Positions 1 through 64,000 of a stretch of 64,000 nt of DNA are shown piece by piece. The translations under genes were made by a program, and so were the position numbers. The first letter of the stretch is position 1. Each line of letters begins with the position of its first letter. This stretch comes from Solirubrobacterales bacterium (GTDB lineage Bacteria; Actinomycetota; Thermoleophilia; Solirubrobacterales; 70-9). Under the pieces are notes generated by a model, which did not search any database, was not told the origin of the DNA, and saw only the letters and a program-made list of their open reading frames with translations. Location: positions 62,001 through 126,000 of the forward strand of contig DATMZR010000006.1 in NCBI GenBank assembly GCA_035573435.1, given 5' to 3'.

Positions 1-1478
1 GGGCGGCGGACGCCTGGGCGATCGAGGAGCAGCGAGTTCCCTCCCTGGAGCTGATGGAAAGGGCCGGCGCCGCGCTGGCCGAGGCGGCTCGATCCGCGGC
101 GCGGCCCGGGCCGGCCCGGGTCGTCTGCGGCAAGGGCAACAACGGCGGCGACGGGCTGGTTTGTGCTCGTGAGCTCGCCGACACCGGGTATGAGGTCGAG
201 GCGCTGCTGCTGTGGTCTGCGGCGGAGCTCTCGCCCGACGCGAGCGCCAACCTGGAGAGATTCGGGGGCACCGTTGTTGAGCCGGGTCCCGAGGGAGTTG
301 CGCCGGCGCTCCGGGGAGCCGGGGTGGTTGTGGACGCGGTCTTTGGCACCGGGTTCTCCGGGGCAGCACGAGCTCCCGCGGACGCCGCGATCGAGGCCAT
401 CAACGGCTGCGAAGCACCGGTCGTGGCCGCCGACATCGCCTCCGGCGTTGACGCCTCGACCGGCGAGGTCGAGGGCACGGCGGTCGAGGCCGACATCACG
501 GTGACCTTTCACCGGGCCAAGCTGGGGCACTGGATCGCACCGGGGAAGACCCACACGGGGGAGCTTCGCGTCGCCGAAATCGGGATTCCGGCCGGGGCGC
601 CCGGCGACCCCGCGGCCGGCGTGATCACCGACGCCGTGCTCGGTCTCGCTCCCCGGCGGAGCCCCGGCTCGACCAAGTTCGATTCGGGCCAGGTGCTGGT
701 GGTAGGCGGCTCCAAGGGCCTGACGGGCGCCGTATGCATGGCCGCGGAGGCGGCGATCAGAGTGGGCGCCGGCTACGCCACGGTGGCGGTGCCCGCCGAC
801 CTGGAGCCGATCTTCGAGGTGAAGCTGACCGAGGTGATGTCTCGCGGTTTCGCGGGGGCGGAGGGCCGCCTGCCGGCGAGCGCGCTCGAGGACATCCTCG
901 AGGCGGCAGAACGGGCTGCCGCCGTGGTCCTGGGCCCGGGCCTGGGACGCGACGAGGACTCGCTCGAGCTCGCCCGCGCCGTCGCCCAGAGGATCGAGGC
1001 GCCGCTCTTGATCGATGCGGACGGGTTGAACGCCCACGCCGAGCGCCTCGACTCGATCGCCAGGCGGACCGCCCCCACCGTGCTCACGCCTCATGCCGGT
1101 GAGCTCGGGCGCCTGCTGGGACGGGGATCCCGCGAGGTTGACGCGCACCGGCTCGCCTGCGCTCGCGAGGCCGCGGAGCAAAGCGGGGCGATCGTCGTGC
1201 TTAAGGGCGACGATTCCCTGGTCGCGGACGGCGCCCGCCTTGGGGTCAGCGCCGGCGGCAGCCCCGGGCTGGCCACGGCCGGCACCGGGGACGTCCTCTC
1301 GGGCACGATTGGCGCCCTGCTTGCTCGCGCCACGGACCCCTTCGCCGCCACTTGTGCCGGGGTCCACGCGCACCAGCTCGCCGGGAGGCACGCGGCGCGG
1401 CGGCTGGGCGCGGCCGAGTCGGTGATCGCAACGGACGTGATCGCCGCGCTGCCGGCGGCTCTGCAAGGGAATGGCTGA
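1..1478 (+). CDS. nnr: Bifunctional NAD(P)H-hydrate epimerase / ADP-dependent NAD(P)H-hydrate dehydratase (5' end outside window)
   Basis: Repairs hydrated NAD(P)H: the N-terminal YjeF domain epimerises and the C-terminal ribokinase-like domain dehydrates. The reading frame is open from base 3, and the residues before the first ATG (position 54) already read as the family's N-terminus (ADAWAIEEQ...LELMERAG), so the true start lies upstream. Visible motifs are GKGNNGGDGLV in the epimerase half, then GGSKGLTGA, GPGLGRD, TPHAGELGRLLG and the nucleotide-binding ATAGTGDVLSGTIGALLA in the dehydratase half. The stop overlaps the ATG of alr by 8 bases, implying co-translation. The nnr-alr pairing is common in actinobacteria. 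Confidence 0.95.
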   Translation, partial: AADAWAIEEQRVPSLELMERAGAALAEAARSAARPGPARVVCGKGNNGGDGLVCARELADTGYEVEALLLWSAAELSPDASANLERFGGTVVEPGPEGVAPALRGAGVVVDAVFGTGFSGAARAPADAAIEAINGCEAPVVAADIASGVDASTGEVEGTAVEADITVTFHRAKLGHWIAPGKTHTGELRVAEIGIPAGAPGDPAAGVITDAVLGLAPRRSPGSTKFDSGQVLVVGGSKGLTGAVCMAAEAAIRVGAGYATVAVPADLEPIFEVKLTEVMSRGFAGAEGRLPASALEDILEAAERAAAVVLGPGLGRDEDSLELARAVAQRIEAPLLIDADGLNAHAERLDSIARRTAPTVLTPHAGELGRLLGRGSREVDAHRLACAREAAEQSGAIVVLKGDDSLVADGARLGVSAGGSPGLATAGTGDVLSGTIGALLARATDPFAATCAGVHAHQLAGRHAARRLGAAESVIATDVIAALPAALQGNG

Positions 1479-2604
1479 GCCCGTCCAGCGCGCCGTCGCC
1501 GTCGTGGACCAGGGCGCCGTTGAGCGCAACTGTGCCCGGCTGGTCGAAGAGCTGCGCGGATCGCAGCTGTGCGCCGTGGTGAAGGCAGACGGCTACGGGC
1601 ACGGGGCAGTCGACTGCGCGCGCTCGGCGCTTGCCGGTGGGGCGACCTGGCTGGCGGTTGCGGCGGCGGCCGAGGCCGCCGAGCTGCGGAGCCAGCTTCC
1701 GGATGCCCAAATCCTGACCATGGGGGCGCTGACAGAAGCAGAGCTCGACATGGCGCTTCGAGCGAAGTCCGACGTGGCGGTGTGGCGCCCGGGCTTAGCC
1801 CGTCTGGCCGGCGAGCGCGGGGCCGAGCTCGGCGTGCGCCCGCGGTTGCACGTCAAGTACGACACCGGGATGGGCCGCTTGGGCGAGCGGGACCCAGATG
1901 CGGTGCTGGCCCTGGTGGACGCGGTGGCGAGCGACGAGCGCGTCGAGCTCGCCGGGCTGTGGACTCACTTCGCCACCGCCGACGAGCCCGACTCCGACTT
2001 CTTCGGCGAGCAGCTCGAGCGCTTCACGTCCCTAGCCGAACGCGCGCGCGCCGAGCACCCGGATCTGCTCGTGCACGCCGCCAACAGCGCCGCCACTCTT
2101 CGAGAGCCCACCTCGCATTTCGACATGGCTCGGTGCGGGATCGCGATCTACGGGCTCGACCCCTTTCACTCCGATCCCTTCGCGCGTGGGTTGGAGCCGG
2201 CGCTCGAGCTGCGCTCCTACGTCGCCGACACCAAGCGCTTTCCGGCTGGCGCGAGCGCAGGCTACGGCCGGCGGTGGCTCGCCCCGACCGACACCTGGGT
2301 CGGTGTGCTGCCCATCGGCTACGGGGACGGCGTGCGCCGCGGCCTGACGAACAACGGCGAGGCCTTGGTGGGCGGGAAGCGATACCCGTTCGTCGGCACG
2401 ATCTCGATGGACAACCTGACCATCGACCTGGGCCCATCCTCGAGCGTGGAGCCCGGCTCGCCCGCGGTGCTGATCGGTGCCCAGCGCGACGATCGGATCC
2501 TTTGCGAGGAGGTGGCCCGGCGCCTGGGGACGATCAACTACGAGATCACCTGCGGGATCGCGCCGCGGGTGCCTCGGGTTCAGGTCCGGTCTGCCGCCCG
2601 GTGA
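1471..2604 (+). CDS. alr: Alanine racemase
   Basis: PLP enzyme interconverting L- and D-alanine for peptidoglycan; cytosolic. 377 residues, the usual length. The PLP lysine is in VVKADGYGHGA near residue 40. The second catalytic base is the Tyr of SAGYGRRW around residue 265, and the C-terminal PIGYGDGVRRGL and GTISMDNLTIDLG blocks are typical. ATG at 1471 overlaps the end of nnr; its TGA overlaps the GTG of the next gene (GTGA), so the three genes appear to be one transcription unit. Confidence 0.96.
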   Translation: MAEPVQRAVAVVDQGAVERNCARLVEELRGSQLCAVVKADGYGHGAVDCARSALAGGATWLAVAAAAEAAELRSQLPDAQILTMGALTEAELDMALRAKSDVAVWRPGLARLAGERGAELGVRPRLHVKYDTGMGRLGERDPDAVLALVDAVASDERVELAGLWTHFATADEPDSDFFGEQLERFTSLAERARAEHPDLLVHAANSAATLREPTSHFDMARCGIAIYGLDPFHSDPFARGLEPALELRSYVADTKRFPAGASAGYGRRWLAPTDTWVGVLPIGYGDGVRRGLTNNGEALVGGKRYPFVGTISMDNLTIDLGPSSSVEPGSPAVLIGAQRDDRILCEEVARRLGTINYEITCGIAPRVPRVQVRSAAR

Positions 2605-4034
2605 GCGCTGCGATCCCAGATCTTTTGGCGGCGGCTCCGGCAGTTCGCGCCTGCCAGGCCGCCCTTGGCGCCAGGGATGGGATCTGGATCGTCGGCGGGG
2701 CGATCCGCGACGCGGCTTTCGGGCGAGAGGTGAGGGACGTCGACCTGACCGTCGCCCGGGACGAGGGGCAGGCCGCCCGTGAGATCGGCGCGTTCGCCGC
2801 GGGACACGCGTTCAAACTGTCGGAGGAGTTTGCGAGCTGGCGCGCCCTGGCGGGCGACGCCGCCTGGCACGTGGACATCACCAGGCTACGGGGCGACGGA
2901 ATCGAGGCGGACCTGGCCATGCGGGACTTCACGGTCAACGCGATCGCGGTGCCGCTGGCAGACCTGGGTGCGCCGCTGGTCGACCCGCACGGCGGGCTGG
3001 CCGACTTGGAGAGGCGTGTGCTGCGCGCGGTCTCCGGCCGAAGCTTCATCGACGACCCGTTGCGGATCCTCAGGGCGGCCCGGCTCGCCGCCGGTCTCGA
3101 GATGGAGGTCGATTCCGAAACTGCCGCCCTTGCCCGCGCGGAGGCGAGCCGGGCGGGCGAGCCGGCCGGGGAGCGCCAGTTCGCTGAGCTGCGTCTCCTG
3201 CTCACGGGTCCTGAGCCGGTCAGAGGGCTGAAGGTCGTGGACGAGCTGGGGGCGATGCCGGGCCTCCTGCCGGAGCTGGAGGCGCTGCGCGGCGTCGAGC
3301 AGAACCCCTATCACCACCTCGACGTCTATGGACACACCATGGAGGTGCTTGGGCGGCTGATCGAGGTTGAGGGCGACCTGGAGGCCTTCGTCGGCGCGGC
3401 GGCGGGGGAAGTCGGCGAGCTGCTCACGGAGCCGCTCGCCGACGACCTCACCCGCGGTGGCGCGCTGCGCTTCGCCGCCCTTGTTCACGACCTCGGCAAG
3501 CCGGAGACCCGCGCGGTCGGGCAGGGAGGCAGGGTGCTGTTCATGGGCCACGATCGGGCCGGCGTCCGGCTGGCCCGCGCGCTCTGTTCGCGCCTGCGGG
3601 CGAGCAAGCGCTTGACCGACTATCTCGCGAACCTGACGCTCAACCACCTGCGCCTCGGCTTCCTCGTCCACGAGCGGCCGCTCTCGCGGCGACACGTCTA
3701 CGACTACCTGCTGGCCACCGATCCCGACACGGTTGACGTCACGCTGCTCACGGTCGCGGACCGGCTGGCGACCCAGGGCGAGCGCACCCGCCAAGAGGCC
3801 GTCGACGCCCACCTCGAGCTGGCCAGCGAGATGGTTGCCGAGGCACTGGCCTGGCGTCGCGCCGGCCCGGCGCGCTCGCCGATCCCCGGTGACGACCTCG
3901 CCTCGGAGCTCGGCATCCAGCCGGGTCCAGAGCTCGGCAGCCTGCTGGGCGAGATCAAGGCGGCGGTGTTCGCGGGCGAGGTCTCGACGCGCGAAGAGGC
4001 CATCGACCTCGCGCGACAGATCCGCTCCCATTAG
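2601..4034 (+). CDS. CCA tRNA nucleotidyltransferase / poly(A) polymerase family protein with HD domain
   Basis: Class II nucleotidyltransferase, about 477 residues, expected to add or repair the tRNA 3' CCA end. The head domain carries IWIVGGAIRDAAFGREVRDV with the metal-binding D-x-D (DVDLTV), followed by the RDFTVNAIA block and the RNA-binding region (DDPLRILRAARLA). The C-terminal half has HD-domain signatures (HHLDVYGHT, ALVHDLGKP, FMGHDRAG). The frame stays open upstream to 1569, but that part is the shadow of alr; the GTG at 2601 overlapping the alr stop is the credible start. CCA-adding and poly(A) enzymes cannot be told apart by eye here. Confidence 0.9.
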   Translation: MSAAIPDLLAAAPAVRACQAALGARDGIWIVGGAIRDAAFGREVRDVDLTVARDEGQAAREIGAFAAGHAFKLSEEFASWRALAGDAAWHVDITRLRGDGIEADLAMRDFTVNAIAVPLADLGAPLVDPHGGLADLERRVLRAVSGRSFIDDPLRILRAARLAAGLEMEVDSETAALARAEASRAGEPAGERQFAELRLLLTGPEPVRGLKVVDELGAMPGLLPELEALRGVEQNPYHHLDVYGHTMEVLGRLIEVEGDLEAFVGAAAGEVGELLTEPLADDLTRGGALRFAALVHDLGKPETRAVGQGGRVLFMGHDRAGVRLARALCSRLRASKRLTDYLANLTLNHLRLGFLVHERPLSRRHVYDYLLATDPDTVDVTLLTVADRLATQGERTRQEAVDAHLELASEMVAEALAWRRAGPARSPIPGDDLASELGIQPGPELGSLLGEIKAAVFAGEVSTREEAIDLARQIRSH

Positions 4035-4044
4035 GCTGGCTTTG

Positions 4045-4461
4045 ATGGCAAGCGACTGCCTCTTCTGCGGGATCGTCGCCGGCGAGGTCCCGGCACAGAT
4101 CGTCGACTCGGATGAGCACACCGTCGCCTTCATGGACATCAACCCCGCCACGCCGGGGCACGCGCTCGTGGTGCCGCGTGCCCACAGCGCCGACCTGTTC
4201 GAGGTCTCCGACCATGACCTCGAGCGCGCGATGCTCGCCGCCCGGCGCCTTGCGCGCAAGATCCGCGCCGCACTCCAGCCCGATGGCTTCAACCTGCTCA
4301 ATGCGTGCGGGGCCGCCGCCTGGCAGACCATCTTCCACTTCCATCTTCACGTGATCCCGCGCTACGACGACGATCCACTGAAGCTTCCCTGGATACCCCG
4401 CGGCGCAGACGCCGAGGAGATCGCGGCTGTGGGTGATCGGATCAGGCAGGCCAATCCGTGA
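4045..4461 (+). CDS. HIT family protein (Hint-like nucleotide hydrolase)
   Basis: 138-residue histidine-triad protein. The N-terminal CLFCGIVAGEVPA keeps the two cysteines of zinc-binding HIT members, DINPATPGHALVVPRAH is the family's central block, and the triad itself is HFHLHVIPR near residue 100. These proteins hydrolyse purine phosphoramidates or adenylated compounds. The ATG lies 10 bases after the preceding stop. The frame is open further upstream but only as a shadow of the previous gene. Confidence 0.92.
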   Translation: MASDCLFCGIVAGEVPAQIVDSDEHTVAFMDINPATPGHALVVPRAHSADLFEVSDHDLERAMLAARRLARKIRAALQPDGFNLLNACGAAAWQTIFHFHLHVIPRYDDDPLKLPWIPRGADAEEIAAVGDRIRQANP

Positions 4462-5243
4462 GCTCCCCCGTCCGGCTGGACCGTGACGGAGGCGTTGCCG
4501 CCGTGGTGCTCGACAACCCACCCCTGAACCTGTTCGGGGCCACCGTCTTCCAGGCGCTCAGCGACTGCCTGGGGGAGGTCGAGGGCTCAGATGCGCGGGC
4601 GCTCGTCTGGCGCGCCGAAGGCGAGCTGTTCACCGGCGGTGCCGACGTCAACGTCTTCCAGCAGATCGTGGATGCGGGCGGCGACCGCGCGGATCTGAGC
4701 TTCGACCCGTTGCTCGACGCCGTGCGGCGGATCGAGGCGCTGCCGATCCCGACGCTCGCCATCGTCCATGGCCTCTGCCTCACCGCTGGGCTCGAGGTCT
4801 CACTCGGCTGCGACATGATCTGGGCCGGCGAGTCCGCGCGCTTTGGCCTCGTCGAGGCCGTGGTCGGCCTGACTCCGGGCGCCGGCGGCACCCAGCGGAT
4901 GGCCGAGCGAGCGGGCCCTGCTCGGGCCCGGGAGTTCGTGATGTCGCAGGGCATCTACGACGCAGCGACCCTGGAGCGCTGGAACGTCGTCAACCGTGTG
5001 CTCCCCGACGACGAGCTGCTCGAGAAGGGGATGCAGTTCGCTCAGCGCCTGGCCGCCGGTCCCACCAAGGCGCACGGGGCGACCAAGAAGATCGTGCGCG
5101 CCTACCTCGAGGGCGGCGTCGATCAGGCGGACAAGGTGACGCCCGAGGTCGCAGGCTCGCTGTTCGAGACGGAGGACCTGAAGCGGGCCGTCGAGTCGTT
5201 CTTGGCCGAGGGCCCGGGCAAGGCCACGTTCGAGGGGCGTTAG
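4458..5243 (+). CDS. Enoyl-CoA hydratase/isomerase family protein
   Basis: 261-residue crotonase-fold protein. The oxyanion-hole segments are visible as LFTGGADVNVF (near residue 56) and IVHGLCLTAGLEVSLGCDM (near 105), followed by GLVEAVVGLTPGAGGTQRM. The Glu of the second segment (GLEVSLGCD) sits in the usual spacing, but substrate cannot be assigned. The GTG start overlaps the TGA of the HIT gene. It is isolated from the beta-oxidation cluster at 38-44 kb. Confidence 0.9.
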   Translation: MSSPVRLDRDGGVAAVVLDNPPLNLFGATVFQALSDCLGEVEGSDARALVWRAEGELFTGGADVNVFQQIVDAGGDRADLSFDPLLDAVRRIEALPIPTLAIVHGLCLTAGLEVSLGCDMIWAGESARFGLVEAVVGLTPGAGGTQRMAERAGPARAREFVMSQGIYDAATLERWNVVNRVLPDDELLEKGMQFAQRLAAGPTKAHGATKKIVRAYLEGGVDQADKVTPEVAGSLFETEDLKRAVESFLAEGPGKATFEGR

Positions 5244-5291
5244 TGGCATCCGTTACGCCGTTCGGCGGCTCCGCTACCCTCTCCGGCGCCC

Positions 5292-5510
5292 ATGGGTAAG
5301 GAAGAGAAGATCGAGATGGAGGGCGAGGTCACCGAGGCTCTGCCCAACACCATGTTCAAGGTCAAGCTCGACAACGACCACGAGGTCCTCGGGCATATCT
5401 CCGGCAAGATGCGCCGCCACTACATCCGCATCCTCCCCGGCGACCGGGTGAAGATCGAGCTCTCCCCTTACGACCTCGACCGCGGCCGGATCACCTACCG
5501 CTACAAGTAA
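5292..5510 (+). CDS. infA: Translation initiation factor IF-1
   Basis: 72-residue S1/OB-fold protein that occupies the ribosomal A site during initiation. The sequence is the canonical full length: [17 protein letters not shown], the [18 protein letters not shown] core and ending [11 protein letters not shown] at 5292. Unlike many actinobacteria, no rpmJ-rpsM genes follow; a convergent glycosidase gene lies 13 bases beyond its stop, so infA is detached from the ribosomal protein operon here. Confidence 0.98.
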
Positions 5511-5523
5511 GGCAGCGCGCGGG

Positions 5524-6753
5524 CTAGAGGTAGCTCCGGGCGGCCCCGGGCGCCGGGCCGGCCATCTCGAGGATGAGGCTGGACCAGGCGAAGTCCGTGG
5601 CGCCGAGGCCCTCGCCCGTGAGGGGGTTGAAGTACTCCCACAGGCCCTGGCGGAGCACGGTGTCGCCAAGCCTGCTGGCCATTTCGTCCGCCTCCTCGCC
5701 GTAGCCGAGCCGAAGCAAGCCGATCCACAGCATCCAGGCGGCGTTGATCCAGGTCGGCCCGCGCCAGTAGCGGCGCTTCCAGCTCGTCCCGCGACCGGGC
5801 TCGAAGCTCCGCTCAGCGGCCGAGACCGAGGGCGGGGGCACCGCCAGCCAGAAGCGCCTTGGGTCGAAAAGATGCTCCTCGACCAGGCGCCGACCGATCG
5901 TCTCCGGCAGGTCGGGCAGGGCCAGCGGTGCCAGGGCGGCCCAGGTCTCGACCTGCGGGCGCAAACCTCCGGGCTGAGCCTCGTCGACGAACAGTCCCCG
6001 CCGGTCGTCCCAGAGGCGGTCGATCAGCGCCGGAGTGATGGACGTCTCGCCCATCGCCAGGCGGGCGAGCCCCCAGAGGACGTTCGTAACCACCTCGCAT
6101 AGCACCGGCCCGCCTGCATCCCGGATTCGCCGCGCGTCCCAGCCGAGCCGCCGGTTGCGGGCGACGAGGAGCGGGAAGCCGAGCCTCGCATGTGCCCGCC
6201 GGCCCCACACCGGGTCGTACTTGGGCGATGAGTCCAGCCCCGATTCGTCGGGCTGCACGATCCACAACAGCCCGTCGCCGTCGAGGTCGCGGTTGGCCCG
6301 CAGCCACTCGTGGTGGCGGACGATCCCGGGTTCGGCCGCCGGATCGCCCACCGCGATTCGCCAAGCCCAGGCCAGCAGCGGCGGCTGGATGGTCCAGGTC
6401 ATGGAGTCGGAGCGCGAGGTGATGTTGTAGTAGAGGCTGCGCCGATAGGAGATCGGACGGTCCCAGAAGACCACGTGGCCGACGAACCCGTCCGGCCGGC
6501 AGGCGCGAAGCAGGGTCTCGAGCTCGACGCGGGAATGGCCGGAATCGAAGCGTCGCCAGACGATCGCAGCGAAGCACGAGTCCCAGTACCACTGCCAGGG
6601 ATAACGTGCCGGGCTGGGGCGGGTGTAGGCGTACGGGACGGAATCGCGCTCGCCCTGGGCCCAGCTCGCGCCGAGAACCCGCTGGCAAAGCGCCGCGAGC
6701 TCGCCGGGGCGACCTACGCCCTCGCTGGGGCTAGCGACGAAGTCGCGGTCCAC
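5524..6753 (-). CDS. MGH1-like / GH63-type glycoside hydrolase
   Basis: About 409 residues forming an (alpha/alpha)6-barrel-type glycosidase related to trehalase, GH63 and mannosylglycerate hydrolases. Motifs seen: YPWQWYWDSCF near the N-terminus (substrate pocket, with the Asp of WDS), VFWDRPISY, the central PDESGLDSSPKYDP (general-acid region) and C-terminal RYWRGPTWINAAWML. The GTG at 6753 is chosen because the protein homology begins right after it; the longer frame upstream reads through the ABC permease. No signal peptide, so probably cytosolic disaccharide or glycoside cleavage; substrate unknown. Confidence 0.82.
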   Translation of the reverse strand: MDRDFVASPSEGVGRPGELAALCQRVLGASWAQGERDSVPYAYTRPSPARYPWQWYWDSCFAAIVWRRFDSGHSRVELETLLRACRPDGFVGHVVFWDRPISYRRSLYYNITSRSDSMTWTIQPPLLAWAWRIAVGDPAAEPGIVRHHEWLRANRDLDGDGLLWIVQPDESGLDSSPKYDPVWGRRAHARLGFPLLVARNRRLGWDARRIRDAGGPVLCEVVTNVLWGLARLAMGETSITPALIDRLWDDRRGLFVDEAQPGGLRPQVETWAALAPLALPDLPETIGRRLVEEHLFDPRRFWLAVPPPSVSAAERSFEPGRGTSWKRRYWRGPTWINAAWMLWIGLLRLGYGEEADEMASRLGDTVLRQGLWEYFNPLTGEGLGATDFAWSSLILEMAGPAPGAARSYL

Positions 6754-6839
6754 GCGTTTAAGCCTGCCGCCCCGGTTGCGCCCTAACCCGGCGACTTGTG
6801 ACCGACGACATGGATGTCCAAAGGGCCAAGTCGCCGGAG

Positions 6840-7610
6840 TTATATTGCCGTTCGGCGCATTCCCCGCAGGGCCAAGGCCCCCAGCAGCAGCAGCAGACCG
6901 GTGAGCGCCAGGAGCCCAGGCCATGTGTTGCCCCAGGTGACGCCGCCGACGAACCCCTGCCGGGCCGTCTCCACAACCTGCGTCACAGGGTTGAAGCGGG
7001 CGGCGGTGTGGAGCCAGCCGGTGAGCAGGGCGAGCGGGGCGTAGGCGGTGGTGGTCAAGATCAGGACCAGCATTCCCGCCTGCATCAAGGGCGCGGCCGA
7101 CTGCGACTTGAAGCGGAGCGCGAGCACCATTCCCCAGCACGCGGCCAGGGTGCCCATGCCCAATACGATCACAATCGCGATCGCCAGCCCGCCGAGCCCC
7201 GGCCAGCTCACGCCCAGCGAGAAGCCAACGGTCAGTAGCACCGTGGCGGGGATCAGCGACCGCAGGCTCGCGGAGATGACCAGGCCGGCCAGCAGCACGG
7301 AGCGGGGAGCGGGGGAGACGAGCAGACGGTCGAACCAGCCCTGCTCTATGTCGCGAGCCAGGTTGACGCCCGTCGCCGCACCGGTGAACCCGGCCCCCTG
7401 CATGAGGCTGATCGGGATCAGGAAGCTCTGATAGGTGCCGGAGGTGAACCCGGGGAGCGCGTTCAGGTGGCCGAACACCGATGTCAGGCCCAGGAAGAAG
7501 ATCGTCGGCGCGAGCACCCCGGGGATCGCGGCCCCCGGAACCCGCAGCAGCTCATTCCCAGCGCGGCGAACCAGGGCCCCGATCGTCGCCATCGCTGCGC
7601 GCCAGCCCAT
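6840..7610 (-). CDS. ABC transporter permease, ABC-2 / DrrB-like
   Basis: 256-residue integral membrane protein with about six hydrophobic segments, matching the ABC-2 permease fold (NELLRVP, FLGLTSVFGH, GFTGAATGVNLARDIEQGWFDRLLVSPAPR, RFNPVTQVVETARQGFVGG). The DIEQGWFDRLL motif is characteristic of daunorubicin-resistance-type exporters. It is the second of two paralogous permeases, 6 bases after the first, and would pair with it and the ATPase at 8399. Export substrate unknown (lipid or drug-like). Confidence 0.9.
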   Translation of the reverse strand: MGWRAAMATIGALVRRAGNELLRVPGAAIPGVLAPTIFFLGLTSVFGHLNALPGFTSGTYQSFLIPISLMQGAGFTGAATGVNLARDIEQGWFDRLLVSPAPRSVLLAGLVISASLRSLIPATVLLTVGFSLGVSWPGLGGLAIAIVIVLGMGTLAACWGMVLALRFKSQSAAPLMQAGMLVLILTTTAYAPLALLTGWLHTAARFNPVTQVVETARQGFVGGVTWGNTWPGLLALTGLLLLLGALALRGMRRTAI

Positions 7611-7616
7611 GGGCGA

Positions 7617-8402
7617 TCAGCCTCCAATCCTCAAGCGCCGGCGCAGGGCAATCGAGCTGAGCCAGATGCTCAGGGCCCCGATCAGGGCAATCGAGGCGAT
7701 GGCCTCGAAGAGCTTCCTGGTCGACAGAGACGAGATCACCGGATCTCGGATTCCCTCGACGATGAAGCTGATCGGGTTGTACTGGGCGACGGTCTTCGCC
7801 GGCTCCAGCATCAGGTCCTCGGGAAAGAAGGCCGAGGACAAAAACAGGATCACGAAGACCAGCGGGAACAGGCCCTGGACCACCGAGGCCCGCCCGGTGC
7901 GCAGGGCAATCGCCGCCCCGAGCGCACCGAAGGCCACCGCGGACAGGGTCACAAAAAGCACCATCAGCAGCGCCCCGCCGACCCCTTCCTCGATCCGGGC
8001 GCCGAAGATCAGCCCGATGGCAATGAACCAAACGGCTGAAAGGGCGCCCAGGACCGCCGTCCCGGCCAGCCGTCCGAGCACCATCGAAAAGCGAGCGATC
8101 GGCGCCGCCAGCAGGCGATCGGTGAATCCCATCTCGATGTCGACGGCGAGCGCGATCCCGCCGCTGTTGCCCGCCAGGAGGGTCGACTGGATCATCGCGC
8201 CGGCGAGCATGAAGTCGAGAAAGCCATGCACCTGAGGGAACCCGGGCAGGTCGACCGCGCGGCCGGCGCCGCCGGTCTGGATCGCCAGCAGGAGCGACGG
8301 AAAGACGATGATCGGCGCCAGGAGCTGTGGCCGGCGCAGCGTCTGCTTGACGGAGCGCGCGCCGAGCGCCCAGATCACCCGTAAATTGGCCGCCAGGTTC
8401 AT
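7617..8402 (-). CDS. ABC transporter permease, ABC-2 / DrrB-like
   Basis: 261 residues, about six membrane spans, paralogous to the downstream permease (compare ALAVDIEMGFTDRLLAAPIAR with the DIEQGWFDRLL block there, and QYNPISFIVEGIRDP with RFNPVTQVVETARQG). Start ATG overlaps the TGA of the ATPase gene (ATGA), so ATPase and permease are translationally coupled. Forms a heterodimeric exporter with its neighbour, by inference. Confidence 0.9.
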   Translation of the reverse strand: MNLAANLRVIWALGARSVKQTLRRPQLLAPIIVFPSLLLAIQTGGAGRAVDLPGFPQVHGFLDFMLAGAMIQSTLLAGNSGGIALAVDIEMGFTDRLLAAPIARFSMVLGRLAGTAVLGALSAVWFIAIGLIFGARIEEGVGGALLMVLFVTLSAVAFGALGAAIALRTGRASVVQGLFPLVFVILFLSSAFFPEDLMLEPAKTVAQYNPISFIVEGIRDPVISSLSTRKLFEAIASIALIGALSIWLSSIALRRRLRIGG

Positions 8403-9355
8403 TCGGGCTGTTCAGACGCTTCCGCGGGCTCCAGGCGGTGGCCCGTCTTGGCGACGAAGACGTCGTCGAGGCTGGGCTCGACGAGATCGAGCGCCTCCAC
8501 GATAAGCCCCGCCTCATCGAGCGCGCGCACGACCGGCGCAATCTCCGCGGCGCCTCGTTCCAGCTCCACGAGGACGGCGCCGTCCTTGCTCGGAAGCGGC
8601 CTCCCGAAGCGCCCCACAACCTCTTGGGCCCGCTTGACCGCGCCGTCGCCGAGCTTGATCTCGAGGTGGGGTCGACCGATCTGGGCCTTCAGTCGACCTG
8701 GCGTGTCCTCGGCGACGATGCGGCCGAAGTCGATGATGCCGACACGATTCGCGAGTTGGTCGGCCTCCTCGAGGTACTGGGTGGTCAAGAAGACGGTCGT
8801 GCCGTCCGCGTTGAGCTTGGCGACCTCCTCCCAGATCGCCTTGCGGCTCACCGGATCCAGCCCTGTGGTCGGCTCGTCGAGGAACAGCACTCGTGGTTCG
8901 TGGACGAGCGCCGAAGCGAGGTCGACCCGGCGACGCATGCCGCCCGAGTAGGTCCCGATCTGGCGGTCGGCGGCACCGACAAGGTCGACGCGCTCGAGCA
9001 GCGCCTCGGCCCGGCGCCGCCCCTCGTCGCGCGGGAGGCCATGAAGCGTCGCCTGGAGGCGAATCAGCTCGCGCCCCGTCATCAGCGGGTCGAGCGCCGC
9101 CTCCTGAAGCGCGACGCCGATCGCGCGACGCACCTTCGCCGGCTCGTCTGCGACGTCGAAACCGGCCACCCGGGCGCTGCCCGCGGTGGGACGGAGCAGG
9201 GTGGTCAGGATGCGGACAATGGTCGTCTTGCCCGCCCCATTGGGACCCAGAAAGGCGTAGATCTCACCCTCGTCCACCTCGAGGTCGACGCCGTCCACCG
9301 CGCGAACACCGCCAGAGAAGACTCGTTCCAGGCGCCGTGCCTCGATCGCCGCCAT
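8399..9355 (-). CDS. ABC transporter ATP-binding protein, DrrA-like
   Basis: 318-residue ATPase. Walker A GPNGAGKTTI, signature YSGGMRRRVDLASALVHEP, Walker B LFLDEPTTGLDP and the switch-His region FLTTQYLEEADQLANRVGII are all intact, followed by the C-terminal extension common to DrrA exporters. ATG at 9355 is preferred; the longer frame upstream runs into the amidase gene. Likely energises the two permeases that follow in an operon. Confidence 0.94.
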   Translation of the reverse strand: MAAIEARRLERVFSGGVRAVDGVDLEVDEGEIYAFLGPNGAGKTTIVRILTTLLRPTAGSARVAGFDVADEPAKVRRAIGVALQEAALDPLMTGRELIRLQATLHGLPRDEGRRRAEALLERVDLVGAADRQIGTYSGGMRRRVDLASALVHEPRVLFLDEPTTGLDPVSRKAIWEEVAKLNADGTTVFLTTQYLEEADQLANRVGIIDFGRIVAEDTPGRLKAQIGRPHLEIKLGDGAVKRAQEVVGRFGRPLPSKDGAVLVELERGAAEIAPVVRALDEAGLIVEALDLVEPSLDDVFVAKTGHRLEPAEASEQPE

Positions 9356-9383
9356 CGCCGGGAGAATAGAGCCGCGTGACGGT

Positions 9384-10745
9384 CTATCCGGGGCGGGCCA
9401 GCGGGGGCGCGGCGTCCACCCACTGGCGCCCGTTGGCTCGCTCGAGCGCCTCCGCGGCGTCCAGCAGCAGCTCGTCCCGGCCCCAGTGGGCGAGTAGCTG
9501 GAGGCCCATCGGCAGCCCATCGGAGCTGAGCCCGACGGGGACGCTGATGCCAGGCACGCCGGCCAGGTTGGCGATCCCGGCCTGGCGCGGGTTCGCGTAA
9601 TCCGCCGGGTATGCCCCCGACGGGAGGTTCACCGTTGGGTTGTCCAGCGGCGGCGCCGGGGCCGCGACCGTGGGCCAGGCAAGGACGTCGACCTGCTCGA
9701 ACAGCTCGGCGAGCGAGCGCCGCACGAGGGAGCGCACCCGCAGCGACTTCGCGATCGTCGCGGCGGGCAGCAGGAGTCTGTACCGCAATAGCGCTCGCGC
9801 GACCAGGCTCACGTCGTCGCTCAGCCCGGCCACGCGCTTGGGCGTCGCGACCGCGAGCTCCTCGGTCGAGCCGACGAGGATCGAGGAGATCAGGACGTGC
9901 TCGCGACCACGGAAGTCGACCTCGGCGATGGTGCCTTGGCTCACCTCGCGAAGCATCTCGACGGCCTGGTGGCAGGCGGTGTTCACCTCTGGGTCGCAGT
10001 CGTCCCACAGCTCCCCGGGGACCACCCCGATCCGCAGCCCGCGCGTCTGGCCGGCGGTCAGCTCGCTGCCGAACAGCACCCCGCCAAGCAGGCGGCAGTC
10101 GGCGGCGTCGCGGCACATCGGCCCGGAGACGATCGTCGTCGTGGAGGGAATGTGATGCCCTTGCATGGCCGAGCGGCCGAAGGTCGGCTTCAGCCCGGTC
10201 AGCCCGCAATACGCCGACGGGTAGCGAATCGAGCCGATCCCGTCGGCGCCCACTGCCCCGCTCACCAAGCGGGCCCCGACGGCGGCCCCGGGCCCGCTCG
10301 ACGAGCCCCCGGGACAGCGGTCGGTGTTCCATGGATTGCGCGCCGGCCCGAAGGCGGAGATGTGTCCGGTGCTGCCCGCGCCGTACTCGTGCATGTTCGC
10401 TACCCCGACGATCACCGCCCCGGCGTCGCGAAGGGCGCGATACGGCCCCGACTCTCCCGGGCTGGGCGACGGCCCCGGTAATTCGGCGGCACCCAGGCGC
10501 TCCGCCCGCCACGGCAGGGGCCACTCGTCCTTGATTGCGATCGGCACGCCGTGGAGCGGACCGCCTGGGGCCTCGGCGAGCATCTGTCGCGAGTGCTCCG
10601 GAAAGGTCTCGACGATCGCGTTGACGCTCGGGTTCCGCTCCTCGATCCGCGCCAGGGAGGCCTCCAGCAGTGCCGCGGGATCGACGTCTCCGCCGGCCAC
10701 GGCGGCCGCCTGCTCGGTCAGCGTGCCGTCGAGCAGCGCGCTCAC
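9384..10745 (-). CDS. Amidase signature family hydrolase
   Basis: 453-residue amidase. The Ser-cisSer-Lys triad is visible: Lys in GVPIAIKDEWPL near residue 71, the cis-Ser in CPGGSSSGPGAAVGARL, and the nucleophile in GADGIGSIRYPSAYCGL, followed by GLKPTFGR. The nucleophile loop reads GADGIGS instead of the common GTDTGGS, but the Ser is kept. Its start overlaps the stop of the small gene upstream (ATGA). With that AtzG-like partner it resembles the AtzE/AtzG and GatA/GatC arrangements; substrate unknown. Confidence 0.9.
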   Translation of the reverse strand: MSALLDGTLTEQAAAVAGGDVDPAALLEASLARIEERNPSVNAIVETFPEHSRQMLAEAPGGPLHGVPIAIKDEWPLPWRAERLGAAELPGPSPSPGESGPYRALRDAGAVIVGVANMHEYGAGSTGHISAFGPARNPWNTDRCPGGSSSGPGAAVGARLVSGAVGADGIGSIRYPSAYCGLTGLKPTFGRSAMQGHHIPSTTTIVSGPMCRDAADCRLLGGVLFGSELTAGQTRGLRIGVVPGELWDDCDPEVNTACHQAVEMLREVSQGTIAEVDFRGREHVLISSILVGSTEELAVATPKRVAGLSDDVSLVARALLRYRLLLPAATIAKSLRVRSLVRRSLAELFEQVDVLAWPTVAAPAPPLDNPTVNLPSGAYPADYANPRQAGIANLAGVPGISVPVGLSSDGLPMGLQLLAHWGRDELLLDAAEALERANGRQWVDAAPPLARPG

Positions 10746-10975
10746 GCCGGGGGCCGGGACATGTCCGCGCCGGGCTCCGGGTCGACTCCATCGAACTCGG
10801 CCTCGAGCAGGTGCTCGACCACGGGACGATAGAGGCGGTCGGCGGCCTCGATCACCGCGATCTCGGCCTCGTCCGCCTCGAGGTCGAGAAGCTCGAGGCC
10901 GGCCCGAGCGAAGCGCTCCGCGGCGTCAGCGCCGCCCGCGTTCGCGCCGCCCCCTTGCTCTGGCGCTGCCGTCAT
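10742..10975 (-). CDS. Small AtzG-like (DUF4089-type) amidase partner
   Basis: 77-residue acidic, helical protein (AERFARAGLELLDLEADEAEIAVIEAADRLYRPVV). Size, helical character and coupling by a 4-base overlap to a following amidase fit the GatC/AtzG class of short subunits that wrap around an amidase. Assignment rests on context plus general similarity, not on a diagnostic residue. Start ATG at 10975. Confidence 0.6.
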   Translation of the reverse strand: MTAAPEQGGGANAGGADAAERFARAGLELLDLEADEAEIAVIEAADRLYRPVVEHLLEAEFDGVDPEPGADMSRPPA

Positions 10976-11052
10976 TGGCCGAGGACCCTAATCTATGCGC
11001 TCACACCGCAGGCCCTGCCCGGCAACGGCAGGCGGCTGGCGGTGCGGACGAA

Positions 11053-11817
11053 ATGACCGGAACGATCCAGTCGACAACCGGCCGGAGGCGACGCGCCCTC
11101 CAGGCAATGGCCTTCGCGGCGCTGTGCGCGGCGCTGGTCGGCACGATCGCCGTCTCCTCCGCGGGGGCGAGGGATGCGAAGGTGCTCGGAAAGACGAAAC
11201 GCACTCCGAGTGCGGACTGTCCGAAGGACACCGCCCGTCGTCCCTGTGAAGGCGTCGGCAGCGTCACCGGATTCCCCCTGGTGGCAGACGGCGAGAAGCG
11301 GCCCATGAACGTCCCCCGGAACGGAAAGCTCGTGGCTTGGGCGATCGATCTCTCGAGGCCCAACAAGTCGCAACGAGACTTTTTCGGGGACCTGTTCCAG
11401 TCCGAGAGTCACGGGAAGAAGCCCACGGCGCGGATCGCCGTGATCAAGCACCGAAATCGCCGCGACTACAAGCTCCTGCGCCAGAGCCCCGTCGTCAACC
11501 TTTCCGGCGCTCTGGGCCGCCGCCAGCTCTTCACGCTGGACAAGCCGTTGAGGATCCGGAAGGGCCAGGTGGTCGCGCTCACAGTCCCCACCTGGGCGTC
11601 GAACTTCGCCAGCCACATCAACCGGCGCAACAACAAGTGGCGAGCGAGCCGGTCGCCGCGGAACTGCGCGCCCAGGAGCAGCGACGAGAGCGACGTGAGG
11701 CGGTTCGCGCGCCAGAGCAAGCCCCAGCAGAAGGTCGGCTCAGTGCGCGGCTACGGCTGCGACTACAACTCCGCCCGCCTTCTGTACTGGGCCTACTACC
11801 TACCCGCGGGCGGATAG
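11053..11817 (+). CDS. Secreted protein of unknown function
   Basis: 254 residues. A clear signal peptide (RRRRALQAMAFAALCAALVGTIAVSSAGA, cut near residue 41 after AGA) is followed by a basic soluble domain with four cysteines (DCPKD, RRPCEG, NCAPR, YGCDY) and a C-terminal ARLLYWAYYLPAGG. I recognise no family; it resembles beta-rich extracellular domains. ATG at 11053 chosen because the signal peptide begins there; the upstream open frame is antisense to the amidase. Confidence 0.75.
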   Translation: MTGTIQSTTGRRRRALQAMAFAALCAALVGTIAVSSAGARDAKVLGKTKRTPSADCPKDTARRPCEGVGSVTGFPLVADGEKRPMNVPRNGKLVAWAIDLSRPNKSQRDFFGDLFQSESHGKKPTARIAVIKHRNRRDYKLLRQSPVVNLSGALGRRQLFTLDKPLRIRKGQVVALTVPTWASNFASHINRRNNKWRASRSPRNCAPRSSDESDVRRFARQSKPQQKVGSVRGYGCDYNSARLLYWAYYLPAGG

Positions 11818-11831
11818 GCGCCAATAGCGGC

Positions 11832-12341
11832 CTACTTCGGGAGAGCCGCGACGTAGAAGGGCAGGTTCGTGAAGGTCGCCGGCGCCGTGGCGGCCAGGGC
11901 GGTGTTGACGCCCACGTGGCGCTTGTCGTTGGGAGCGTCTGGACTGCAGTCCGAGCCGACGCCCGTCCCTCCGTTGCAGAGGGTCGCGTCGGCGATCACC
12001 CTGCCGTTCACCCCGGATGCGACCAGTGCCCGGCCCGAGACGTTCTTGTGGAAGTTGACTACGTAGGAGCCCTCACCCAGGGGCTTGACCGTAATGCCGC
12101 CCGACTGGTCGGCGATGGTCCCGTTGGACTTGACGGCCGCCCACAGGGTGCGTTGATCGCCACTTAACTTCTTCTTCGTCACGGCCTTCTTGTGGAGCTT
12201 CTTCGCGGTGACGGCGTTGTTCTCGATGTCGTTGGTGCCGATCGTCGCGGCCGCCCAGCTGATCCCGCCGACCGCCACGAAGAGCGCGATCGAAGCGACA
12301 ACCATCGCCGGCGACGGTCGAAACCACCTCAAATTCCTCAT
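11832..12341 (-). CDS. Exported hypothetical protein with Thermoleophilia-type leader
   Basis: 169 residues. N-terminus 'RPSPAMVVASIALFVAVGG' is a hydrophobic export/anchor segment that I associate with large families of exported proteins in Thermoleophilia. It is followed by a polar spacer typical of the group (GTNDIENNAVTAKKLHKKAV) and a beta-rich C-terminal domain with two cysteines. A GGGGAG-like Shine-Dalgarno stretch precedes ATG 12341. Function unknown; cell-surface location inferred. Confidence 0.75.
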   Translation of the reverse strand: MRNLRWFRPSPAMVVASIALFVAVGGISWAAATIGTNDIENNAVTAKKLHKKAVTKKKLSGDQRTLWAAVKSNGTIADQSGGITVKPLGEGSYVVNFHKNVSGRALVASGVNGRVIADATLCNGGTGVGSDCSPDAPNDKRHVGVNTALAATAPATFTNLPFYVAALPK

Positions 12342-12456
12342 GAGAACTCCCCCCGTTAGGGCCAGAGACCAGAGTCCCCGGCTGCTTGACTGATCGGGCG
12401 ATCCTCTTCGATCTTGGGCAGCCCTGTCAAGGCTTCACAGATCGGCTGCCTGGCGC

Positions 12457-12834
12457 TCAGCAGGTCTCGGGGTGCTTCTCGCAGCGGCGCTCGAACCGCT
12501 CCGCAGGGCTGCCAGGCGGGGGCGGGACGTCGTGGTGCGCCGTGTCCTCCCCCGAATCGGACCCGCCACCGTCTCCGCTCGTGTCGTCGCTCGGCCCCGT
12601 GCCGCCGGTCTCGCCCCCGTTTGTGACGGGGGTGGTCGTCGTACTCGTCGTCGTGGTGGTCGGCGCCGAGGTCGTCGTGGTCGTGGGAGTGGTGTTAGTG
12701 GTGCTCCGAGTCGTGGTCGAACTGGTCGTCGGCGCGGCGGCAGGCTCGGAACCATCGTCGTTGCCTCCGCAGCCCGCCAGCGGCGGTCCCACCGCCAGCG
12801 CCAGGGCGGCGAACACTGCCAGTGTCCGCCTCAT
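12457..12834 (-). CDS. Thr-rich lipoprotein of unknown function
   Basis: 125 residues from ATG 12834. The lipobox is GPPLAGC with lipidation Cys near residue 21, followed by a long Thr/Ser low-complexity stalk and a short acidic then cysteine-containing tail (RRCEKHPETC). The stalk suggests wall-spanning display, possibly glycosylated. Start overlaps the TGA of the upstream zinc-ribbon gene, so the two are co-translated. No recognisable enzymatic domain. Confidence 0.7.
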   Translation of the reverse strand: MRRTLAVFAALALAVGPPLAGCGGNDDGSEPAAAPTTSSTTTRSTTNTTPTTTTTSAPTTTTTSTTTTPVTNGGETGGTGPSDDTSGDGGGSDSGEDTAHHDVPPPPGSPAERFERRCEKHPETC

Positions 12835-13106
12835 GACCCGCCGTCGAGCGCCGGCTGGCGTAGCCCGCAATAGGGGCAGTCGCTGACGTCCAAGCCGATC
12901 AACTGGTCGCAGCGCCGGCAGATCCTCAGGTTCTCCGGAGCTCGCAGCAGGGAGGACTCCGAGGGGGCGAGGGGCAGCGTCCGGGTGACCGGTCGCATCT
13001 CTTCGCCGGTCTCTCGGTCGACGTAGACGGCGTCCGGCGCGACCGGAGCCATCGCCTCGCGGCCCGAGGCGGGCGCACGCAACCTGTAGATCTGCCGGGG
13101 GTTCAC
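12831..13106 (-). CDS. Small zinc-ribbon protein
   Basis: 91 residues from GTG 13106. The C-terminus has a CxxC-x(10)-CxxC zinc ribbon (ICRRCDQL ... CPYCGLRQ); the N-terminal part is unassigned (YVDRETGEEMRPVTRTLPL). The frame is open further upstream but that would overlap the divergent glycosyltransferase. Coupled by a 4-base overlap to the lipoprotein gene. Confidence 0.65.
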   Translation of the reverse strand: MNPRQIYRLRAPASGREAMAPVAPDAVYVDRETGEEMRPVTRTLPLAPSESSLLRAPENLRICRRCDQLIGLDVSDCPYCGLRQPALDGGS

Positions 13107-13162
13107 GAGCGGCAAAACGATAGCCGCTGACTCGGCGCCGCGCCCAATAGCCTGCGGCGACG

Positions 13163-14704
13163 GTGCGCGTCCTGATCTTTCACGGCTACCTGCTGCACGG
13201 AACGGGCAGCAACATCTACAACGCAAGCGTGGCGCGGGCACTGGCTCGGCTCGGCCACGAGGTGCATCTGCTGTGCCAGGACCGCGAGGCGGGCTCGCTC
13301 GACTGGGTAGACTCTGTCGGTCGCTGGACGGACGGACGCCTCCGCACAGAGGCGGTCTCCCGGGCACCGCGAGCCGGCTCAGTGACCGTCTACGTGCCCG
13401 ACATCGGCGGCCTCTTGCCGGTGTATGTCGCCGACCGCTACGAGGGCTTTCGGGTGAAGAGGTTCGCGGAGCTGAGCGACGTCGAGCTCGACGGCTACCT
13501 GGAGGCCAACGTGGATACGGTGCGCGAGGTCGTCGACGGCCTTGGGGGCGTGGACGCCGCTCTGGCCAACCACCTCGTGATGGGCCCCGCGATTCTCGCT
13601 CGGGCCGGCCTCGGGTTCGCGGCCAAGATCCACGGCTCCGCGCTCGAGTACACCGTCAAGCCCGAGCCACAGCGCTTCCTGCCGTATGCCCGGGAGGGCA
13701 TGGATGCCGCGTCGGGCGTGCTGGTCGGCTCGCGGCACACGGCCGAGAGCCTGTGGGAGGCAATCGGGGACCCGGACCTGCCCATCCGCACCAGGCTCGG
13801 CCCGCCCGGCGTTGACACCGACCTCTTCCGGCCACTCGCCCGCGAGTCGGCGCCCGGGCGCCTGGCGGAGCTTGCCGCCACCGTGGCCGCAGCGGAGGCA
13901 GGCGGGGGCGCCTTCGCTCGGGACGCCCGCGCGGCGGCGGACGCCATTCGCCACCTGGCGGCGGCGCAGGGGCCGCGTGTCGTCATGGTCGGAAAGCTGA
14001 TCGTCTCCAAGGGGGTCGACCTGCTGCTGGCGGCGTGGCCGCTCGTTCACGCCGCGAACCCGGGTGCCCGGCTGCTCGTGGCCGGCTTCGGCGAGTATGC
14101 GGGAGCCCTCCAGCGCCTCTGGGCCGCGCTGGCGGGCGGCGACCTCGAACAGGTTGCGGAGCTCGCCGCCGAGGGACGAGCGCTGGAGGGGGGGCCGCCG
14201 GGCCCGCTTCGGATGCTGGGCTCCTTCCTTGCGGACCCGCCCCCGGGCTATCGGGAGGCCGGTCGCCGTGCCGCCGGCAGCGTTGCCTTCGCCGGCCGGC
14301 TGGAGCACGAGGAGGTGGGCAGGCTGGTGCCGGCCACAGACGCCCTGGTGTTTCCGAGCACCTTCCCGGAGGCCTTCGGCATGGTCGCGGCGGAGGCGGC
14401 GGCGGCCGGCGTGCTGCCGGTATCCGCGGCCCATTCGGGTGCCGCGGAGGTCAGCCGGGTCCTGGCGGACGCCGTGCCCGCTGAGGTGGCCGAGCTCGTC
14501 TCATTCGAGCTCGGCGAGGGCGCCGTGAGCGGGATCGCCGAGCGACTCAACGCCTGGCTGGGGCTGGACGAGACGACCCGAGAGCGGGCGCGGCGGGCGC
14601 TGGCGGAGACGGCCGCGGAGCGGTGGAGCTGGGAGGGCGTGGCTGGCGACATCCTGGCCGCCTCAGCGGGCCGGCTCGACGAGCTGACGCCTGTCCCCGA
14701 ATAG
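13163..14704 (+). CDS. Glycosyltransferase, GT-B fold (GT4-like)
   Basis: 513 residues. N-terminal Rossmann domain starts LIFHGYLLHGTGSNIYNASVARAL (donor/acceptor glycine loop), with LGPPGVDTDLF marking the linker to the C-terminal domain, MVGKLIVSKGVDLLLAA the GT4 strand-helix and FPEAFGMVAAEAAAAG the EX7E-type donor-binding block. About 50 residues are inserted between VDTDLF and VMVGKL, and a further insertion occurs around residue 330. GTG start at 13163, divergent from the zinc-ribbon gene. Sugar and acceptor unknown. Confidence 0.88.
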   Translation: MRVLIFHGYLLHGTGSNIYNASVARALARLGHEVHLLCQDREAGSLDWVDSVGRWTDGRLRTEAVSRAPRAGSVTVYVPDIGGLLPVYVADRYEGFRVKRFAELSDVELDGYLEANVDTVREVVDGLGGVDAALANHLVMGPAILARAGLGFAAKIHGSALEYTVKPEPQRFLPYAREGMDAASGVLVGSRHTAESLWEAIGDPDLPIRTRLGPPGVDTDLFRPLARESAPGRLAELAATVAAAEAGGGAFARDARAAADAIRHLAAAQGPRVVMVGKLIVSKGVDLLLAAWPLVHAANPGARLLVAGFGEYAGALQRLWAALAGGDLEQVAELAAEGRALEGGPPGPLRMLGSFLADPPPGYREAGRRAAGSVAFAGRLEHEEVGRLVPATDALVFPSTFPEAFGMVAAEAAAAGVLPVSAAHSGAAEVSRVLADAVPAEVAELVSFELGEGAVSGIAERLNAWLGLDETTRERARRALAETAAERWSWEGVAGDILAASAGRLDELTPVPE

Positions 14705-14719
14705 AATGGCGCCGCCCGC

Positions 14720-15532
14720 ATGACCCGCGCCACCCTTGTCAGGCTGATCGCCGCGATCCTGGTGCTGACCGTCGTCACAGCGGTGCCGATGACGCAGATC
14801 CATTGGGATGGCACCCAGGCCTCGACCGAGGCCGACAAGATCGACACGCTGCTCAACGTGATGATCGTCCTGTCGTGCTTCGTGTTCGCGATCGTCATGG
14901 TGATGCTCGGCTACAGCATCTGGAAGTACCGGGCGAAGCCGGGTGACGAGTCCGACGGCGAGCCGATCCACGGCAACACGAAGCTCGAGATCACCTGGAC
15001 GGTGATCCCCACCGTGATCGTCCTCTTCGGCGCGATCTACAGCTGGATCGTGCTCGGCGACCTCGAGAGCAAGGCGTCCGACAGGCTCCACATCGACGTC
15101 ACGGCGCAGCAATACAAGTGGACCTTCAACTACCCGCAGGCCAACGGGAAGGTGGTGAGCTCAAGTGAGCTGGTGGTACCCGAGGACCGCCAGCTCGACC
15201 TCCATCTGACGGCTCTCGACGTGATCCATTCGTTCTGGGTACCGGAGTGGCGGATCAAACGCGACCTGGTCCCGGCCGGCCCCGGGGGCAACGACGTCGA
15301 CAACACGGTCCAGGTGACCCCGGACCGGCTCGGCACCTACAACGTGGTCTGCACCGAGCTCTGCGGGTTCGGCCACGCGACGATGCGGGCGTTGGTCCGG
15401 GTGGTCCCCGAGGACGAGTACAACAGCTGGCTGGGCCGCCAGCAGCAGGTCGAGCCCCAGCCCGGGAGCCCGAGCGGGCGAGTTACCGGCACCCCTTCTG
15501 AGGGCACGTCGAGCGCGACGGACGGGACATGA
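14720..15532 (+). CDS. ctaC: Cytochrome c oxidase subunit II (CuA-binding)
   Basis: 270 residues. Two N-terminal membrane helices are followed by a periplasmic-side cupredoxin domain. All CuA ligands are present: H170 (LDVIHSFW), then C211, E213, C215, H219 and M222 in CTELCGFGHATM. Accepts electrons from cytochrome c and passes them to subunit I. There is no C-terminal heme c domain, so this is an aa3- rather than caa3-type subunit. First gene of ctaC-ctaD-USP-ctaE, 15 bases after the glycosyltransferase gene. Confidence 0.96.
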   Translation: MTRATLVRLIAAILVLTVVTAVPMTQIHWDGTQASTEADKIDTLLNVMIVLSCFVFAIVMVMLGYSIWKYRAKPGDESDGEPIHGNTKLEITWTVIPTVIVLFGAIYSWIVLGDLESKASDRLHIDVTAQQYKWTFNYPQANGKVVSSSELVVPEDRQLDLHLTALDVIHSFWVPEWRIKRDLVPAGPGGNDVDNTVQVTPDRLGTYNVVCTELCGFGHATMRALVRVVPEDEYNSWLGRQQQVEPQPGSPSGRVTGTPSEGTSSATDGT

Positions 15533-15564
15533 CGACAAGTAGGCTCTCGACCTCGAGGTAGGAC

Positions 15565-17490
15565 TTGGCAGCGGCGCTGAAGAGACCAGGGATGGCGCGC
15601 GGGGGGCTCGGCCTCTTGCTCGGCGGGGCATTCGGCCTCGGCTTGGTGGTGGCCCTGCGGGCCCTGGCGGGCCTGGAGATCTTCCAGACCGAGCAGACGG
15701 GATACCCGCAGATCATCGTCCCGGCGATCTTCATGCCGATCGGGTTCCTCGCGGGTATCGGCGCCTTCGACTACTGGTTCCGGTGGGCGATCGGCGGCCC
15801 CACCTACCCGGCGGAGCTCGAGCACGCCGATCACGGTGCCTACTCGTGGCGCGATTACTTCAAGTTCAACACCGATCACAAGGTGATCGGGATCCAGTAC
15901 ATCTGCACGACCTTCATCTTCTTCTTCATCGGGGGCGCGCTGGCGATGGTCATGCGCGCCGAGCTGGCGCAGCCGGGCACCCAGATCGTGGAGCCCGCGG
16001 CATTCAACGGGCTCTTCTCCACCCACGCCGCGATCATGATCTTCGTCTTCGTGATCCCCGTGTTCGCGGGGATCGCCAACTACGTGCTGCCGCTGATGAT
16101 CGGGGCGCCGGACATGGCCTTCCCGCGCCTGAACGCGCTCAGCTTCTGGATGCTGCCCTTCGCCGGCCTTCTGTTCGTGGCCAGCTTCCTGGTACCCGGC
16201 GGGGCGTTCGACGCCGGCTGGACCGGCTACGCGCCGTTATCCACGGGGGCGCCGCTGGGTCAGTCGTTCTTCAACCTCGGCGTGCAGTTCGCCGGCTGGT
16301 CGTCGGTGGCGACCGCCCTCAACTTCCTCGTGACGATCATCACCATGCGGGCGCCGGGCATGAACTTCTGGCGCATGCCGCTGCTGGTCTGGGCCAACCT
16401 GTCCACCTCGCTGCTGGTCGTCGCCGCGACCCCGTTCATCGCTGGTGTGCAGTTCCTGGTCCTCTTCGACCGCGCCCTGCACACCAACTTCTTCCAGGCC
16501 CTGAACGGCGGCGACGTGCTCAGTTACCAGCACATCTTCTGGTTCTACTCGCACCCGGCGGTCTACATCATGATGCTGCCGGGCTTCGGGATCGTCTCCG
16601 AGGTGATCTCCACCAACGCCCGCAAACCAATCTTCGGCTACCGGTTGATGGCGCTGGCGCTGATCGGGATCGTGGTCCTCAGCTACACGGTGTGGGCGCA
16701 CCACATGTTCGTCTCCGGGATGTTCAGCTGGCTGCGCGTGCCGATGATGATCACGACACTCCTGATCGCGGTCCCGACCGGGATCAAGATCTTCTCGTGG
16801 CTCGGGACCCTGTTCGCCTCGAAGCTGCACCTGCGCTCCACCGCGATGCTGTTTGCGCTGGCCTTCATCGTCACCTTCACGATGGGCGGGATCAGCGGGG
16901 TGATGCTCGGCATGGTGCCGATCGACATCCACGTCTCCGACACCTACTTCATCGTCGCCCACATCCACTTCGTGCTCTTCGGCGGCTCGGTGTTCACGAT
17001 CTTCGCCGGCATCTATCACTGGTTCCCGAAGATGACCGGGCGGATGTACGACGAGAGGCTCGGCAGAGTCCACTTCTGGCTGACCCTGGTTGGGATGTAC
17101 GGCACCTTCCTGCCGATGCACTGGATCGGGATGGAGGGGATGCCGCGCCGGGTGGCCGATTACTCGGCCCAGTTCGGCGACTGGAACCTCGTCATCTCCT
17201 GCTTCGGGTTCCTGCTCGGCGTCGCCCAGCTCATCTTCCTCTACAACATGGTCGTCAGCTGGAAGTGGGGGCCCCTGGCCGGCGACAACCCGTGGCGGGC
17301 GAAGACGATCGAGTGGCTGGTCTCGTCGCCGCCGCCGATCTTCAATTTCGACCAGGTGCCTCGGGTCGTTGGCGGGCCCTACGAGTTCGGCGTCCCGGGT
17401 GCCCGCCACGCCATCATCGGCCCAGCCGAGGCGGACGTCGGTGCGGCGCAACCCGCAGTGGCCGGAACGGCTTCAGGCAGGAGCCCATGA
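15565..17490 (+). CDS. ctaD: Cytochrome c oxidase subunit I, A2-type heme-copper oxidase
   Basis: 641 residues. Heme/CuB ligands are all present: H154 (FSTHAAIM), H330 and Y334 (FWFYSHPAVY, Cu-Tyr crosslink pair), H379/H380 (VWAHHMF), H466 and H468 (VAHIHFVL). Helix VI carries YSHPAV instead of a Glu, the hallmark of A2-type oxidases. An N-terminal extension of about 100 residues adds two hydrophobic segments before the conserved TDHKVIG. TTG start at 15565 has GAGGTAGGA just upstream; ATG 15592 is the alternative. ATGA overlap with the next gene. Confidence 0.96.
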   Translation: MAAALKRPGMARGGLGLLLGGAFGLGLVVALRALAGLEIFQTEQTGYPQIIVPAIFMPIGFLAGIGAFDYWFRWAIGGPTYPAELEHADHGAYSWRDYFKFNTDHKVIGIQYICTTFIFFFIGGALAMVMRAELAQPGTQIVEPAAFNGLFSTHAAIMIFVFVIPVFAGIANYVLPLMIGAPDMAFPRLNALSFWMLPFAGLLFVASFLVPGGAFDAGWTGYAPLSTGAPLGQSFFNLGVQFAGWSSVATALNFLVTIITMRAPGMNFWRMPLLVWANLSTSLLVVAATPFIAGVQFLVLFDRALHTNFFQALNGGDVLSYQHIFWFYSHPAVYIMMLPGFGIVSEVISTNARKPIFGYRLMALALIGIVVLSYTVWAHHMFVSGMFSWLRVPMMITTLLIAVPTGIKIFSWLGTLFASKLHLRSTAMLFALAFIVTFTMGGISGVMLGMVPIDIHVSDTYFIVAHIHFVLFGGSVFTIFAGIYHWFPKMTGRMYDERLGRVHFWLTLVGMYGTFLPMHWIGMEGMPRRVADYSAQFGDWNLVISCFGFLLGVAQLIFLYNMVVSWKWGPLAGDNPWRAKTIEWLVSSPPPIFNFDQVPRVVGGPYEFGVPGARHAIIGPAEADVGAAQPAVAGTASGRSP

Positions 17491-18362
17491 CGAACCCGGA
17501 GCCATCCGATCACCGAGCCGCCGAGGCCGAACGCGACGGCGGCGTGATCTTGGCCTTCCTCAACGAGGTGGCGGGCGGGCGCAAGCTGCTGGAGACGCTT
17601 CGCGACCGAGTCGGGGCAGGAGCGGACGGGGTGGCGCTCGCGGCTCCGCAAAACCAGCCGATGGCCGGCCAGATCGTCGACCGCGACGAGGTCCGTGAGG
17701 CCGCACAGAGCCGGGTCGAGGTGACCCAGGCGGTGCTCGGGGACTTCGGGATCGAGGCCGCAGGGGCGGTGATGGACCCCGATCCGGCCCTTGCCCTCGA
17801 CGACGCCATTCGCGCCTTCGCTCCGCGCGAGGTCCTGCTCTCGTGCCTCTACGACACCCGCTTCGGGATGACGCGCAAGGACCTGGTGGAGTGGGCGAAG
17901 CAGCGCTTCGACGTCCCGGTCACCCACATCCCGGTTCGGATCGAGGACGACGCGATCCGCTGGGACGTGACGCACACCCTTGTCGTCGCCACCCAAACCG
18001 TCGCAAGTGCCGATTTGGTCGCCCGCCTGAAGGCAAAGGCCGCCGAGCATCCTCAGCGCTACACGTTCATCAGCCCGCCCTCAGGGCAGCTGAGCCGGGA
18101 AGAGGTCTGCGAGCGTCTCGCCCGCACCCTGGCGGAGCTCTACCGCTCGGATATCGACGCCACAGGTCAGCCGATGAGCCCGGCGCCGCTGGCCGCCATC
18201 CGGAACGCGATCGAGCACTACCGGGTGGACGAGGTGCTGATCTCTACCCTCGCTGGCGAGAGGTCGAAGTGGCTCGAGGAGGGCCTGATCGACGAGGTCC
18301 GGGCGATGACGGACAAGACGGTGGAGCACGTCGAGGCAAGTCCTGACGAGGTGGCAGCCTGA
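17487..18362 (+). CDS. Universal-stress-like (USP/Rossmann) protein embedded in the oxidase operon
   Basis: 291 residues from ATG 17487; soluble, no membrane segment. Two repeats are apparent, each ending in a 'xEVLxSxLxxxxxxW' strand: REVLLSCLYDTRFGMTRKDL and DEVLISTLAGERSKWLEEGL. The second is closely matched by DEVIISTHPPQKSKWLERGV in the protein at 24621. Overlaps ctaD (ATGA) and ctaE (TGATG), so it is translated in step with the oxidase subunits. Nucleotide binding is likely from the fold, but the function in oxidase biogenesis or regulation is unknown. Confidence 0.75.
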   Translation: MTNPEPSDHRAAEAERDGGVILAFLNEVAGGRKLLETLRDRVGAGADGVALAAPQNQPMAGQIVDRDEVREAAQSRVEVTQAVLGDFGIEAAGAVMDPDPALALDDAIRAFAPREVLLSCLYDTRFGMTRKDLVEWAKQRFDVPVTHIPVRIEDDAIRWDVTHTLVVATQTVASADLVARLKAKAAEHPQRYTFISPPSGQLSREEVCERLARTLAELYRSDIDATGQPMSPAPLAAIRNAIEHYRVDEVLISTLAGERSKWLEEGLIDEVRAMTDKTVEHVEASPDEVAA

Positions 18363-18970
18363 TGGAAGCCCACGCCGTTGCCGCCGAGCATCACGGCCCG
18401 CCCGAGGCTCATCAGAGCTCCCGGATCGACCGCCAAACGCTCGGGATCCTGATCTTCATCGTCTCCGAGGTGATGCTGTTCGGCTCGTTCTTCGCCGCCT
18501 ACTTCTTCCTTCGCGTGGTCGCTAACGTGGGCCCGTGGCCGCCGGAGGGCCTCGAGATCCCGAAGGCGGTGGCCGGCGTCAACACGGCGATCCTGATCTC
18601 CTCGAGCTTCACGGTCCACTGGGCCCTGGAGTCGATCCGGCGCGGCAACCGCCGGGGCCTGATCATGGGCCTGGCCGCCACCTGGCTGCTCGGTGCCACG
18701 TTCCTGTTCATCCAGCTGAACGAGTACTGGCACATCGGCTTCAGCGCCCGCGACACCGCCTTCGGGTCGATCTTCTACGCCCTTACCGGCCTTCACGGCG
18801 CCCACGTGACGGTGGGGCTGGGGCTCCTGGCCGCTGCGAACATCCGCGCCTGGCGCGGTCATTTCACCTCGAAGCCGAAGGAGCACCTCGGCGTCGAGGT
18901 GCCGGGGATCTACTGGCACTTCGTGGACGTGATGTGGATCATCGTCTACACGACGGTCTACATCCTCTAG
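18362..18970 (+). CDS. ctaE: Cytochrome c oxidase subunit III
   Basis: 202 residues with five predicted membrane helices, the short bacterial form. Conserved blocks: GILIFIVSEVMLFGSFFAAYFF, TGLHGAHVTVGL and the C-terminal YWHFVDVMWIIVYTTVYIL. Start overlaps the stop of the USP-like gene by one base. Last gene of the operon; a 6-bp hairpin (CTCGCC/GGCGAG, 18992-19006) and a 12-bp tandem repeat (19015-19038) follow. Confidence 0.95.
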   Translation: MEAHAVAAEHHGPPEAHQSSRIDRQTLGILIFIVSEVMLFGSFFAAYFFLRVVANVGPWPPEGLEIPKAVAGVNTAILISSSFTVHWALESIRRGNRRGLIMGLAATWLLGATFLFIQLNEYWHIGFSARDTAFGSIFYALTGLHGAHVTVGLGLLAAANIRAWRGHFTSKPKEHLGVEVPGIYWHFVDVMWIIVYTTVYIL

Positions 18971-19014
18971 AAACCGCTCAGGCAAGCCATTCTCGCCGAC
19001 GGCGAGCCACCGAT

Positions 19015-19038
19015 GGGCCAATGCGCGGGCCAATGCGC
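19015..19038. repeat. Perfect 12-bp tandem duplication
   Basis: GGGCCAATGCGC occurs twice back to back in the intergenic space downstream of ctaE. Function unknown; may be a simple slippage duplication. Confidence 0.7.
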
Positions 19039-19070
19039 AGCGATCCCGGCGGCTTCGAGCTACCTTGCCT

Positions 19071-19640
19071 CTAGCAGACCACCACCAAACGGAACGGCTT
19101 GTTGGTCGACGTACCATCGCTGTCCCAGGTGATCACGCTCACGGACTCCGCGTTGCCGGTGGTATCCGTGAGGGAGACCTCCCCGGGCGGCAGGATGGAG
19201 CCTGTCGAGGGACCGAGCGTCGCCACGGCGGTGCACGCAGCGATGTTGCGCGCGAAATCGACGTCGTAGTTGCCCGCCCCGTGGCTGACCGTGGTCACGC
19301 CCCCGCCGCTCGAATTGGCGAGCGTGCCGCTGCTGTTTACCTCGGCAAACAGCACCCCGACGTCCTGGTTGGTGAGGCTGAAGTCCGCGATGTCGGGACC
19401 AGCGACGCTGCCATTGGCCACCTCGCTGGAGCCGACCGAGTTGGAGCGAAGGTCGGCGGCTACGAGCCCGCCCGCCGGATTTCCGCCGCTCGCCGGTTGG
19501 GTGTCATTCGCGACGTCGTCGGTAAAGACCGTGTTCGAGCCGCTCAAGGCAACGGCGGTGGTGCCTCCCCCGAGTGCGATGAAGACGGCGAGCGTGGCCA
19601 TCACGTTGGCATACGTCAGATGGGATCGGATACGGCTCAT
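19071..19640 (-). CDS. Exported protein with 'LTYANVMATL' leader
   Basis: 189 residues. The N-terminus (RSHLTYANVMATLAVFIALG) is a hydrophobic export segment followed by SGSNTVFTDDVAND; the same cassette opens the 694-residue protein at 20585. Then comes a polar spacer (VAADLRSNSVGSSEVANGS) and a beta-rich C-terminal domain ending PFRLVVVC. GGGAGGAGCC precedes ATG 19640. Surface or secreted location is inferred; function unknown. Confidence 0.75.
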   Translation of the reverse strand: MSRIRSHLTYANVMATLAVFIALGGGTTAVALSGSNTVFTDDVANDTQPASGGNPAGGLVAADLRSNSVGSSEVANGSVAGPDIADFSLTNQDVGVLFAEVNSSGTLANSSGGGVTTVSHGAGNYDVDFARNIAACTAVATLGPSTGSILPPGEVSLTDTTGNAESVSVITWDSDGTSTNKPFRLVVVC

Positions 19641-19760
19641 GGCTCCTCCCTAGATAGACCGAGTTGGGGGCGAGCCTATTCGGCGCCAGCTAGCGAGGTC
19701 TGTGCCGGTCCGCACACTGGGCTGGGGTGCCGGGCACCCTCTCAGCTTCTTTTGTTTCGA

Positions 19761-20204
19761 CTAGCGGATGAGGTCGAAGTGGAGCTTGTCCACGTTTCCG
19801 TGCAGTTCGTGGATCAGCATCTTGCCGGCGACCCCATTGAAGTCATCGGTGCCCGAGACAACCTCGACCCGATCGTCGTGACGCGCGATGGCGCCTTTGA
19901 CCCTGATGTCCCCGGACCCGCCGATCTCACCATTCAGGTGAACGAGGGCGTGGCATTTCAGCTTGTCCACCGCGTGCCGGAGCTCGCACTCACCCCGGTC
20001 GCGACCGACTTTGTTGCTGCGGTTGTGCGGATCGAGGAGCTTGTCCTTGAATCGGAATCCGTTGGGCCCGTTGTGAGACGAGGTCTCCTTGCCGATCACG
20101 CTGAAGTGGTGATCGAACGATGCGGAGGCCGGGGCCGCGAGCACGGCGCCAAACGCCGCGATCGTCACCACACAGGCTCCGAACAGGCCGAAGCTTCGTT
20201 TCAT
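19761..20204 (-). CDS. Secreted allene-oxide-cyclase/dirigent-like barrel protein
   Basis: 147 residues from ATG 20204, which is preceded by the strong Shine-Dalgarno GGAAGGAGGA. Signal peptide ends ...APASA near residue 28. The mature part has the rhythm of the AOC-barrel family: GECELRHAVDKLKCHALVHL (two Cys), GEIGGSGDIRVKG and the diagnostic VVSGTDDFNGVAGKMLI (G-T-x-x-F-x-G-x-x-G). The family is beta-barrel; bacterial members are mostly uncharacterised. Confidence 0.65.
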   Translation of the reverse strand: MKRSFGLFGACVVTIAAFGAVLAAPASASFDHHFSVIGKETSSHNGPNGFRFKDKLLDPHNRSNKVGRDRGECELRHAVDKLKCHALVHLNGEIGGSGDIRVKGAIARHDDRVEVVSGTDDFNGVAGKMLIHELHGNVDKLHFDLIR

Positions 20205-20584
20205 CGTTCCTCCTTCCGCCTTATGGGGAGCAACACGATTCCCCAAGATCTTCAATCCCTGCTAAACGGATACTCGCCCTACTTGAAGCGGCTACGGGCT
20301 GCATCGCCCGCGCAGCATCCTCGCGCTGCCGGCAGCGGGCTTAGCGGGCACCGCGGAACCCGCCACCGAGCAGGGTGTGGCTCGGCGCCCTACCGGCGAC
20401 CGCAAACGGGTCGGCAGCCGCGCCGAAGCTGTAGGCGCCGCTACGAGAGAGGGCGCCGGGATTGTCGGCGCTGATCGATGCGCCCGGGACAGGCGTCGGC
20501 AGCTTCAAGCCCTTCCTCGCGCGTTCGTAGTAACTCGATTCTCGGGGCTCGTCAGATTTCGGCCAGTCGGGAGGAGCGGATCGC
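20205..20584. other. 380-bp intergenic region with a possible minus-strand gene remnant
   Basis: No complete gene is supported. On the minus strand, 20341-20575 reads as a plausible protein tail (SSYYERARKGLKLPTPVPG then DNPGALSRSGAYSFGAA) with no convincing start, because the open frame continues into the antisense of the S74 gene. It could be the C-terminal remnant of a decayed gene. The rest is GC-rich with short inverted repeats and no clear terminator. Confidence 0.35.
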
Positions 20585-22669
20585 TCAGCCGGTGGCCGTC
20601 CTGGCGCGAAGTGCGCCCTGCCAGCGCAGGGCAACGGCGGCACCGAGTGCCGCGCAGCCAAGGCAGAGAAATGCGAGTGCCCAAGGCGGCAGCGAGGAAC
20701 CACCTGCACCAGGGTCGCTGGCGGTGCGGGCCGGAGTATCGAGGTGGCGCTCAAGCTCACGGACCTTGTCGTTCAGGCCCTTGATCGCCGCCAGCGAGAT
20801 CCCGTCGGCGTCGATCGAGGTGATGTGGCGCGAATCTTCGCCGACCCCGAACGCGCGGCTCACATCCTGGGCCATGGGGCCGATGTGGCGGACCGAGGGT
20901 CCCTGCGCCCGGTAGCTCCACTCGGAGATCGGAACCGAGGCAAGCTTCCGCAGCACCTCGCGCCCGGAGACCGGGGTGATCGCGGTCTTCGAGGCCTCGT
21001 CTGAGAGCGAGGCCCAGGAGCCGCCACCGGAAGCCAAGGTGACGCCGGCGGTCGGATTACCGCTGCCGTCGATGGCCGAGACGAACCGGGCCCCGCCAGT
21101 CGAGCGGACGCTGAACTCGTTGGCCGCTGTGGAGGCGAAGCTGAAGGGCTTCGAGTCCGCCCAGACGAACGCCCCGTCATGGTCGGCCTCGGCTTGCATC
21201 CCGGCTGCCAGGCTGTTGTTCCCCGCTGCGGTGTTGTCCTGGCCGGCCGGAACGGTGGCGGCGATGCCACTCGCGGTGTTGCCGTCGCCGCCGCCGACGG
21301 CCGCACCACTGCCGATGGCGGCGTTGTTGACACCCCCGCCCACGGTGGCGCTGGGCGCGCTGGCGGTGTTGTTTCGACCCCCGCCCACGGTCGTGTCTGT
21401 TCCGCTTGCAATGTTCGACTGGCCGCCGCCGACCGTGGCGCGTAGCCCGTTGCCGAGGTTGGAGAGCCCCCCGCCGACCGTGGAGTCGAGTGCGCTGGCG
21501 GTGTTGCTTTCCCCCCCAGCGACGGTCGAGCTGCTCCCGCTGGCGGTGTTGCTGCCGCCACCCCCGACCGTGGCGAGCTTCCGGTCGCTGACCGTGCCGG
21601 CGGCGTTGCCGGCCTGGTTGTTGGCACCTCCGCTGACCGTGCCCTGGTGGTCGGTGACCTTGTTCGCGGTCGCCGCGAGCGACGGCGTGCCGCGGCCCCC
21701 GCCCGCGATCACGGCCGAGTGTACGCCCGGCGTGACGGCGTTGTCGGCGATCCCGCCGATCACGTTGGGACTTTGGTTGGTGCCATCCGATGCCGGCGCA
21801 ATCCGCAGGCCGCGGGCATTGTTGACCCGGAAGTTGAGCGCCTGGTTGTCGGTTGTGCCGAGGAAGTTGGCGGCCGGGTTAGTGCCCGAGTCGCCCGTGA
21901 GCGACCAGTCGTTGCCGGTCGCATCGGTGCCGTCGACGAAATCAGCGGGAACCCCGTTGAGCACGTTCCAGTGGAGGAAGTTCGAGCCCGTGTTCGGGGC
22001 GCTGCCATCCGAGGTGGAGAGCTCGGCTTTCGTGAAGTAGCGGTTGTCGTGATCGTGCGCCGCCGCTGCGAAGTCGGCCGAGCTTTGGCCGTCGAGCAGG
22101 TCGGCGTCGAGACCAGATCCCGAACCGTCGTCGTTGGCGATCTCGCTCAGCGCGGCGCCATCGGCGATGTCGGTGGCATTGACGCAGCCCGAGCAACTGA
22201 CGTCGGAAGCGGTGCCACCGGTGTCGTCGGACCCGTCAGCGAAGCCGGCGGGAACCCCGTTGAGCACGTTCCAATGGAGGAAGTTCGAGCCCGTGTTCGG
22301 GGCGCTGCCATCCGAGGTGGAGAGCTCGGTCTTCGTGAAGTAGCGCCCGTCGTGGTCGGCCGAGGCCATATGGGCGTCGAGCTCCGGCTGGGTAGCCGGG
22401 TCGAAGCCAAGCTTTGGGATCGAGACGGCGCCGCTGGCCAACTCGCTGGTGGCGACCGCGCCCGGCCTCAGGTCGACCGCCGCGAGCCCACCACCCTCCA
22501 GGGTGTCGTTTCGAACGTCGGCGCTGTACACCTCGTTGTTGGTGATGTCGTCCGAGAAGACTGTGTTCGAGCCGCTCAGGGCGACGGCACTGCCCCCGCC
22601 TATGAGGAGAAACAGGCACAAGGTCGAGATGACGTTGGCGTAGGTCAGGCGGTCGCGAACAGGGCGCAT
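20585..22669 (-). CDS. YadA-head / Hep-Hag repeat protein with C-terminal peptidase S74 intramolecular chaperone domain
   Basis: 694 residues. Order: export leader (RLTYANVISTLCLFLLIGGG), spacer, two near-identical repeats containing STSDGSAPNTGSNFLHWNVL, then about ten collagen-like head repeats of the type TVGGGxxNTASG (residues about 325-490), then WADSKPFSF and a peptidase S74 domain (from about 550) with the Ser-Lys dyad S556/K561 in LSDEASKTAITP and the IGPMAQDVSRAFGVGED and DADGISLAAIKGLN blocks. A coiled coil and a final membrane helix (PPWALAFLCLGCAALGAAVAL) close the protein. S74 domains trimerise fibres and then self-cleave. AAGGAGGAAGCC precedes ATG 22669. Confidence 0.88.
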   Translation of the reverse strand: MRPVRDRLTYANVISTLCLFLLIGGGSAVALSGSNTVFSDDITNNEVYSADVRNDTLEGGGLAAVDLRPGAVATSELASGAVSIPKLGFDPATQPELDAHMASADHDGRYFTKTELSTSDGSAPNTGSNFLHWNVLNGVPAGFADGSDDTGGTASDVSCSGCVNATDIADGAALSEIANDDGSGSGLDADLLDGQSSADFAAAAHDHDNRYFTKAELSTSDGSAPNTGSNFLHWNVLNGVPADFVDGTDATGNDWSLTGDSGTNPAANFLGTTDNQALNFRVNNARGLRIAPASDGTNQSPNVIGGIADNAVTPGVHSAVIAGGGRGTPSLAATANKVTDHQGTVSGGANNQAGNAAGTVSDRKLATVGGGGSNTASGSSSTVAGGESNTASALDSTVGGGLSNLGNGLRATVGGGQSNIASGTDTTVGGGRNNTASAPSATVGGGVNNAAIGSGAAVGGGDGNTASGIAATVPAGQDNTAAGNNSLAAGMQAEADHDGAFVWADSKPFSFASTAANEFSVRSTGGARFVSAIDGSGNPTAGVTLASGGGSWASLSDEASKTAITPVSGREVLRKLASVPISEWSYRAQGPSVRHIGPMAQDVSRAFGVGEDSRHITSIDADGISLAAIKGLNDKVRELERHLDTPARTASDPGAGGSSLPPWALAFLCLGCAALGAAVALRWQGALRARTATG

Positions 22670-22767
22670 GGCTTCCTCCTTGGATCCGAGTTCGACGCGA
22701 CCTTAGATCGGAGCCGCCGGCTGTGTCGAGCGGTCGCCGGCCTGGTCACCGCTCGCCATAGAGAGGG

Positions 22768-22808
22768 ACCGGCGGCTGGAAGGGAGGGAGTCCGCGCCAG
22801 CCGCCGGT
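22768..22808. repeat. Perfect 12-bp inverted repeat (hairpin A)
   Basis: ACCGGCGGCTGG (22768-22779) pairs perfectly with CCAGCCGCCGGT (22797-22808) around a 17-base purine-rich loop. It lies in the presumed 5' leader of the S74-domain gene when read on the minus strand. Confidence 0.7.
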
Positions 22809-22822
22809 TGTTGCGCCCTGCC

Positions 22823-22863
22823 GGCGGCTGGGAAGGGAGCAGGGATTACCCGGACCAGCCGCC
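22823..22863. repeat. 9-bp inverted repeat (hairpin B), copy of hairpin A
   Basis: GGCGGCTGG (22823-22831) pairs with CCAGCCGCC (22855-22863). The left arm and following bases (GGCGGCTGG, then a purine AAGGGAG run) repeat hairpin A, so the two appear to be a tandem duplication of one stem-loop. Confidence 0.65.
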
Positions 22864-22946
22864 CGTTCCTTGGGGGACCACTTTGGGCGTTCTGGCATCA
22901 AGCTACCCCCCAAACTGGCCGGCCAAACAAGGGGAGCTCAAGAAGC

Positions 22947-22984
22947 AAAACGCGGGCCGGCTGCCTCGACACGGCCCGCGTTTT
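22947..22984. terminator. Rho-independent terminator, 12-bp stem (bidirectional)
   Basis: AAAACGCGGGCC (22947-22958) pairs with GGCCCGCGTTTT (22973-22984), followed by T runs on both strands. It lies downstream of the minus-strand STAS gene, in tandem with the hairpin at 23073. Confidence 0.85.
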
Positions 22985-23072
22985 TGCGTGGCATCTCCCC
23001 ATATCGAGGGGAGGGTCTAGATCTCGCATACCCAGGAGCACCGCAAGCGAAACCACGCCGGGCCCGAATAGA

Positions 23073-23102
23073 AACGCGGGCCGCGTCCCAGCGACCCGCG
23101 TT
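23073..23102. terminator. Second GC-rich hairpin with the same core, probable terminator of the STAS gene
   Basis: AACGCGGG (23073-23080) pairs with CCCGCGTT (23095-23102). On the minus strand the stem is followed by TTTCTATT. The stem core matches the terminator at 22947, suggesting a tandem pair. Confidence 0.7.
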
Positions 23103-23123
23103 CCCGCATATGGCAGGAGTGCT

Positions 23124-23510
23124 CTAGGTGGGGGACTGCTGGTTGCTGGTAAGTCCTTCTTCCAGGAGGCCCGAATCGAGGAGACCCGAGAGCCTCAGTA
23201 CTCGCTCGGGCTCACCGGTAACGCCAGAAAGCTTGAGCGTTCGCCCTCGCGCCTGCTGTTCTTGCGCCAGCACCACCAACGCCCTGATACCGGCTGAGTC
23301 GATGAAGACGCAGTGCTGGAGGTTGAGCGTCATCTCGCCGTTTCCACCGTTGAAGAGCAAACGCACCTCTTCGGTGAAGGCCTCGGCGTTCGAGATATCG
23401 ATCTCGCCCGAGATGGCCAGCGACACGCCGTGGCCGTTCCGAGCTGTGGGTACCAGCAAGTATCCGTTCCTGGGCTCGCGCCCCGGCTCTGATGAATACT
23501 TCGAAGCCAA
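23124..23510 (-). CDS. STAS-domain anti-sigma factor antagonist
   Basis: 128 residues. STAS fold with SLAISGEIDISNAEAFTEEV and the phosphorylatable Ser in FIDSAGIRALVVLAQ, as in SpoIIAA/RsbV proteins that bind anti-sigma kinases. The start is TTG at 23510, supported by AAGGAGG five bases upstream. No anti-sigma kinase or sigma factor gene is adjacent, so its partner is elsewhere. Two hairpin terminators follow. Confidence 0.9.
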   Translation of the reverse strand: MASKYSSEPGREPRNGYLLVPTARNGHGVSLAISGEIDISNAEAFTEEVRLLFNGGNGEMTLNLQHCVFIDSAGIRALVVLAQEQQARGRTLKLSGVTGEPERVLRLSGLLDSGLLEEGLTSNQQSPT

Positions 23511-23660
23511 CTGATCCTCCTTGTACGACTGTCTCTCCGGGGCCCCTCACGCGCTTCCCGAATTGGTCGAGCGCCTAGTTCAGCGGGCTTGGAATGCCGA
23601 GGCCTCTCGCTGTGTCTACAGGTCGAGACGCCCGGCTGTCACTCTCCCGGGCATCATAGC

Positions 23661-23704
23661 GCAATAGCCATTGCTGTGATAGCTATTGCGGCAATGCCTA
23701 TTGC
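23661..23704. promoter_or_regulatory. Palindromic operator candidate upstream of the HTH gene
   Basis: Two 14-base near-palindromes, GCAATAGCCATTGC (23661-23674) and GCAATGCCTATTGC (23691-23704), are inverted copies of each other differing at one base, and an additional half-site GCTATTGC (23682-23689) lies between. The array ends 33 bases before the GTG of the HTH protein, a good position for autoregulation. The A/T-rich half-sites stand out from the GC-rich surroundings. Confidence 0.6.
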
Positions 23705-23736
23705 GGTTCCCGGCCGATCCGTCTATTTTTCGCGGC

Positions 23737-24093
23737 GTGACCCCTGAAGATCAGTTTGGAAAGGCGCTGCTCGACCTGGACGGCGTCCTGGACGTCAGCC
23801 TCGAGCGCATCGCCATGATCAAGCGGAGAATCGGCGAAATCCAGCGCGGGCGCTCGGACGGCCTGTCGTACAGCGAGATAGTTGACGCCGCCCGGTCACC
23901 GCTTCTCGTCCAGCTCATCACGGAGAGCACGCGAACGCTCGATGGGTATGGCGCCCGCGTCCGTCGGGCAGAGGCCCTGGCCCTTCACGAGGAGGGGATG
24001 ACAATGGAGGAGATCGGCGAGAGATTCGGCGTCACGCGCCAGCGGGTGTCGGCTCTCTTGAGGGTGGCTCGCCGAGATTCGCCCACCAGCTAG
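23737..24093 (+). CDS. Small HTH protein (sigma region 4-like)
   Basis: 118 residues from GTG 23737. The N-terminal half is helical (DQFGKALLDLDGVLDVSLER) and the C-terminus has a helix-turn-helix reading MTMEEIGERFGVTRQRVSAL, as in sigma-70 region 4 or small activators that use sigma-like HTHs. An upstream ATG at 23686 would lie inside the palindrome array, so GTG 23737 is preferred. The inverted repeats just upstream suggest it may bind its own promoter. Specific role unknown. Confidence 0.7.
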   Translation: MTPEDQFGKALLDLDGVLDVSLERIAMIKRRIGEIQRGRSDGLSYSEIVDAARSPLLVQLITESTRTLDGYGARVRRAEALALHEEGMTMEEIGERFGVTRQRVSALLRVARRDSPTS

Positions 24094-24146
24094 GTCAATC
24101 CGTCAAATAGCCGGTTTGGCGGGGATGGAGCGGGTACCCGTCGGCC

Positions 24147-24509
24147 ATGTCAACGATTCTCGTGATCGTCATTGCCATTGTGGCGCTGCTCGCGCTCGTG
24201 GCCGTCGTCTCTTACCTCCGGCGCCGTGCCGAGGAGCGAAGGGTCCGGCGAGAGCGGCTTGCTTCCGAAGCAGCGGGGCACCGTCAAGAGGCGGACGCTC
24301 ACGCCGCGAAGGCTCAGGAGCTGGGTCGCTCGGCTGATACGCATCGACGTGAGGCGGCCGAGCACCGCGCCCTGGCCGAGCAGCACGCCGAGCGGGCCGA
24401 GCGGCATGCCGAGCAGGTTGATGAACAGGCCGAGCGAGCTCATCGGGCGGGTGCGGCTGCCGCCCGCCACGACGAGCAAGCCGCTGAGCGGGAGCAGGAG
24501 CTCCGCTGA
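24147..24509 (+). CDS. Membrane-anchored coiled-coil protein
   Basis: 120 residues. One N-terminal membrane helix (ILVIVIAIVALLALVAVVSYL) is followed by a highly charged Ala/Glu/Arg/His coiled coil to the end. No catalytic motif. The anchor plus coil suggests a scaffold or envelope-associated protein. The strand and spacing fit co-orientation with the HTH gene and the USP-like gene at 24621. Confidence 0.7.
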   Translation: MSTILVIVIAIVALLALVAVVSYLRRRAEERRVRRERLASEAAGHRQEADAHAAKAQELGRSADTHRREAAEHRALAEQHAERAERHAEQVDEQAERAHRAGAAAARHDEQAAEREQELR

Positions 24510-24620
24510 GCGGGGACGGGCCGGCCCACCGGCCTGTCGGGTCTGTTTACGGCCACGGCTCCAGCCCAGTCGTGTGGATCGGTAAGTTCTAACCGCACAC
24601 GCACTACCGAGGAGCGTGAG

Positions 24621-25298
24621 ATGCACAATCCGCTGCGGTCAGAGCAAGACGTCTTCCGGGCGGTGGTGGTGATCGGCATCGGAGCAGGAGCCGTGATCGC
24701 GCTCGCCCTGCTCACCAGGCCCGCCCTGGGGGCGGTGCTGCTCGCCGCCGAGGTCGGGCTGGGAATCGGGGTCCTGTGGCGGAGGGCACGGGGGACGCTT
24801 CCGCGCCAGGCGGAGGTGGCACGGGACCCCGACGACGCGCATCGGGTGCTCGTACTGGCCAACCAGACGGTCGGTGGCCGAGCGCTGTTGGAGGAGATCA
24901 AGAACCGCTGCAGGGGGCGCAGGAGCGAGATCCTTCTGGTGGTGCCCGCGCTGACGAGCTCGCCGCTGGAGCACTGGGCCTCGGACGTCGACGCGGCGAT
25001 CGCCGAAGCGAGGCAGCGGCTCCAGGACTCGCTGGGGACGATGGAGTCCGCCGGACTGACCGCGCGGGGCCAGGTGGGGGACCACCACGAGCCGAACGCC
25101 GCTCTGGAGGACGCGTTGCGCTACTTCGCCGCCGACGAGGTGATCATCTCGACCCACCCGCCACAGAAGTCCAAGTGGCTCGAGCGCGGTGTGGTCGACC
25201 GGGCCCGGCGGGAGGTGCCGCTGCCGATCACCCATGTGGTCGTCGACCTCGAAACGGAGGCCGCCGGCGCGCCAGGCGCAGCCGAACCGGCGATCTGA
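24621..25298 (+). CDS. Membrane-anchored universal-stress-like protein
   Basis: 225 residues. An N-terminal hydrophobic hairpin (about residues 13-52) anchors a single USP/Rossmann-like domain: HRVLVLANQTVGGRALLEEI, then DALRYFAADEVIISTHPPQK, SKWLERGVVDRARR and PITHVVVD. The last part parallels the second repeat of the protein at 17487 in the oxidase operon (DEVLISTLAGERSKWLEEGL). GGAG lies 6 bases before ATG 24621. Function unknown. Confidence 0.75.
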   Translation: MHNPLRSEQDVFRAVVVIGIGAGAVIALALLTRPALGAVLLAAEVGLGIGVLWRRARGTLPRQAEVARDPDDAHRVLVLANQTVGGRALLEEIKNRCRGRRSEILLVVPALTSSPLEHWASDVDAAIAEARQRLQDSLGTMESAGLTARGQVGDHHEPNAALEDALRYFAADEVIISTHPPQKSKWLERGVVDRARREVPLPITHVVVDLETEAAGAPGAAEPAI

Positions 25299-25311
25299 AC
25301 CTGTCCCGCGC

Positions 25312-26010
25312 CTAGCCCTGCTTGCCGCCGCCCTGCGAGCCCGAGTACTTGAGCAGGAAGTTGACCAGGTCGTTCAGCTCCTGCGGGCTGATCAGCTGGG
25401 CGAAGTTCTTCGGCATTACGTCCGCGTAGCCCGGGGCGATCTTGGCGCTGGGATCGACGATCGACTGCTTGACCTCGGCGGCGCTCATCCCGGGAATCAC
25501 CTTGTCGAGGTCCGGGCCCGTGGTGCCGGAGGCCCCAGCCGCCTTCAGGGTGTGGCAGCCGGAGCACTGATTGTTCGCGAACACGGTCGCCCCCGGGTCG
25601 TTGGGTAGCTGCGGCCCCTTGATTCCCGGCACCCCGGCGACGCTGGCCACGTAGCTCGCGACGTCCTCGAGGTCGTCTCCGGTCACCAGGTTGGCGGGCA
25701 TGGAGACGCTCGGGTTGTTCGTGCTCGGGCGGGGATTCTCGACCTGAGCCTTGACCACGCCCGCGACCGTGTCGGAATCCATGCCGGAGGCGCGCGCCTG
25801 CGCGAACGCCGCATCGAGATCGGGCCCCTGGAGCGCGCCCGTGCTCCCTGCGTCCTTGAGCGCATGGCAGCTCGCGCATTTGCTTGTGAACAGCACCTGA
25901 CCGCGATCGGTGTTGCCGCTCTCCGCGACACCGCAGCCCGTGGCGGTGAGCAACGCGATCCCGATGAGCGCGAGGGTTACGCGGCGCGCCGCTCGCCGGG
26001 GCATGGGCAT
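25312..26010 (-). CDS. Diheme c-type cytochrome lipoprotein
   Basis: About 232 residues. Signal peptide with lipobox LLTATGC, so membrane-anchored by lipid. Two class I cytochrome c domains with CASCH and CSGCH heme sites; methionines in SVSMPANL (first domain) and DVMPKNF (second) are the likely axial ligands. Located between the two oxidase clusters, it is a reasonable electron donor to the canonical CtaC, which lacks its own heme c domain; this is inference. ATG 26010 is chosen; a GTG at 26022 is the alternative. Confidence 0.88.
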   Translation of the reverse strand: MPMPRRAARRVTLALIGIALLTATGCGVAESGNTDRGQVLFTSKCASCHALKDAGSTGALQGPDLDAAFAQARASGMDSDTVAGVVKAQVENPRPSTNNPSVSMPANLVTGDDLEDVASYVASVAGVPGIKGPQLPNDPGATVFANNQCSGCHTLKAAGASGTTGPDLDKVIPGMSAAEVKQSIVDPSAKIAPGYADVMPKNFAQLISPQELNDLVNFLLKYSGSQGGGKQG

Positions 26011-26157
26011 CCGTCTCGCCACTGGTGCCGGATCCTATCGTCGGCGCGCGGCGCCAAGCCCGGCTGGGCGACGGAGCACTTGGCGTCCGTGACGGTTTCG
26101 GCTAGGGTTGCCGCAATACGCACTAGCGCGCACGAATCGCCCCAGGGAGCACGCTGA

Positions 26158-26580
26158 ATGGAAGTTCGAGAAGGCATGTCGAACGTGGTCCTCACGGTTG
26201 GTCCCGGCCACACCTTGCGCGACGCTGCCGAGCGCATGGTCGAAAAGGGGGTGGGAGCGGCCGTGGTGATCGACGATGAGTACCCCGGACCGCGGATCAT
26301 CAGCGAACGGGACATCCTCAACTCGGTCGGCCGGGGCGAGAACCCCGATTCGGAGTCGGTCGGCGAGCACATGAGCGACACGCTGATCGCCGCAGCGCCC
26401 GATTGGAGCCTGGAGCGTGCCGCGATGGAGATGGCGAAGCGCCACATCCGCCACCTGGTGGTTGTCGAGAGCGGCGAGCTCGTCGGCATCCTCTCGATGC
26501 GTGACATCGTTCGCGTCTGGACTTCCGAGGGCGCGACCTCGGGCATGACGCCTCCCGAGAGCGAGGCGACCACCGCGTAA
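26158..26580 (+). CDS. CBS-domain pair protein
   Basis: 140 residues made of two CBS motifs and little else: VGPGHTLRDAAERMVEKGVG with GPRIISERDILNSVG, then WSLERAAMEMAKRHIRHLVV with LVGILSMRDIVRVW. Such stand-alone pairs (Bateman modules) bind adenosine nucleotides and sense energy state. GGGAG lies 9 bases before ATG 26158. Divergent from the diheme cytochrome; the target is not evident. Confidence 0.9.
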   Translation: MEVREGMSNVVLTVGPGHTLRDAAERMVEKGVGAAVVIDDEYPGPRIISERDILNSVGRGENPDSESVGEHMSDTLIAAAPDWSLERAAMEMAKRHIRHLVVVESGELVGILSMRDIVRVWTSEGATSGMTPPESEATTA

Positions 26581-26594
26581 GCGCTGGGCGGCCG

Positions 26595-26867
26595 CTACCG
26601 CTCGCGCTGTCTCAGCGGCACTGCCGGCAGCACCGCCGAGGTGAGACGCTGCTCGCGCGGAAGCCTGGAGATCTCGTCCCGCGTGCCCCTGATCCAGGCC
26701 CGCAGTGCGGCCAGCAGGACTACCCCGCCGGCCACGGCGTACGGAAAGCCCGTGAACAGGCCTACGAGCACTCCGGCGAGCCCGGCCGCGGCGAGCACCG
26801 GCAGCCAGGAGGGGGCCGGCGTGTAGACCAACTCGGAGGGCTCGGGTGGCTGGCGACCGTCTGCCAT
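26595..26867 (-). CDS. Small membrane protein, cytochrome c oxidase subunit IV-like
   Basis: 90 residues with two membrane helices (SWLPVLAAAGLAGVLVGLFTG and PYAVAGGVVLLAALRAWIRG) and soluble tails. Size, topology and position at the end of the heme A/oxidase operon match the small subunit IV family of actinobacterial oxidases; there is no diagnostic residue. It begins 7 bases after the 36-residue ORF and is the last gene of the minus-strand operon. Confidence 0.6.
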   Translation of the reverse strand: MADGRQPPEPSELVYTPAPSWLPVLAAAGLAGVLVGLFTGFPYAVAGGVVLLAALRAWIRGTRDEISRLPREQRLTSAVLPAVPLRQRER

Positions 26868-26874
26868 CGAGAGC

Positions 26875-26985
26875 CTAGGTCAGGTAGAAGACGGTGATGA
26901 AGAAGCTGAGCCCGAAGAAGAGAAGGGCCAGACCCGCCACCAGAAGTCCCGCCGTCAGATTGCGCTGCGCCAGCCTGCGGTCCAT
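26875..26985 (-). CDS. 36-residue single-span membrane protein
   Basis: Short ORF from ATG 26985 to TAG at 26875, encoding MDRRLAQRNLTAGLLVAG followed by LALLFFGLSFFITVFYLT. A positively charged N-terminus, one hydrophobic helix and almost no C-terminal tail give a signal-anchor topology. The pattern 'RNxxxGLxxxxxALxFFxxSF' resembles tiny oxidase assembly or accessory peptides found beside ctaB/ctaG in other bacteria. It fits exactly between ctaB and the subunit IV-like gene, 7 bases before the latter. Confidence 0.65.
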   Translation of the reverse strand: MDRRLAQRNLTAGLLVAGLALLFFGLSFFITVFYLT

Positions 26986-27039
26986 CGACGTTCTTCTATC
27001 ACACCGCCAAGCGACGGCAACCGCGACCACCGCCGGCGG

Positions 27040-27975
27040 TCAGCCGAGGAGCACCCGATCTGCCGCCATCGCGCAGAAGAGGAGCGCCAGGTAGGCGAGG
27101 GAACCGAGGTGAAGGCGGACCGCCGCCGCCTTCGAGGGTCGCAGGGCGAGATCCGCCGCCAGGCCGACGAAGCAGACACCCAGCGCCAGCGCCGCGACCA
27201 GGTAGAGGGCTCCGAAGAGGCCGGTGAGGAACGGCAACGCAGTGAACGCCACCAAGGCCAGGCTGTAGGCCAGGATTTGGCGGCGCGTCGCCGCCTCGCC
27301 CCTGGCGACCGGCAGCATCGGGATGCCGGAGCGCTCGTAGTCGTCCTTGACCAGTAGGGCCAGCGCCCAGAAGTGAGGGGGCGTCCACAGGAAGACGACC
27401 GCGAACGGATAGAGCGCGTCCAGGCTCAGGGCTCCCGTGGCCGCCGCCCAGCCGACCAGCGGGGGCACGGCGCCGGCGGCTCCGCCGATCACGATGTTCT
27501 GGGGAGTGAGCGGCTTCAGCCAGAGCGTGTAGACGAACACATAACCCAGCAACCCGGCGAGCGCCAAGGCCGCCGCCAGGGCGTTCACCGCAAATGTGAG
27601 CTCGGCAACCGCCAGGGCGCCGAGCGCGATCCCGAACGCCAGGCCGCGGCGCGGCTGGATGCGCCCGGCGACCAGCGGGCGCCCGCAGGTTCGCGCCATG
27701 CGGGCGTCGCGGTCACGCTCCAGGTAGTGGTTGATCGCTCCGGCGCCGCCCGCGGCCAGGTACCCCCCGAGCATCGTCCAGAGGACCGTAGCCAGGGCCG
27801 GCCCGGAGGGGTCGGCGACGAACATGGTGGCCACGGTCGTGACCAGCAGCAGGGTGATGATCCGCGGCTTGGTGAGCGTCAGGTAATCGCGCAGGACCTT
27901 GGCAAACGGCCGCCGCGCCGCAAGCGGCGCGGGTATCGCCGGCGCGAGCTCACCGGTGTTGGTGGCGCTCTCCAT
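27040..27975 (-). CDS. ctaB: Protoheme IX farnesyltransferase (heme O synthase)
   Basis: 311 residues, about eight or nine membrane helices; UbiA-family prenyltransferase that converts heme B to heme O. Diagnostic acidic blocks: INHYLERDRDARMART (first Asp-rich loop with RPLVAGRI) and the second loop with WTPPHFWALALLVKDDYERS. Starts 5 bases after the ctaA stop, so ctaA and ctaB are co-transcribed. Confidence 0.96.
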   Translation of the reverse strand: MESATNTGELAPAIPAPLAARRPFAKVLRDYLTLTKPRIITLLLVTTVATMFVADPSGPALATVLWTMLGGYLAAGGAGAINHYLERDRDARMARTCGRPLVAGRIQPRRGLAFGIALGALAVAELTFAVNALAAALALAGLLGYVFVYTLWLKPLTPQNIVIGGAAGAVPPLVGWAAATGALSLDALYPFAVVFLWTPPHFWALALLVKDDYERSGIPMLPVARGEAATRRQILAYSLALVAFTALPFLTGLFGALYLVAALALGVCFVGLAADLALRPSKAAAVRLHLGSLAYLALLFCAMAADRVLLG

Positions 27976-27980
27976 GGTGG

Positions 27981-29021
27981 TCAGGCGGTGGCCGCCTGGG
28001 TCTCGGTGGCCCTAGAGCCCTGGACGCCTCGGCGGGCGTCGGCCGGCACAGCGAGCAAAGAGGCCGCCGCCTGCACGACCGTCGCCCAAAGCAGCGTAGC
28101 CAGTGTCAGGTGGGCGACGATCAGCGCGGGATGCTTGCCCAGCCACACGTTTAGCGCCCCGAGCAGGATCTGAAGGGCGAGCAGCGCCGGTGCGAGGAGG
28201 AAGGGGAAGAACCGGTTCCATGCGGCGGGGTCGCTCGGTCGGCGCCGGAACGCCAGGACGGTCATCGCCGTGACCGCGATCGCGGTCAGGTACATGAACA
28301 GCCTGTGGGTCAGCTGGATGTCCACCAGCCGGCCGTACTGGAACGGCATGAACCCATCCAGGCAGCCCGGGAACTCCGTCCCGCAGGCGAGATGAGCGCC
28401 GAGCACCGGCTGGTTCGCTGTTCCCTCGCCCTCGGTCCCGGCGACGTAGCCACCTGCGACGATCGTCCCGAACAGCAGCGCGGTCGCCACGGCGGCGGTC
28501 GCCCGCAGGGCGCGTGAGCCGTCCACGGGGGGCGAGTCCTGCGACGGGCGAGCGATCCGGTACAGGAGGATGAGCAAGCCCAGGAGCAACATCGCCAAGC
28601 CGAGGTGGGCAGCGACCAAGGCCGAGTGAAGCCCGTGCTCGACGGTCAGGCCGCCCAGGCCCGCCTGAGCGAGGACGAGGATCGCGGCGGCGACCGAGCC
28701 CCGCACGAGCCAGCGGTGATCGCGCAGGCGACGCAGCGCCTGGATGGCGAGCGCCGCGATCAGCACCGTCACGATCGTCGCCGCCACCCTGTGGCTGAAC
28801 TCGATCACGGCGTTCTGCTGCAGGAAGGGCAGCGCCCGTCCGCCGCAGAGTGGCCAGCCCTCGGTGCCGCTCCCGGCGGCGCCGCAGCCGAGGCCGGAGT
28901 CGCTCACGCGCACCACGCCGCCGATCACGATGAGGGCGAAGGTCGAGAGCATGGTCGCGGTCAGCCAGCGGCGGAAGCGAGCAAGCTCGTCCGCTTCGCC
29001 ACGAGGAGCGACGCGGTTCAT
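27981..29021 (-). CDS. ctaA: Heme A synthase
   Basis: 346 residues, eight membrane helices in two four-helix halves. It has GGVVRVSDSGLGCG with a Cys pair (GLGCG ... WPLCGG) for the first extracellular loop, IEFSHRVAA (catalytic Glu and heme-ligand His), HLGLAM, a second Cys pair (LACGTEFPGCLDG), LTHRLFMY and IVAHLTLATLLW. Oxidises heme O to heme A for the A-type oxidase. Lies directly downstream of the ligand-less CoxI homologue (5-base gap). Confidence 0.95.
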   Translation of the reverse strand: MNRVAPRGEADELARFRRWLTATMLSTFALIVIGGVVRVSDSGLGCGAAGSGTEGWPLCGGRALPFLQQNAVIEFSHRVAATIVTVLIAALAIQALRRLRDHRWLVRGSVAAAILVLAQAGLGGLTVEHGLHSALVAAHLGLAMLLLGLLILLYRIARPSQDSPPVDGSRALRATAAVATALLFGTIVAGGYVAGTEGEGTANQPVLGAHLACGTEFPGCLDGFMPFQYGRLVDIQLTHRLFMYLTAIAVTAMTVLAFRRRPSDPAAWNRFFPFLLAPALLALQILLGALNVWLGKHPALIVAHLTLATLLWATVVQAAASLLAVPADARRGVQGSRATETQAATA

Positions 29022-29026
29022 CGAGC

Positions 29027-30808
29027 TCAGGCTACCGGGGCGTCGCCGGATGGGTCCTGGTCGGCGCCGCCTGCCTGCGCCGGCTCCGGTTCGAACGGCT
29101 GAGCGACCGGCTCGGCCCGCCGGGTCGGCTCGGGCGAACGCCAGCTCTCGGTCCGCTCGCGGATCGCGCGACGGATGTCTTCGAGTGGCTCGGCGCTGCG
29201 AACGTCGGGGACCACGTCAAAGTTGTGCTCCGGAGGGGGCGAGAGCGCGAACCATTCGAGCGTCGACCCGCCCCACGGATCGTGCCCTGCGCGGACGCCG
29301 CGCCCCCAGCTGTACGCGACGTTCCCAAGCTCCAGAAGTACCCCGACGGCGACCACGAAGGCGGCGATCGAAGCGACGACATTGAAGCCGTCCAGCCCAT
29401 TGCCCTCAAAGAACTTGTAGACGTCGGCCGGCTGACCCTTGAGACCCGCGAGGAAGCTCGCCAGCGCGTACGCGTAGATGCCGGCGAGGATCGCCACCAG
29501 CGCGGCCTTAGCTGAGCCCTCGCCCATCATGCGTCCGGTGAGCTTCGGGAACCAGTAGTGGAGCGCAGCGAAGCCGCCAAGTACGGCGCCACCGGCCAGC
29601 ACCGCGAAGGTGTCACCGTGCGCAGCCGCGGTGTTGTCCAGCTGCCAGCCGACGGGGATCACGGAGTAGGCGAGCTCACCGGCCAGCCCGATCGACATCG
29701 CGCCGATCGCGCCGAGCGCGTATAGAGGCGCGGCCCGGAGATGCAACGTCCCCTCCCAGAGGGTTGCGATCCAGATGAAGATCAGGAGCCCAACCGGGAC
29801 CGTGAGCGTGAGCGCGACCAGCATCGCGAAGATCTCGAACCCGATCGGGATCGGGGCCGTATACATGTTCTGCATCCAGGCCAGGGGCCCGAGCACGCCG
29901 ATCGCCAGCAGCGAGATCATCGCGCCCCGATGGCTGAACAGGGGCTTGCGCGTGAACGTCGGCAGGACGTCGGAGATCACACCGGCGGCCACGATCACGA
30001 CCAGCGTGTAGGCGCCGGTGAAGAAGAACCAGGCGAAATGCTCGTACAGAAGGGGCGCTCCGCCCTCGCCGGCGTCGAAGAAGACGCCGTCGTAGTTGCG
30101 GTCGATGAACAGCATCGTGAGCGCGGCCAGCATCACCGGGCCGATGGCGAGCAGCAGGTAGCCGCCGACGCCGGCCGCCCAGGACAGCAGGGGCACTCGG
30201 CGCCAGGCCATCCCGGGGGCGCGCATGGTGTGAAGCGTGACGACCAGATTGATCGCGAAGAAGACGAAGCCGAGGATCGCGAGCGCCGAGCCGACGATCC
30301 AGGCATCGACGCCACCGACGTCCGAGAAGGCCTTCTCCGACAGCGGCGGCAGGGCCGCCAGCCCGGTATCGGGCGGCGTCCACAGCAAGCTGGCGTAGAC
30401 GGTGGTCGCCCCGGCCAGGTACAGCCAGAACGAGAGCAGATTGAGGCGCGGGAAGGCGACCCCGCGGGAGCCGATCTGCAGCGGGACGATATAGCCGATC
30501 AGCCCCAGGCCAAACGGGATCGCAAACAGGATCACCGAGGTGACTCCGAACACCGACAGCACCCGGTCGAAGATGTCAGGGTGAATTGCGGTGTTCTCGG
30601 GCACGATCAGCTGCACTCGAAGCAGCACGAGCTCGATGACCGCAAGCACGCCGAAGCACAGCGCGGTACCCAGGTAGAGGATCCCGACCGACTTGTGGTT
30701 CGCGCTGGTCGCTCGCTCGATCCACTCGGCGCGGCGACGCGGGATCCCGTCCGTGACGACCTCGGGGCGGGGCGGGGACACGTTGGTGGTCGCCGTGGGT
30801 GGGGTCAT
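29027..30808 (-). CDS. Ligand-less cytochrome c oxidase subunit I homologue (pseudo-oxidase)
   Basis: 593 residues from ATG 30808, with the CoxI fold and order: NHKSVGILYLGTAL, YIVPLQIGSRGVAFPRLN, LHTMRAPGMAWRRVPLL, TRKPLFSHRGAM, LHYWFPKLTGRMM, then the C-terminal SPPPEHNFD. Every metal or heme ligand of canonical CoxI is replaced: low-spin heme His by F87 (SVFGVT), CuB His and crosslinking Tyr by T264 and T268 (WFFFTGAYT), the CuB His pair by Q313/N314 (WMQNMY), and the HxH heme pair by D399/F401 (HGDTF). No frameshifts or stops, so the gene is maintained. Catalytic O2 reduction is not possible by known chemistry. ATGA overlap with the CoxII homologue; upstream of ctaA. Confidence 0.9.
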   Translation of the reverse strand: MTPPTATTNVSPPRPEVVTDGIPRRRAEWIERATSANHKSVGILYLGTALCFGVLAVIELVLLRVQLIVPENTAIHPDIFDRVLSVFGVTSVILFAIPFGLGLIGYIVPLQIGSRGVAFPRLNLLSFWLYLAGATTVYASLLWTPPDTGLAALPPLSEKAFSDVGGVDAWIVGSALAILGFVFFAINLVVTLHTMRAPGMAWRRVPLLSWAAGVGGYLLLAIGPVMLAALTMLFIDRNYDGVFFDAGEGGAPLLYEHFAWFFFTGAYTLVVIVAAGVISDVLPTFTRKPLFSHRGAMISLLAIGVLGPLAWMQNMYTAPIPIGFEIFAMLVALTLTVPVGLLIFIWIATLWEGTLHLRAAPLYALGAIGAMSIGLAGELAYSVIPVGWQLDNTAAAHGDTFAVLAGGAVLGGFAALHYWFPKLTGRMMGEGSAKAALVAILAGIYAYALASFLAGLKGQPADVYKFFEGNGLDGFNVVASIAAFVVAVGVLLELGNVAYSWGRGVRAGHDPWGGSTLEWFALSPPPEHNFDVVPDVRSAEPLEDIRRAIRERTESWRSPEPTRRAEPVAQPFEPEPAQAGGADQDPSGDAPVA

Positions 30809-31674
30809 GGCCCGCCCCCCTGGATGGCGCTCTTGGCGACCCTCCGCAGAACGTACCCCTGGGCCGCGCGCAGCTCGGTCCTCTTCCGTTGCACGTAGTC
30901 CTCGTAAGCGGCGGGGCTGACCACGCGCACCCACGCCCGCATCACCGAAAAGGCGCTGTAGGCAAACGAGGTCGATTGCCCCCGGTAGACGCCCTCGCGA
31001 TCGGCTCGGAACCAGGTCTCAGCTGTCTTGCCGGGTACCGCATCGACCTGGCCCCCGAGGGTGGGGATGAACCACCGGTGCATCACGTCGGTTGAGGTGA
31101 TGCGAAGGACGACGGCAGTGTCGACGGGCACGACCAGCTCGCCGTAGGAGAACACCCGGTCACCCTGCCGTCCGCCCGGATACTCGAACCGCCATAGCCA
31201 CTGCTGCCCGATCACGTTGATCGTGAGTGGCTTGGTGTCGGCCGTTGCAGCGAGCCCCCCGACCTGGGCGACCAGGCTCCTCGACCCGGCCAGGCCCTCG
31301 GGACCGGTTGGCTTCACGTCGCGCGCCGCGCCAGCCATCACGACCCCCACGATGAACATGCCGGCCGCGACGATCACCAGCGGGACGGCGGGCCGAGTCA
31401 GGGCGCCCTGCGCCGCTGAGAAGCGACGTGGGGTTCGCCCCCGGCGGGCCCGGAAGCGGACGATCGCGGCGATGCCCAGGACGTGAATCGCGATCACCAG
31501 CAGCGCAGCGACCGTGATCGCTATCCAGTAGGCCGTGCGGATGTCGTCGGCGTTCGGCGAGTGCCCCGCACGGGGGCCAAAGATCGTCGCCTGCGCGGGA
31601 GCCGCGAACACCGCCATGGCGAGGGCAGCGAGCAGCACGGCCAGGCCAAGCCCCGATGCAGCCTTCGGCTTCAC
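30805..31674 (-). CDS. CuA-less cytochrome c oxidase subunit II homologue
   Basis: 289 residues from GTG 31674, where a signal-like helix begins (ASGLGLAVLLAALAMAVFAA). Two more membrane helices and a cupredoxin domain follow. The CuA loop aligns residue for residue with CtaC of this window but reads STSFAYSAFSVM instead of CTELCGFGHATM: both Cys are lost (S234, A238) and the second His is F242, while the first His (H199, STDVMHRW) and M245 remain. The aromatic electron-entry patch region QQWLWRFEY is retained. An in-frame ATG at 31821 would overlap the upstream gene, so the GTG is preferred. Confidence 0.85.
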   Translation of the reverse strand: MKPKAASGLGLAVLLAALAMAVFAAPAQATIFGPRAGHSPNADDIRTAYWIAITVAALLVIAIHVLGIAAIVRFRARRGRTPRRFSAAQGALTRPAVPLVIVAAGMFIVGVVMAGAARDVKPTGPEGLAGSRSLVAQVGGLAATADTKPLTINVIGQQWLWRFEYPGGRQGDRVFSYGELVVPVDTAVVLRITSTDVMHRWFIPTLGGQVDAVPGKTAETWFRADREGVYRGQSTSFAYSAFSVMRAWVRVVSPAAYEDYVQRKRTELRAAQGYVLRRVAKSAIQGGGP

Positions 31675-31793
31675 CGAGCGATCGGTCGTGCCGCGCTCCC
31701 TGGCAGACGACGGGGCGGCTGGTTTCGTCCCTCGGGGCGCCAAGGCGCGAGCATCATAATCCGGGCACCGAACCCACCGCGCCGTCCTGCTGC

Positions 31794-32780
31794 CTAAATC
31801 AGGTGCTCGGCGCGCAGCCACTCCTCCGTGCGCCTCATCCCTTCCTCGTAGGTGACCGCCGGCGCCCAGCCCAGTTGGTCACGCGCCTTCGCCGCCGACA
31901 CGGCGGCGCGGCGATCGATGAAGGTCACCGCGCCGGCGCTGAAAGCCGGTGGGGCGCCGCGCAACTTCGCCCATCCCTCCATCGCCATGCCCGCCAGCTC
32001 CAGGACCGGGCGTGGCATGCGCCGCGCCTCACGGCCGCCGGCGAGCCTTGCCAGGTGGTTGAAGTGGTCCTCGAAGGTCACGCGGGCGCGGTCGTCCCAG
32101 ACCGTGTACGCCTCGCCGGCCTGCCCGTCGGCGAGTGCCAGGACGACGGCGTCTGCGAGGTCGTCGATGTATAGGGGCAGCATCAGCCCGTCGCCGCGAC
32201 CCGGCACGGCGAGCTGTCCCGCGCGCGCCATCTCGAGCGGACGAAGCGTCCACGGCACGGATCCGGGTCCGTAGACGTCGCCAGGACGGATGACCACCGA
32301 GCCTCGCCTGCACGCGAGGCGGTCCGAGGCCGACTTCGTGTCGATGTAGGGGTTTCCGTAGGTGCGGCGAGCGGCCGACTCGTCCTGGTCGGAGGGGCTC
32401 TCGTACCCGTAGACGACCACCGAGCTGATGTGGACCACGCGATCCGCGCCGGCCTGGGCACAAGCGTCGAGCAGGTGGGCGGTGCCGGCCACGTTCACCC
32501 GGATGAAGTCGTCCATGGAGCCCCACTCACGCACCTGGGCCGCCGTATGCACCACCAGGTCCGCCCCGTGGAGCGCTGCGGCAAGGCCCTCGCGGTCGGC
32601 GACGTCCGCTTCGACGAACTCAGCGCCCGACGCCCTCACCCGGTCGGCGGTCTCGGGGTTGACATCCAGCCCCAGGGCCTCGGCCCCTTCGACGGCCAGT
32701 CGCCGGCAGATCGCGTTGCCGATGAAGCCGCCGGCTCCGGTGACCGCGGCCTTCCGACCCTGTAAGCGCTGGCCGCTCAC
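31794..32780 (-). CDS. NAD-dependent epimerase/dehydratase (extended SDR)
   Basis: 328 residues. Rossmann glycine motif VTGAGGFIGNAICRRL, then DLVVHTAAQVREWG, HISSVVVYGYES with the catalytic Ser/Thr region, and YIDTKSASDRL as the YxxxK pair. The C-terminal substrate half resembles 3-beta-hydroxysteroid/nucleoside-sugar SDRs (MLPLYIDDLADAV). Upstream of the pseudo-oxidase genes and on the same strand, but 119 bases separate them. Substrate unknown. Confidence 0.88.
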   Translation of the reverse strand: MSGQRLQGRKAAVTGAGGFIGNAICRRLAVEGAEALGLDVNPETADRVRASGAEFVEADVADREGLAAALHGADLVVHTAAQVREWGSMDDFIRVNVAGTAHLLDACAQAGADRVVHISSVVVYGYESPSDQDESAARRTYGNPYIDTKSASDRLACRRGSVVIRPGDVYGPGSVPWTLRPLEMARAGQLAVPGRGDGLMLPLYIDDLADAVVLALADGQAGEAYTVWDDRARVTFEDHFNHLARLAGGREARRMPRPVLELAGMAMEGWAKLRGAPPAFSAGAVTFIDRRAAVSAAKARDQLGWAPAVTYEEGMRRTEEWLRAEHLI

Positions 32781-32957
32781 TCCATCCCGAGCCTATACTC
32801 GCCGCGCCTTGCTGCGAGGAGCCGACGAAATGGGTGGAGCGCCGCCATTCCGTTACGCGCCCTGAGCCCTCGGCTCAGTCCGAAGCGTTGCCGCCGCACG
32901 GGCCCGAGCCCCCGCACGTCCGTCCGGGCGGCGGCCTGGCTCGCGCTGGCGGGGTCG

Positions 32958-33872
32958 GTGATCGTGCCCCTGGTCCGCCGCCGCCTGCGCGTCCCGCCAC
33001 CCGTGACGATTGCCGCGGCCGCGGCCGCGCCCTTCGCGCTTGCCGTGCTGCGACCCCGCTCCAAGGCTCGAGATGCCGCGCTGTTCGGGCTCCAGATGTG
33101 GGCGTTCACGGTCATTCACGAGCTGCCCTATGACGATCCCGAACGGCTGCGGCGGCGCCTTCGGGTTCGCTATCCCATCCCGGTCGACCGTGTGCTCGGG
33201 CTCGGCGAGCTGCCGAACATCCGCCTCCAGCGTGCCTTCTCCCGTCCAGGCGAGGTCACCGCGCTCGACCGCGGCCTGGCGATGGTCCACTGGGCCTGGT
33301 TCATCGAGCCGCATCTGGCGCTGCTGTGGATACTGGCGTTCCGGGGGGAGCGATTCGCGCGAGCGGCTCGTCAGATGGCGGCCGCCTACGACCTTGGGTG
33401 CGCCGTCTACTTCGCGGTCCCCACGGCCCCACCGTGGTGGGCGGCCGAGCGGGGCTATCTGACGGCGGAGCCGGCTGACGGCGGCGCCGAGATCGTGGCT
33501 GCGGCCGAGCCTCCACGCCTGCGGCGGGTGATGGTGGAGGTGGGGGAGAGGACCTGGGGTCGTGCCTGGCCGGCGCTCTATGAATCCCTGGGCGGAAATC
33601 CCTGGGCGGCCATGCCCTCCCTGCACTTCGCGACCTCGGTCCTGGCGGCAATCCTGCTCTCCGAGACCGGGGCGACGGCCGGCGCGGCTGGGTGGGGCTA
33701 TGCGCTGACCCTGGGCTTCGCGCTCGTGTACCTGGGCGAGCACTACGCGATCGACCTCGTGGCCGGCGCCGCACTGGTGGCGCTCGTGCGGCGGGGCGAG
33801 CCCCTTGCGGAGCCGCTGGCGTTGCGGATCAGCGCCGCCGTGCAGCGGCTCGAGCGGCTGGCCAACGGCTGA
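32958..33872 (+). CDS. PAP2 / inositolphosphotransferase-like membrane protein
   Basis: 304 residues with several membrane helices. The PAP2 phosphatase core is in the second half: NPWAAMPSLHFATSV (motif 2 His) and LGEHYAIDLVAGAALV (motif 3 His). The N-terminal half (VHWAWFIEPHLALLWILAF) resembles AUR1-type phosphotransferases. Likely acts on lipid-linked phosphates at the membrane. Hydrophobic coding continues just upstream of GTG 32958 (AAWLALAGS), so a start with an unusual codon upstream is possible. Confidence 0.8.
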   Translation: MIVPLVRRRLRVPPPVTIAAAAAAPFALAVLRPRSKARDAALFGLQMWAFTVIHELPYDDPERLRRRLRVRYPIPVDRVLGLGELPNIRLQRAFSRPGEVTALDRGLAMVHWAWFIEPHLALLWILAFRGERFARAARQMAAAYDLGCAVYFAVPTAPPWWAAERGYLTAEPADGGAEIVAAAEPPRLRRVMVEVGERTWGRAWPALYESLGGNPWAAMPSLHFATSVLAAILLSETGATAGAAGWGYALTLGFALVYLGEHYAIDLVAGAALVALVRRGEPLAEPLALRISAAVQRLERLANG

Positions 33873-33895
33873 CAGGCGTGCCAGTATTCGGCGCG

Positions 33896-35071
33896 ATGGG
33901 TAACGACCCAGAGGTGGTCGATCGCGACCTGGAGGCGCTCGAGAATGAGGGCCAAGAGGGCGAGCCCTCCTTCTTCGCCGATCCCAAGCGGATCGCCGAG
34001 ACGCTGGTGGTGGTCCTCCTGCTTGTGGCGGCGATCTACGTCCTCCTGCCACGGGCCTTGGACACCCAGGATGCGCTGGCCAAGCTCGGCGATGCCAACG
34101 CCATCTGGATCACGGTCGCGCTCGCCTTCAACGTGCTCGCCTTCTTCTCCTATGTCGCGCTCTTCCGGGGCGTTGTCGGCGAACAGGTCCTGCACCTGGA
34201 GTGGCGCGAGTCGTACCAGATCACCATGGCGGGCCTGGCGGCGACCCGCCTGTTCTCGGCGGGCGGCGCTGGCGGCATCGTGCTCACCTACTGGGCGCTT
34301 CGCAAGGCGGGGATGCCGCGGCGCGAGACGGCCCGCCGCATGGTGGCCTTCCTCGTTCTGCTGTACGCGGTGTACATGCTCGCCCTCGTACTCGACGGGA
34401 TTCTCCTGCGCACCGGCATCTTCAACGGGGCGAACCCGGCCGGCCTGACGATCGTTCCGGCGGCGGTCGCCGGTGTCCTGATCGCGGTATTCCTGCTCCT
34501 CACGCTTATCCCGGAGGACATCGAGCGCCGCTTGACGAGCTTCGCCCGGGGGTACCGCTTCGTGCGCCACGCGCAACGTCTGGCCAGCGGGCCCGCCACC
34601 CTCGCCAGCGGCACGCGCACGGCGGTCAGCTTTGTCCGGGAGCCGTCGCGGGGCGGGCTGGCGGTGCTCGGCGCCGTCGGCTTCTGGGCGGCCAACATCG
34701 GCATCCTCTGGGCGGCGTTTCATGCCTACGGCGCCCATATACCCCTGGGTGTCGTAGTGCAGGGATTCTTCGTCGGCATGGTCGCCAACCTCTTCCCGTT
34801 CGCGCCGGCGGGAGTGGGAGCCGTGGACGCGGGGATGATCGGCACATTCGTGCTCTTCGGCGTGCCCGGAGGAGAGGTGTTCGCGGCCGTGCTTACATAC
34901 CGGTTGATCGCCTTCTGGTTGCCGATCCCGCCCGGCATCGTCGCTTTCCTGCAGTTGCGCAAGACGGTGGCGCGCTGGGAGGCGCAGAGGGCCGCGGCGC
35001 CGGTCAGCCCCGGCATCGCAAGCTCGCATCCCGAGGCGGGTCCGGCCATTACTTCAGAAAGTAAAGTATAA
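33896..35071 (+). CDS. Lysylphosphatidylglycerol synthase TM region/UPF0104-like membrane protein
   Basis: 391 residues from ATG 33896, about eight membrane helices. Family features include ITMAGLAATRLFSAGGAGGI (glycine-rich re-entrant segment), TYWALRKAGMPRRETARRMV and FPFAPAGVGAVDAGMIGTF. The family flips or synthesises modified lipids, but members without the soluble synthase domain, like this one, are of uncertain role. It follows the PAP2 gene by 23 bases, pointing to shared envelope-lipid function. Confidence 0.82.
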   Translation: MGNDPEVVDRDLEALENEGQEGEPSFFADPKRIAETLVVVLLLVAAIYVLLPRALDTQDALAKLGDANAIWITVALAFNVLAFFSYVALFRGVVGEQVLHLEWRESYQITMAGLAATRLFSAGGAGGIVLTYWALRKAGMPRRETARRMVAFLVLLYAVYMLALVLDGILLRTGIFNGANPAGLTIVPAAVAGVLIAVFLLLTLIPEDIERRLTSFARGYRFVRHAQRLASGPATLASGTRTAVSFVREPSRGGLAVLGAVGFWAANIGILWAAFHAYGAHIPLGVVVQGFFVGMVANLFPFAPAGVGAVDAGMIGTFVLFGVPGGEVFAAVLTYRLIAFWLPIPPGIVAFLQLRKTVARWEAQRAAAPVSPGIASSHPEAGPAITSESKV

Positions 35072-35072
35072 T
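35067..35072 (+). promoter_or_regulatory. -10 promoter element of trxB
   Basis: A perfect TATAAT hexamer overlaps the stop codon of the preceding gene in an A/T-rich island (AAAGTAAAGTATAATC). No strong -35 element is visible. It implies a transcription start near 35079, which would place the GTG at 35078 at the start site and leave a leader of about 40 bases before the GTG at 35120. Confidence 0.55.
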
Positions 35073-35119
35073 CGGCGGTGGAGGCGAAACGGAAGGGCGC
35101 TGAGCGAGACGGAGCGAAT

Positions 35120-36139
35120 GTGAACGAGCAACGAGTAGAGAACGTGATCATCGTCGGCGGCGCGTCCGCGGGCTACACGGCCGCCGTCTACACCGCCCGC
35201 GCCGACCTGGAGCCGCTCGTGATCGAGGGCTTCCAGTGGGGTGGCCAGCTCCAGAACACGACAGACGTCGAGAACTATCCCGGGTTCCCCGAGGGGATCA
35301 TGGGCCCGCAGCTGATGCAGGCCTTCCGCGCCCAGGCGGAGCGGTTCGGGACCCGGTTCATCACGGACGACGCGACGCGGATCGAACTCTCCGACGGCGG
35401 CCTGCACCACGTCTGGGTGGGCGACACCGAGCATCTGGCGAAGACCGTGATTCTCGCCATGGGCGCGGAGCCGAAGCGGCTCGGCATCCCGGGCGAGATC
35501 GAGCTGGGCGGACGTGGCGTCTCCACCTGTGGGGTCTGCGACGGCGCCTTCTTCAAGGGCGAGAAGGTGGTCGTGATCGGCGGCGGCGACTCGGCGATGG
35601 AGGACTCGATCTTCGTCTCCAAGTTCGCCTCCGACCTGGACATCGTCCACCGCCGTCCCGAGTTTCGCGCCTCGAAGATCATGCTGGACCGAGCCCAGGA
35701 GGTCGAGAACATCCATTTGAAGACGCCGTACGTTCCCGAAGAGTTCCTGGCCGGGGACGACGGCAAGCTGGCCAAGGTCCGCCTGCGCAACGCCGAGACG
35801 GGCGAGATCGAGGAGCTGGAGGTGGGCGGCGCGTTCGTGGCGATCGGCCACACCCCCCGCTCAGAGCTGGTGCGCGACCAGGTCGCCACCGACGACCAGG
35901 GTTACGTGCAGACCCAGGATGGCTCCACCCGCACCGACCTGGCGGGCGTCTTCGCCGTGGGTGACCTGGTCGACCACACCTACCGTCAGGCAGTGACGGC
36001 CGCCGGCACGGGGTGCATGGGAGCGCTGGACGCCGAGTGGTACCTGCGCGACACGCCTCCTTCGCCCGAGGCCGACTGGGCCGGCAAAGCCGGCGAAGTC
36101 CAGGCGGGCGAGCCCGCCAAGCTGACCGCCGGCTCCTAA
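35120..36139 (+). CDS. trxB: Thioredoxin reductase
   Basis: 339 residues. FAD-binding VIIVGGASAGYTAAVYTARA, redox site STCGVCDGAFF (CxxC with Gly-Val between, instead of the common Ala-Thr), NADPH site VVVIGGGDSAMEDSIFVSK with HRRPEFRAS, and C-terminal GVFAVGDLVDHTYRQAVTAAGTGCMGALDA. Start GTG 35120 is chosen because GGAG sits five bases upstream and a TATAAT lies 48 bases upstream; GTG 35078 in the same frame is the alternative. No thioredoxin gene is adjacent. Confidence 0.93.
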   Translation: MNEQRVENVIIVGGASAGYTAAVYTARADLEPLVIEGFQWGGQLQNTTDVENYPGFPEGIMGPQLMQAFRAQAERFGTRFITDDATRIELSDGGLHHVWVGDTEHLAKTVILAMGAEPKRLGIPGEIELGGRGVSTCGVCDGAFFKGEKVVVIGGGDSAMEDSIFVSKFASDLDIVHRRPEFRASKIMLDRAQEVENIHLKTPYVPEEFLAGDDGKLAKVRLRNAETGEIEELEVGGAFVAIGHTPRSELVRDQVATDDQGYVQTQDGSTRTDLAGVFAVGDLVDHTYRQAVTAAGTGCMGALDAEWYLRDTPPSPEADWAGKAGEVQAGEPAKLTAGS

Positions 36140-36140
36140 C

Positions 36141-36992
36141 TCACTGCTGCTTTCGGCAGGGGCCGGGCAGCCGCTCGACCGTGCGCTTGGCTGGGTGTAG
36201 CCCGATCTTGACCCGGTTGGCGTTATTCGAGTTGTCGGTCTCTCGCAGCAGGTTTTCCGGATCGGCGGTCGAGACCAGGCAGTAGCGGCCGTGCCGCAGG
36301 CCGTTTACGTTGAGCTGCTGTCCGGGCAGCCAGTAGCCGTAGGTGTCCGCCCAGCCAACGGAGAGGCCATCGATCGACTCCTGGTCGCAGTCCTCGCTGC
36401 CCGCGGGGTAGTACTTCTGCGGCGGCGAGCCCGGCAGGCTTGCGAAACGGTGGTCGGTGTCGACGATGCAGAAGCCGATCTTCGTCGAGCGGGCCACCGT
36501 CCGACCGCTCCGCTCGCGCACCAGCTTGTAGCGACTGAAGTCGAGCACGTGCCAATGGTGGTGAGCCGGGTGGTACCGCTCGCAGCCGAACAGGATGTCG
36601 TGTGACTCGAGGTCCTGCCCACGCTCAAACACGTTGTCGGCGTTCGAGTCCTTGAACACCCGCTGGTAGACGTCGCGGTCGTTGGCGGGGTTGTCGTCCC
36701 CGTCGCAGTTGTTCGAGCTCGCGCTCGGGTAGACCTCCAGCGGGCCCGGGCCCCTGTTTCCGATTTGGTTTGAGAGCCGCAAGAAGAGCTTCCCGTCGCT
36801 CGGCTCCAGAACCAGGTCGTCCTGGGTCAGCCGCAGCGTCACCAGATCGGGCCGCAGGGGAGTGTTGCTGCCCGCACCCGCGCCCGCACCCGGGGCCATC
36901 GCGCCCGCCGCGATCAGGAGGCTTGTGAGCGCCGCCGCGATCCCGGTGACGAGGCGACGGGAGGGGCGTGGCGACGGATCGTTCCTGAACAT
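36141..36992 (-). CDS. Secreted lysyl oxidase family protein
   Basis: 283 residues. Signal peptide (LVTGIAAALTSLLIAAGAMA) then a lysyl-oxidase domain: copper histidines in HPAHHHWHVLDFSRYKL, the Lys of the LTQ cofactor in STKIGFCIVDT and a candidate Tyr in ADTYGYWLPGQQLNV, ending RETDNSNNANRVKIGL. These enzymes oxidise peptidyl lysine to allysine. GGTAGGAAATCC precedes ATG 36992. It converges with trxB with a one-base gap. Extracellular location inferred from the signal peptide. Confidence 0.88.
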   Translation of the reverse strand: MFRNDPSPRPSRRLVTGIAAALTSLLIAAGAMAPGAGAGAGSNTPLRPDLVTLRLTQDDLVLEPSDGKLFLRLSNQIGNRGPGPLEVYPSASSNNCDGDDNPANDRDVYQRVFKDSNADNVFERGQDLESHDILFGCERYHPAHHHWHVLDFSRYKLVRERSGRTVARSTKIGFCIVDTDHRFASLPGSPPQKYYPAGSEDCDQESIDGLSVGWADTYGYWLPGQQLNVNGLRHGRYCLVSTADPENLLRETDNSNNANRVKIGLHPAKRTVERLPGPCRKQQ

Positions 36993-37120
36993 GGATTTCC
37001 TACCGGCGGTGAGGGCGCGGCGCTAGAGTTCGGCGTCGACCGTGACTTTAGCGCCAGGCCCAGGGGCAGCATCGGCGCCGGGCAGGGCGCGACCAATCGA
37101 CCGTTAGGAGGAAGGTGCGG

Positions 37121-38245
37121 ATGGCCGTCGTCGAGGTTCCCAAGGTCAAGATCGAGAGCATCGGGCTGCGCCCCTTCCACGAGTTCGACGAGGCCAACGA
37201 GACCTGGCCTCGCGGCGACCGGCCGGCGGCGATTCGGGAGGCCGCGGCCGAGTTCAGGGCGCGCTTCGCGACGCCGGAAAACCAGGTTCACGCGGTCCGC
37301 ACGGTGGACATCGCCTCCGCGGGCTATCCGCTGAAGTTCGCATTTGGCGGCGCAGCCAGGGGCGCGAACCCCTACGTCAACATCATCAACCGGCTACAGG
37401 TGGTCCAGTTCGAGGACTTCGACGGGCAGCTTCGGACGCTCGCCTACGAGCCGACCGTCCCCGAAGGCCCTGCCGAGGCGCCCTACTACGCGCAGCAGAT
37501 CGAGAAGCTCGGAGACTTCCTCTCCTACAAGGTCCTGGCGACGATCTGGAACCACCCCGACGAGGCTCTGGCCACGGTCGGGCTCCGCCCCGAGCAGGTC
37601 GACTACGTCAGCTTCGATCATCTCCACGTCCAGGACCTGCGCTTCGTGCTCGGCACCACCGAGCCGATCCCGGGAGAGGCCGCGCCGCGGCCGCCGCTGT
37701 TCCCGAACGCGAAGCTGATCGCCCAGCGCAAGGAGTGGGACACCTTCGCCTCGCTGCACCCGATGCAGTGGGCCTGGTACGTCGAGGACGGGACCAAGGA
37801 CCTGATCACCGACAACGTGGTGCTGATCGACGGCGACGTCGAGCTGGGCAAGGGGGTGGCGCTCGTCTGGACCCCCGGCCACACCGACGGAAATCACTCG
37901 CTCTGCGTCAACACCGAGGACGGGGTCTGGGTCTCGTCCGAGAACGGGGTCGCCGCCGACTCCTGGCACCCCCACCTGTCGAAGATCCCCGGCGTGCGCA
38001 AGACGGCCGAGTTCTTCGGGCGCGAGGTGATCCTCAACTCGAACACGCTGGAGGACTCGATCGACCAGTACGACTCGATGCTGAAGGAGAAGGCGCTGGC
38101 CGACCCCAACCGCCGAGACCCGCGCTGGCTGAACGTGTTCCCGTCCTCCGAGATGGCGAGCTGGAAACGCCAGTGGCCGGTGGTGCCGACCTTCGTCTAC
38201 GGCGGCATCAACTGCGGGACGTTCGAAACCACGCCGAGTGGATGA
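37121..38245 (+). CDS. Metallo-beta-lactamase-fold protein
   Basis: 374 residues. The zinc motif is SFDHLHVQDLR (HxHxD) with the downstream His in TPGHTDGNHSL; LFPNAKLIAQRKEWD between them is typical of lactonase-like members. A long N-terminal part (about 150 residues, VNIINRLQVVQFEDFDGQL) precedes the fold. AGGAGG lies 8 bases before ATG 37121, preferred over GTG 37115. Substrate unknown; monocistronic between oppositely oriented genes. Confidence 0.85.
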   Translation: MAVVEVPKVKIESIGLRPFHEFDEANETWPRGDRPAAIREAAAEFRARFATPENQVHAVRTVDIASAGYPLKFAFGGAARGANPYVNIINRLQVVQFEDFDGQLRTLAYEPTVPEGPAEAPYYAQQIEKLGDFLSYKVLATIWNHPDEALATVGLRPEQVDYVSFDHLHVQDLRFVLGTTEPIPGEAAPRPPLFPNAKLIAQRKEWDTFASLHPMQWAWYVEDGTKDLITDNVVLIDGDVELGKGVALVWTPGHTDGNHSLCVNTEDGVWVSSENGVAADSWHPHLSKIPGVRKTAEFFGREVILNSNTLEDSIDQYDSMLKEKALADPNRRDPRWLNVFPSSEMASWKRQWPVVPTFVYGGINCGTFETTPSG

Positions 38246-38299
38246 TTGGGGACCCATGCCGTCCCCAATTCCACGCTCGATCTCCTGACCCACACCTGA

Positions 38300-39631
38300 T
38301 CACGGTCGAGGGGTCCCTTCCTTGGCGGCGTGGCGAAGCAGCGGCGCCACGCGATAGCGCTCGGCATCCAGCTCCGAGCCCAGTGCGTCCAGGACCCTGA
38401 CCAGGCGGGCCGGGCCGATCTCCTCGGCCCACTCGAACGGACCGCGCGGCCAATTGAAACCGAGCCGCATCGCGACGTCCACGTCCTCGGCAGCGGCGAC
38501 ACCCTGACCGACTGCGAAGTGGGCCTCGTTGACGATCTGGGCGAGGATTCGCCCCAGGACGAGCCCGGGCACATCGGCGACCCGCTCGACGCGCTTGCCC
38601 ATGGAGCTGAAGTAGGTCTCGGCGGCCTCGACGTCCGCCGAGGTCGTTGCCAACTCGACCAGAGTCGCAGCATCCAGGGTGGGGAAGGCCTGGAAGTGGA
38701 CCGAGGCCTCGAGCTCGTGATCTTGGCTCCAGCCCGGATCGCGGCCGGCCGGCTCCGGATCGTCGGGCCGGTGCGGCCCGCGGCCGTAGTCGTAGTAGCC
38801 GCGGCCCACCTTCCGACCAAGGCGACCATCGGCCACCATCTGGGCCTGGATGGGGTGGGGCTCCCATCTGGGCTCACGCGAGCTCTGTCCCCAGAACGAT
38901 TTCGCCACCTCGAAGTTGACGTCAACGCCGACCAGGTCCATGAGCTCGAACGGGCCCATGCGAAACCCGCCTCCGATTCGCACGATGCGATCGATCTGAT
39001 CGTGCGTGGCGACCCCCTCGCCCAGCAGGCGCAGAGCCTCCAGCGTGAACGGGCGGGCGGTCCGGTTGGCGACGAAGCCGATCGCGTCGGCGGCACGGAT
39101 CGGCTCCCGACCCATGGCACGGGCGACTTCGTCGGCGGTCGCGAGCGTCCGCTCCGACGTGCGCTCCCCGGCAACCACCTCCACCAGCCGCATGAGCGCC
39201 GGCGGGTTGAAGAAGTGCATGCCGCAAATGCGCTCGGGCAAATCGACTTCGGAACCGATCGCGGTCACCGACAGGGAGGACGTGTTCGTGGCCAGGATCG
39301 CCTGGGGCGCGCAGACGCCGGCCAGCTCCCGGAACAGCTCGCGCTTCAGCTCCAAATCCTCGGGCGCCGCCTCGATCACAAGCTCGCACCCGCCCAGATC
39401 CTCGAGCCTCGTCGCCTCCCGCAGCCTTGAGGCTGCGGCCTCGGCTGCCCCGGCGCTCCAGCGGCCTCGCTCGGTCCCCTTTACCAGTGCCTGGCGCAGT
39501 CGCGTGGCGCCAACCTCGAGCGCATCGGAGACCGGGTCGTGGAGATAGGTCTCGAACCGGCCCATGCACGCGAGCTGGGCGATTCCCGCACCCATGGTTC
39601 CCGCGCCGACGACACCGACCCGCTGGACCAC
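38300..39631 (-). CDS. 3-hydroxyacyl-CoA dehydrogenase
   Basis: 443 residues. N-terminal NAD-binding domain (RVGVVGAGTMGAGIAQLACM), catalytic His region GMHFFNPPALMRLVEVV, then RDXX-type C-terminal domains, the first with GGGFRMGPFELMDLVGVDVN and a second copy with RLGFNWPRGPFEWAEEIGP. The two C-terminal halves are paralogous, as in dimer-fused PaaH-type enzymes. GTG 39631 follows the enoyl-CoA hydratase stop by 7 bases. Third step of beta-oxidation, in the operon from 43631. Confidence 0.92.
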   Translation of the reverse strand: MVQRVGVVGAGTMGAGIAQLACMGRFETYLHDPVSDALEVGATRLRQALVKGTERGRWSAGAAEAAASRLREATRLEDLGGCELVIEAAPEDLELKRELFRELAGVCAPQAILATNTSSLSVTAIGSEVDLPERICGMHFFNPPALMRLVEVVAGERTSERTLATADEVARAMGREPIRAADAIGFVANRTARPFTLEALRLLGEGVATHDQIDRIVRIGGGFRMGPFELMDLVGVDVNFEVAKSFWGQSSREPRWEPHPIQAQMVADGRLGRKVGRGYYDYGRGPHRPDDPEPAGRDPGWSQDHELEASVHFQAFPTLDAATLVELATTSADVEAAETYFSSMGKRVERVADVPGLVLGRILAQIVNEAHFAVGQGVAAAEDVDVAMRLGFNWPRGPFEWAEEIGPARLVRVLDALGSELDAERYRVAPLLRHAAKEGTPRP

Positions 39632-39638
39632 GCCACGG

Positions 39639-40409
39639 TCACCTCCCCCTGAATTCGGGCTTTCGCTTCTCGAGGAACGCATCCATGCCCTCGATGCGGT
39701 CCTCGGTCGCCATCGCCAGCTCGTACAGCCGGCGTTCCTGATCGAGGCCGGCGCTCAGGGTGGTCTCGTCGGCGGCGAGCACGGCCTGCTTGGCGAGCCG
39801 GACGGCGATCGGAGGGTGCCTGGCGATCCTCTGCGCGAGCTCCAAGGCGCGGTCAAGCCATTTACCCGGGCCGGCGACCTCGTTCACCATCCCCAGTCGA
39901 AAGGCTTCAGCCGCGTCGATCCGCCGGCCGGTGAGCACCAGATCCATTGCCCGGTGCTTTCCGATCACACGTGCGAGGCGCTGGGTCCCGCCGGCGCCGG
40001 GGATGATCCCGAGGGTGATCTCCGGCTGGCCGAACTCGGCCGTCTCGGAGGCCACGATCAGATCGCAGAGCAGAGCCAGCTCGCAGCCGCCGCCCAGGGC
40101 GAACCCCGAGACGGCCGCGACCATCGGCGTCCGGCAGGCCGCCAAGCGCCCCCAGAACGCGGCCGCCGGATGACGCAGCGACTCCTGAAAGCTGCGCTCG
40201 CGAAGCGCGCGGATGTCGGCCCCGGCGGCGAAGACCTCGTCGGAGCCGGCGATCACCAGGCAGCGGACCTCCGGGTCGGCGTCGAATCGCTCGACCGCAG
40301 CGGCAAGCTCTTCCATCACCTCGGGCGACAGCGCGTTCCGCGCCTCGGGCCGGTTCATCCGACACAGCGCCACCTGTCCGTCGACGCTGGTCTCGACCAG
40401 CGTGCTCAC
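39639..40409 (-). CDS. Enoyl-CoA hydratase
   Basis: 256 residues. Crotonase core: RPEARNALSPEVMEEL, VFAAGADIRALRE (first oxyanion loop), VSGFALGGGCELALLCDLIV (second loop with the catalytic Glu) and PEITLGIIPGAGGTQRLARV with the second Glu. Start GTG 40409 overlaps the stop of the acyl-CoA dehydrogenase gene (GTGA). Acts between the dehydrogenase and the 3-hydroxyacyl-CoA dehydrogenase of the same operon. Confidence 0.92.
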   Translation of the reverse strand: MSTLVETSVDGQVALCRMNRPEARNALSPEVMEELAAAVERFDADPEVRCLVIAGSDEVFAAGADIRALRERSFQESLRHPAAAFWGRLAACRTPMVAAVSGFALGGGCELALLCDLIVASETAEFGQPEITLGIIPGAGGTQRLARVIGKHRAMDLVLTGRRIDAAEAFRLGMVNEVAGPGKWLDRALELAQRIARHPPIAVRLAKQAVLAADETTLSAGLDQERRLYELAMATEDRIEGMDAFLEKRKPEFRGR

Positions 40410-41578
40410 GCCTGGACGCGGGGAGGAGTCATCGCGTTGATGCCCGTCGCCTCGCGGCCGATGATGAGCTTCTGGATCTGCGAGGTCCCCTCGTACAGGG
40501 TGGTCACGCGAGCGTCCCGCAGGTAGCGCTCCACCGGATAGTCGTCCACGTACCCGGAGCCCCCATGTACCTGGATCGCGAGATTGGCGCATTCCACTGC
40601 CGACTCGGTTGCGTACAGCTTCGCGACCGAAGTCTCGAGCGTGTTCGGCTTTCCCTGGTCCTTGAGGATCCCGGCCCGGCGAACCAGCAGGCGACCTGCG
40701 TCCCTGCGCGTGACCATGTCGGCGATCATCTCCTGGACGAGCTGAAAGCTCGCGATCGGGACGCCGAACTGCTCCCGCTGCGTCGCGTAGTCCACAGAGG
40801 CCCGGACGCAGCCCTCGCAGATCCCGACGCAACCGGCGGCCACCGAGTAGCGACCGGAGTCGAGCGCCGTCATCGCGATCTTGAAGCCGTCGCCAACCTC
40901 TCCCAGCAGTGCGTCCTCGGGAACCTCGATCTGGTCCAGCCCGATCGACGCGGTGTCAGAGGCGCGCAGCCCGAGCTTGCCGTGGATCTCCTGGGAGGAG
41001 AACCCCTCCGTGGACGTCGGAACGCAGAAGCAGGCGATTCCCCGATGGCGCTTCTCCGGATTGGTCTGGGCGAAGATCAGCGCCAGCTCCGCGTGATTGC
41101 CGAGCGAGATCCACATCTTCTGGCCGTTGATGACCCAGCGGCCGTCCTCGAACTGAGCCCGGGTTCGCATCGACGACGGGTCCGAGCCGGCATCGGGCTC
41201 CGAGAGGCCGAAGCAGCCAAGGGCGTCGCCGGAGCACAGGCGCGGCAGCCACCGGCGCTTCTGTTCCTCGGTTCCCCAGCGCTCGATCGAGCCGCAGACG
41301 AGGGAGGTCTGGACCGAGACCACTGTGCGGGCCGACGAGTCGCCCCGACCCACCTCCTCGACGATCAGGCCGTAGCTGACGTAGTCGAGCCCGCGGCCGC
41401 CGTACTCCTCGGCCACCGGCGCGCCCAGGTAGCCCATGTCGCCCAGTCGCTGGGCGAGCTCGCGATCGAAGCGCGCGGCACGGTCGTTGTCGCGGGCGCG
41501 GGGGACGATCTCGTTGTCGACGAAATCGCGCGCCGTCTCCTGGATCAGGCGCTGCTCATCGGTGAGGTCGAGGTCCAC
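40406..41578 (-). CDS. Acyl-CoA dehydrogenase
   Basis: 390 residues. Flavin contacts in LGCFGLSEPDAGSDPSSM and WISLGNHAEL; the C-terminal catalytic base is in TLYEGTSQIQKLIIGR, with IQVHGGSGYVDDYPVERYLR before it. Oxidises acyl-CoA to enoyl-CoA, passing electrons to ETF. GTG start at 41578. Short- or branched-chain specificity is plausible, but the sequence does not settle it. Confidence 0.93.
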   Translation of the reverse strand: MDLDLTDEQRLIQETARDFVDNEIVPRARDNDRAARFDRELAQRLGDMGYLGAPVAEEYGGRGLDYVSYGLIVEEVGRGDSSARTVVSVQTSLVCGSIERWGTEEQKRRWLPRLCSGDALGCFGLSEPDAGSDPSSMRTRAQFEDGRWVINGQKMWISLGNHAELALIFAQTNPEKRHRGIACFCVPTSTEGFSSQEIHGKLGLRASDTASIGLDQIEVPEDALLGEVGDGFKIAMTALDSGRYSVAAGCVGICEGCVRASVDYATQREQFGVPIASFQLVQEMIADMVTRRDAGRLLVRRAGILKDQGKPNTLETSVAKLYATESAVECANLAIQVHGGSGYVDDYPVERYLRDARVTTLYEGTSQIQKLIIGREATGINAMTPPRVQA

Positions 41579-41587
41579 GCCTGGACC

Positions 41588-42391
41588 CTACGCGGTAGAC
41601 CGCGGCGCTCCGAGCGCCTGCTCCACGGCTCGCCTGAAGGCCTGCTCGGCCTCGAGCGTACGGGGCCCGGGCGTCTCCAGCGGGCGATCGTCGATCGTCG
41701 CCACCGGCTGCACCTCGCGGACGGTCGAGGCCAGGAAGGCCTCGCGGGCGCCCAGTAGGTCCTCGATGGGGAACTCGCCCTCCTCGACGTGGAGGGAGCG
41801 CACGATCTGGGCGCGCGTGATCGACTCGAGGATGCCGGAGCCCAGCGATGGGGTCCGAAGCCCCGCCTCGGGGGAGACCCAGAAGATCGTCGAGGTGGGC
41901 GGCTCCAGCACGATGCCGTCGGGCCTCACCAGCACGGCCTCGTCGGCGCCGCGGCCCTGGGCGATCCGCGTCGCCTGCATGTTGGCCGCGTAGGAAAGCG
42001 TCTTGGCGCCCGTGAGGATCACACTGGGCGAGTAGGTGACGGTGGCCAGGCGTATGTCGGCGCCCAGCACCGGGAGCGTCTCGGTCAGCAGGATTCGGCG
42101 CCCCCCGCGAGTGAGCACGATCCGAAGCTGGGCGTCGTCCGTTCCGAATTCGGCCAGGAGTGCGTCCAGCTCGGTCTCGATCAGAGCCCGTTCCACCGGC
42201 AGCTCGATCGCGGCCGCCGAGCGCTCGAGGCGCTCCAGGTGCTCGCGAAGCGCGAAGGGGTCGCCTCGGTACAGCCGAATGACCTCGAACACACCGTCGC
42301 CTCGGTACAGCCCATCCTCGGGCAGGGGGATTGTCGCCTCGGTCGTCGGCGAGATTCGCCCGTCGACGCTCGCGAGCTCCGTGGCGGCCAT
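41588..42391 (-). CDS. Class IV PLP aminotransferase (BCAT/ADC-lyase/D-amino acid type)
   Basis: 267 residues. Begins SVDGRISPTTEATIPLPEDG, has RGDGVFEVIRLYRGDPF, the PLP Lys in LTGAKTLSYAANMQATR and the phosphate-binding LGSGILESITRAQIV. Class IV members include branched-chain aminotransferase, aminodeoxychorismate lyase and D-amino acid aminotransferase; they cannot be separated by eye. Start ATG 42391 (TTG 42409 is the alternative). Its place between thiolase and acyl-CoA dehydrogenase suggests amino-acid catabolism. Confidence 0.88.
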   Translation of the reverse strand: MAATELASVDGRISPTTEATIPLPEDGLYRGDGVFEVIRLYRGDPFALREHLERLERSAAAIELPVERALIETELDALLAEFGTDDAQLRIVLTRGGRRILLTETLPVLGADIRLATVTYSPSVILTGAKTLSYAANMQATRIAQGRGADEAVLVRPDGIVLEPPTSTIFWVSPEAGLRTPSLGSGILESITRAQIVRSLHVEEGEFPIEDLLGAREAFLASTVREVQPVATIDDRPLETPGPRTLEAEQAFRRAVEQALGAPRSTA

Positions 42392-42401
42392 GGACGCGAG
42401 G

Positions 42402-43631
42402 CTATCCAACCTCTGGGTTCTCGACGATCGTCGCGACGCCCTGCCCGACTCCCACGCACAGCGCTGCGATCCCGTAGCGGCCCCGCCGGCGTCGCAGCTC
42501 CCAGACCAGCGTCGTCAGGATCCGGGCTCCGGAGCAGCCGAGCGGGTGGCCGAGGGCGATCGCGCCGCCGTTGACGTTCAACCGCTCCTCGTCGATCCCG
42601 AGCTCGCCGACGCAGGCGAGGACCTGGGCGGCGAACGCCTCGTTGATCTCGATCAGGTCGATCTGGTCGAGGCCCAGGCCGGCGGCGTCGAGCGCCCGTC
42701 GAATCGCGGGCACCGGCCCCATTCCCATGTACGCGGGGTCGACACCCGCGACACCGATCGAGACGATGCGCCCCAGGGGGCGGGCTCCGATCTCCTTCGC
42801 TCGCTCGTGCGACGCCAGCACCAGGCAGGCGGCGCCGTCGTTCAGGGTCGAGGCATTGCCGGCGGTCACCGTGCCGCCCTCGCGAAATGCCGGTCGCAAC
42901 CGGGCCAGCTTCTCGGGCGAGGTGTCGGCGCGCGGCCCCTCGTCCGCGGCCACCGTTATCGGGTCGCCGCCATTCGCCGACGGTGCCTCGACCGGCACGA
43001 GCTCGTCGGCGAATCGCCCCTCCGCTCCCGCAGCAACCGCGCGGGCGTGGCTCTGGAGGGCGAAGCGATCCTGCTCGTCGCGCGCGATCCCGTAACGCTC
43101 GGCGACGTTCTCGGCGGTTTCGCCCATCGACTCGGTGGAGTAGCGCTCCGCCAGCCGCGGGTTGATCAGCCGCCACCCGAGCGCGGTGTCGTGCATCGTC
43201 TGTGGCCCGCGGGGCAACCCGGCCTCCGGCTTCGGGACCACCCACGGAGCACGGCTCATGGATTCCGCGCCGCCGGCCAGGTACAGGTCTCCCTCGCCCA
43301 GACGCAGGGCGCGCGAAGCCTGGTTGACGGCCTCCAGGCCCGACGCGCAGAGCCGATTCACGGTGACCCCCGGGACCTCCGGCGGCAGGCCGGCCAGAAG
43401 CGCCGCCATCCTGGCGGCGTCGCGGTTGTCCTCGCCCGCCTGGTTGGCCGCCCCCAGGTAGACGTCGCAGACCGCTGCCGGCTCGATGCCGGTTCTCTCC
43501 ACGGCCTGCGCCAACACGTGGGCGGCCAGGTTGTCCGGCCGGACTCCCGCGAGCACCCCGCCGTAGCGGCCCATCGGCGTGCGAACCGCATCGACGATCA
43601 AAGCGTCTATGGTTGGCGATGAGGGTTCCAT
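42402..43631 (-). CDS. Acetyl-CoA acyltransferase (thiolase)
   Basis: 409 residues. Active-site Cys in VNRLCASGLEAVNQASRAL, the NEAFAAQ block (IEINEAFAAQVLA), GGAIALGHPLGCSGARIL and C-terminal LCVGVGQGVATIVE with the second catalytic Cys. ATG 43631 is supported by AGGAGA upstream. It shares the CCATGG palindrome with the divergent gene's ATG, so the two starts overlap on opposite strands. First gene of the beta-oxidation operon. Confidence 0.93.
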   Translation of the reverse strand: MEPSSPTIDALIVDAVRTPMGRYGGVLAGVRPDNLAAHVLAQAVERTGIEPAAVCDVYLGAANQAGEDNRDAARMAALLAGLPPEVPGVTVNRLCASGLEAVNQASRALRLGEGDLYLAGGAESMSRAPWVVPKPEAGLPRGPQTMHDTALGWRLINPRLAERYSTESMGETAENVAERYGIARDEQDRFALQSHARAVAAGAEGRFADELVPVEAPSANGGDPITVAADEGPRADTSPEKLARLRPAFREGGTVTAGNASTLNDGAACLVLASHERAKEIGARPLGRIVSIGVAGVDPAYMGMGPVPAIRRALDAAGLGLDQIDLIEINEAFAAQVLACVGELGIDEERLNVNGGAIALGHPLGCSGARILTTLVWELRRRRGRYGIAALCVGVGQGVATIVENPEVG

Positions 43632-43953
43632 GGACTTCATTCTCCTAAGCCTGGGACTGGTTGGCTTCATCGTCCTGGTACTCGTCCTCCTGGCCCGCGC
43701 CTATCCGGGCAGCGGCGCCGACCTCGTTGACTGGCGGCCGACCCGCTCGTTCGAGGACGAGGCGCGCTTGGAGACCGAGGACATCCAGCAGATGATCGAG
43801 GCGCAGAACGAGATGCGCCGCCGCCGCGGCGAGCGCGACCTGACGCGGGCGGATGCCTCGCGCATGGCGCAGGAGGACCAGGCGATCCGGGAGAGTCAGC
43901 GGCGTTCGCACGACGACCGGATCGGGGACCTCGAGGACGAGTTCGGCGTTTAG
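43630..43953 (+). CDS. Small membrane-anchored hypothetical protein
   Basis: 107 residues from ATG 43630. One N-terminal helix (FILLSLGLVGFIVLVLVLLA) followed by a charged helical tail (EDIQQMIEAQNEMRRRRGER and DRIGDLEDEFGV). GAGGG lies four bases before the start. Divergent from thiolase with overlapping start codons. No known family recognised. Confidence 0.7.
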   Translation: MDFILLSLGLVGFIVLVLVLLARAYPGSGADLVDWRPTRSFEDEARLETEDIQQMIEAQNEMRRRRGERDLTRADASRMAQEDQAIRESQRRSHDDRIGDLEDEFGV

Positions 43954-44009
43954 GTGCCGGCGGCCGCGGCGTCGATCTGGCGGAGCGGAGTCTGGCGCGC
44001 GCGCTGATC

Positions 44010-44492
44010 GTGGGCTGCGGATGTCGCGGCCAGGAGTTGGGCAGGCGCCTGGTCAGCGCCGGGTGGCAGACTCGCGGAACGACGCGCGATCCCAGCGATG
44101 CGGAAGACATCCTGGCCGCCGGCCTGGAAGCGGTGGTCGCTGACCCCGATCGCGTCGCGTCCATCCTCGATCAGGTTGGGGACGTGGCGGTGGTTTTCTG
44201 GCTCCTCGGCTCGGCTGTCGGAGAGCCGGAGGCGGTCGCGGCCATCCACGGCTCGCGGTTGGAGCGCCTGATGGAGAAGCTGGTCGATACGCCAGTGCGC
44301 GGCTTCGTCTACGAGGCGGCGGGACGGGTGCCGCAGCCGGAGCTCGAGCGTGGCGCCGCGATCGTCCGCGAAGCGGCGGACCGCTGGCGAATCCCGGTCG
44401 AGGTGGTCACGGGCGACCCCGCAGACTGGGAAGCCTGGACCGAGGCGATGCTGGCCGCCGCCGAGCGGCTGACGGGCGCTCGACAGAGCTAG
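44010..44492 (+). CDS. NAD(P)-binding Rossmann-like protein
   Basis: 160 residues from GTG 44010. The N-terminus GCGCRGQELGRRLVSAGW is a dinucleotide-binding glycine loop, followed by TRGTTRDPSDAEDILAAGLE and VAVVFWLLGSAVGEPEAVA. The frame upstream still reads as the preceding beta strand (LARALIVGCGCRG), so the annotated start may cut the fold, and a CTG at 43992 could be the real initiator. Catalytic function unknown. Confidence 0.65.
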   Translation: MGCGCRGQELGRRLVSAGWQTRGTTRDPSDAEDILAAGLEAVVADPDRVASILDQVGDVAVVFWLLGSAVGEPEAVAAIHGSRLERLMEKLVDTPVRGFVYEAAGRVPQPELERGAAIVREAADRWRIPVEVVTGDPADWEAWTEAMLAAAERLTGARQS

Positions 44493-45043
44493 AGGCCCAG
44501 CCGCTCCAGCAACTCGCCGAGAATGCGCCCCGTGGCGCCCCAGATCAGGTGCTCGCCGACCACGTACGTTGGAGTGCGAATTGGGATGCCGCGGCGAACC
44601 AGGCGGCGCATCGCGAAGCCGGCGCGCAACTCATCGAGCCGGAAGAGGAGGATCGCCGCGACCTCGCTCGGACTCGGCTTGAACGAGAGGCGCTCCGGGA
44701 TCACGCCTACGAACGGGTGGACCTTGTAGCCGGTGACGAAGGTGCCGACCGGGGGCAGGGCGCCGACCACTTCGACGTCGGCCGGATCGAGCCCGATTTC
44801 CTCCTCGGCCTCGCGCAGAGCGGTCGCCACCAGGTCCTCTGCCGGATCGTCCTGGCGTCCGCCGGGAAAGGAGATCTCGCCTGCGTGACGGCGCAGGTCC
44901 GAGCGCCGCTCCGTGAACACCAGCCCTGGCTGCTCAGGGTGACCGAAGATCGGGATCAGCACCGCCGCATCAGTGGTTCCGGGCGCCTTCATCGCGGCCG
45001 CCTCGACAGGATCGAGAAGGGCGCTGCGCAGCGAGTCGGCCAC
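44489..45043 (-). CDS. NUDIX hydrolase, CoA pyrophosphatase-like
   Basis: 184 residues. Complete Nudix box GGRQDDPAEDLVATALREAE followed by EEIGL, preceded by RRSDLRRHAGEISFPGG, the signature of the CoA-diphosphatase (NudL/YeaB) branch. GTG 45043. It follows the SDR gene by 2 bases in the operon from 48073. Confidence 0.9.
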   Translation of the reverse strand: MADSLRSALLDPVEAAAMKAPGTTDAAVLIPIFGHPEQPGLVFTERRSDLRRHAGEISFPGGRQDDPAEDLVATALREAEEEIGLDPADVEVVGALPPVGTFVTGYKVHPFVGVIPERLSFKPSPSEVAAILLFRLDELRAGFAMRRLVRRGIPIRTPTYVVGEHLIWGATGRILGELLERLGL

Positions 45044-45045
45044 GC

Positions 45046-45846
45046 CTAGATGATCACCTGCACGGTGCCACCGTCAACGCTCCACGCGGCGCCGGCGACG
45101 TATGAGGCTCGGTCCGAGCACAGGAAGACGATCGCGTCCGCGATCTCCTTGACCTCCGCCAGGCGCCCGATCGGGCGCTTCGCGCCTGCCACCTCGAGCG
45201 CCTCCTCCCGGCTCTCCTGGCCCCCGACCCGCTGCGACTGATCGAGCAGGCCGCCCTCGGACATCCAGAGCTCGGACTTGGTCGGGCCGGGGCAGACGGC
45301 GTTGACGAGTACTCCCTCCGCCGCGTAGCGGTCGGCGAACAGGCGCGAGAGCGAGAGCTCGGCGGCCTTGGCCACCGAGTACTCGGGCATCATGGCCGAG
45401 GGGCGCTTGGCGGCGGTCGAGCTGACGTTGACGATCCTGCCCCAGCCGCGCTCAGCCATGGCAGGCGCGGCCGCGCGCATCGCCCGCAGCGGCGCCATCA
45501 CGTTCAGCTCCCAGGCCTGTCGCCAGTCGTCGTCCGGCACCTCCTCGAGGGGCCGCCACCTGGCCGTTCCGGCATTGTTGACCAGGACGTCGAGCTGGCC
45601 GAAGCTGGCTGTGGCGGTGGCGACGATTCGCTCGCCGGCTTCGGGCTCGGTGACATCGAGCGCCAGGGGCTCGGCCCGGCCACCTGCGGCCGCGCACTGC
45701 CGCGCCGCCTCATCGAGCGCGTCTGCGGACCGGGCCACGAGCAAGGTGCTGGCGCCCTCGGCGCAAAGGCGGCGGGCGACCTCGCGGCCGATGCCGCGGC
45801 TGGCGCCGGTAATCGCGCAGGCCTTGCCGTCGAGCCCGAGGTCCAC
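45046..45846 (-). CDS. Short-chain dehydrogenase/reductase
   Basis: 266 residues, classical SDR: GASRGIGREVARRLCAEG, NNAGTARWRPLEEV, VNVSSTAAKRPSAMMPEYSV with YSVAK as YxxxK and PGPTKSELW. C-terminus SYVAGAAWSVDGGTVQVII is typical. Specificity unknown. GTG start one base after the OsmC stop. Confidence 0.9.
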   Translation of the reverse strand: MDLGLDGKACAITGASRGIGREVARRLCAEGASTLLVARSADALDEAARQCAAAGGRAEPLALDVTEPEAGERIVATATASFGQLDVLVNNAGTARWRPLEEVPDDDWRQAWELNVMAPLRAMRAAAPAMAERGWGRIVNVSSTAAKRPSAMMPEYSVAKAAELSLSRLFADRYAAEGVLVNAVCPGPTKSELWMSEGGLLDQSQRVGGQESREEALEVAGAKRPIGRLAEVKEIADAIVFLCSDRASYVAGAAWSVDGGTVQVII

Positions 45847-45847
45847 G

Positions 45848-46252
45848 TCAGACCAGCTCGACGCGGTCCTCGATCGAGACCTCGGTCTCGTGTCTCAACG
45901 CCCTGTGGACGGGGCACTTCCCGGCGATCTCCACGAGGCGGCCGGCCTGTTCCTCGCTGAGCCGTTTCTCCAGTCGCAGGGTGACCTCGAACGACCGTGG
46001 GACGCTCGAGGAGCCGTACTCCATGTCCACCTCGACCTCCACGTTGCCCACGTCCCAGCCCTTGCGCCCCGCGTACATCTCGATCGTGATCGCGGTGCAG
46101 GCGGCGAGGGCCGCGGCGAGGGTGCGGGTGGGGGAGGGCCCCTGGTTGGCGCCGCCGACCTCCTCGGGCTCGTCGATCACCAGGCGGTGTCCGCCCTGGA
46201 TCTCGACGTCATGGGTGTATCCCTGGCGGCGACGAGCGGTCGCCTTAACCAC
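45848..46252 (-). CDS. OsmC/Ohr family peroxiredoxin-like protein
   Basis: 134 residues. Fold and two cysteines: LAAALAACTAITIEMYAGRK (first Cys) and VEIAGKCPVHRALRHE (second Cys), which form the peroxide-reducing pair in OsmC/Ohr proteins. GTG 46252 overlaps the end of the PduO gene by 8 bases. Reduces organic hydroperoxides, by family inference. Confidence 0.9.
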   Translation of the reverse strand: MVKATARRRQGYTHDVEIQGGHRLVIDEPEEVGGANQGPSPTRTLAAALAACTAITIEMYAGRKGWDVGNVEVEVDMEYGSSSVPRSFEVTLRLEKRLSEEQAGRLVEIAGKCPVHRALRHETEVSIEDRVELV

Positions 46253-46820
46253 CGTCGTTCTCCTTGTCGCGGCCCTCGAACAGCTCTGGATCGCTGACGT
46301 CCGCGTAGCGGGCCATCGCGAAGGCGAGGTCGGACGCGCGGTTCAAGAAACGCAGCACGGCCTCCGAGGCGAGCCCATCTGCTTCCTTCAGGGCTACGAC
46401 GCGCCGCTCAGCCCTCCGGATCGTTGCGCGGGCGACGTCGAGCTGGGCGGAGAGGGTGGTGCCGCCCGGGAGCACGAACTTCGGCGGCAGGTCGACCTGT
46501 TCCATGTAGCGGTCGATGACCGGCTCGAGCCCCTCGACCATCGCGTCGGTGACCCGGCTGACCCCGTCCTCCAAGCGCCCGGACGCCTCGGGCGCGGTTG
46601 CGAGCTCGGCCCCTGCAACGAACAGTTGCCGCTGCAGGTCCACCAGGTCGGCGGCCATCTCCGCGTCACCCGGGCTGCACAGCGAACGGGCGACGCCGAT
46701 GGCGGCACCGGCTTCGTCGAGGGTGCCGTACGCCTCGGTACGGGCGTCCGTCTTGGCGACTCTGCCGCCGTACCAGAGCGTGGTCGTGCCGTCGTCGCCC
46801 TTGCGTGTGTAGATCTTCAT
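46245..46820 (-). CDS. PduO-type cob(I)alamin adenosyltransferase
   Basis: 191 residues. KIYTRKGDDGTTTLWYGGRV (ATP-binding N-terminus), LDEAGAAIGVARSL, PPKFVLPGGTTLSAQLDVAR, ARATIRRAERRVVAL and LRFLNRASDLAFAMARY. Transfers the adenosyl group from ATP to cob(I)alamin. ATG 46820 overlaps the TGA of the DUF1015 gene. The gene's presence implies use of adenosylcobalamin enzymes elsewhere in the genome. Confidence 0.93.
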   Translation of the reverse strand: MKIYTRKGDDGTTTLWYGGRVAKTDARTEAYGTLDEAGAAIGVARSLCSPGDAEMAADLVDLQRQLFVAGAELATAPEASGRLEDGVSRVTDAMVEGLEPVIDRYMEQVDLPPKFVLPGGTTLSAQLDVARATIRRAERRVVALKEADGLASEAVLRFLNRASDLAFAMARYADVSDPELFEGRDKENDGG

Positions 46821-48073
46821 CAGCTCAGTGGATTGAACACCACTCCGGTCAGAATCTTCGGGAAGAAGTAAGTGGACTTGGGGGGCATGGTCTCGCCGTG
46901 TGCCGCGATCTCTCGCACCTGCTCGACCGGCGTGGGGCGAAGCAGGAAGGCGGCCTGATAGGTGCCCTCGTCGAGCACGCGTCGCACCTCGACGGGGTCG
47001 GTCGCGTAGCCGAGCCCCCGCTTGGCGGCGATGTCCGTGTCCGAGAGCCCAAGAGTGCGCTTGAGGATCAGCTCCTCGAGGATCACCGAGTCCAGACGCC
47101 GGTACGCCTGCGAGCAGCCGGCGAGCGCCTCGTCGACCGCCGCGACGTCCCCGAGCCGAAGGCGAAGGGCGCGCTTCATGCCGGTGTCGATGTAGCCGAA
47201 GATGCCGACCCCATCGGTGCCGGCGGGATCGAGGTTGTCCGCGTCCACCTCCTCGAGCTCGAAGTGCGCGCGGATGCCCTCCGCCAGCCGCTCCTGTGCG
47301 CCGGCGTCGAGGTCGCGAAGCAGGCGATGCGTGCCGAAGACGGTCAGGCCGGGGTCCTGGAGCGAGACCAGGCACACGAGCGTGTAGCGGTGCGCGCCCT
47401 CGCCGCCGATCTGGTGGGCATAGGTGCGAGCGGTCTCGTAGCGGTGGTGCCCGTCGGCGATCAGAAGCTCGGCGTCGGCAAGCTCCGCTGCGAGGGCGTC
47501 GTGAACCGAGGAGTCGGCAAGGCGCCAGATGCGATGCACGGTGCCGTCCGGATCCGTGACCTCACCCCACGGGTTGGCGCCCAGGCGGGGTTCGATGTGT
47601 CGCCAGGAGTCCCCGGGATGAAGGGCAAAGATGGGGGACATGTTGTGGCGAGTGGCTTCCGTCAGCCGCAACCGGTCCTCCTTGGGGCCGGGTTGGGTGC
47701 GCTCATGGGGGCGGACGAGGCCGGAGCCATACTCGGTCACGCGCACGCGGGCGAGGAAACCGTGCCGCGTGCGCGGGCTGCCATCGGGCCCTCGGTAGTC
47801 CTGGGTAAGCGCCCAGATCGCCGGCTCGCGGTCGGCCGCGAGCACCCCCTGGAGGGTCCATGCCTCGAGGGTCTCGGCGGCGTGCTCGTAGGGGTCTCCG
47901 CCGGCCGGCGCTTGAGGCAGATCGATCTCGACCACGTTCAGGGGCGATCGGGCGAGGAGCTGGGCCCGCAGCCTCGCGTCGACGACGTCGTACGGCGGGG
48001 CGGTGACGTCCGCAAGCGAGGGGATCGCGCTGAGGTTGTAGTGAAGCGCCTGAAGTGGCCGGACCTCCGCCAT
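46820..48073 (-). CDS. DUF1015 family protein
   Basis: 417 residues, whole-length match to DUF1015: RPLQALHYNL, TAPPYDVVDARLRAQLLARS, SGLVRPHERTQPGPKEDRLR, NMSPIFALH, LLIADGHHRYETARTYAHQ and C-terminal MPPKSTYFFPKILTGVVF. The family is widespread; members seem to be SerB-type or kinase-related, but I do not assign a reaction. First gene of the minus-strand operon DUF1015-PduO-OsmC-SDR-NUDIX. Confidence 0.88.
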   Translation of the reverse strand: MAEVRPLQALHYNLSAIPSLADVTAPPYDVVDARLRAQLLARSPLNVVEIDLPQAPAGGDPYEHAAETLEAWTLQGVLAADREPAIWALTQDYRGPDGSPRTRHGFLARVRVTEYGSGLVRPHERTQPGPKEDRLRLTEATRHNMSPIFALHPGDSWRHIEPRLGANPWGEVTDPDGTVHRIWRLADSSVHDALAAELADAELLIADGHHRYETARTYAHQIGGEGAHRYTLVCLVSLQDPGLTVFGTHRLLRDLDAGAQERLAEGIRAHFELEEVDADNLDPAGTDGVGIFGYIDTGMKRALRLRLGDVAAVDEALAGCSQAYRRLDSVILEELILKRTLGLSDTDIAAKRGLGYATDPVEVRRVLDEGTYQAAFLLRPTPVEQVREIAAHGETMPPKSTYFFPKILTGVVFNPLS

Positions 48074-48165
48074 CGCGGCGGAACCCTAACTGCGTCGGAA
48101 GCGCCCTATTTGCCAGGGGGGGGCTGCGATTCGAGGCCGCCGGTTTAGCCAATCCTTCCTTGGGA

Positions 48166-48239
48166 TCGGGGCGGCCGGATTTGAACCGGCGATCTTCCGG
48201 CCCCAAACCGGATGCGATACCAGACTTCGCCACACCCCG
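48166..48239 (-). tRNA. tRNA-Pro (UGG)
   Basis: Cloverleaf read on the minus strand: acceptor CGGGGTG/CGCCCCG, D arm GCGAAGTCTGGTATCGC, anticodon loop TTTGGGG giving UGG, T arm CCGGTTCAAATCCGG. Acceptor pairing includes one T-G wobble. Discriminator A at 48166. Confidence 0.92.
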
Positions 48240-48300
48240 AGGAGGACGAGTCTAGCCACTGTTCCTGCGTCGGCTGCACCTGTCGCTACGCTCCGCGCGG

Positions 48301-48373
48301 GCCCCCGTAGCTCAGCGGACAGAGCGTCGGATTTCTAATCCGAGGGTCGCAGGTTCGAATCCTGCCGGGGGCG
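48301..48373 (+). tRNA. tRNA-Arg (UCU)
   Basis: Acceptor GCCCCCG/CGGGGGC, D arm GCTCAGCGGACAGAGC, anticodon loop TTTCTAA giving UCU, T arm GCAGGTTCGAATCCTGC, discriminator G at 48373. CCA is not encoded. Confidence 0.93.
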
Positions 48374-48444
48374 TTAACCCCGGCTAATTCCTAGATGTGT
48401 GGGTCGATCGGCAGGCGCCGCTGCCGGTACATTGAGTGACGCGC

Positions 48445-48518
48445 GGTGAGCGTAGCTCAGCTGGTAGAGCTCCTGGTTGTGGTCCAGGCGGTCGCCGGTT
48501 CGAATCCGGTCGCTCACC
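48445..48518 (+). tRNA. tRNA-His (GUG)
   Basis: Acceptor GTGAGCG/CGCTCAC with the extra G at 48445 facing discriminator C at 48518, as required for histidine identity. Anticodon loop TTGTGGT gives GUG; T arm GCCGGTTCGAATCCGGT. Followed closely by a terminator hairpin. Confidence 0.93.
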
Positions 48519-48524
48519 CCTCAC

Positions 48525-48550
48525 GAAGCCCCTGCTGAGGCGGGGGTTTC
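48525..48550 (+). terminator. Hairpin terminator downstream of tRNA-His
   Basis: GAAGCCCCTGC (48525-48535) pairs with GCGGGGGTTTC (48540-48550), 11 pairs including two wobbles, tetraloop TGAG. Its 3' arm carries a TTT run. Confidence 0.75.
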
Positions 48551-48628
48551 GTCTTGTGGTGGCAGCCGGACTATGCGGGGTACGGGCACCGATGGTTAGC
48601 ATCAGTTGCGGTGGCGGCAGAAGTCACG

Positions 48629-48826
48629 ATGACCCCGCTGAGCGACAAAGGCCAAAGCCTGCTGGACGTGCTCGAACAAAAGATCGACCAACGCCCGTAC
48701 AGGGTCGACCCCGATACCGGATCTCGTACCTACCGGTTGGAGAGCGACTCGGCGGATGTCGCACTAGAGGAGACGCTGGACGGCATCGAGCCGAACTGGC
48801 GCGAGCACCTAGCGCCAACCGAATAG
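48629..48826 (+). CDS. Small hypothetical protein
   Basis: 65 residues from ATG 48629 (GTG 48611 in frame would add six). Acidic, helical: SDKGQSLLDVLEQKIDQRPY, a turn DPDTGSRTYRLESD and VALEETLDGIEPNWREHL. No motif recognised. It lies between the tRNA-His terminator and the SnoaL cluster on the opposite strand. Confidence 0.5.
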   Translation: MTPLSDKGQSLLDVLEQKIDQRPYRVDPDTGSRTYRLESDSADVALEETLDGIEPNWREHLAPTE

Positions 48827-48828
48827 GC

Positions 48829-49230
48829 CTACTCCCGCAGCCCGGCGGCTTCGAGGGCCTCGTCGCGGTCGAAGTACTCCTCGCCTCGCACAACCTTGCC
48901 GTCGCGGATGGTGAAGATGATCGCCAGGTACCAGTCGGCCGGTGCGCCGCTTGCCCGGCCCCGTCCCGTGTAGCGACACCACGTAAAGACGCGGTCGTCG
49001 CCAACGTCGATGTATTCCTCGACATCGACGTGCAGCCCATCAAAGCTCTCCAGCCACTGCTCCAGGTAGCGCTTGTACGCCTGCAGTCCTCGATGGGTTG
49101 CGGCGTCGGGGTCTTCCGCCGACGTCTGCCATTCGACCTCTGGATCAAAGACGTCGTAGTGCCTGCCGAGATCACGGGCGTTGAGTGCTTCGAAACCGGG
49201 CCGCAGGAACTCTACGTTCTCCTCCGACAT
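48829..49230 (-). CDS. SnoaL-like (NTF2-fold) protein, paralogue 1
   Basis: 133 residues. NTF2-like cone fold: SEENVEFLRPGFEALNARDL, YDVFDPEVEWQTS, LEQWLESFDGLHVDVEEYID, GDDRVFTWCRYTGRGRASGA and the C-terminal RDEALEAAGLRE shared by all four copies here. The family includes polyketide cyclases and isomerases, but most small copies are uncharacterised. Part of a tandem set ending at 50997. Confidence 0.85.
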   Translation of the reverse strand: MSEENVEFLRPGFEALNARDLGRHYDVFDPEVEWQTSAEDPDAATHRGLQAYKRYLEQWLESFDGLHVDVEEYIDVGDDRVFTWCRYTGRGRASGAPADWYLAIIFTIRDGKVVRGEEYFDRDEALEAAGLRE

Positions 49231-49233
49231 CGC

Positions 49234-49629
49234 CTACTCCGAGAGCCCGGCGGCTTCGAGGGCCAGGTCGCGTTTGTCGAAGACCTCAATTCGGGCAACT
49301 GCTCCTCCCCGGAACGTCATTACCACCCACCAGCGGCCTTCCACCGGGACCTCACTTCCGCGCGAACGGCCTCGTTGGAAGATTTCGAAGAAGACTTTGT
49401 CGCCGCCATCGATGAAGTCGCTGGCCTCAATCGTGTGCCCCTCGAAGGACTCCACCCATGCCGTGACCCAGGCACGCCCCGCCTCCCCCTGGTATGTACC
49501 CGCATCGGGTATGTCGGGGCTGGTGACGAACACGAAGTCGTCGGTGACTTTGTCAAACCAGCGGCTGAAATCTCCGCGGGCAGTCGGCTCGAAGATCGCC
49601 CGCACCGCTTCCACGTTCTCCTGCGGCAT
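49234..49629 (-). CDS. SnoaL-like (NTF2-fold) protein, paralogue 2
   Basis: 131 residues, same architecture as paralogue 1: PQENVEAVRAIFEPTARGDF, VTAWVESFEGHTIEASDFID, DKVFFEIFQRGRSRGSE and the tail KRDLALEAAGLSE. Starts upstream of paralogue 1 with a 3-base gap, so the two may be co-transcribed. Ligand unknown. Confidence 0.85.
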   Translation of the reverse strand: MPQENVEAVRAIFEPTARGDFSRWFDKVTDDFVFVTSPDIPDAGTYQGEAGRAWVTAWVESFEGHTIEASDFIDGGDKVFFEIFQRGRSRGSEVPVEGRWWVVMTFRGGAVARIEVFDKRDLALEAAGLSE

Positions 49630-49941
49630 GCCCGCGCAGTATCTCGCGGAAGCTAAGGCTCGCAGTTGACGACCAAGCCGGTTCCAGGCCCCTGATCATG
49701 GACCTCACGCTATGGAGCACTCGGGTCGACGAGCGCGGATGGACCGAATACGAGCTCGAAGGCGGCGCCGAGCTGTTGATGCCGTGGCTTCGGGGGAAGT
49801 GATGGTGGGGGCGACGGTTTTGTGTCCCACCCTTGAGACGCATGTCCCGAAAGCGAGCGTCGCCCCCGCATGGGAATGGTGCCCAAGCCCCTCCGCGCTG
49901 TCTAGTCGCTTACCTCAAACGCGTACCGGGTTTGGGGGCCG
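49630..49941. other. Intergenic region with a 34-codon ORF and a long hairpin
   Basis: No established gene. A + strand ORF at 49698-49802 encodes 34 residues (MDLTLWSTRVDERGWTEYEL then EGGAELLMPWLRGK), and right after it a perfect 10-bp inverted repeat GGGGGCGACG (49807-49816)/CGTCGCCCCC (49858-49867) encloses a 41-base loop with its own small hairpin. Whether the ORF is translated is unclear. Confidence 0.4.
49807..49867. repeat. 10-bp inverted repeat with internal stem, candidate structured RNA
   Basis: Outer arms GGGGGCGACG and CGTCGCCCCC match perfectly. Inside, GTCCCA and TGAGAC can form a second stem with one mismatch. No T-run follows, so it is not an obvious terminator. Confidence 0.5.
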
Positions 49942-50166
49942 CTATTCGGCGGGCCTGCCTTCGCGCTCGTCCGAAGGCTCCCCGACCTCAAAGTCCCCGT
50001 CCTCAAGCGATGCCACAACACGGATTCGAGCTTTCTGCGGGTCCGGGGCCGCGAGGCGAGCCACCAGGCCACCGTCCTCTCGGACGGCGTTTTCAATCCC
50101 GTTCAACGCCAGCAGGCCAGCGGCTCGGGCTGTGTCGCCTGCGACGGGGACCAGGTAATAGGCCAC
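49942..50166 (-). CDS. Small hypothetical protein
   Basis: 74 residues: AYYLVPVAGDTARAAGLLAL, then NGIENAVREDGGLVARLAAP and an acidic tail with ASLEDGDFEVGEPSDE. Looks like a small ferredoxin-fold DUF with a beta-alpha-beta rhythm. Lies within the SnoaL cluster on the same strand, between paralogue 2 and the broken paralogue 3. Confidence 0.5.
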   Translation of the reverse strand: MAYYLVPVAGDTARAAGLLALNGIENAVREDGGLVARLAAPDPQKARIRVVASLEDGDFEVGEPSDEREGRPAE

Positions 50167-50175
50167 GCGATGACC

Positions 50176-50598
50176 CTACTCCCGTAGCCCGGCGGCTTCG
50201 AGGGCTTCATTCAGATCGAAGTACGTCCTGAGGCTTATCGCCCTCGTGTCCCTGCCCTTCGTGCCTCTGCTCTCAGTCAGAGCGCAAAAGTCCGAGTCGA
50301 TCTCAACTCCGCTCTCCCTGCCACGGGCGCGGATGCGTCCAATCGCGAGGGTCTTGGTCCCCAGGTCCCGGATCTCCGAAACCTCGAACTGGTATAGGGC
50401 CAGGGCCTCATCCTCCTCCTGGATCGACTCGCGCACTCCCTGATGCCCGCGAAACACCGTCTGTCCCCCGCCGAGCAACACCGCAAGCGCCGGGTGTCAT
50501 TCCACGTCGGGGTCGAGCTCCTCCAGCAGCGCTTCGATGTCCCGGCGGTTGTACGCGTCGAGGCCGCGCTTGAACGTCTCCACGTTCTCCTGCGACAT
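50176..50598 (-). pseudogene. SnoaL-like paralogue 3 interrupted by an in-frame TGA
   Basis: The frame from ATG 50598 reads SQENVETFKRGLDAYNRRDI then EALLEELDPDVE, TGA, HPALAVLLGGGQTVFRG, ending LNEALEAAGLRE. The TGA (50499-50497) sits exactly where the paralogues have Trp in DPxVEW, i.e. TGG to TGA. No other stop or frameshift occurs, so the lesion is recent, a sequencing error, or read through. If unsuppressed, only the short tail fragment could be made. Confidence 0.75.
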
Positions 50599-50601
50599 CG
50601 C

Positions 50602-50997
50602 CTACTCCGAAACCCCGGCGGCTTCGAGGGCCTCGGCGGGATCCCGGTACGACATTACGCCGGTTGCTTTCCCGTCGCGCATCGTCCACACCTGCCCGTG
50701 GCGCCATTCGGTCGGGACCCCAGAAGCCTTGCCGCGCCCACCCCATGTGGCGAACACGACCACCTGGTCTCCGGCGTCGATGATCCGCTCGGCGGTGAGG
50801 GTCAAGTTGTCATGGACCTCGAGCCAGTTCTTCATGAAGTCGGACATCGCTTGAAGCCCAACGGTCTCGGATTCTGTTCCCACGGCATCGAGCCACTCGA
50901 TCCGAACGCTCGGATCGAAGAACTCAGGCACCCAGAAGGTGCCTTTCTCGAACTCGGCGAAGGCGCGTTGCACAGCCTCGACGTTCTCCTGCGACAT
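50602..50997 (-). CDS. SnoaL-like (NTF2-fold) protein, paralogue 4
   Basis: 131 residues from ATG 50997: SQENVEAVQRAFAEFEKGTF, EFFDPSVRIEWLDAV, MKNWLEVHDNLTLTAERIID, GDQVVVFATWGGRGKASGVP and tail DPAEALEAAGVSE. The longer open frame upstream is antisense to other sequence and lacks coding character. It is upstream of paralogue 3 with a gap of 3 bases. Confidence 0.85.
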   Translation of the reverse strand: MSQENVEAVQRAFAEFEKGTFWVPEFFDPSVRIEWLDAVGTESETVGLQAMSDFMKNWLEVHDNLTLTAERIIDAGDQVVVFATWGGRGKASGVPTEWRHGQVWTMRDGKATGVMSYRDPAEALEAAGVSE

Positions 50998-51230
50998 CGC
51001 CAGCGCAGTATCTCGCGAGCGCGGCTGCCTCAGTCGAGAAACCGGGGAGCACCGAGAGGCGAGCTCGCGCCGGCTGAGCGCCGAAAGAGAGGCAGCAGTG
51101 GCAGACGAGCGGGCAGCCACCGCACGACGCGTTGCTGCGGAAGCCGAGGAGCACTCCCGTGCGGCCAAAAGGGAGAGAGAGACTGCGCGCGCATACCGAG
51201 CATGCGAGGGAGATTGACCCGGACCAGGCG

Positions 51231-52124
51231 CTAGGTGCAGGTCTGCGAGCCGTTCACCGTCTGCGTCTTGGTGCCGCTCAAGGTCATGTAGCTGTAGAAA
51301 GCCTGCAGGTTCCACTTCCGGTTGCCCGCGGGCGGATCGACGCACTTGGCACGGACGTAGGTGCCCCGGCTGATCGAGGCGTTGAGATGTACGAGCCGGA
51401 TGGGCCCGTTGGAGACGCCGTTGAGGTCGATCTGACAACCCCGTCGGGGATCCGGCGCCGAGCAGCCGTCGGGGTCGGTGAAGTCGGCACCGATGGCCGG
51501 GTTCGCCGACAGGTCGCCCTGGATCACGAAGCTCTGATCTCCATCGGTGTTGGTCGTCGGGCCGCCGCAGTCGATCGGGCCGGACATCTGGACCACCTTT
51601 ACCCGGACGAACAGCAGGAGCTCGGATGTAGCGCCCGAGCCGTTGAAGGCCAAAACGCATGCGGTGGGGAACTGGTCGGCGAGGTTGAATGTCGCCTGCC
51701 CATTGGTGAAGTTCGCGTTTGCGGGCCAGAGCCAGGCGTTGTTGGCGGCCCCGGCCGCGGGCCCGCACGCTTGGAGCGCGGCCTGCATGGTCAGGTTGCC
51801 CGCAAGGTCCGTCGGGTCGCACTTCGGGAACGAGTCCGGGTTGAAGTTGAAGTCGTCGTCCCACCGGAGCTGGATCCGATTCATCACGTGGGCGGTGCCC
51901 GTGTAGTTCGTGTGGGTACCAAAAGAGAGCCGGCCGGACTTGACCACGCTCCCGGGATTGCTCGGGGCGAACGAGAAGTTGACGCTCGAACCCGTCGCCA
52001 GGGCGACGCCCGTTACCGACAGTACCCCGACGATCGCCAACGCCAGAACGACAGCGGACCGGCTTCGCAGGGACGCGAAGCGCCTCGTGCAACCTCCCCC
52101 ATGCATGAGGCGGAAGTCTCTCAT
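51231..52124 (-). CDS. Secreted protein of unknown function
   Basis: 297 residues with a signal peptide (SAVVLALAIVGVLSVTGVAL, cut near residue 44 after ALA). The mature domain is Asn/Gly/Thr-rich, with several Cys pairs (FPKCDP/QACG, DGCSAPDPRRGCQID) and GPIRLVHLNASISRGTYVRA. Beta-rich extracellular protein without a known family. An alternative start at ATG 52106 would still keep the signal peptide. Confidence 0.75.
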   Translation of the reverse strand: MRDFRLMHGGGCTRRFASLRSRSAVVLALAIVGVLSVTGVALATGSSVNFSFAPSNPGSVVKSGRLSFGTHTNYTGTAHVMNRIQLRWDDDFNFNPDSFPKCDPTDLAGNLTMQAALQACGPAAGAANNAWLWPANANFTNGQATFNLADQFPTACVLAFNGSGATSELLLFVRVKVVQMSGPIDCGGPTTNTDGDQSFVIQGDLSANPAIGADFTDPDGCSAPDPRRGCQIDLNGVSNGPIRLVHLNASISRGTYVRAKCVDPPAGNRKWNLQAFYSYMTLSGTKTQTVNGSQTCT

Positions 52125-52178
52125 ATTCCGAGCGGGCTGGGTCGAGCTCGAAGACTGAGAAGCAAGTAGCCCGACTGC

Positions 52179-52436
52179 CTAGAAGGCGGTCGCCTCGCAG
52201 TCGCTGAGCGCCTTGCGGACCTGCTTCAGGTTGCGCACGATCTCGTCCTGGTTCAGCGAGTTCGGATCCTGGATGAGGAGGGTGGGGTAACGCGTCTGCG
52301 CCGCCTCCTCGATGCAGTTCTCCTTGTGCTCCTCGCCGACCAGGCGCAGGACACCGAACGCCAAGACCACGCCGATCGCGAGTGCGGCGACCACGGCCAG
52401 GACAGTGGCGATGAGGCCGGAGGTGGTGAAGATCAT
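52179..52436 (-). CDS. Small membrane-anchored protein
   Basis: 85 residues. One N-terminal helix (GLIATVLAVVAALAIGVVLA) followed by a charged, mostly helical domain with two Cys (KENCIEEA and LSDCEATAF) that could form a disulfide. Downstream of the copper lipoprotein on the same strand (49-base gap). Function unknown. Confidence 0.65.
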   Translation of the reverse strand: MIFTTSGLIATVLAVVAALAIGVVLAFGVLRLVGEEHKENCIEEAAQTRYPTLLIQDPNSLNQDEIVRNLKQVRKALSDCEATAF

Positions 52437-52485
52437 CGCGGCCGACCCTAGCCCAGGGGATGGTCGGAATTCCGGTTCCGACCGC

Positions 52486-53274
52486 TCAGGGCACGGTGAA
52501 GCGCTGGCGAATGCCGTTCTCCTGGTCGGAGACGTAGTAGGTCTTGCCGGACTCGAAGTCCGCCGTCAGGAAGACGGACGTCCCGGGCGGGATTGACTGC
52601 ATGGCTCCAAGCAGCTGTACGGGTGGTGTTCCGCTGAACCCGCTCTGGAACCACTTCCGAGCGTCGGCCACCGTCTTCCCCGGCTCGAATGTCAGGAGGT
52701 TGAACTCCCGCGGTCCGGAGGCGGCGTTGCGAAGCTCGAGCGTCTGGCTGCCCGCCTCCACCTGAGGGACGTCGAAGGAGTCCTCCCGCGCCGTGATCAC
52801 GCCGTCGGGCTCAGGAGGCTCCTCGCCGGTGTCCCCCGAGACACTGAACTGCTTCTTCATCCCGAGGTCGTAGTGCGTCTTCCCCTTGCCGGCGGGAATG
52901 AAGCAGACGAAGGCATAAGTGCCCGGCTTCAGGTCACGGGTTATGGAGATCTCCTCGCCCGGCGTCATCGCGGGCACCCCGGCGATGTCGTGGGCCCAGC
53001 TTGGCGGCTCCCCGCTGCTCTTCAGCGCCTCGTCAAGGTCGGCGAGCGTCTTTCCCTCGTCGAGCCTGCCGAGTGCGAACTCGTGCGGGACGGCTCCCTG
53101 GTTCACGAAGTCCATCGTCACCACGCCGCCCTCTACCTGGTCGGGCATGTTGTACGAGTAATCCTGCCCTTCAACGGTCACGGTCTGCTCGTCGTCCCCG
53201 CCGCCGCAACCAGGGAGCGCCAGGAGGCTGACGGCCAAAAGCCCGGCCAACAGCCGGGGCGCACGGGGTGGCAT
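52486..53274 (-). CDS. Lipoprotein with two cupredoxin-like domains
   Basis: 262 residues from ATG 53274, preceded by AAGGA. Lipobox LLALPGC. Domain 1 keeps a type-1 copper ligand set by position: His in AVPHEFALG, Cys in YAFVCFIPAG, His and Met in KTHYDLGM. Domain 2 (about 150-262) has the same fold (SGPREFNLLTFEPGKTVADA, TYYVSDQENG) but lacks Cys, His and Met there, so it is probably copper-free. Likely an electron carrier or copper sensor outside the membrane; partner unknown. Confidence 0.78.
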   Translation of the reverse strand: MPPRAPRLLAGLLAVSLLALPGCGGGDDEQTVTVEGQDYSYNMPDQVEGGVVTMDFVNQGAVPHEFALGRLDEGKTLADLDEALKSSGEPPSWAHDIAGVPAMTPGEEISITRDLKPGTYAFVCFIPAGKGKTHYDLGMKKQFSVSGDTGEEPPEPDGVITAREDSFDVPQVEAGSQTLELRNAASGPREFNLLTFEPGKTVADARKWFQSGFSGTPPVQLLGAMQSIPPGTSVFLTADFESGKTYYVSDQENGIRQRFTVP

Positions 53275-53346
53275 GAGTCCTTCGGCTTGCTTCACGATTG
53301 CGCCGGCGACCCTATCCGAGACGGCGGCGCACCGACTTCGCTCGGC

Positions 53347-54279
53347 TCACGGCGCGATGCGGGGCGCCACTTCGGTGGCGATCAGCTCGAGCTGCCGCGC
53401 CTCGTCACCCAGAGGCCACAGGTAGACGCGTTGGCAGCCTGCCGCCGCATAGCGCGAGAGCAGCTCGGCGCAGCGCTCGGATGAGCCAACGCACAGCTGG
53501 TTGGCCAACTCCTCCGGGTCACGCTTCAGCAACGGGGCGAGGACGTCGTTGAGAACGCGGTCGCGTTCGGCGGGATCGTCGGTGACCCAGGCCCACATCG
53601 TGACCAGCGCGTTCGGAAACCCGTCGCGCTCGCGACCGCGCCGGGCAAGCTCGGGCGTGAGACGATCGCGCCCCGCTGCGAACTGCTCGGGGGTGGTGTT
53701 GTACGCCGAGGCGAGCCAGCCGTCGGCCAGCCGGGCCACCCGGCGGAGCCCCGCCGCCGAGCCCCAGCTTCCGATCCAGACCGGGATGCCGCCGTCGTGC
53801 ACGGGCGACGGCTCCAGCTCCGTGTCCGGGAGGGAGTAGAAGCGGGTCTGCTTCGGGGCCGGTTCCCGGCCCAGAAGTGCGCGGAGGATCGCAACCGCCT
53901 CCTCGAACCTCTTCCATCTGTCCTCGAACGGGATTCCGACGGCTTCGTAATCGCGCTCGGAGGACCCAGGGCCAACGCCGGCGATGAGTCTTCCGCCGGA
54001 CAGGAGGTCGAGGGCGGCGAGCGTCTTGGCCAGCGGCACGGGCCCGCGCAAGGCGGCCAGGGAGATCGTGGTGGCCAGTGTCATCTGGCCGGAACGCTCC
54101 AGTACGGCGGCAAGGGCCGTCGGCCCGTCGAGCCAGGGGGTGGAGAACACGAAGTGGTCGTTGACGGAGATCGCTGCGTACCCGCAGTCACGCGCTGCAT
54201 CGACGGTCGCCTGGAGACGCGCGAGGGACTGCCCCTCTTCTCCGAACTCCATCAACGGTAGATGCACGCCCAGGTCCAC
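53347..54279 (-). CDS. LLM-class (F420-dependent) flavin-type oxidoreductase
   Basis: 310 residues from GTG 54279. TIM-barrel luciferase-like monooxygenase: DLGVHLPLMEFGEEGQSL, YAAISVNDHFVFSTPWLDG, LATTISLAALRGPVPLAKTL, GVGPGSSERDYEAVGIPFED and HDGGIPVWIGSWGSAAGLRR. The family uses F420 or FMN; the Thermoleophilia context favours F420. The open frame further upstream overlaps the VOC gene and is not coding-like. Confidence 0.85.
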   Translation of the reverse strand: MDLGVHLPLMEFGEEGQSLARLQATVDAARDCGYAAISVNDHFVFSTPWLDGPTALAAVLERSGQMTLATTISLAALRGPVPLAKTLAALDLLSGGRLIAGVGPGSSERDYEAVGIPFEDRWKRFEEAVAILRALLGREPAPKQTRFYSLPDTELEPSPVHDGGIPVWIGSWGSAAGLRRVARLADGWLASAYNTTPEQFAAGRDRLTPELARRGRERDGFPNALVTMWAWVTDDPAERDRVLNDVLAPLLKRDPEELANQLCVGSSERCAELLSRYAAAGCQRVYLWPLGDEARQLELIATEVAPRIAP

Positions 54280-54370
54280 TAAAGCCCCCCTCGTCGGCGC
54301 CCGGCTCGATGGGGCGACTCTATCCCTTGCCTTAGGGTTCGGCACCGCGAAGCAACCGGAAGGAGGCACC

Positions 54371-55234
54371 ATGCCCGAGCGAGACGGATACATCCCCGGC
54401 GTCCCCTGTTGGGTGGACACCAGCCAGCCCGACCCAGAGGCCGCGGTGGGCTTCTACACGGACCTCTTCGGCTGGCAGTTCGAGGACGTGATGCCGCCGG
54501 GGTCGGAGGGCAAGTACTTCATCGGCCGGCTACGCGGCCGCGACGTGGCGGCGGTCGGGTCGATTCCCGAGGCCGCCCCGCCGATGGCGATGTGGAACAC
54601 GTACATCTGGGTCGAGAGCGCGGACGAGACGGCGTCCAAGGTCCGCGACGCCGGCGGGAACGTTGTGATGGAGCCCTTCGACGTCATGGACGCCGGCCGC
54701 ATGGCTGTCTTCACCGACCCGGAGGGAGCGGCGTTCTGCGTCTGGCAGGCGAGCCAGCACAAGGGCGCTCAGGTCGTCAACGAGCACGGCTCGGTGAACT
54801 TCAACGGCCTCAACACCCGCGACGTCGAGGGAGCGAGGGCCTTCTACGGCGCGGTGTTCGGCTGGACCACGCTGGCCCTTGGAGGCGGCGCCGAGATGTG
54901 GACGCTGCCGGGCTATGGCGACTACCTCGAGCGCGACAATCCGGGCCTCCGCAAGCAGGTGGAGGAGGTTGGCGGCCCGAAGGGGTTCGAGGACGTAGTC
55001 GCCACCATCAACGCGATCCCGGACGACCAGCCCGATACTCCTCCACACTGGAGCGTCACCTTCGGGGTCGACGACGCGGACGCCATCGCCTTGAAGGCGA
55101 CCGAGCTGGGCGGCAAGGCAACCGTGCCGCCCTTCGACGCTCCCTGGGTCCGGATGACGGTCCTCAACGATCCGCAGGGGGCGACCTTCATCGCCAGCAA
55201 GTTCGTGGCGGAGAACAAAGACCTCGCCGGATAG
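54371..55234 (+). CDS. VOC-family protein with two glyoxalase/bleomycin-resistance domains
   Basis: 287 residues from ATG 54371, preceded by AGGAGG. Two VOC modules: PCWVDTSQPDPEAAVGFYTD with LFGWQF and FTDPEGAAFCVWQA, then FNGLNTRDVEGARAFYGAVF and LNDPQGATFIASKF. Such two-domain proteins (CFP32-like) are small-molecule-binding, sometimes lyases. Divergent from the LLM gene. Substrate unknown. Confidence 0.88.
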   Translation: MPERDGYIPGVPCWVDTSQPDPEAAVGFYTDLFGWQFEDVMPPGSEGKYFIGRLRGRDVAAVGSIPEAAPPMAMWNTYIWVESADETASKVRDAGGNVVMEPFDVMDAGRMAVFTDPEGAAFCVWQASQHKGAQVVNEHGSVNFNGLNTRDVEGARAFYGAVFGWTTLALGGGAEMWTLPGYGDYLERDNPGLRKQVEEVGGPKGFEDVVATINAIPDDQPDTPPHWSVTFGVDDADAIALKATELGGKATVPPFDAPWVRMTVLNDPQGATFIASKFVAENKDLAG

Positions 55235-55305
55235 ACGGCGACTGAGGGCTAACGCCGTTGCACTCGGCGCTCCGTTCGAGCTCGGGTGGTAGGTTTCGAG
55301 CGCCC

Positions 55306-58300
55306 ATGGGGGCCCGAAGGAGGAGGATCGCGGCTCTGGGAGGTGTGCTGATTGCGCTCGCGTTGCCGTGCGCGGCGCTGGCGGCCTTTCCCGGCACTGA
55401 TCCCACCGAGAGCCCGCGGCTGAACACCCCGAACGATCCCGGCTTCGACCCCTGCGAAGGCGATAACCAACCAGCCCCAACCTGCGACAGCTATTTCGAG
55501 GAGCAGTTCGGCTCGTTCGGCTTCCGCCCCGACTCGGCGCAGAGCGCGCCGGGGGTCCCGACCCAGTACGTCAACTGCACACAGCTCGACCAGCAGGGCC
55601 GTGACGCCAACGTCGACGCCGGGGACCCGCAGTGCTCGCAGATCTCCGGGGTTCGGGCGGATACTGCCTGGAAGTACTCGGCCGGAGTCCCGGCGGTGTC
55701 GGTCGCGATCCTCGACACCGGGATTCGCTGGCAGGACGCGGAGCTCGCGAACAAGGTCCGTCTCAACAAGGGCGAGTTGCCGCTGCCCCAGCACGCGAAC
55801 GCGACGAACTGCGCGAGCTATGACTGCAATGGCGACGGCGCCTTCAACGTCGCGGACTACGCCGACGACCCGCGCGTGTCGGAGAGCGCCGGCGACGACA
55901 CCTCGGACACGGGGTCGAACGCCGATTCGATCCTCGATGCCTCCGACCTGATCGCCACCTTCTCGCAGGGAACCGACGCCGACGCCAACGGCTACGTCGA
56001 CGACATCGCGGGCTGGGACTTCTTCGACGACGACAACGATCCCTACGACGCTTCGAGCTGCTGCAGCGCCAACGGCCACGGGAGCGGGCGCGCCAAGGAG
56101 GCCCTGGCCCAGACCGACAACGGACAGGGCGAGACGGGGATGTGCCCGAAGTGCCAGCTCATGCCGCTGCGGATCTGGGACTCATTCGTGCCGCCAACGG
56201 ACAACTGGGCGCTTGCCGTCACCTACGCGGCCGACAACGGCGCGAGCGTGGCGGAGGGCGCGATCGGCGGGCTGACCAACACGCGGTTCGCCCGCAGCAC
56301 AGTGCAGTACGCGGACAGCAAGGGCATGGCGCTGATGCTGGTCTCCAGCGACATCAACAGCGCCAACCACAACTACCCCACCAACTACAACGAGCCGATC
56401 TACGTCGCCGGCTCGTTCCCGGATACCGCGCCCAACAACACCTGCACCGGACCGGGCGGGTTGCCCGGCGTCGGGGACGTTTTCCCCGACCCACCGGACG
56501 AATTCGAGGACGGCTGCCAGCAGCTCCTCAACAGCTTGGGCGGCATCGGCGTCACCCCGACGGCGCAGCCCCTGACCACGAGCTTCTTCCGCAACTCGAA
56601 CCTGACCCAGTATGGAGGCAAGGCCGACATCGTCCTGATGGGCACCACAGGCTCCGAGAACACTGGCCAGGCGGCGGGGGTGGCGGGGCTGCTGGAGTCG
56701 TACGCTCGCTCCACCTTCGCGGGCGGCCCGTTCCCTGCTGGGCTGGGTGGCAACGAGACTCGTCAGCTCCTGACCATGACCGCCGAAGACGTGCTGCCCG
56801 CAAACACCGGGGCAATCGGACCGCCGGACAAGGCGAACGCGGGCTGGGACCCCCACTTCGGGTACGGCAGGGTCGACCTGGCCGCGGCGATGGCCCGGAT
56901 CCAGTTGAAGGCCGGGCAGCCAATCCCGGGGGGATGGCCCTGCGGGACCCGGCGCACGTGCATCCCGCCGGAGGCGCAGATCGACGCCCCGGACTGGTTC
57001 TCGCCCATCGACGTCGCCCGGGTCTCGGCGTCCGGCCTTCCGATCCGAGGCCGCGCAGCCGCCCCGCATGCCGGGGAGGTGGGAAGCTGGAGCGTCCAGT
57101 ACGCGTGCGGACAGGACGCCAAGGACTCGAGCTTCCAGAACATCCCGGGAGCGAACGGAACGGGCCCCGTGAACGGAGTCCTGGGCACGCTCTCGAAGTC
57201 ACTGCTCACAAGCCTTGCCGACAACTGCCAGGGTGAGGTGGCGAACGACGCGGGGCGCCCCGCCGGCGCAGCCTCGGACGGCGCCTGGCCCGTCGACCCC
57301 TACCCGAATCCCGATCCTGAGCGACACGCCTTCCAGATCCGTCTGACCGTGCATGAGGCCGATCACCCCGCCAATATCGGGCGTTACCGAAAAACGCTCT
57401 TCGCCTACCGCGACGATGGAAATCTCGCCGGCTGGCCTGCGCCGCTCGGCCCCGGAGCCTCCGCCGCGGCGCACGTGACCGGATCGGGCGGTGAGACCTC
57501 GCCCCGCCTCTACGACCTGGACGGCGACAACAAGCTCGACGTCCTGCTTCCCACCTCGAGCGGCGAGCTCTACGCCCTGCACTTCGACGGGACCCCCGTA
57601 CAGAGCTTCAACGGCGGAAAGCCGGTGAGAACCGACCCGATCAGGCTGATCCAGAACCATCCGGTCGATTCCTCGCTGCCCACCCCGCGCGAATCGCTTC
57701 GCGTTCCCACGATCGCCGACATCCATCGCGATCGTGACGCTGAGATCGTCGCGACCGCGGGAGAGCACGTCTACGCCTGGAAGCTGAACGGCGCGCGCGT
57801 GCCGGGCTTCCCCGTGGGCGTCAACCCCGCGTTCTCGGATCCGTGCAAGCCCGGCGCTCCCCATCCGTGCTTCAACGCCTCCGACCGCCAGCTGACCACC
57901 ACCAATCACCTCAAGCGCGGCTTCATCGGCTCGCCGGCGCTCGCCGACCTCAACGGTGACCAGCACGACGACATAGTCGCTGCAGCCCTCGATCAGCACC
58001 TCTATGCCTGGGACGGGCGCGGGCACCAGATGCCCGGATTCCCGGTCAAGCTCTCCACCCCCGGCGCGCCCGGCGCGGAGATCATCGCCTCCCCGGCCAT
58101 CGCCCAGCTCGACGGGCAGGGCCGACCCGAGGTGGTCGTGGCCACGAATGAGGTCGTGCCCGGCACTCCGCAGTCGCCGGGGAGCATCTTCGACATCTTC
58201 AACGCCTTCATCGGCTCGGCCACGGGCACCAACCCCGTCTATGCGGTGCACGGCGACGGGAGCATGGTCGACGGCTGGCCGGTCCAGGTCGGGGTCCTGT

Positions 58301-59358
58301 CCGGCGACCTGTTGCCGCTCGTCATCCCGGGGAACGACGCCGCGGTCATGGACGTTGACGGCGACGGCAACGACGAGGTCTCGGTCTCTGCGGCGACCTC
58401 CTTTTCCGGCCAGGGGCCAAAGCTCGTGGACGGCGATGGCTCGACGATCCGCACTTTCGAAGGTGCAGCCGCGAACTGCCCGGACCAGGGCGTCGTGATC
58501 AACCTCGCCGACTACCCGTCCATAGGCGACCTCTCCGGCGATGGCACGCCAGATGTCCTCAAGGGTGGGCTGACCCTGAACGGCGTCGCAAACCTCCTTG
58601 CCGTGAATCAGAACCTCCCCTTCTGCCACGTGGAGCAGGCGTGGAATCCGGCCACGGGGGCCGCCCTTCCCGGCTACCCGCGGGCCACCGACGACTTCCA
58701 GCTCCTCTCGCAGGCCTCGATAGCCCGCGTGGCCGGAAACGGACCGCAGCGCCAGGCTCTGGTGGGCACCGGCATGTACCAGGTTCACGCCTACGGTCCC
58801 ACCGGGCTGGAGGCGCCTGGCTGGCCGAAGTTCACCGGCGGATGGATCGAGTCGACGCCGGCGGTGGGCGACGCGAACGGCGACGGGAACCTCGATGTCG
58901 CGGCGCTGACCCGCGAGGGCTGGTCATTCCTGTGGAGAACCGCAGTCCCGGCCTGTGGGAACTCCAATAACGAGTGGTGGACCTTCCACCACGACGAGCG
59001 CAACACCGCCAACTATCGCGTCGACGCGCGCCCACCGGGCTCCCCTGCAAACCTCGCGGCGCGGCGCAACGCGAATGGGTCCGTGACCGTGAGCTGGAAG
59101 CAGCCCGGCGACGACTGGCTCTGCGGGAACCCGGCCCGCTACCTGATGATCGCCTCGAACACCCCGATCGACGACCCGTATGACGGGAGGGTGGTCGTCG
59201 ATGCCGCTGCCCCCGCTGGCGGCTCCGGGCAAGCGGTCTCGAGGACGCTCACCTCGTCACAGGTCGGAACGGCCCAATACGTCGCGGTCATCTATCGGGA
59301 CGAGGTCAAGAACTGGGGGCTCTTGAGGAGCGCGCGAATCTCAGCCTCCGCTCCATGA
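55306..59358 (+). CDS. Giant secreted subtilisin-family (S8) protease with FG-GAP/VCBS repeats, copy 1
   Basis: 1350 residues from ATG 55306. Signal peptide ends ...CAALA near residue 26. The S8 domain has catalytic D137 (VAILDTGIRW), H258 (NGHGSGRAKE) and S450 (GSENTGQAAGVAGLL). The usual oxyanion Asn position is D349 (VSSDINSANH). An EF-hand-like DCNGDGAFNVADYADDPRV lies between Asp and His. Residues about 720-1230 contain repeats with FG-GAP/VCBS calcium motifs (DLDGDNKLDVLL, DVDGDGNDEVSV, DANGDGNLDVAA), and the end has an fn3-like domain (SVTVSWKQPGDDW). ATGA overlap couples it to copy 2. Confidence 0.88.
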   Translation: MGARRRRIAALGGVLIALALPCAALAAFPGTDPTESPRLNTPNDPGFDPCEGDNQPAPTCDSYFEEQFGSFGFRPDSAQSAPGVPTQYVNCTQLDQQGRDANVDAGDPQCSQISGVRADTAWKYSAGVPAVSVAILDTGIRWQDAELANKVRLNKGELPLPQHANATNCASYDCNGDGAFNVADYADDPRVSESAGDDTSDTGSNADSILDASDLIATFSQGTDADANGYVDDIAGWDFFDDDNDPYDASSCCSANGHGSGRAKEALAQTDNGQGETGMCPKCQLMPLRIWDSFVPPTDNWALAVTYAADNGASVAEGAIGGLTNTRFARSTVQYADSKGMALMLVSSDINSANHNYPTNYNEPIYVAGSFPDTAPNNTCTGPGGLPGVGDVFPDPPDEFEDGCQQLLNSLGGIGVTPTAQPLTTSFFRNSNLTQYGGKADIVLMGTTGSENTGQAAGVAGLLESYARSTFAGGPFPAGLGGNETRQLLTMTAEDVLPANTGAIGPPDKANAGWDPHFGYGRVDLAAAMARIQLKAGQPIPGGWPCGTRRTCIPPEAQIDAPDWFSPIDVARVSASGLPIRGRAAAPHAGEVGSWSVQYACGQDAKDSSFQNIPGANGTGPVNGVLGTLSKSLLTSLADNCQGEVANDAGRPAGAASDGAWPVDPYPNPDPERHAFQIRLTVHEADHPANIGRYRKTLFAYRDDGNLAGWPAPLGPGASAAAHVTGSGGETSPRLYDLDGDNKLDVLLPTSSGELYALHFDGTPVQSFNGGKPVRTDPIRLIQNHPVDSSLPTPRESLRVPTIADIHRDRDAEIVATAGEHVYAWKLNGARVPGFPVGVNPAFSDPCKPGAPHPCFNASDRQLTTTNHLKRGFIGSPALADLNGDQHDDIVAAALDQHLYAWDGRGHQMPGFPVKLSTPGAPGAEIIASPAIAQLDGQGRPEVVVATNEVVPGTPQSPGSIFDIFNAFIGSATGTNPVYAVHGDGSMVDGWPVQVGVLSGDLLPLVIPGNDAAVMDVDGDGNDEVSVSAATSFSGQGPKLVDGDGSTIRTFEGAAANCPDQGVVINLADYPSIGDLSGDGTPDVLKGGLTLNGVANLLAVNQNLPFCHVEQAWNPATGAALPGYPRATDDFQLLSQASIARVAGNGPQRQALVGTGMYQVHAYGPTGLEAPGWPKFTGGWIESTPAVGDANGDGNLDVAALTREGWSFLWRTAVPACGNSNNEWWTFHHDERNTANYRVDARPPGSPANLAARRNANGSVTVSWKQPGDDWLCGNPARYLMIASNTPIDDPYDGRVVVDAAAPAGGSGQAVSRTLTSSQVGTAQYVAVIYRDEVKNWGLLRSARISASAP

Positions 59359-62300
59359 GGCCCCAGGGCAGGCGGGTCCTCTGGGCATCCGCGCTCGTGG
59401 CCGTCCTGGGACTGGCCGTTTCCGCCGCGACGGCGTTCGCGGCCTTCCCCTACACCCGCTCCGGCGGCAATCCAAACGACTTCACGGATCTCTACCTGAA
59501 CGCCGGGCAGACGCCAAACGACCTCTCGGGCGACGACAACGATTTCAAGTTCGCGGCCACGCCCGACCCGTCGAACGGCCTGCAGATCAACCAGAACCCG
59601 GTTGAGTTGAACGGGGTGCGCGGTGCCCACGTCGCCGACGCGAACGCCTCGGCCCAGACCGCCTGGATGACGACCCTCGGTCGCCCCGACGTCTCGCTCG
59701 CGGTCCTCGACTCCGGGATCAAGTGGAACGACGCCGGCGCCATGCAGGACCTCCGCCTCAAGGTCCGCCTCAACAAGGGCGAGCTCCCGGTTCCGCAGCA
59801 GGCCAACGCCACGTCGTGCGGGGCGTACGACTGCAACGGCGATGCGGTCTTCAACGTCGCCGACTATGCCGACGACCCGCGCGTCGACCTGGGTGACTCG
59901 CGGCGCGTGGGGCCGCCCGGCGTGCTCATACCCCAGGACCTGACCATCGCCTTCTCCAATGGCGCCGACGGCGATTCCAACGGTTTCGTCGACGACATCG
60001 CCGGCTGGGACTTCCTGGACGACGACAACGACCCATTCGACGATGTCCAGTACGGGCACGGCACCGGCGAGGCGAGGGATTCGAGCGCGGAGGCCGACAA
60101 CGGCGACCAGACGGGCAGCTGCCCGAACTGCATGTTCATGCCGCTGCGCGTCGGCGACAGCTTCGTCGCCGACGACAACCGCTTCGCCCAGGCAACGCTC
60201 TATGCGACCGATAGGGGCGTCGACGTCGTGCAGGAGGCGCTGGGGACGCTCAACAACTCCTCACTCGCCCGCCAGGCCGTCGACTACGCCTACCGTCACG
60301 GGACCACCGTGATCGCCTCCGCCGCCGACGAGGCCGCCCAGCACAACAACTGGCCCTCGAGCCTCCCGCACGTGATCCTGGTCAACTCGGTCACGCCCGG
60401 CATCGTGCCGCCGCCCGATCAGTCCTACCTGTCGTTCAACGGCTGCACGAACTTCAACTCCAAGATCACCCTCGCGATCCCATCGACGAGCTGCTCCTCC
60501 AACGCAACCGGCCTCGCGGCGGGGATGGCCGGCCTCGTGTACTCGGCTGCGCTCGACGCCAGGGCAAAGGGAGCCCTCCAGGGCCATCCCGACACCGCCC
60601 ACTGCCAGCGGGTCAACGGCACCCGCTGCGTCGTCACCCCGAATGAGGTCCGCCAGCTGATGGCCAGCGGTCAGATCGGCACTGTTGGCCAGGCCGACGA
60701 CGTCAACTTCGCCGGAGGCCCGCCGTCCGAGCCGTCGTGCTCTCCCACTCCCGCGCCCGGCTGCACCGATCCCGGGGGCCCGGGCGGAACTCTCCAAGCC
60801 CAGGTGGACGCGAACCGCCAGGCGCCGATCGGGCCGCCGGCGCTGTTCCAAAGCTATCCCGCCCGCAAGGGGCCCGACCAGTTCTACGGCTGGGGCCGGG
60901 TGAACATGGCGAAGGCGCTCACCGCGGTCCTGGCGAGCCACGCTGCCAGCCCCCCTGGCTCGCGAATCCTCCCCGAGGCCGAGATCACCTCACCCCAGTG
61001 GTACGAGCGGGTGAGCCCCTCGAAGCCCACGGTCGACCTCCAGGGCCAGGTCTTCGCTCGCGGAGCCGGCTACGTCTGCACGATCCTGGTGGCTCCTGGC
61101 CAGTACCCGAACAACGCGCGCACGGACGACAACCCTCCGGGCGACTTCGCCCCGCTTCACAACGGCTGGTGTGACGGCACCACGCTGCACACCGCCAACC
61201 GCTCGGGATCCCTGGGACAGATCTCGATCGCCCAGTTGAAGTCCCGCTTCCCACCGGGCACGAACTTCTCCGGCGCCGAGCCGCAGGCGAGCCCCGCGAA
61301 TGACAACGGCCGGCCCAACGCAGCGCCCCATTCCTTCACGGTCAGGCTCACGGTGCGTACGCATCCGAACCAGCAATACCTCTTCGGCCGAGACCAGCGC
61401 ACCGCCTACCTGAAGCGCGACCCGGACACGCTCCCGGGGTTCCCCAAGGCGATCACTCGCGGGGCGATCACCACCGGGAGCCCAACCAGCGACGGAGAGT
61501 CATCGCCCGCGCTCGCGGACCTGAACGGCGACAACCTGAACGAGCTGATCGTCGCCGGCTCGGACGGGTTCGTCCACGCGCTGCGGCCCGACGGAAGCGA
61601 GCTGCCGGGGTGGCCGGTGCGCGGCGATCGCCCCCCGTTGCACACGGGCGAGCGAGCGTTTCAATCGGGCGAGGTCTCCAGCGACGTCGGCGGTGCGATC
61701 CTGGGCTCCGTCGCGGTCGCGGATTGGGACCACAATGGGGCCCCCGAGGTCTACGCCGCGGACCTAGAGGGAAAGGTGTACGGCTGGGGCGCCGGCGGCC
61801 GACGATTCTTCACGGCCGAGGCCAACCCCGACTTCTCCGGCAAGCCGCTGGATCCATTCGTCAACGCGCGGCACGGCGAGACCAACCGCACCCAGCACGG
61901 CTTCCTTGCCTCGCCGGTCCTCGCCGACATCCGCGGCAACGCCAACCTGGAGATCATCGCGGCGGGAATGGACCGCCACGTCTATGCCTGGCAAGCGAAC
62001 GGCAATCCGGTGTCGGGATTCCCGGTGTTGGTCGTCGATCCCAGCAAGGTGCAGGCGATCGATCCCCAGACCCACCAGGTCACGTTCAAGACCGACTCCG
62101 GCTCCTTCCAGCAGGGTGCGATCGTCGACACGCCCGCGATCGCGGACCTGAACGGTGACGGAGACCGGGAGATCGTCGTCGGCACGAACGAGGAATACGA
62201 CGCCGGCCAGGACGGCGGCTGGAACGCTGCTCCCGCGAACAGCGCCTCGTTCAACCTGCTCGACCAGCTCGGGCAGGGCATCGACCAGTTCAAGTCGGCG

Positions 62301-63497
62301 TGCGGCAGCTCCTGCGACGACATCCCGGATCCGCCCATCAAGCCGGCCAACTCGCGCCTCTACGCCATCCACCCCGACGGCAACGCGCACCCCGGCGGCG
62401 ACCCCTTCCTTTCGGGCTGGCCGGCCCGGGTCGCGATCGTCTCCGCCGAGCTCCTTCCGGTCGTGGGGGAAGGGGTCACGGGATATCCGATCGTGGGCAA
62501 CGTCAACTGTGGCAGCGGGGCCGGCCCGAAGGTCGGCGTGATGGCCAACAACGGGCTCGCGTACGTCTTCGACACCGATGGGCAGTCGTGCTACGGCCAG
62601 TCGGGCGGCGCCGACGTCCCGCTTCAGACCGATGGCTACGCCGGCCAGCCCGACCATCCCTTGGTCCCGGCTGTCGGCCTGCCGGCGTTCGCCAACCTCG
62701 ACGGGACCGGGCTCAGCTTCATCGGTCCCGCCGCCGGTCTCGGCCGGGCCCTGGATGTCGCCTTGCCCGACTATCAGCCCACCGGCCAGGACTTCCTCGC
62801 CGCGTGGAGCGTGCCAGGCGGGGGCCAGCTACGTCCGGGCTTCCCGCAGGCGGTGAACGACCTCCAGTTCCTCACCGGGCCATCGGTGGCCGATCTCGAC
62901 GGCCTGCCGGGTCAGGAGATCGTCGCGGGTACTGCGAGCATGGACTTGAATGCGTTCAGCGCCGCCGGCAACGAGCTCCCCGGATGGCCGAAGCTGACCA
63001 CGGACTGGACCGTGGCCAACCCGACTGTCGGCTCGTTCGGGACGCTGGACACCGCCTCCTCCGCACGCAAGGTGGTGATCTCGGAGACTCGCTCCGGGTA
63101 TGTCGACGCCCACTCCACCGACGCGCCGGCGTGCTCGCCCTCCACCTGGCCCCGCTTCCATCACGACAACGCCAACTCAGGCGACTACGCGCGGGATGCG
63201 ATCTTGCCCGGCAAGCCTTTCGGGCTCAGCTCGACCCCCACGCGAATCAGCTTCAAGGCGCCGGGGGACGACCTGCTGTGCGGCTCCGCCGACCACTACC
63301 AGGTGGTGACCTCGAACAACCCGATCAACGAAGCCAACTTCGCGGCGGCCGATCCCTTGATCGGTGCCCCCGCGCCGGCCGCCCCGGGCGCGACCCAGAC
63401 CTATGTGTTGCCCGGCGCCGCGAAGCGCTACGTGGCGGTCCGCGCAGTCGACGAGCAGGGCAATGTCGGGCGCCCGGCCTCAGTGGACCTGGGCTAG
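59355..63497 (+). CDS. Giant secreted subtilisin-family (S8) protease with FG-GAP/VCBS repeats, copy 2
   Basis: 1380 residues. ATG 59355 overlaps the TGA of copy 1. Signal peptide (AVLGLAVSAATAFA) then catalytic D119 (LAVLDSGIKW), H235 (YGHGTGEARD) and S382 (CSSNATGLAAGMAGL); the oxyanion Asn position is D325 (ASAADEAAQH). The EF-hand-like DCNGDAVFNVADYADDPRV is shared with copy 1. Residues about 715-1290 carry FG-GAP repeats (DLNGDNLNELIV, DLNGDGDREIVV). C-terminal VGRPASVDL ends in an fn3-like domain. Clearly a tandem duplication of copy 1, diverged. Confidence 0.88.
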   Translation: MRPQGRRVLWASALVAVLGLAVSAATAFAAFPYTRSGGNPNDFTDLYLNAGQTPNDLSGDDNDFKFAATPDPSNGLQINQNPVELNGVRGAHVADANASAQTAWMTTLGRPDVSLAVLDSGIKWNDAGAMQDLRLKVRLNKGELPVPQQANATSCGAYDCNGDAVFNVADYADDPRVDLGDSRRVGPPGVLIPQDLTIAFSNGADGDSNGFVDDIAGWDFLDDDNDPFDDVQYGHGTGEARDSSAEADNGDQTGSCPNCMFMPLRVGDSFVADDNRFAQATLYATDRGVDVVQEALGTLNNSSLARQAVDYAYRHGTTVIASAADEAAQHNNWPSSLPHVILVNSVTPGIVPPPDQSYLSFNGCTNFNSKITLAIPSTSCSSNATGLAAGMAGLVYSAALDARAKGALQGHPDTAHCQRVNGTRCVVTPNEVRQLMASGQIGTVGQADDVNFAGGPPSEPSCSPTPAPGCTDPGGPGGTLQAQVDANRQAPIGPPALFQSYPARKGPDQFYGWGRVNMAKALTAVLASHAASPPGSRILPEAEITSPQWYERVSPSKPTVDLQGQVFARGAGYVCTILVAPGQYPNNARTDDNPPGDFAPLHNGWCDGTTLHTANRSGSLGQISIAQLKSRFPPGTNFSGAEPQASPANDNGRPNAAPHSFTVRLTVRTHPNQQYLFGRDQRTAYLKRDPDTLPGFPKAITRGAITTGSPTSDGESSPALADLNGDNLNELIVAGSDGFVHALRPDGSELPGWPVRGDRPPLHTGERAFQSGEVSSDVGGAILGSVAVADWDHNGAPEVYAADLEGKVYGWGAGGRRFFTAEANPDFSGKPLDPFVNARHGETNRTQHGFLASPVLADIRGNANLEIIAAGMDRHVYAWQANGNPVSGFPVLVVDPSKVQAIDPQTHQVTFKTDSGSFQQGAIVDTPAIADLNGDGDREIVVGTNEEYDAGQDGGWNAAPANSASFNLLDQLGQGIDQFKSACGSSCDDIPDPPIKPANSRLYAIHPDGNAHPGGDPFLSGWPARVAIVSAELLPVVGEGVTGYPIVGNVNCGSGAGPKVGVMANNGLAYVFDTDGQSCYGQSGGADVPLQTDGYAGQPDHPLVPAVGLPAFANLDGTGLSFIGPAAGLGRALDVALPDYQPTGQDFLAAWSVPGGGQLRPGFPQAVNDLQFLTGPSVADLDGLPGQEIVAGTASMDLNAFSAAGNELPGWPKLTTDWTVANPTVGSFGTLDTASSARKVVISETRSGYVDAHSTDAPACSPSTWPRFHHDNANSGDYARDAILPGKPFGLSSTPTRISFKAPGDDLLCGSADHYQVVTSNNPINEANFAAADPLIGAPAPAAPGATQTYVLPGAAKRYVAVRAVDEQGNVGRPASVDLG

Positions 63498-63561
63498 GGC
63501 CAGCCCGGAACACCTGAACACCCAAAGCCGCTTCGTACCGGTGGGCTGGCAGGATGAATCG

Positions 63562-64000
63562 ATGCGCCGCCTGCTCCTGCTCGGGTCGACCGTGGTCTTC
63601 CTCGACGTCGTCTTCTACGAGGCGATAATCCCGCTGCTGCCGGAGTACGTTGACGACCTGGGGCTCTCCAAGGCGGCGGCCGGCCTGCTGTCGGCGGCCT
63701 ATGCGGCCGGCACGCTGGTCGCTGCATTGCCTGCCGGATTGATGGCGGCACGTGTGGGTCCGCGGCGCACGCTGATCTCCGGGCTCGCGCTGCTCGGCGT
63801 CGCGAGCCTGGTATTCGGTTTCGGGAATCAGGTGGTCCTGCTGGACGCCGCCCGGTTCGTTCAGGGGGTGGGTGGCGCGCTGGCTTGGGCCGGGGCGCTG
63901 ACCTGGCTGATCCTGGCCACGCCCGAGAAGCGGCGCGGCTCGGTGATCGGGGACGTGCTCGGCGTTGCCATCGCGGGCGCGCTGCTGGGCCCGGCCGTCG
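63562..64000 (+). CDS. Major facilitator superfamily transporter (3' end outside window)
   Basis: The first 146 codons of an MFS transporter, open to the window end. Seen: LLLLGSTVVFLDVVFYEAII helix 1, LGLSKAAAGLLSAAYAAGTL helix 2, LPAGLMAARVGPRRTLISG (the loop 2-3 GxxxDRxGRR-like motif), and helices with FVQGVGGALAWAGALTWLIL. ATG 63562 is preceded by GCAGG. Drug or metabolite exporter by general similarity; direction and substrate unknown. Confidence 0.85.
   Translation, partial: MRRLLLLGSTVVFLDVVFYEAIIPLLPEYVDDLGLSKAAAGLLSAAYAAGTLVAALPAGLMAARVGPRRTLISGLALLGVASLVFGFGNQVVLLDAARFVQGVGGALAWAGALTWLILATPEKRRGSVIGDVLGVAIAGALLGPAV

What the first reader, a model, noticed from the sequence alone, without database searches (positions are those of the whole stretch)
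29027..31674. Metal-free 'pseudo-oxidase': CoxI and CoxII homologues lacking heme, CuB and nearly all CuA ligands, at the head of the heme A operon
The canonical pair in this window (14720-17490) keeps every ligand. The second pair aligns at the same spacing but reads F87 for the low-spin heme His, T264/T268 for the CuB His and the crosslinking Tyr, Q313/N314 for the CuB His pair, and D399/F401 for the HxH heme pair. In the CoxII homologue S234/A238/F242 replace Cys/Cys/His of CuA, with only H199 and M245 kept. I re-read the DNA at the helix VI, CuB-pair and CuA-loop sites. Both genes are intact, ATGA-coupled and followed by ctaA and ctaB. Loss in both partners while the fold is kept argues for a repurposed, conserved complex: an oxidase-assembly or heme-A-handling chaperone, a proton/ion channel, or a dominant regulator of oxidase biogenesis. 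Known heme-copper oxidases, including NO reductases, keep these histidines.
Basis: partly seen in the sequence, partly recalled or inferred. Interest (0 to 1): 0.92.

Follow-up and report, generated by a model that had tools for sequence, protein, structure and literature searches.

The report
Conserved metal-free look-alike of cytochrome oxidase
A whole family of soil and water bacteria keeps, under strong selection, a two-protein copy of the respiratory enzyme cytochrome oxidase that has lost the binding sites for its hemes and coppers, and a distant relative has lost most of them separately, so the protein must do a job other than reducing oxygen.

Summary
CoxI (29027-30808, -) and CoxII (30805-31674, -) are intact and overlap as ATGA. 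CoxI lacks all six heme/CuB histidines and the cross-linking Tyr, and also the D- and K-channel residues and the propionate arginines. CoxII keeps only His and Met of CuA. This is not an assembly accident: 39 of 40 sampled genomes of the window's family (Solirubrobacterales) carry it, one in a single contig, and dN/dS is 0.03-0.12. Sister families hold, in the same syntenic slot upstream of ctaA/ctaB, an orthologue with every ligand, so the metal-free pair arose in place from an active A1-type oxidase. A second lineage (L103) lost CuB, high-spin heme and CuA ligands while two same-genus relatives keep them all; a tree of the intact second oxidase rejects one origin (AU p=0.0004). A third group (f4) is also degenerate. 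Wherever enough sequence was at hand, an intact A2-type oxidase lies nearby. Conservation has left the metal core and stays on the cytoplasmic tail. Best guess, inferred: a heme- and copper-free scaffold tied to heme O/A synthases and oxidase assembly. I found no report of such proteins; one published survey discarded sequences without the six histidines. The CuA loss alone is ordinary (quinol oxidases).

The parts
29027..30808 (-). metal-free CoxI homologue (pseudo-oxidase subunit I), 593 aa
   Evidence: Pfam COX1 E 1.3e-85; ligand table; AF2 pLDDT 83, pTM 0.84; Foldseek to PDB CoxI TM 0.80-0.85
30805..31674 (-). CuA-less CoxII homologue (pseudo-oxidase subunit II), 289 aa, ATGA overlap with CoxI
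   Evidence: Pfam COX2 E 6.7e-19; ligand table
30548..30550 (-). F87, in place of low-spin heme His (helix II)
30005..30019 (-). T264..T268, in place of CuB His and cross-linking Tyr (helix VI)
29867..29872 (-). Q313-N314, in place of the CuB His pair; Q 97% and N 100% conserved in the family
29606..29614 (-). D399..F401, in place of heme a3 His and low-spin heme His (helix X)
29423..29428 (-). A461-D462, in place of the heme-propionate Arg pair; D462 97% conserved in the family
30940..30975 (-). CoxII former CuA loop S234-S236-A238-F242-M245
27981..29021 (-). CtaA, heme A synthase, 5 nt downstream of pseudo-CoxI
   Evidence: Pfam COX15-CtaA E 9.2e-42
27040..27975 (-). CtaB, heme O synthase
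   Evidence: NCBIfam heme o synthase above cut-off
26595..26867 (-). small membrane protein that follows ctaB in many of the related loci
   Evidence: no Pfam hit; similarity hits at the same place in related loci
14720..15532 (+). canonical CoxII with all CuA ligands
15565..17490 (+). canonical A2-type CoxI with all ligands
18362..18970 (+). CoxIII of the canonical oxidase
   Evidence: Pfam COX3 E 4.2e-44
25312..26022 (-). di-heme cytochrome c (two CxxCH), conserved neighbour
   Evidence: Pfam Cytochrom_C, two stretches; synteny

Best explanation
Shown: the pair is a pseudo-oxidase, a CoxI-CoxII pair whose CoxI keeps the fold and which has lost the sites for heme a, heme a3, CuB, CuA and both proton channels. 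It arose in place from an active A1-type cytochrome c oxidase and is held by purifying selection in genomes that have a second, intact oxidase. Inferred: it works as a non-redox scaffold in the membrane. The former oxidase already bound the heme O/A synthases (CtaB, CtaA) and other assembly partners through its cytoplasmic face; once the A2-type oxidase carried all respiration, catalysis was lost and the docking function stayed. It would hold CtaB/CtaA, or the heme-A hand-over step, next to the assembling A2 oxidase without trapping heme or copper itself.
For: Ligand loss across the family. omega 0.031-0.090 for CoxI and 0.117 for one CoxII pair, omega=1 rejected in every pair. Sister families keep every ligand in the same slot, so the origin is in place. 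At least two independent degenerations: on the tree of the canonical oxidase L103 nests among active families (97/95), and one clade of f1+f4+L103 is rejected, p-AU 0.0004. For function: ctaB follows the pair, directly or after ctaA, in every f1, f4 and L103 locus with enough downstream sequence; the gap from CoxI stop to next start is 4-7 nt in most f1 loci against mostly 10 or more in active ones, including genomes where ctaA has left; the one f1 genome without the pair (G004) also gave no ctaB match; conservation fell in the membrane core (70 to 54% mean identity) but little in the cytoplasmic C-tail (78 to 72%) and loop 4-5 (82 to 81%). Literature: CtaA and CtaB form a complex and CtaA may bind apo-subunit I (PMC9145763); heme-free subunit I still assembles in a Surf1 mutant (PMC5249081). 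No Surf1 hit in 29 genomes of the order, control positive.
Against: Linkage to ctaB/ctaA is inherited from the active ancestor and the whole block is syntenic, so it is weak evidence of function. ctaA is not adjacent in several genera. Families without the pseudo-oxidase also lack Surf1. No interaction, expression or knock-out data; no complex model could be run.
Confidence: 0.4

Rival explanations
1. Structural partner: the pseudo-oxidase takes a place in a respiratory supercomplex (with the bc-type complex or the A2 oxidase) and acts as an inert subunit that sets architecture or stability.
For: Nearest folds include CoxI of actinobacterial III2-IV2 supercomplexes; the genome has one cytochrome b of bc type; one pseudo-CoxII (L083) still carries a cytochrome c domain.
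Against: No residue evidence for the contact; the cytochrome c fusion is seen in one degenerate genome only; fold similarity to supercomplex CoxI says nothing specific, since all CoxI share the fold.
Confidence: 0.2
2. New ligand: the emptied cavity became a transporter, channel or sensor site. Family-specific residues (Q313, N314, E378, D462, R82, T400) form a new polar site for an ion or small molecule.
For: These residues are conserved in f1 at 93-100% and differ from active homologues.
Against: The residues differ in f4 and L103, so there is no shared new site; D- and K-channel residues are lost. Whether they cluster in space was not tested.
Confidence: 0.2
3. Alternative or residual redox cofactor: some members still bind one heme or one metal, for example through the kept low-spin His pair of L103, or H199/M245 of CoxII.
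For: L103 keeps both low-spin heme His; H199 and M245 of CoxII are kept in f1 and L103.
Against: In f1 the helix-II low-spin His is never present, the propionate Arg are lost, and no new His/Cys cluster is conserved. Some f4 members lost H199 as well.
Confidence: 0.1
4. Slowly decaying relic without function.
For: Degeneration happened more than once and one genome (G004) seems to have lost the pair.
Against: Intact frames in the genomes read, omega 0.03-0.12 with omega=1 rejected, family-specific conserved residues.
Confidence: 0.07

Closest known systems
A1-type cytochrome c oxidase subunits I and II (heme-copper oxygen reductase superfamily)
   Same: 12-helix CoxI fold (TM 0.80-0.85 to PDB), CoxII periplasmic domain, operon with heme O/A synthases, orthologous slot with ligand-bearing homologues
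   Different: no complete site for low-spin heme, high-spin heme, CuB or CuA (f1); D- and K-channel and propionate residues gone
Quinol oxidases (E. coli cytochrome bo3, CyoA/CyoB)
   Same: CuA-less subunit II with the same S-x-x-[FY]-S-G-x-x-[FY]-x-x-M loop
   Different: CyoB keeps heme and CuB ligands and a quinol site; the quinol-site residues R71, H98, Q101 are not present in the pseudo-CoxI
Nitric oxide reductases of the superfamily
   Same: same fold family
   Different: NORs keep the six histidines (used as acceptance criterion in PMC3084760); P0001 keeps none
Membrane pseudoenzymes in general (for example iRhoms among rhomboid proteases; from own knowledge)
   Same: catalytic residues lost, fold and selection kept
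   Different: no heme-copper oxidase example found in the literature searched

Membership tests
Heme-copper oxygen reductase (CoxI) | COX1 sequence family and 12-helix fold | tested here: met
   Pfam PF00115 288 bits; Foldseek TM 0.80-0.85
Heme-copper oxygen reductase (CoxI) | six conserved His for hemes and CuB/FeB | tested here: not met
   none kept in P0001; in the family no CuB, a3 or helix-II His in any sequence read; helix-X low-spin His kept in about half, without its partner
Heme-copper oxygen reductase (CoxI) | cross-linking Tyr (A-type), D and K channels | tested here: not met
   T268, G116, L342 in P0001
Cytochrome c oxidase subunit II | CuA ligands C-x-E-x-C-x3-H-x2-M plus His | tested here: not met
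   S-x-S-x-A-x3-F-x2-M; only His199 and Met245 kept
Quinol oxidase (Cyo/Qox) | CuA-less subunit II | tested here: met
   loop aligns with CyoA
Quinol oxidase (Cyo/Qox) | quinol-binding residues R71, D75, H98, Q101 of subunit I | tested here: not met
   aligned residues L, E, I, R in P0001; residue list of CyoB from own knowledge
Quinol oxidase (Cyo/Qox) | oxygen reduction centre | tested here: not met
Oxidase assembly factor | physical contact with CtaA/CtaB or the assembling oxidase | not testable with these tools
   operon linkage only

The most novel reading that the evidence does not exclude
A heme- and copper-free branch of the heme-copper oxidase superfamily that arose at least twice, probably three times, from active oxidases at one locus and works as a dedicated scaffold for heme A synthesis or insertion. 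This would show that oxidase core subunits have a selectable non-redox function that can outlive catalysis.
Probability: 0.35. Interest if true: 0.93.

Novelty: new variant of a known kind. Interest (0 to 1): 0.83.

Why it matters
The heme-copper oxidases are among the best studied membrane enzymes and their histidines are used to define the family; a published classifier dropped every sequence without them (PMC3084760). Here is a conserved group without them, with active sister genes in the same slot and an independent repeat, which is a natural experiment on what CoxI and CoxII do apart from electron transfer. It gives a handle on the open question of how heme A is inserted in bacteria, and warns that COX1/COX2 annotation in metagenome-assembled genomes does not prove a working oxidase.

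Tried and rejected
Assembly or binning error: rejected (39 of 40 family genomes, one in a single contig). Paralogous gene from elsewhere: rejected, same syntenic slot as active orthologues. Quinol oxidase: rejected. Proton channel by the D or K route: disfavoured. Single origin of all degenerate lineages: rejected; f1+f4 single origin not rejected (p 0.22), and the slot-CoxI tree joins f1 and f4, but these are long branches. First dN/dS by Nei-Gojobori on untrimmed frames gave 0.3-0.7 for most close pairs and was discarded, since it ignores the very high GC3 and included upstream overlap; a codon model with F3x4 replaced it. In the branch model the one-omega run did not converge well and is not used. 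Surf1 absence as a correlate: no, all genomes of the order tested lack it. Alternative complex III: no NrfD match in the genome.

Full report
What is there. The two genes are at the stated places and intact: CoxII homologue 31674-30805 (GTG start) and CoxI homologue 30808-29027 (ATG start), overlapping as ATGA, followed at 5 nt by ctaA and, after another 5 nt, by ctaB. Pfam, NCBIfam and PDB searches place them in COX1 and COX2 without doubt, but below the cut-offs of the functional NCBIfam models. I add the loss of the D-channel Asp, the K-channel Lys, the Mg-site Asp and both heme-propionate arginines.

Distribution. A search of 60 relatives found the protein throughout the window's family (f1), 43-77% identical; in the class sample 38 of 40 f1 genomes gave a strong match, one more has a fragment at a contig end (G035), and one (G004) has none. 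I read the ligand columns in 34 f1 genomes and in five further records: none has a CuB His, a heme a3 His or the helix-II low-spin His (one sequence has a gap there), and no CoxII read has a CuA Cys. The His pair of CuB is replaced by Q-N in nearly all. Named records show that these are Solirubrobacterales (Thermoleophilia, Actinomycetota) metagenome-assembled genomes, including bins 67-14 and 70-9. One member, G006, is a single-contig genome. Among 30 loci taken from a phylum-wide sample no other group lacks ligands; that search was not exhaustive.

Origin in place. Families f2 and f3 of the same order have, in the same gene order (thioredoxin-reductase-like gene, flippase-like gene, PAP2 gene on one side; ctaA and/or ctaB, small membrane protein, CBS protein, cytochrome c and the canonical oxidase operon on the other), a CoxII-CoxI pair with all ligands and the A1-type Glu. 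The pseudo-oxidase is therefore the orthologue of an active oxidase. The A2-type oxidase with CoxIII lies in the same neighbourhood in most loci with enough sequence.

Repeated loss. Family f4 (one genus, five genomes) has a degenerate pair with other substitutions. A lake MAG (L103 = G155, family f2) lost the three CuB His, the a3 His and most of CuA but kept the low-spin heme His pair, while G180 and G330 of the same genus, 66-67% identical, keep every ligand. On a tree of the canonical CoxI, rooted with twelve sequences of other Thermoleophilia, L103 lies within the active families (97/95), f4 groups with them (100/98) and f1 stands apart. Holding f1, f4 and L103 together is rejected (p-AU 0.0004), as is f4 with L103 (0.018); f1 with f4 is not (0.22). 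So there were at least two losses, probably three. The slot-CoxI tree joins f1 and f4 with 99 support, but these are the longest branches and the method is open to attraction. The shared S...SG..Y loop of f1 and f4 CoxII is close to the loop of E. coli CyoA; Cys to Ser and His to Tyr are one-base changes, so convergence is easy.

Selection. With a codon model that allows for the high GC at third positions, omega is 0.031-0.090 for pseudo-CoxI in f1, 0.065-0.070 in f4, 0.117 for one CoxII pair, and 0.017-0.046 for the canonical CoxI; omega = 1 is rejected for every pair (likelihood ratio 66 or more). On the L103 branch omega is 0.13 against 0.066 on its active relatives; omega = 1 is rejected, though this branch includes time before the loss. 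In f1 the ligand columns fell from 99 to 52% mean identity and the membrane helices from 70 to 54, while the cytoplasmic C-terminal tail (78 to 72), cytoplasmic loop 4-5 (82 to 81) and N-terminal segment (48 to 49) changed little. Residues conserved at 93% or more in f1 and different in active homologues include R82, Q111, Q313, N314, E378 and D462.

Structure. AlphaFold2 gives a 12-helix CoxI (mean pLDDT 83, pTM 0.84), nearest to actinobacterial and proteobacterial CoxI in the PDB. Only the single chain could be modelled.

How it may work. Without hemes, CuB, CuA and both proton paths the f1 complex cannot reduce oxygen or pump protons by the known mechanism; this follows from the tested residues and established knowledge of the family. 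What it does is inferred. I favour a scaffold role at the heme O/A synthases: ctaB follows the pair in every degenerate locus with enough sequence downstream, the spacing is 4-7 nt in most f1 loci, also where ctaA has moved away, and G004, the one genome without the pair, gave no ctaB match either, though a gap in that assembly cannot be excluded. CtaA and CtaB are known to form a complex and CtaA is proposed to bind apo-subunit I (PMC9145763), and heme-free subunit I is known to assemble (PMC5249081). The weak point is that the linkage was inherited from the active ancestor. Supercomplex architecture, a new ligand site, a residual cofactor and slow decay are the rivals.

Known or new. I found no description of metal-free CoxI/CoxII in the papers searched; the library is open-access only and the absence is not proof. 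A database of heme-copper reductases removed sequences without the six histidines when it was built (PMC3084760), which may explain why such genes went unseen. By the membership test it is a heme-copper oxidase in descent and fold, and not one by its defining metal sites.

Noticed in passing
L083:4196-5197: A metal-free f1-type CoxII that still carries a C-terminal cytochrome c domain (CSVCH, Pfam Cytochrome_CBB3), as caa3 oxidases do; active slot CoxII L095 has one too.
   Followed up: partly
G004 (family f1; L063): 97% complete genome of family f1 that keeps the canonical CoxI/CoxII but gave no match for the pseudo-oxidase or for ctaB; heme A supply of its oxidase is unclear, or the locus is missing from the assembly.
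   Followed up: partly
29 genomes of the order: No Surf1 found in any Solirubrobacterales genome tested although the Corynebacterium control is positive; the heme A insertion factor is unknown there.
   Followed up: partly
L068, L071, L079, L085 ctaB: ctaB next to the pseudo-oxidase in these f1 genomes groups with f3 sequences, not with other f1 ctaB: possible gene replacement in place, while pseudo-CoxI stays f1.
   Followed up: no
L059, L069-L071, L088-L093 (f1 genera g11/g12): ctaA is absent from the slot; a very divergent ctaA-like frame lies next to the cytochrome c gene.
   Followed up: no
window 15565-17490: Canonical A2-type CoxI has an N-terminal extension of about 100 residues with hydrophobic stretches before the COX1 domain (Pfam match starts at residue 108).
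   Followed up: no
window 11832-12341, 19071-19640, 20585-22669 (-): Predicted proteins with similar N-terminal stretches (LTYANV...ALSGSNTVF in two of them): a repeated, unannotated family near the oxidase genes.
   Followed up: no
L096, L100: Public records titled Bifidobacterium breve MAG hold a Solirubrobacterales-type oxidase locus: probably mislabelled records.
   Followed up: no
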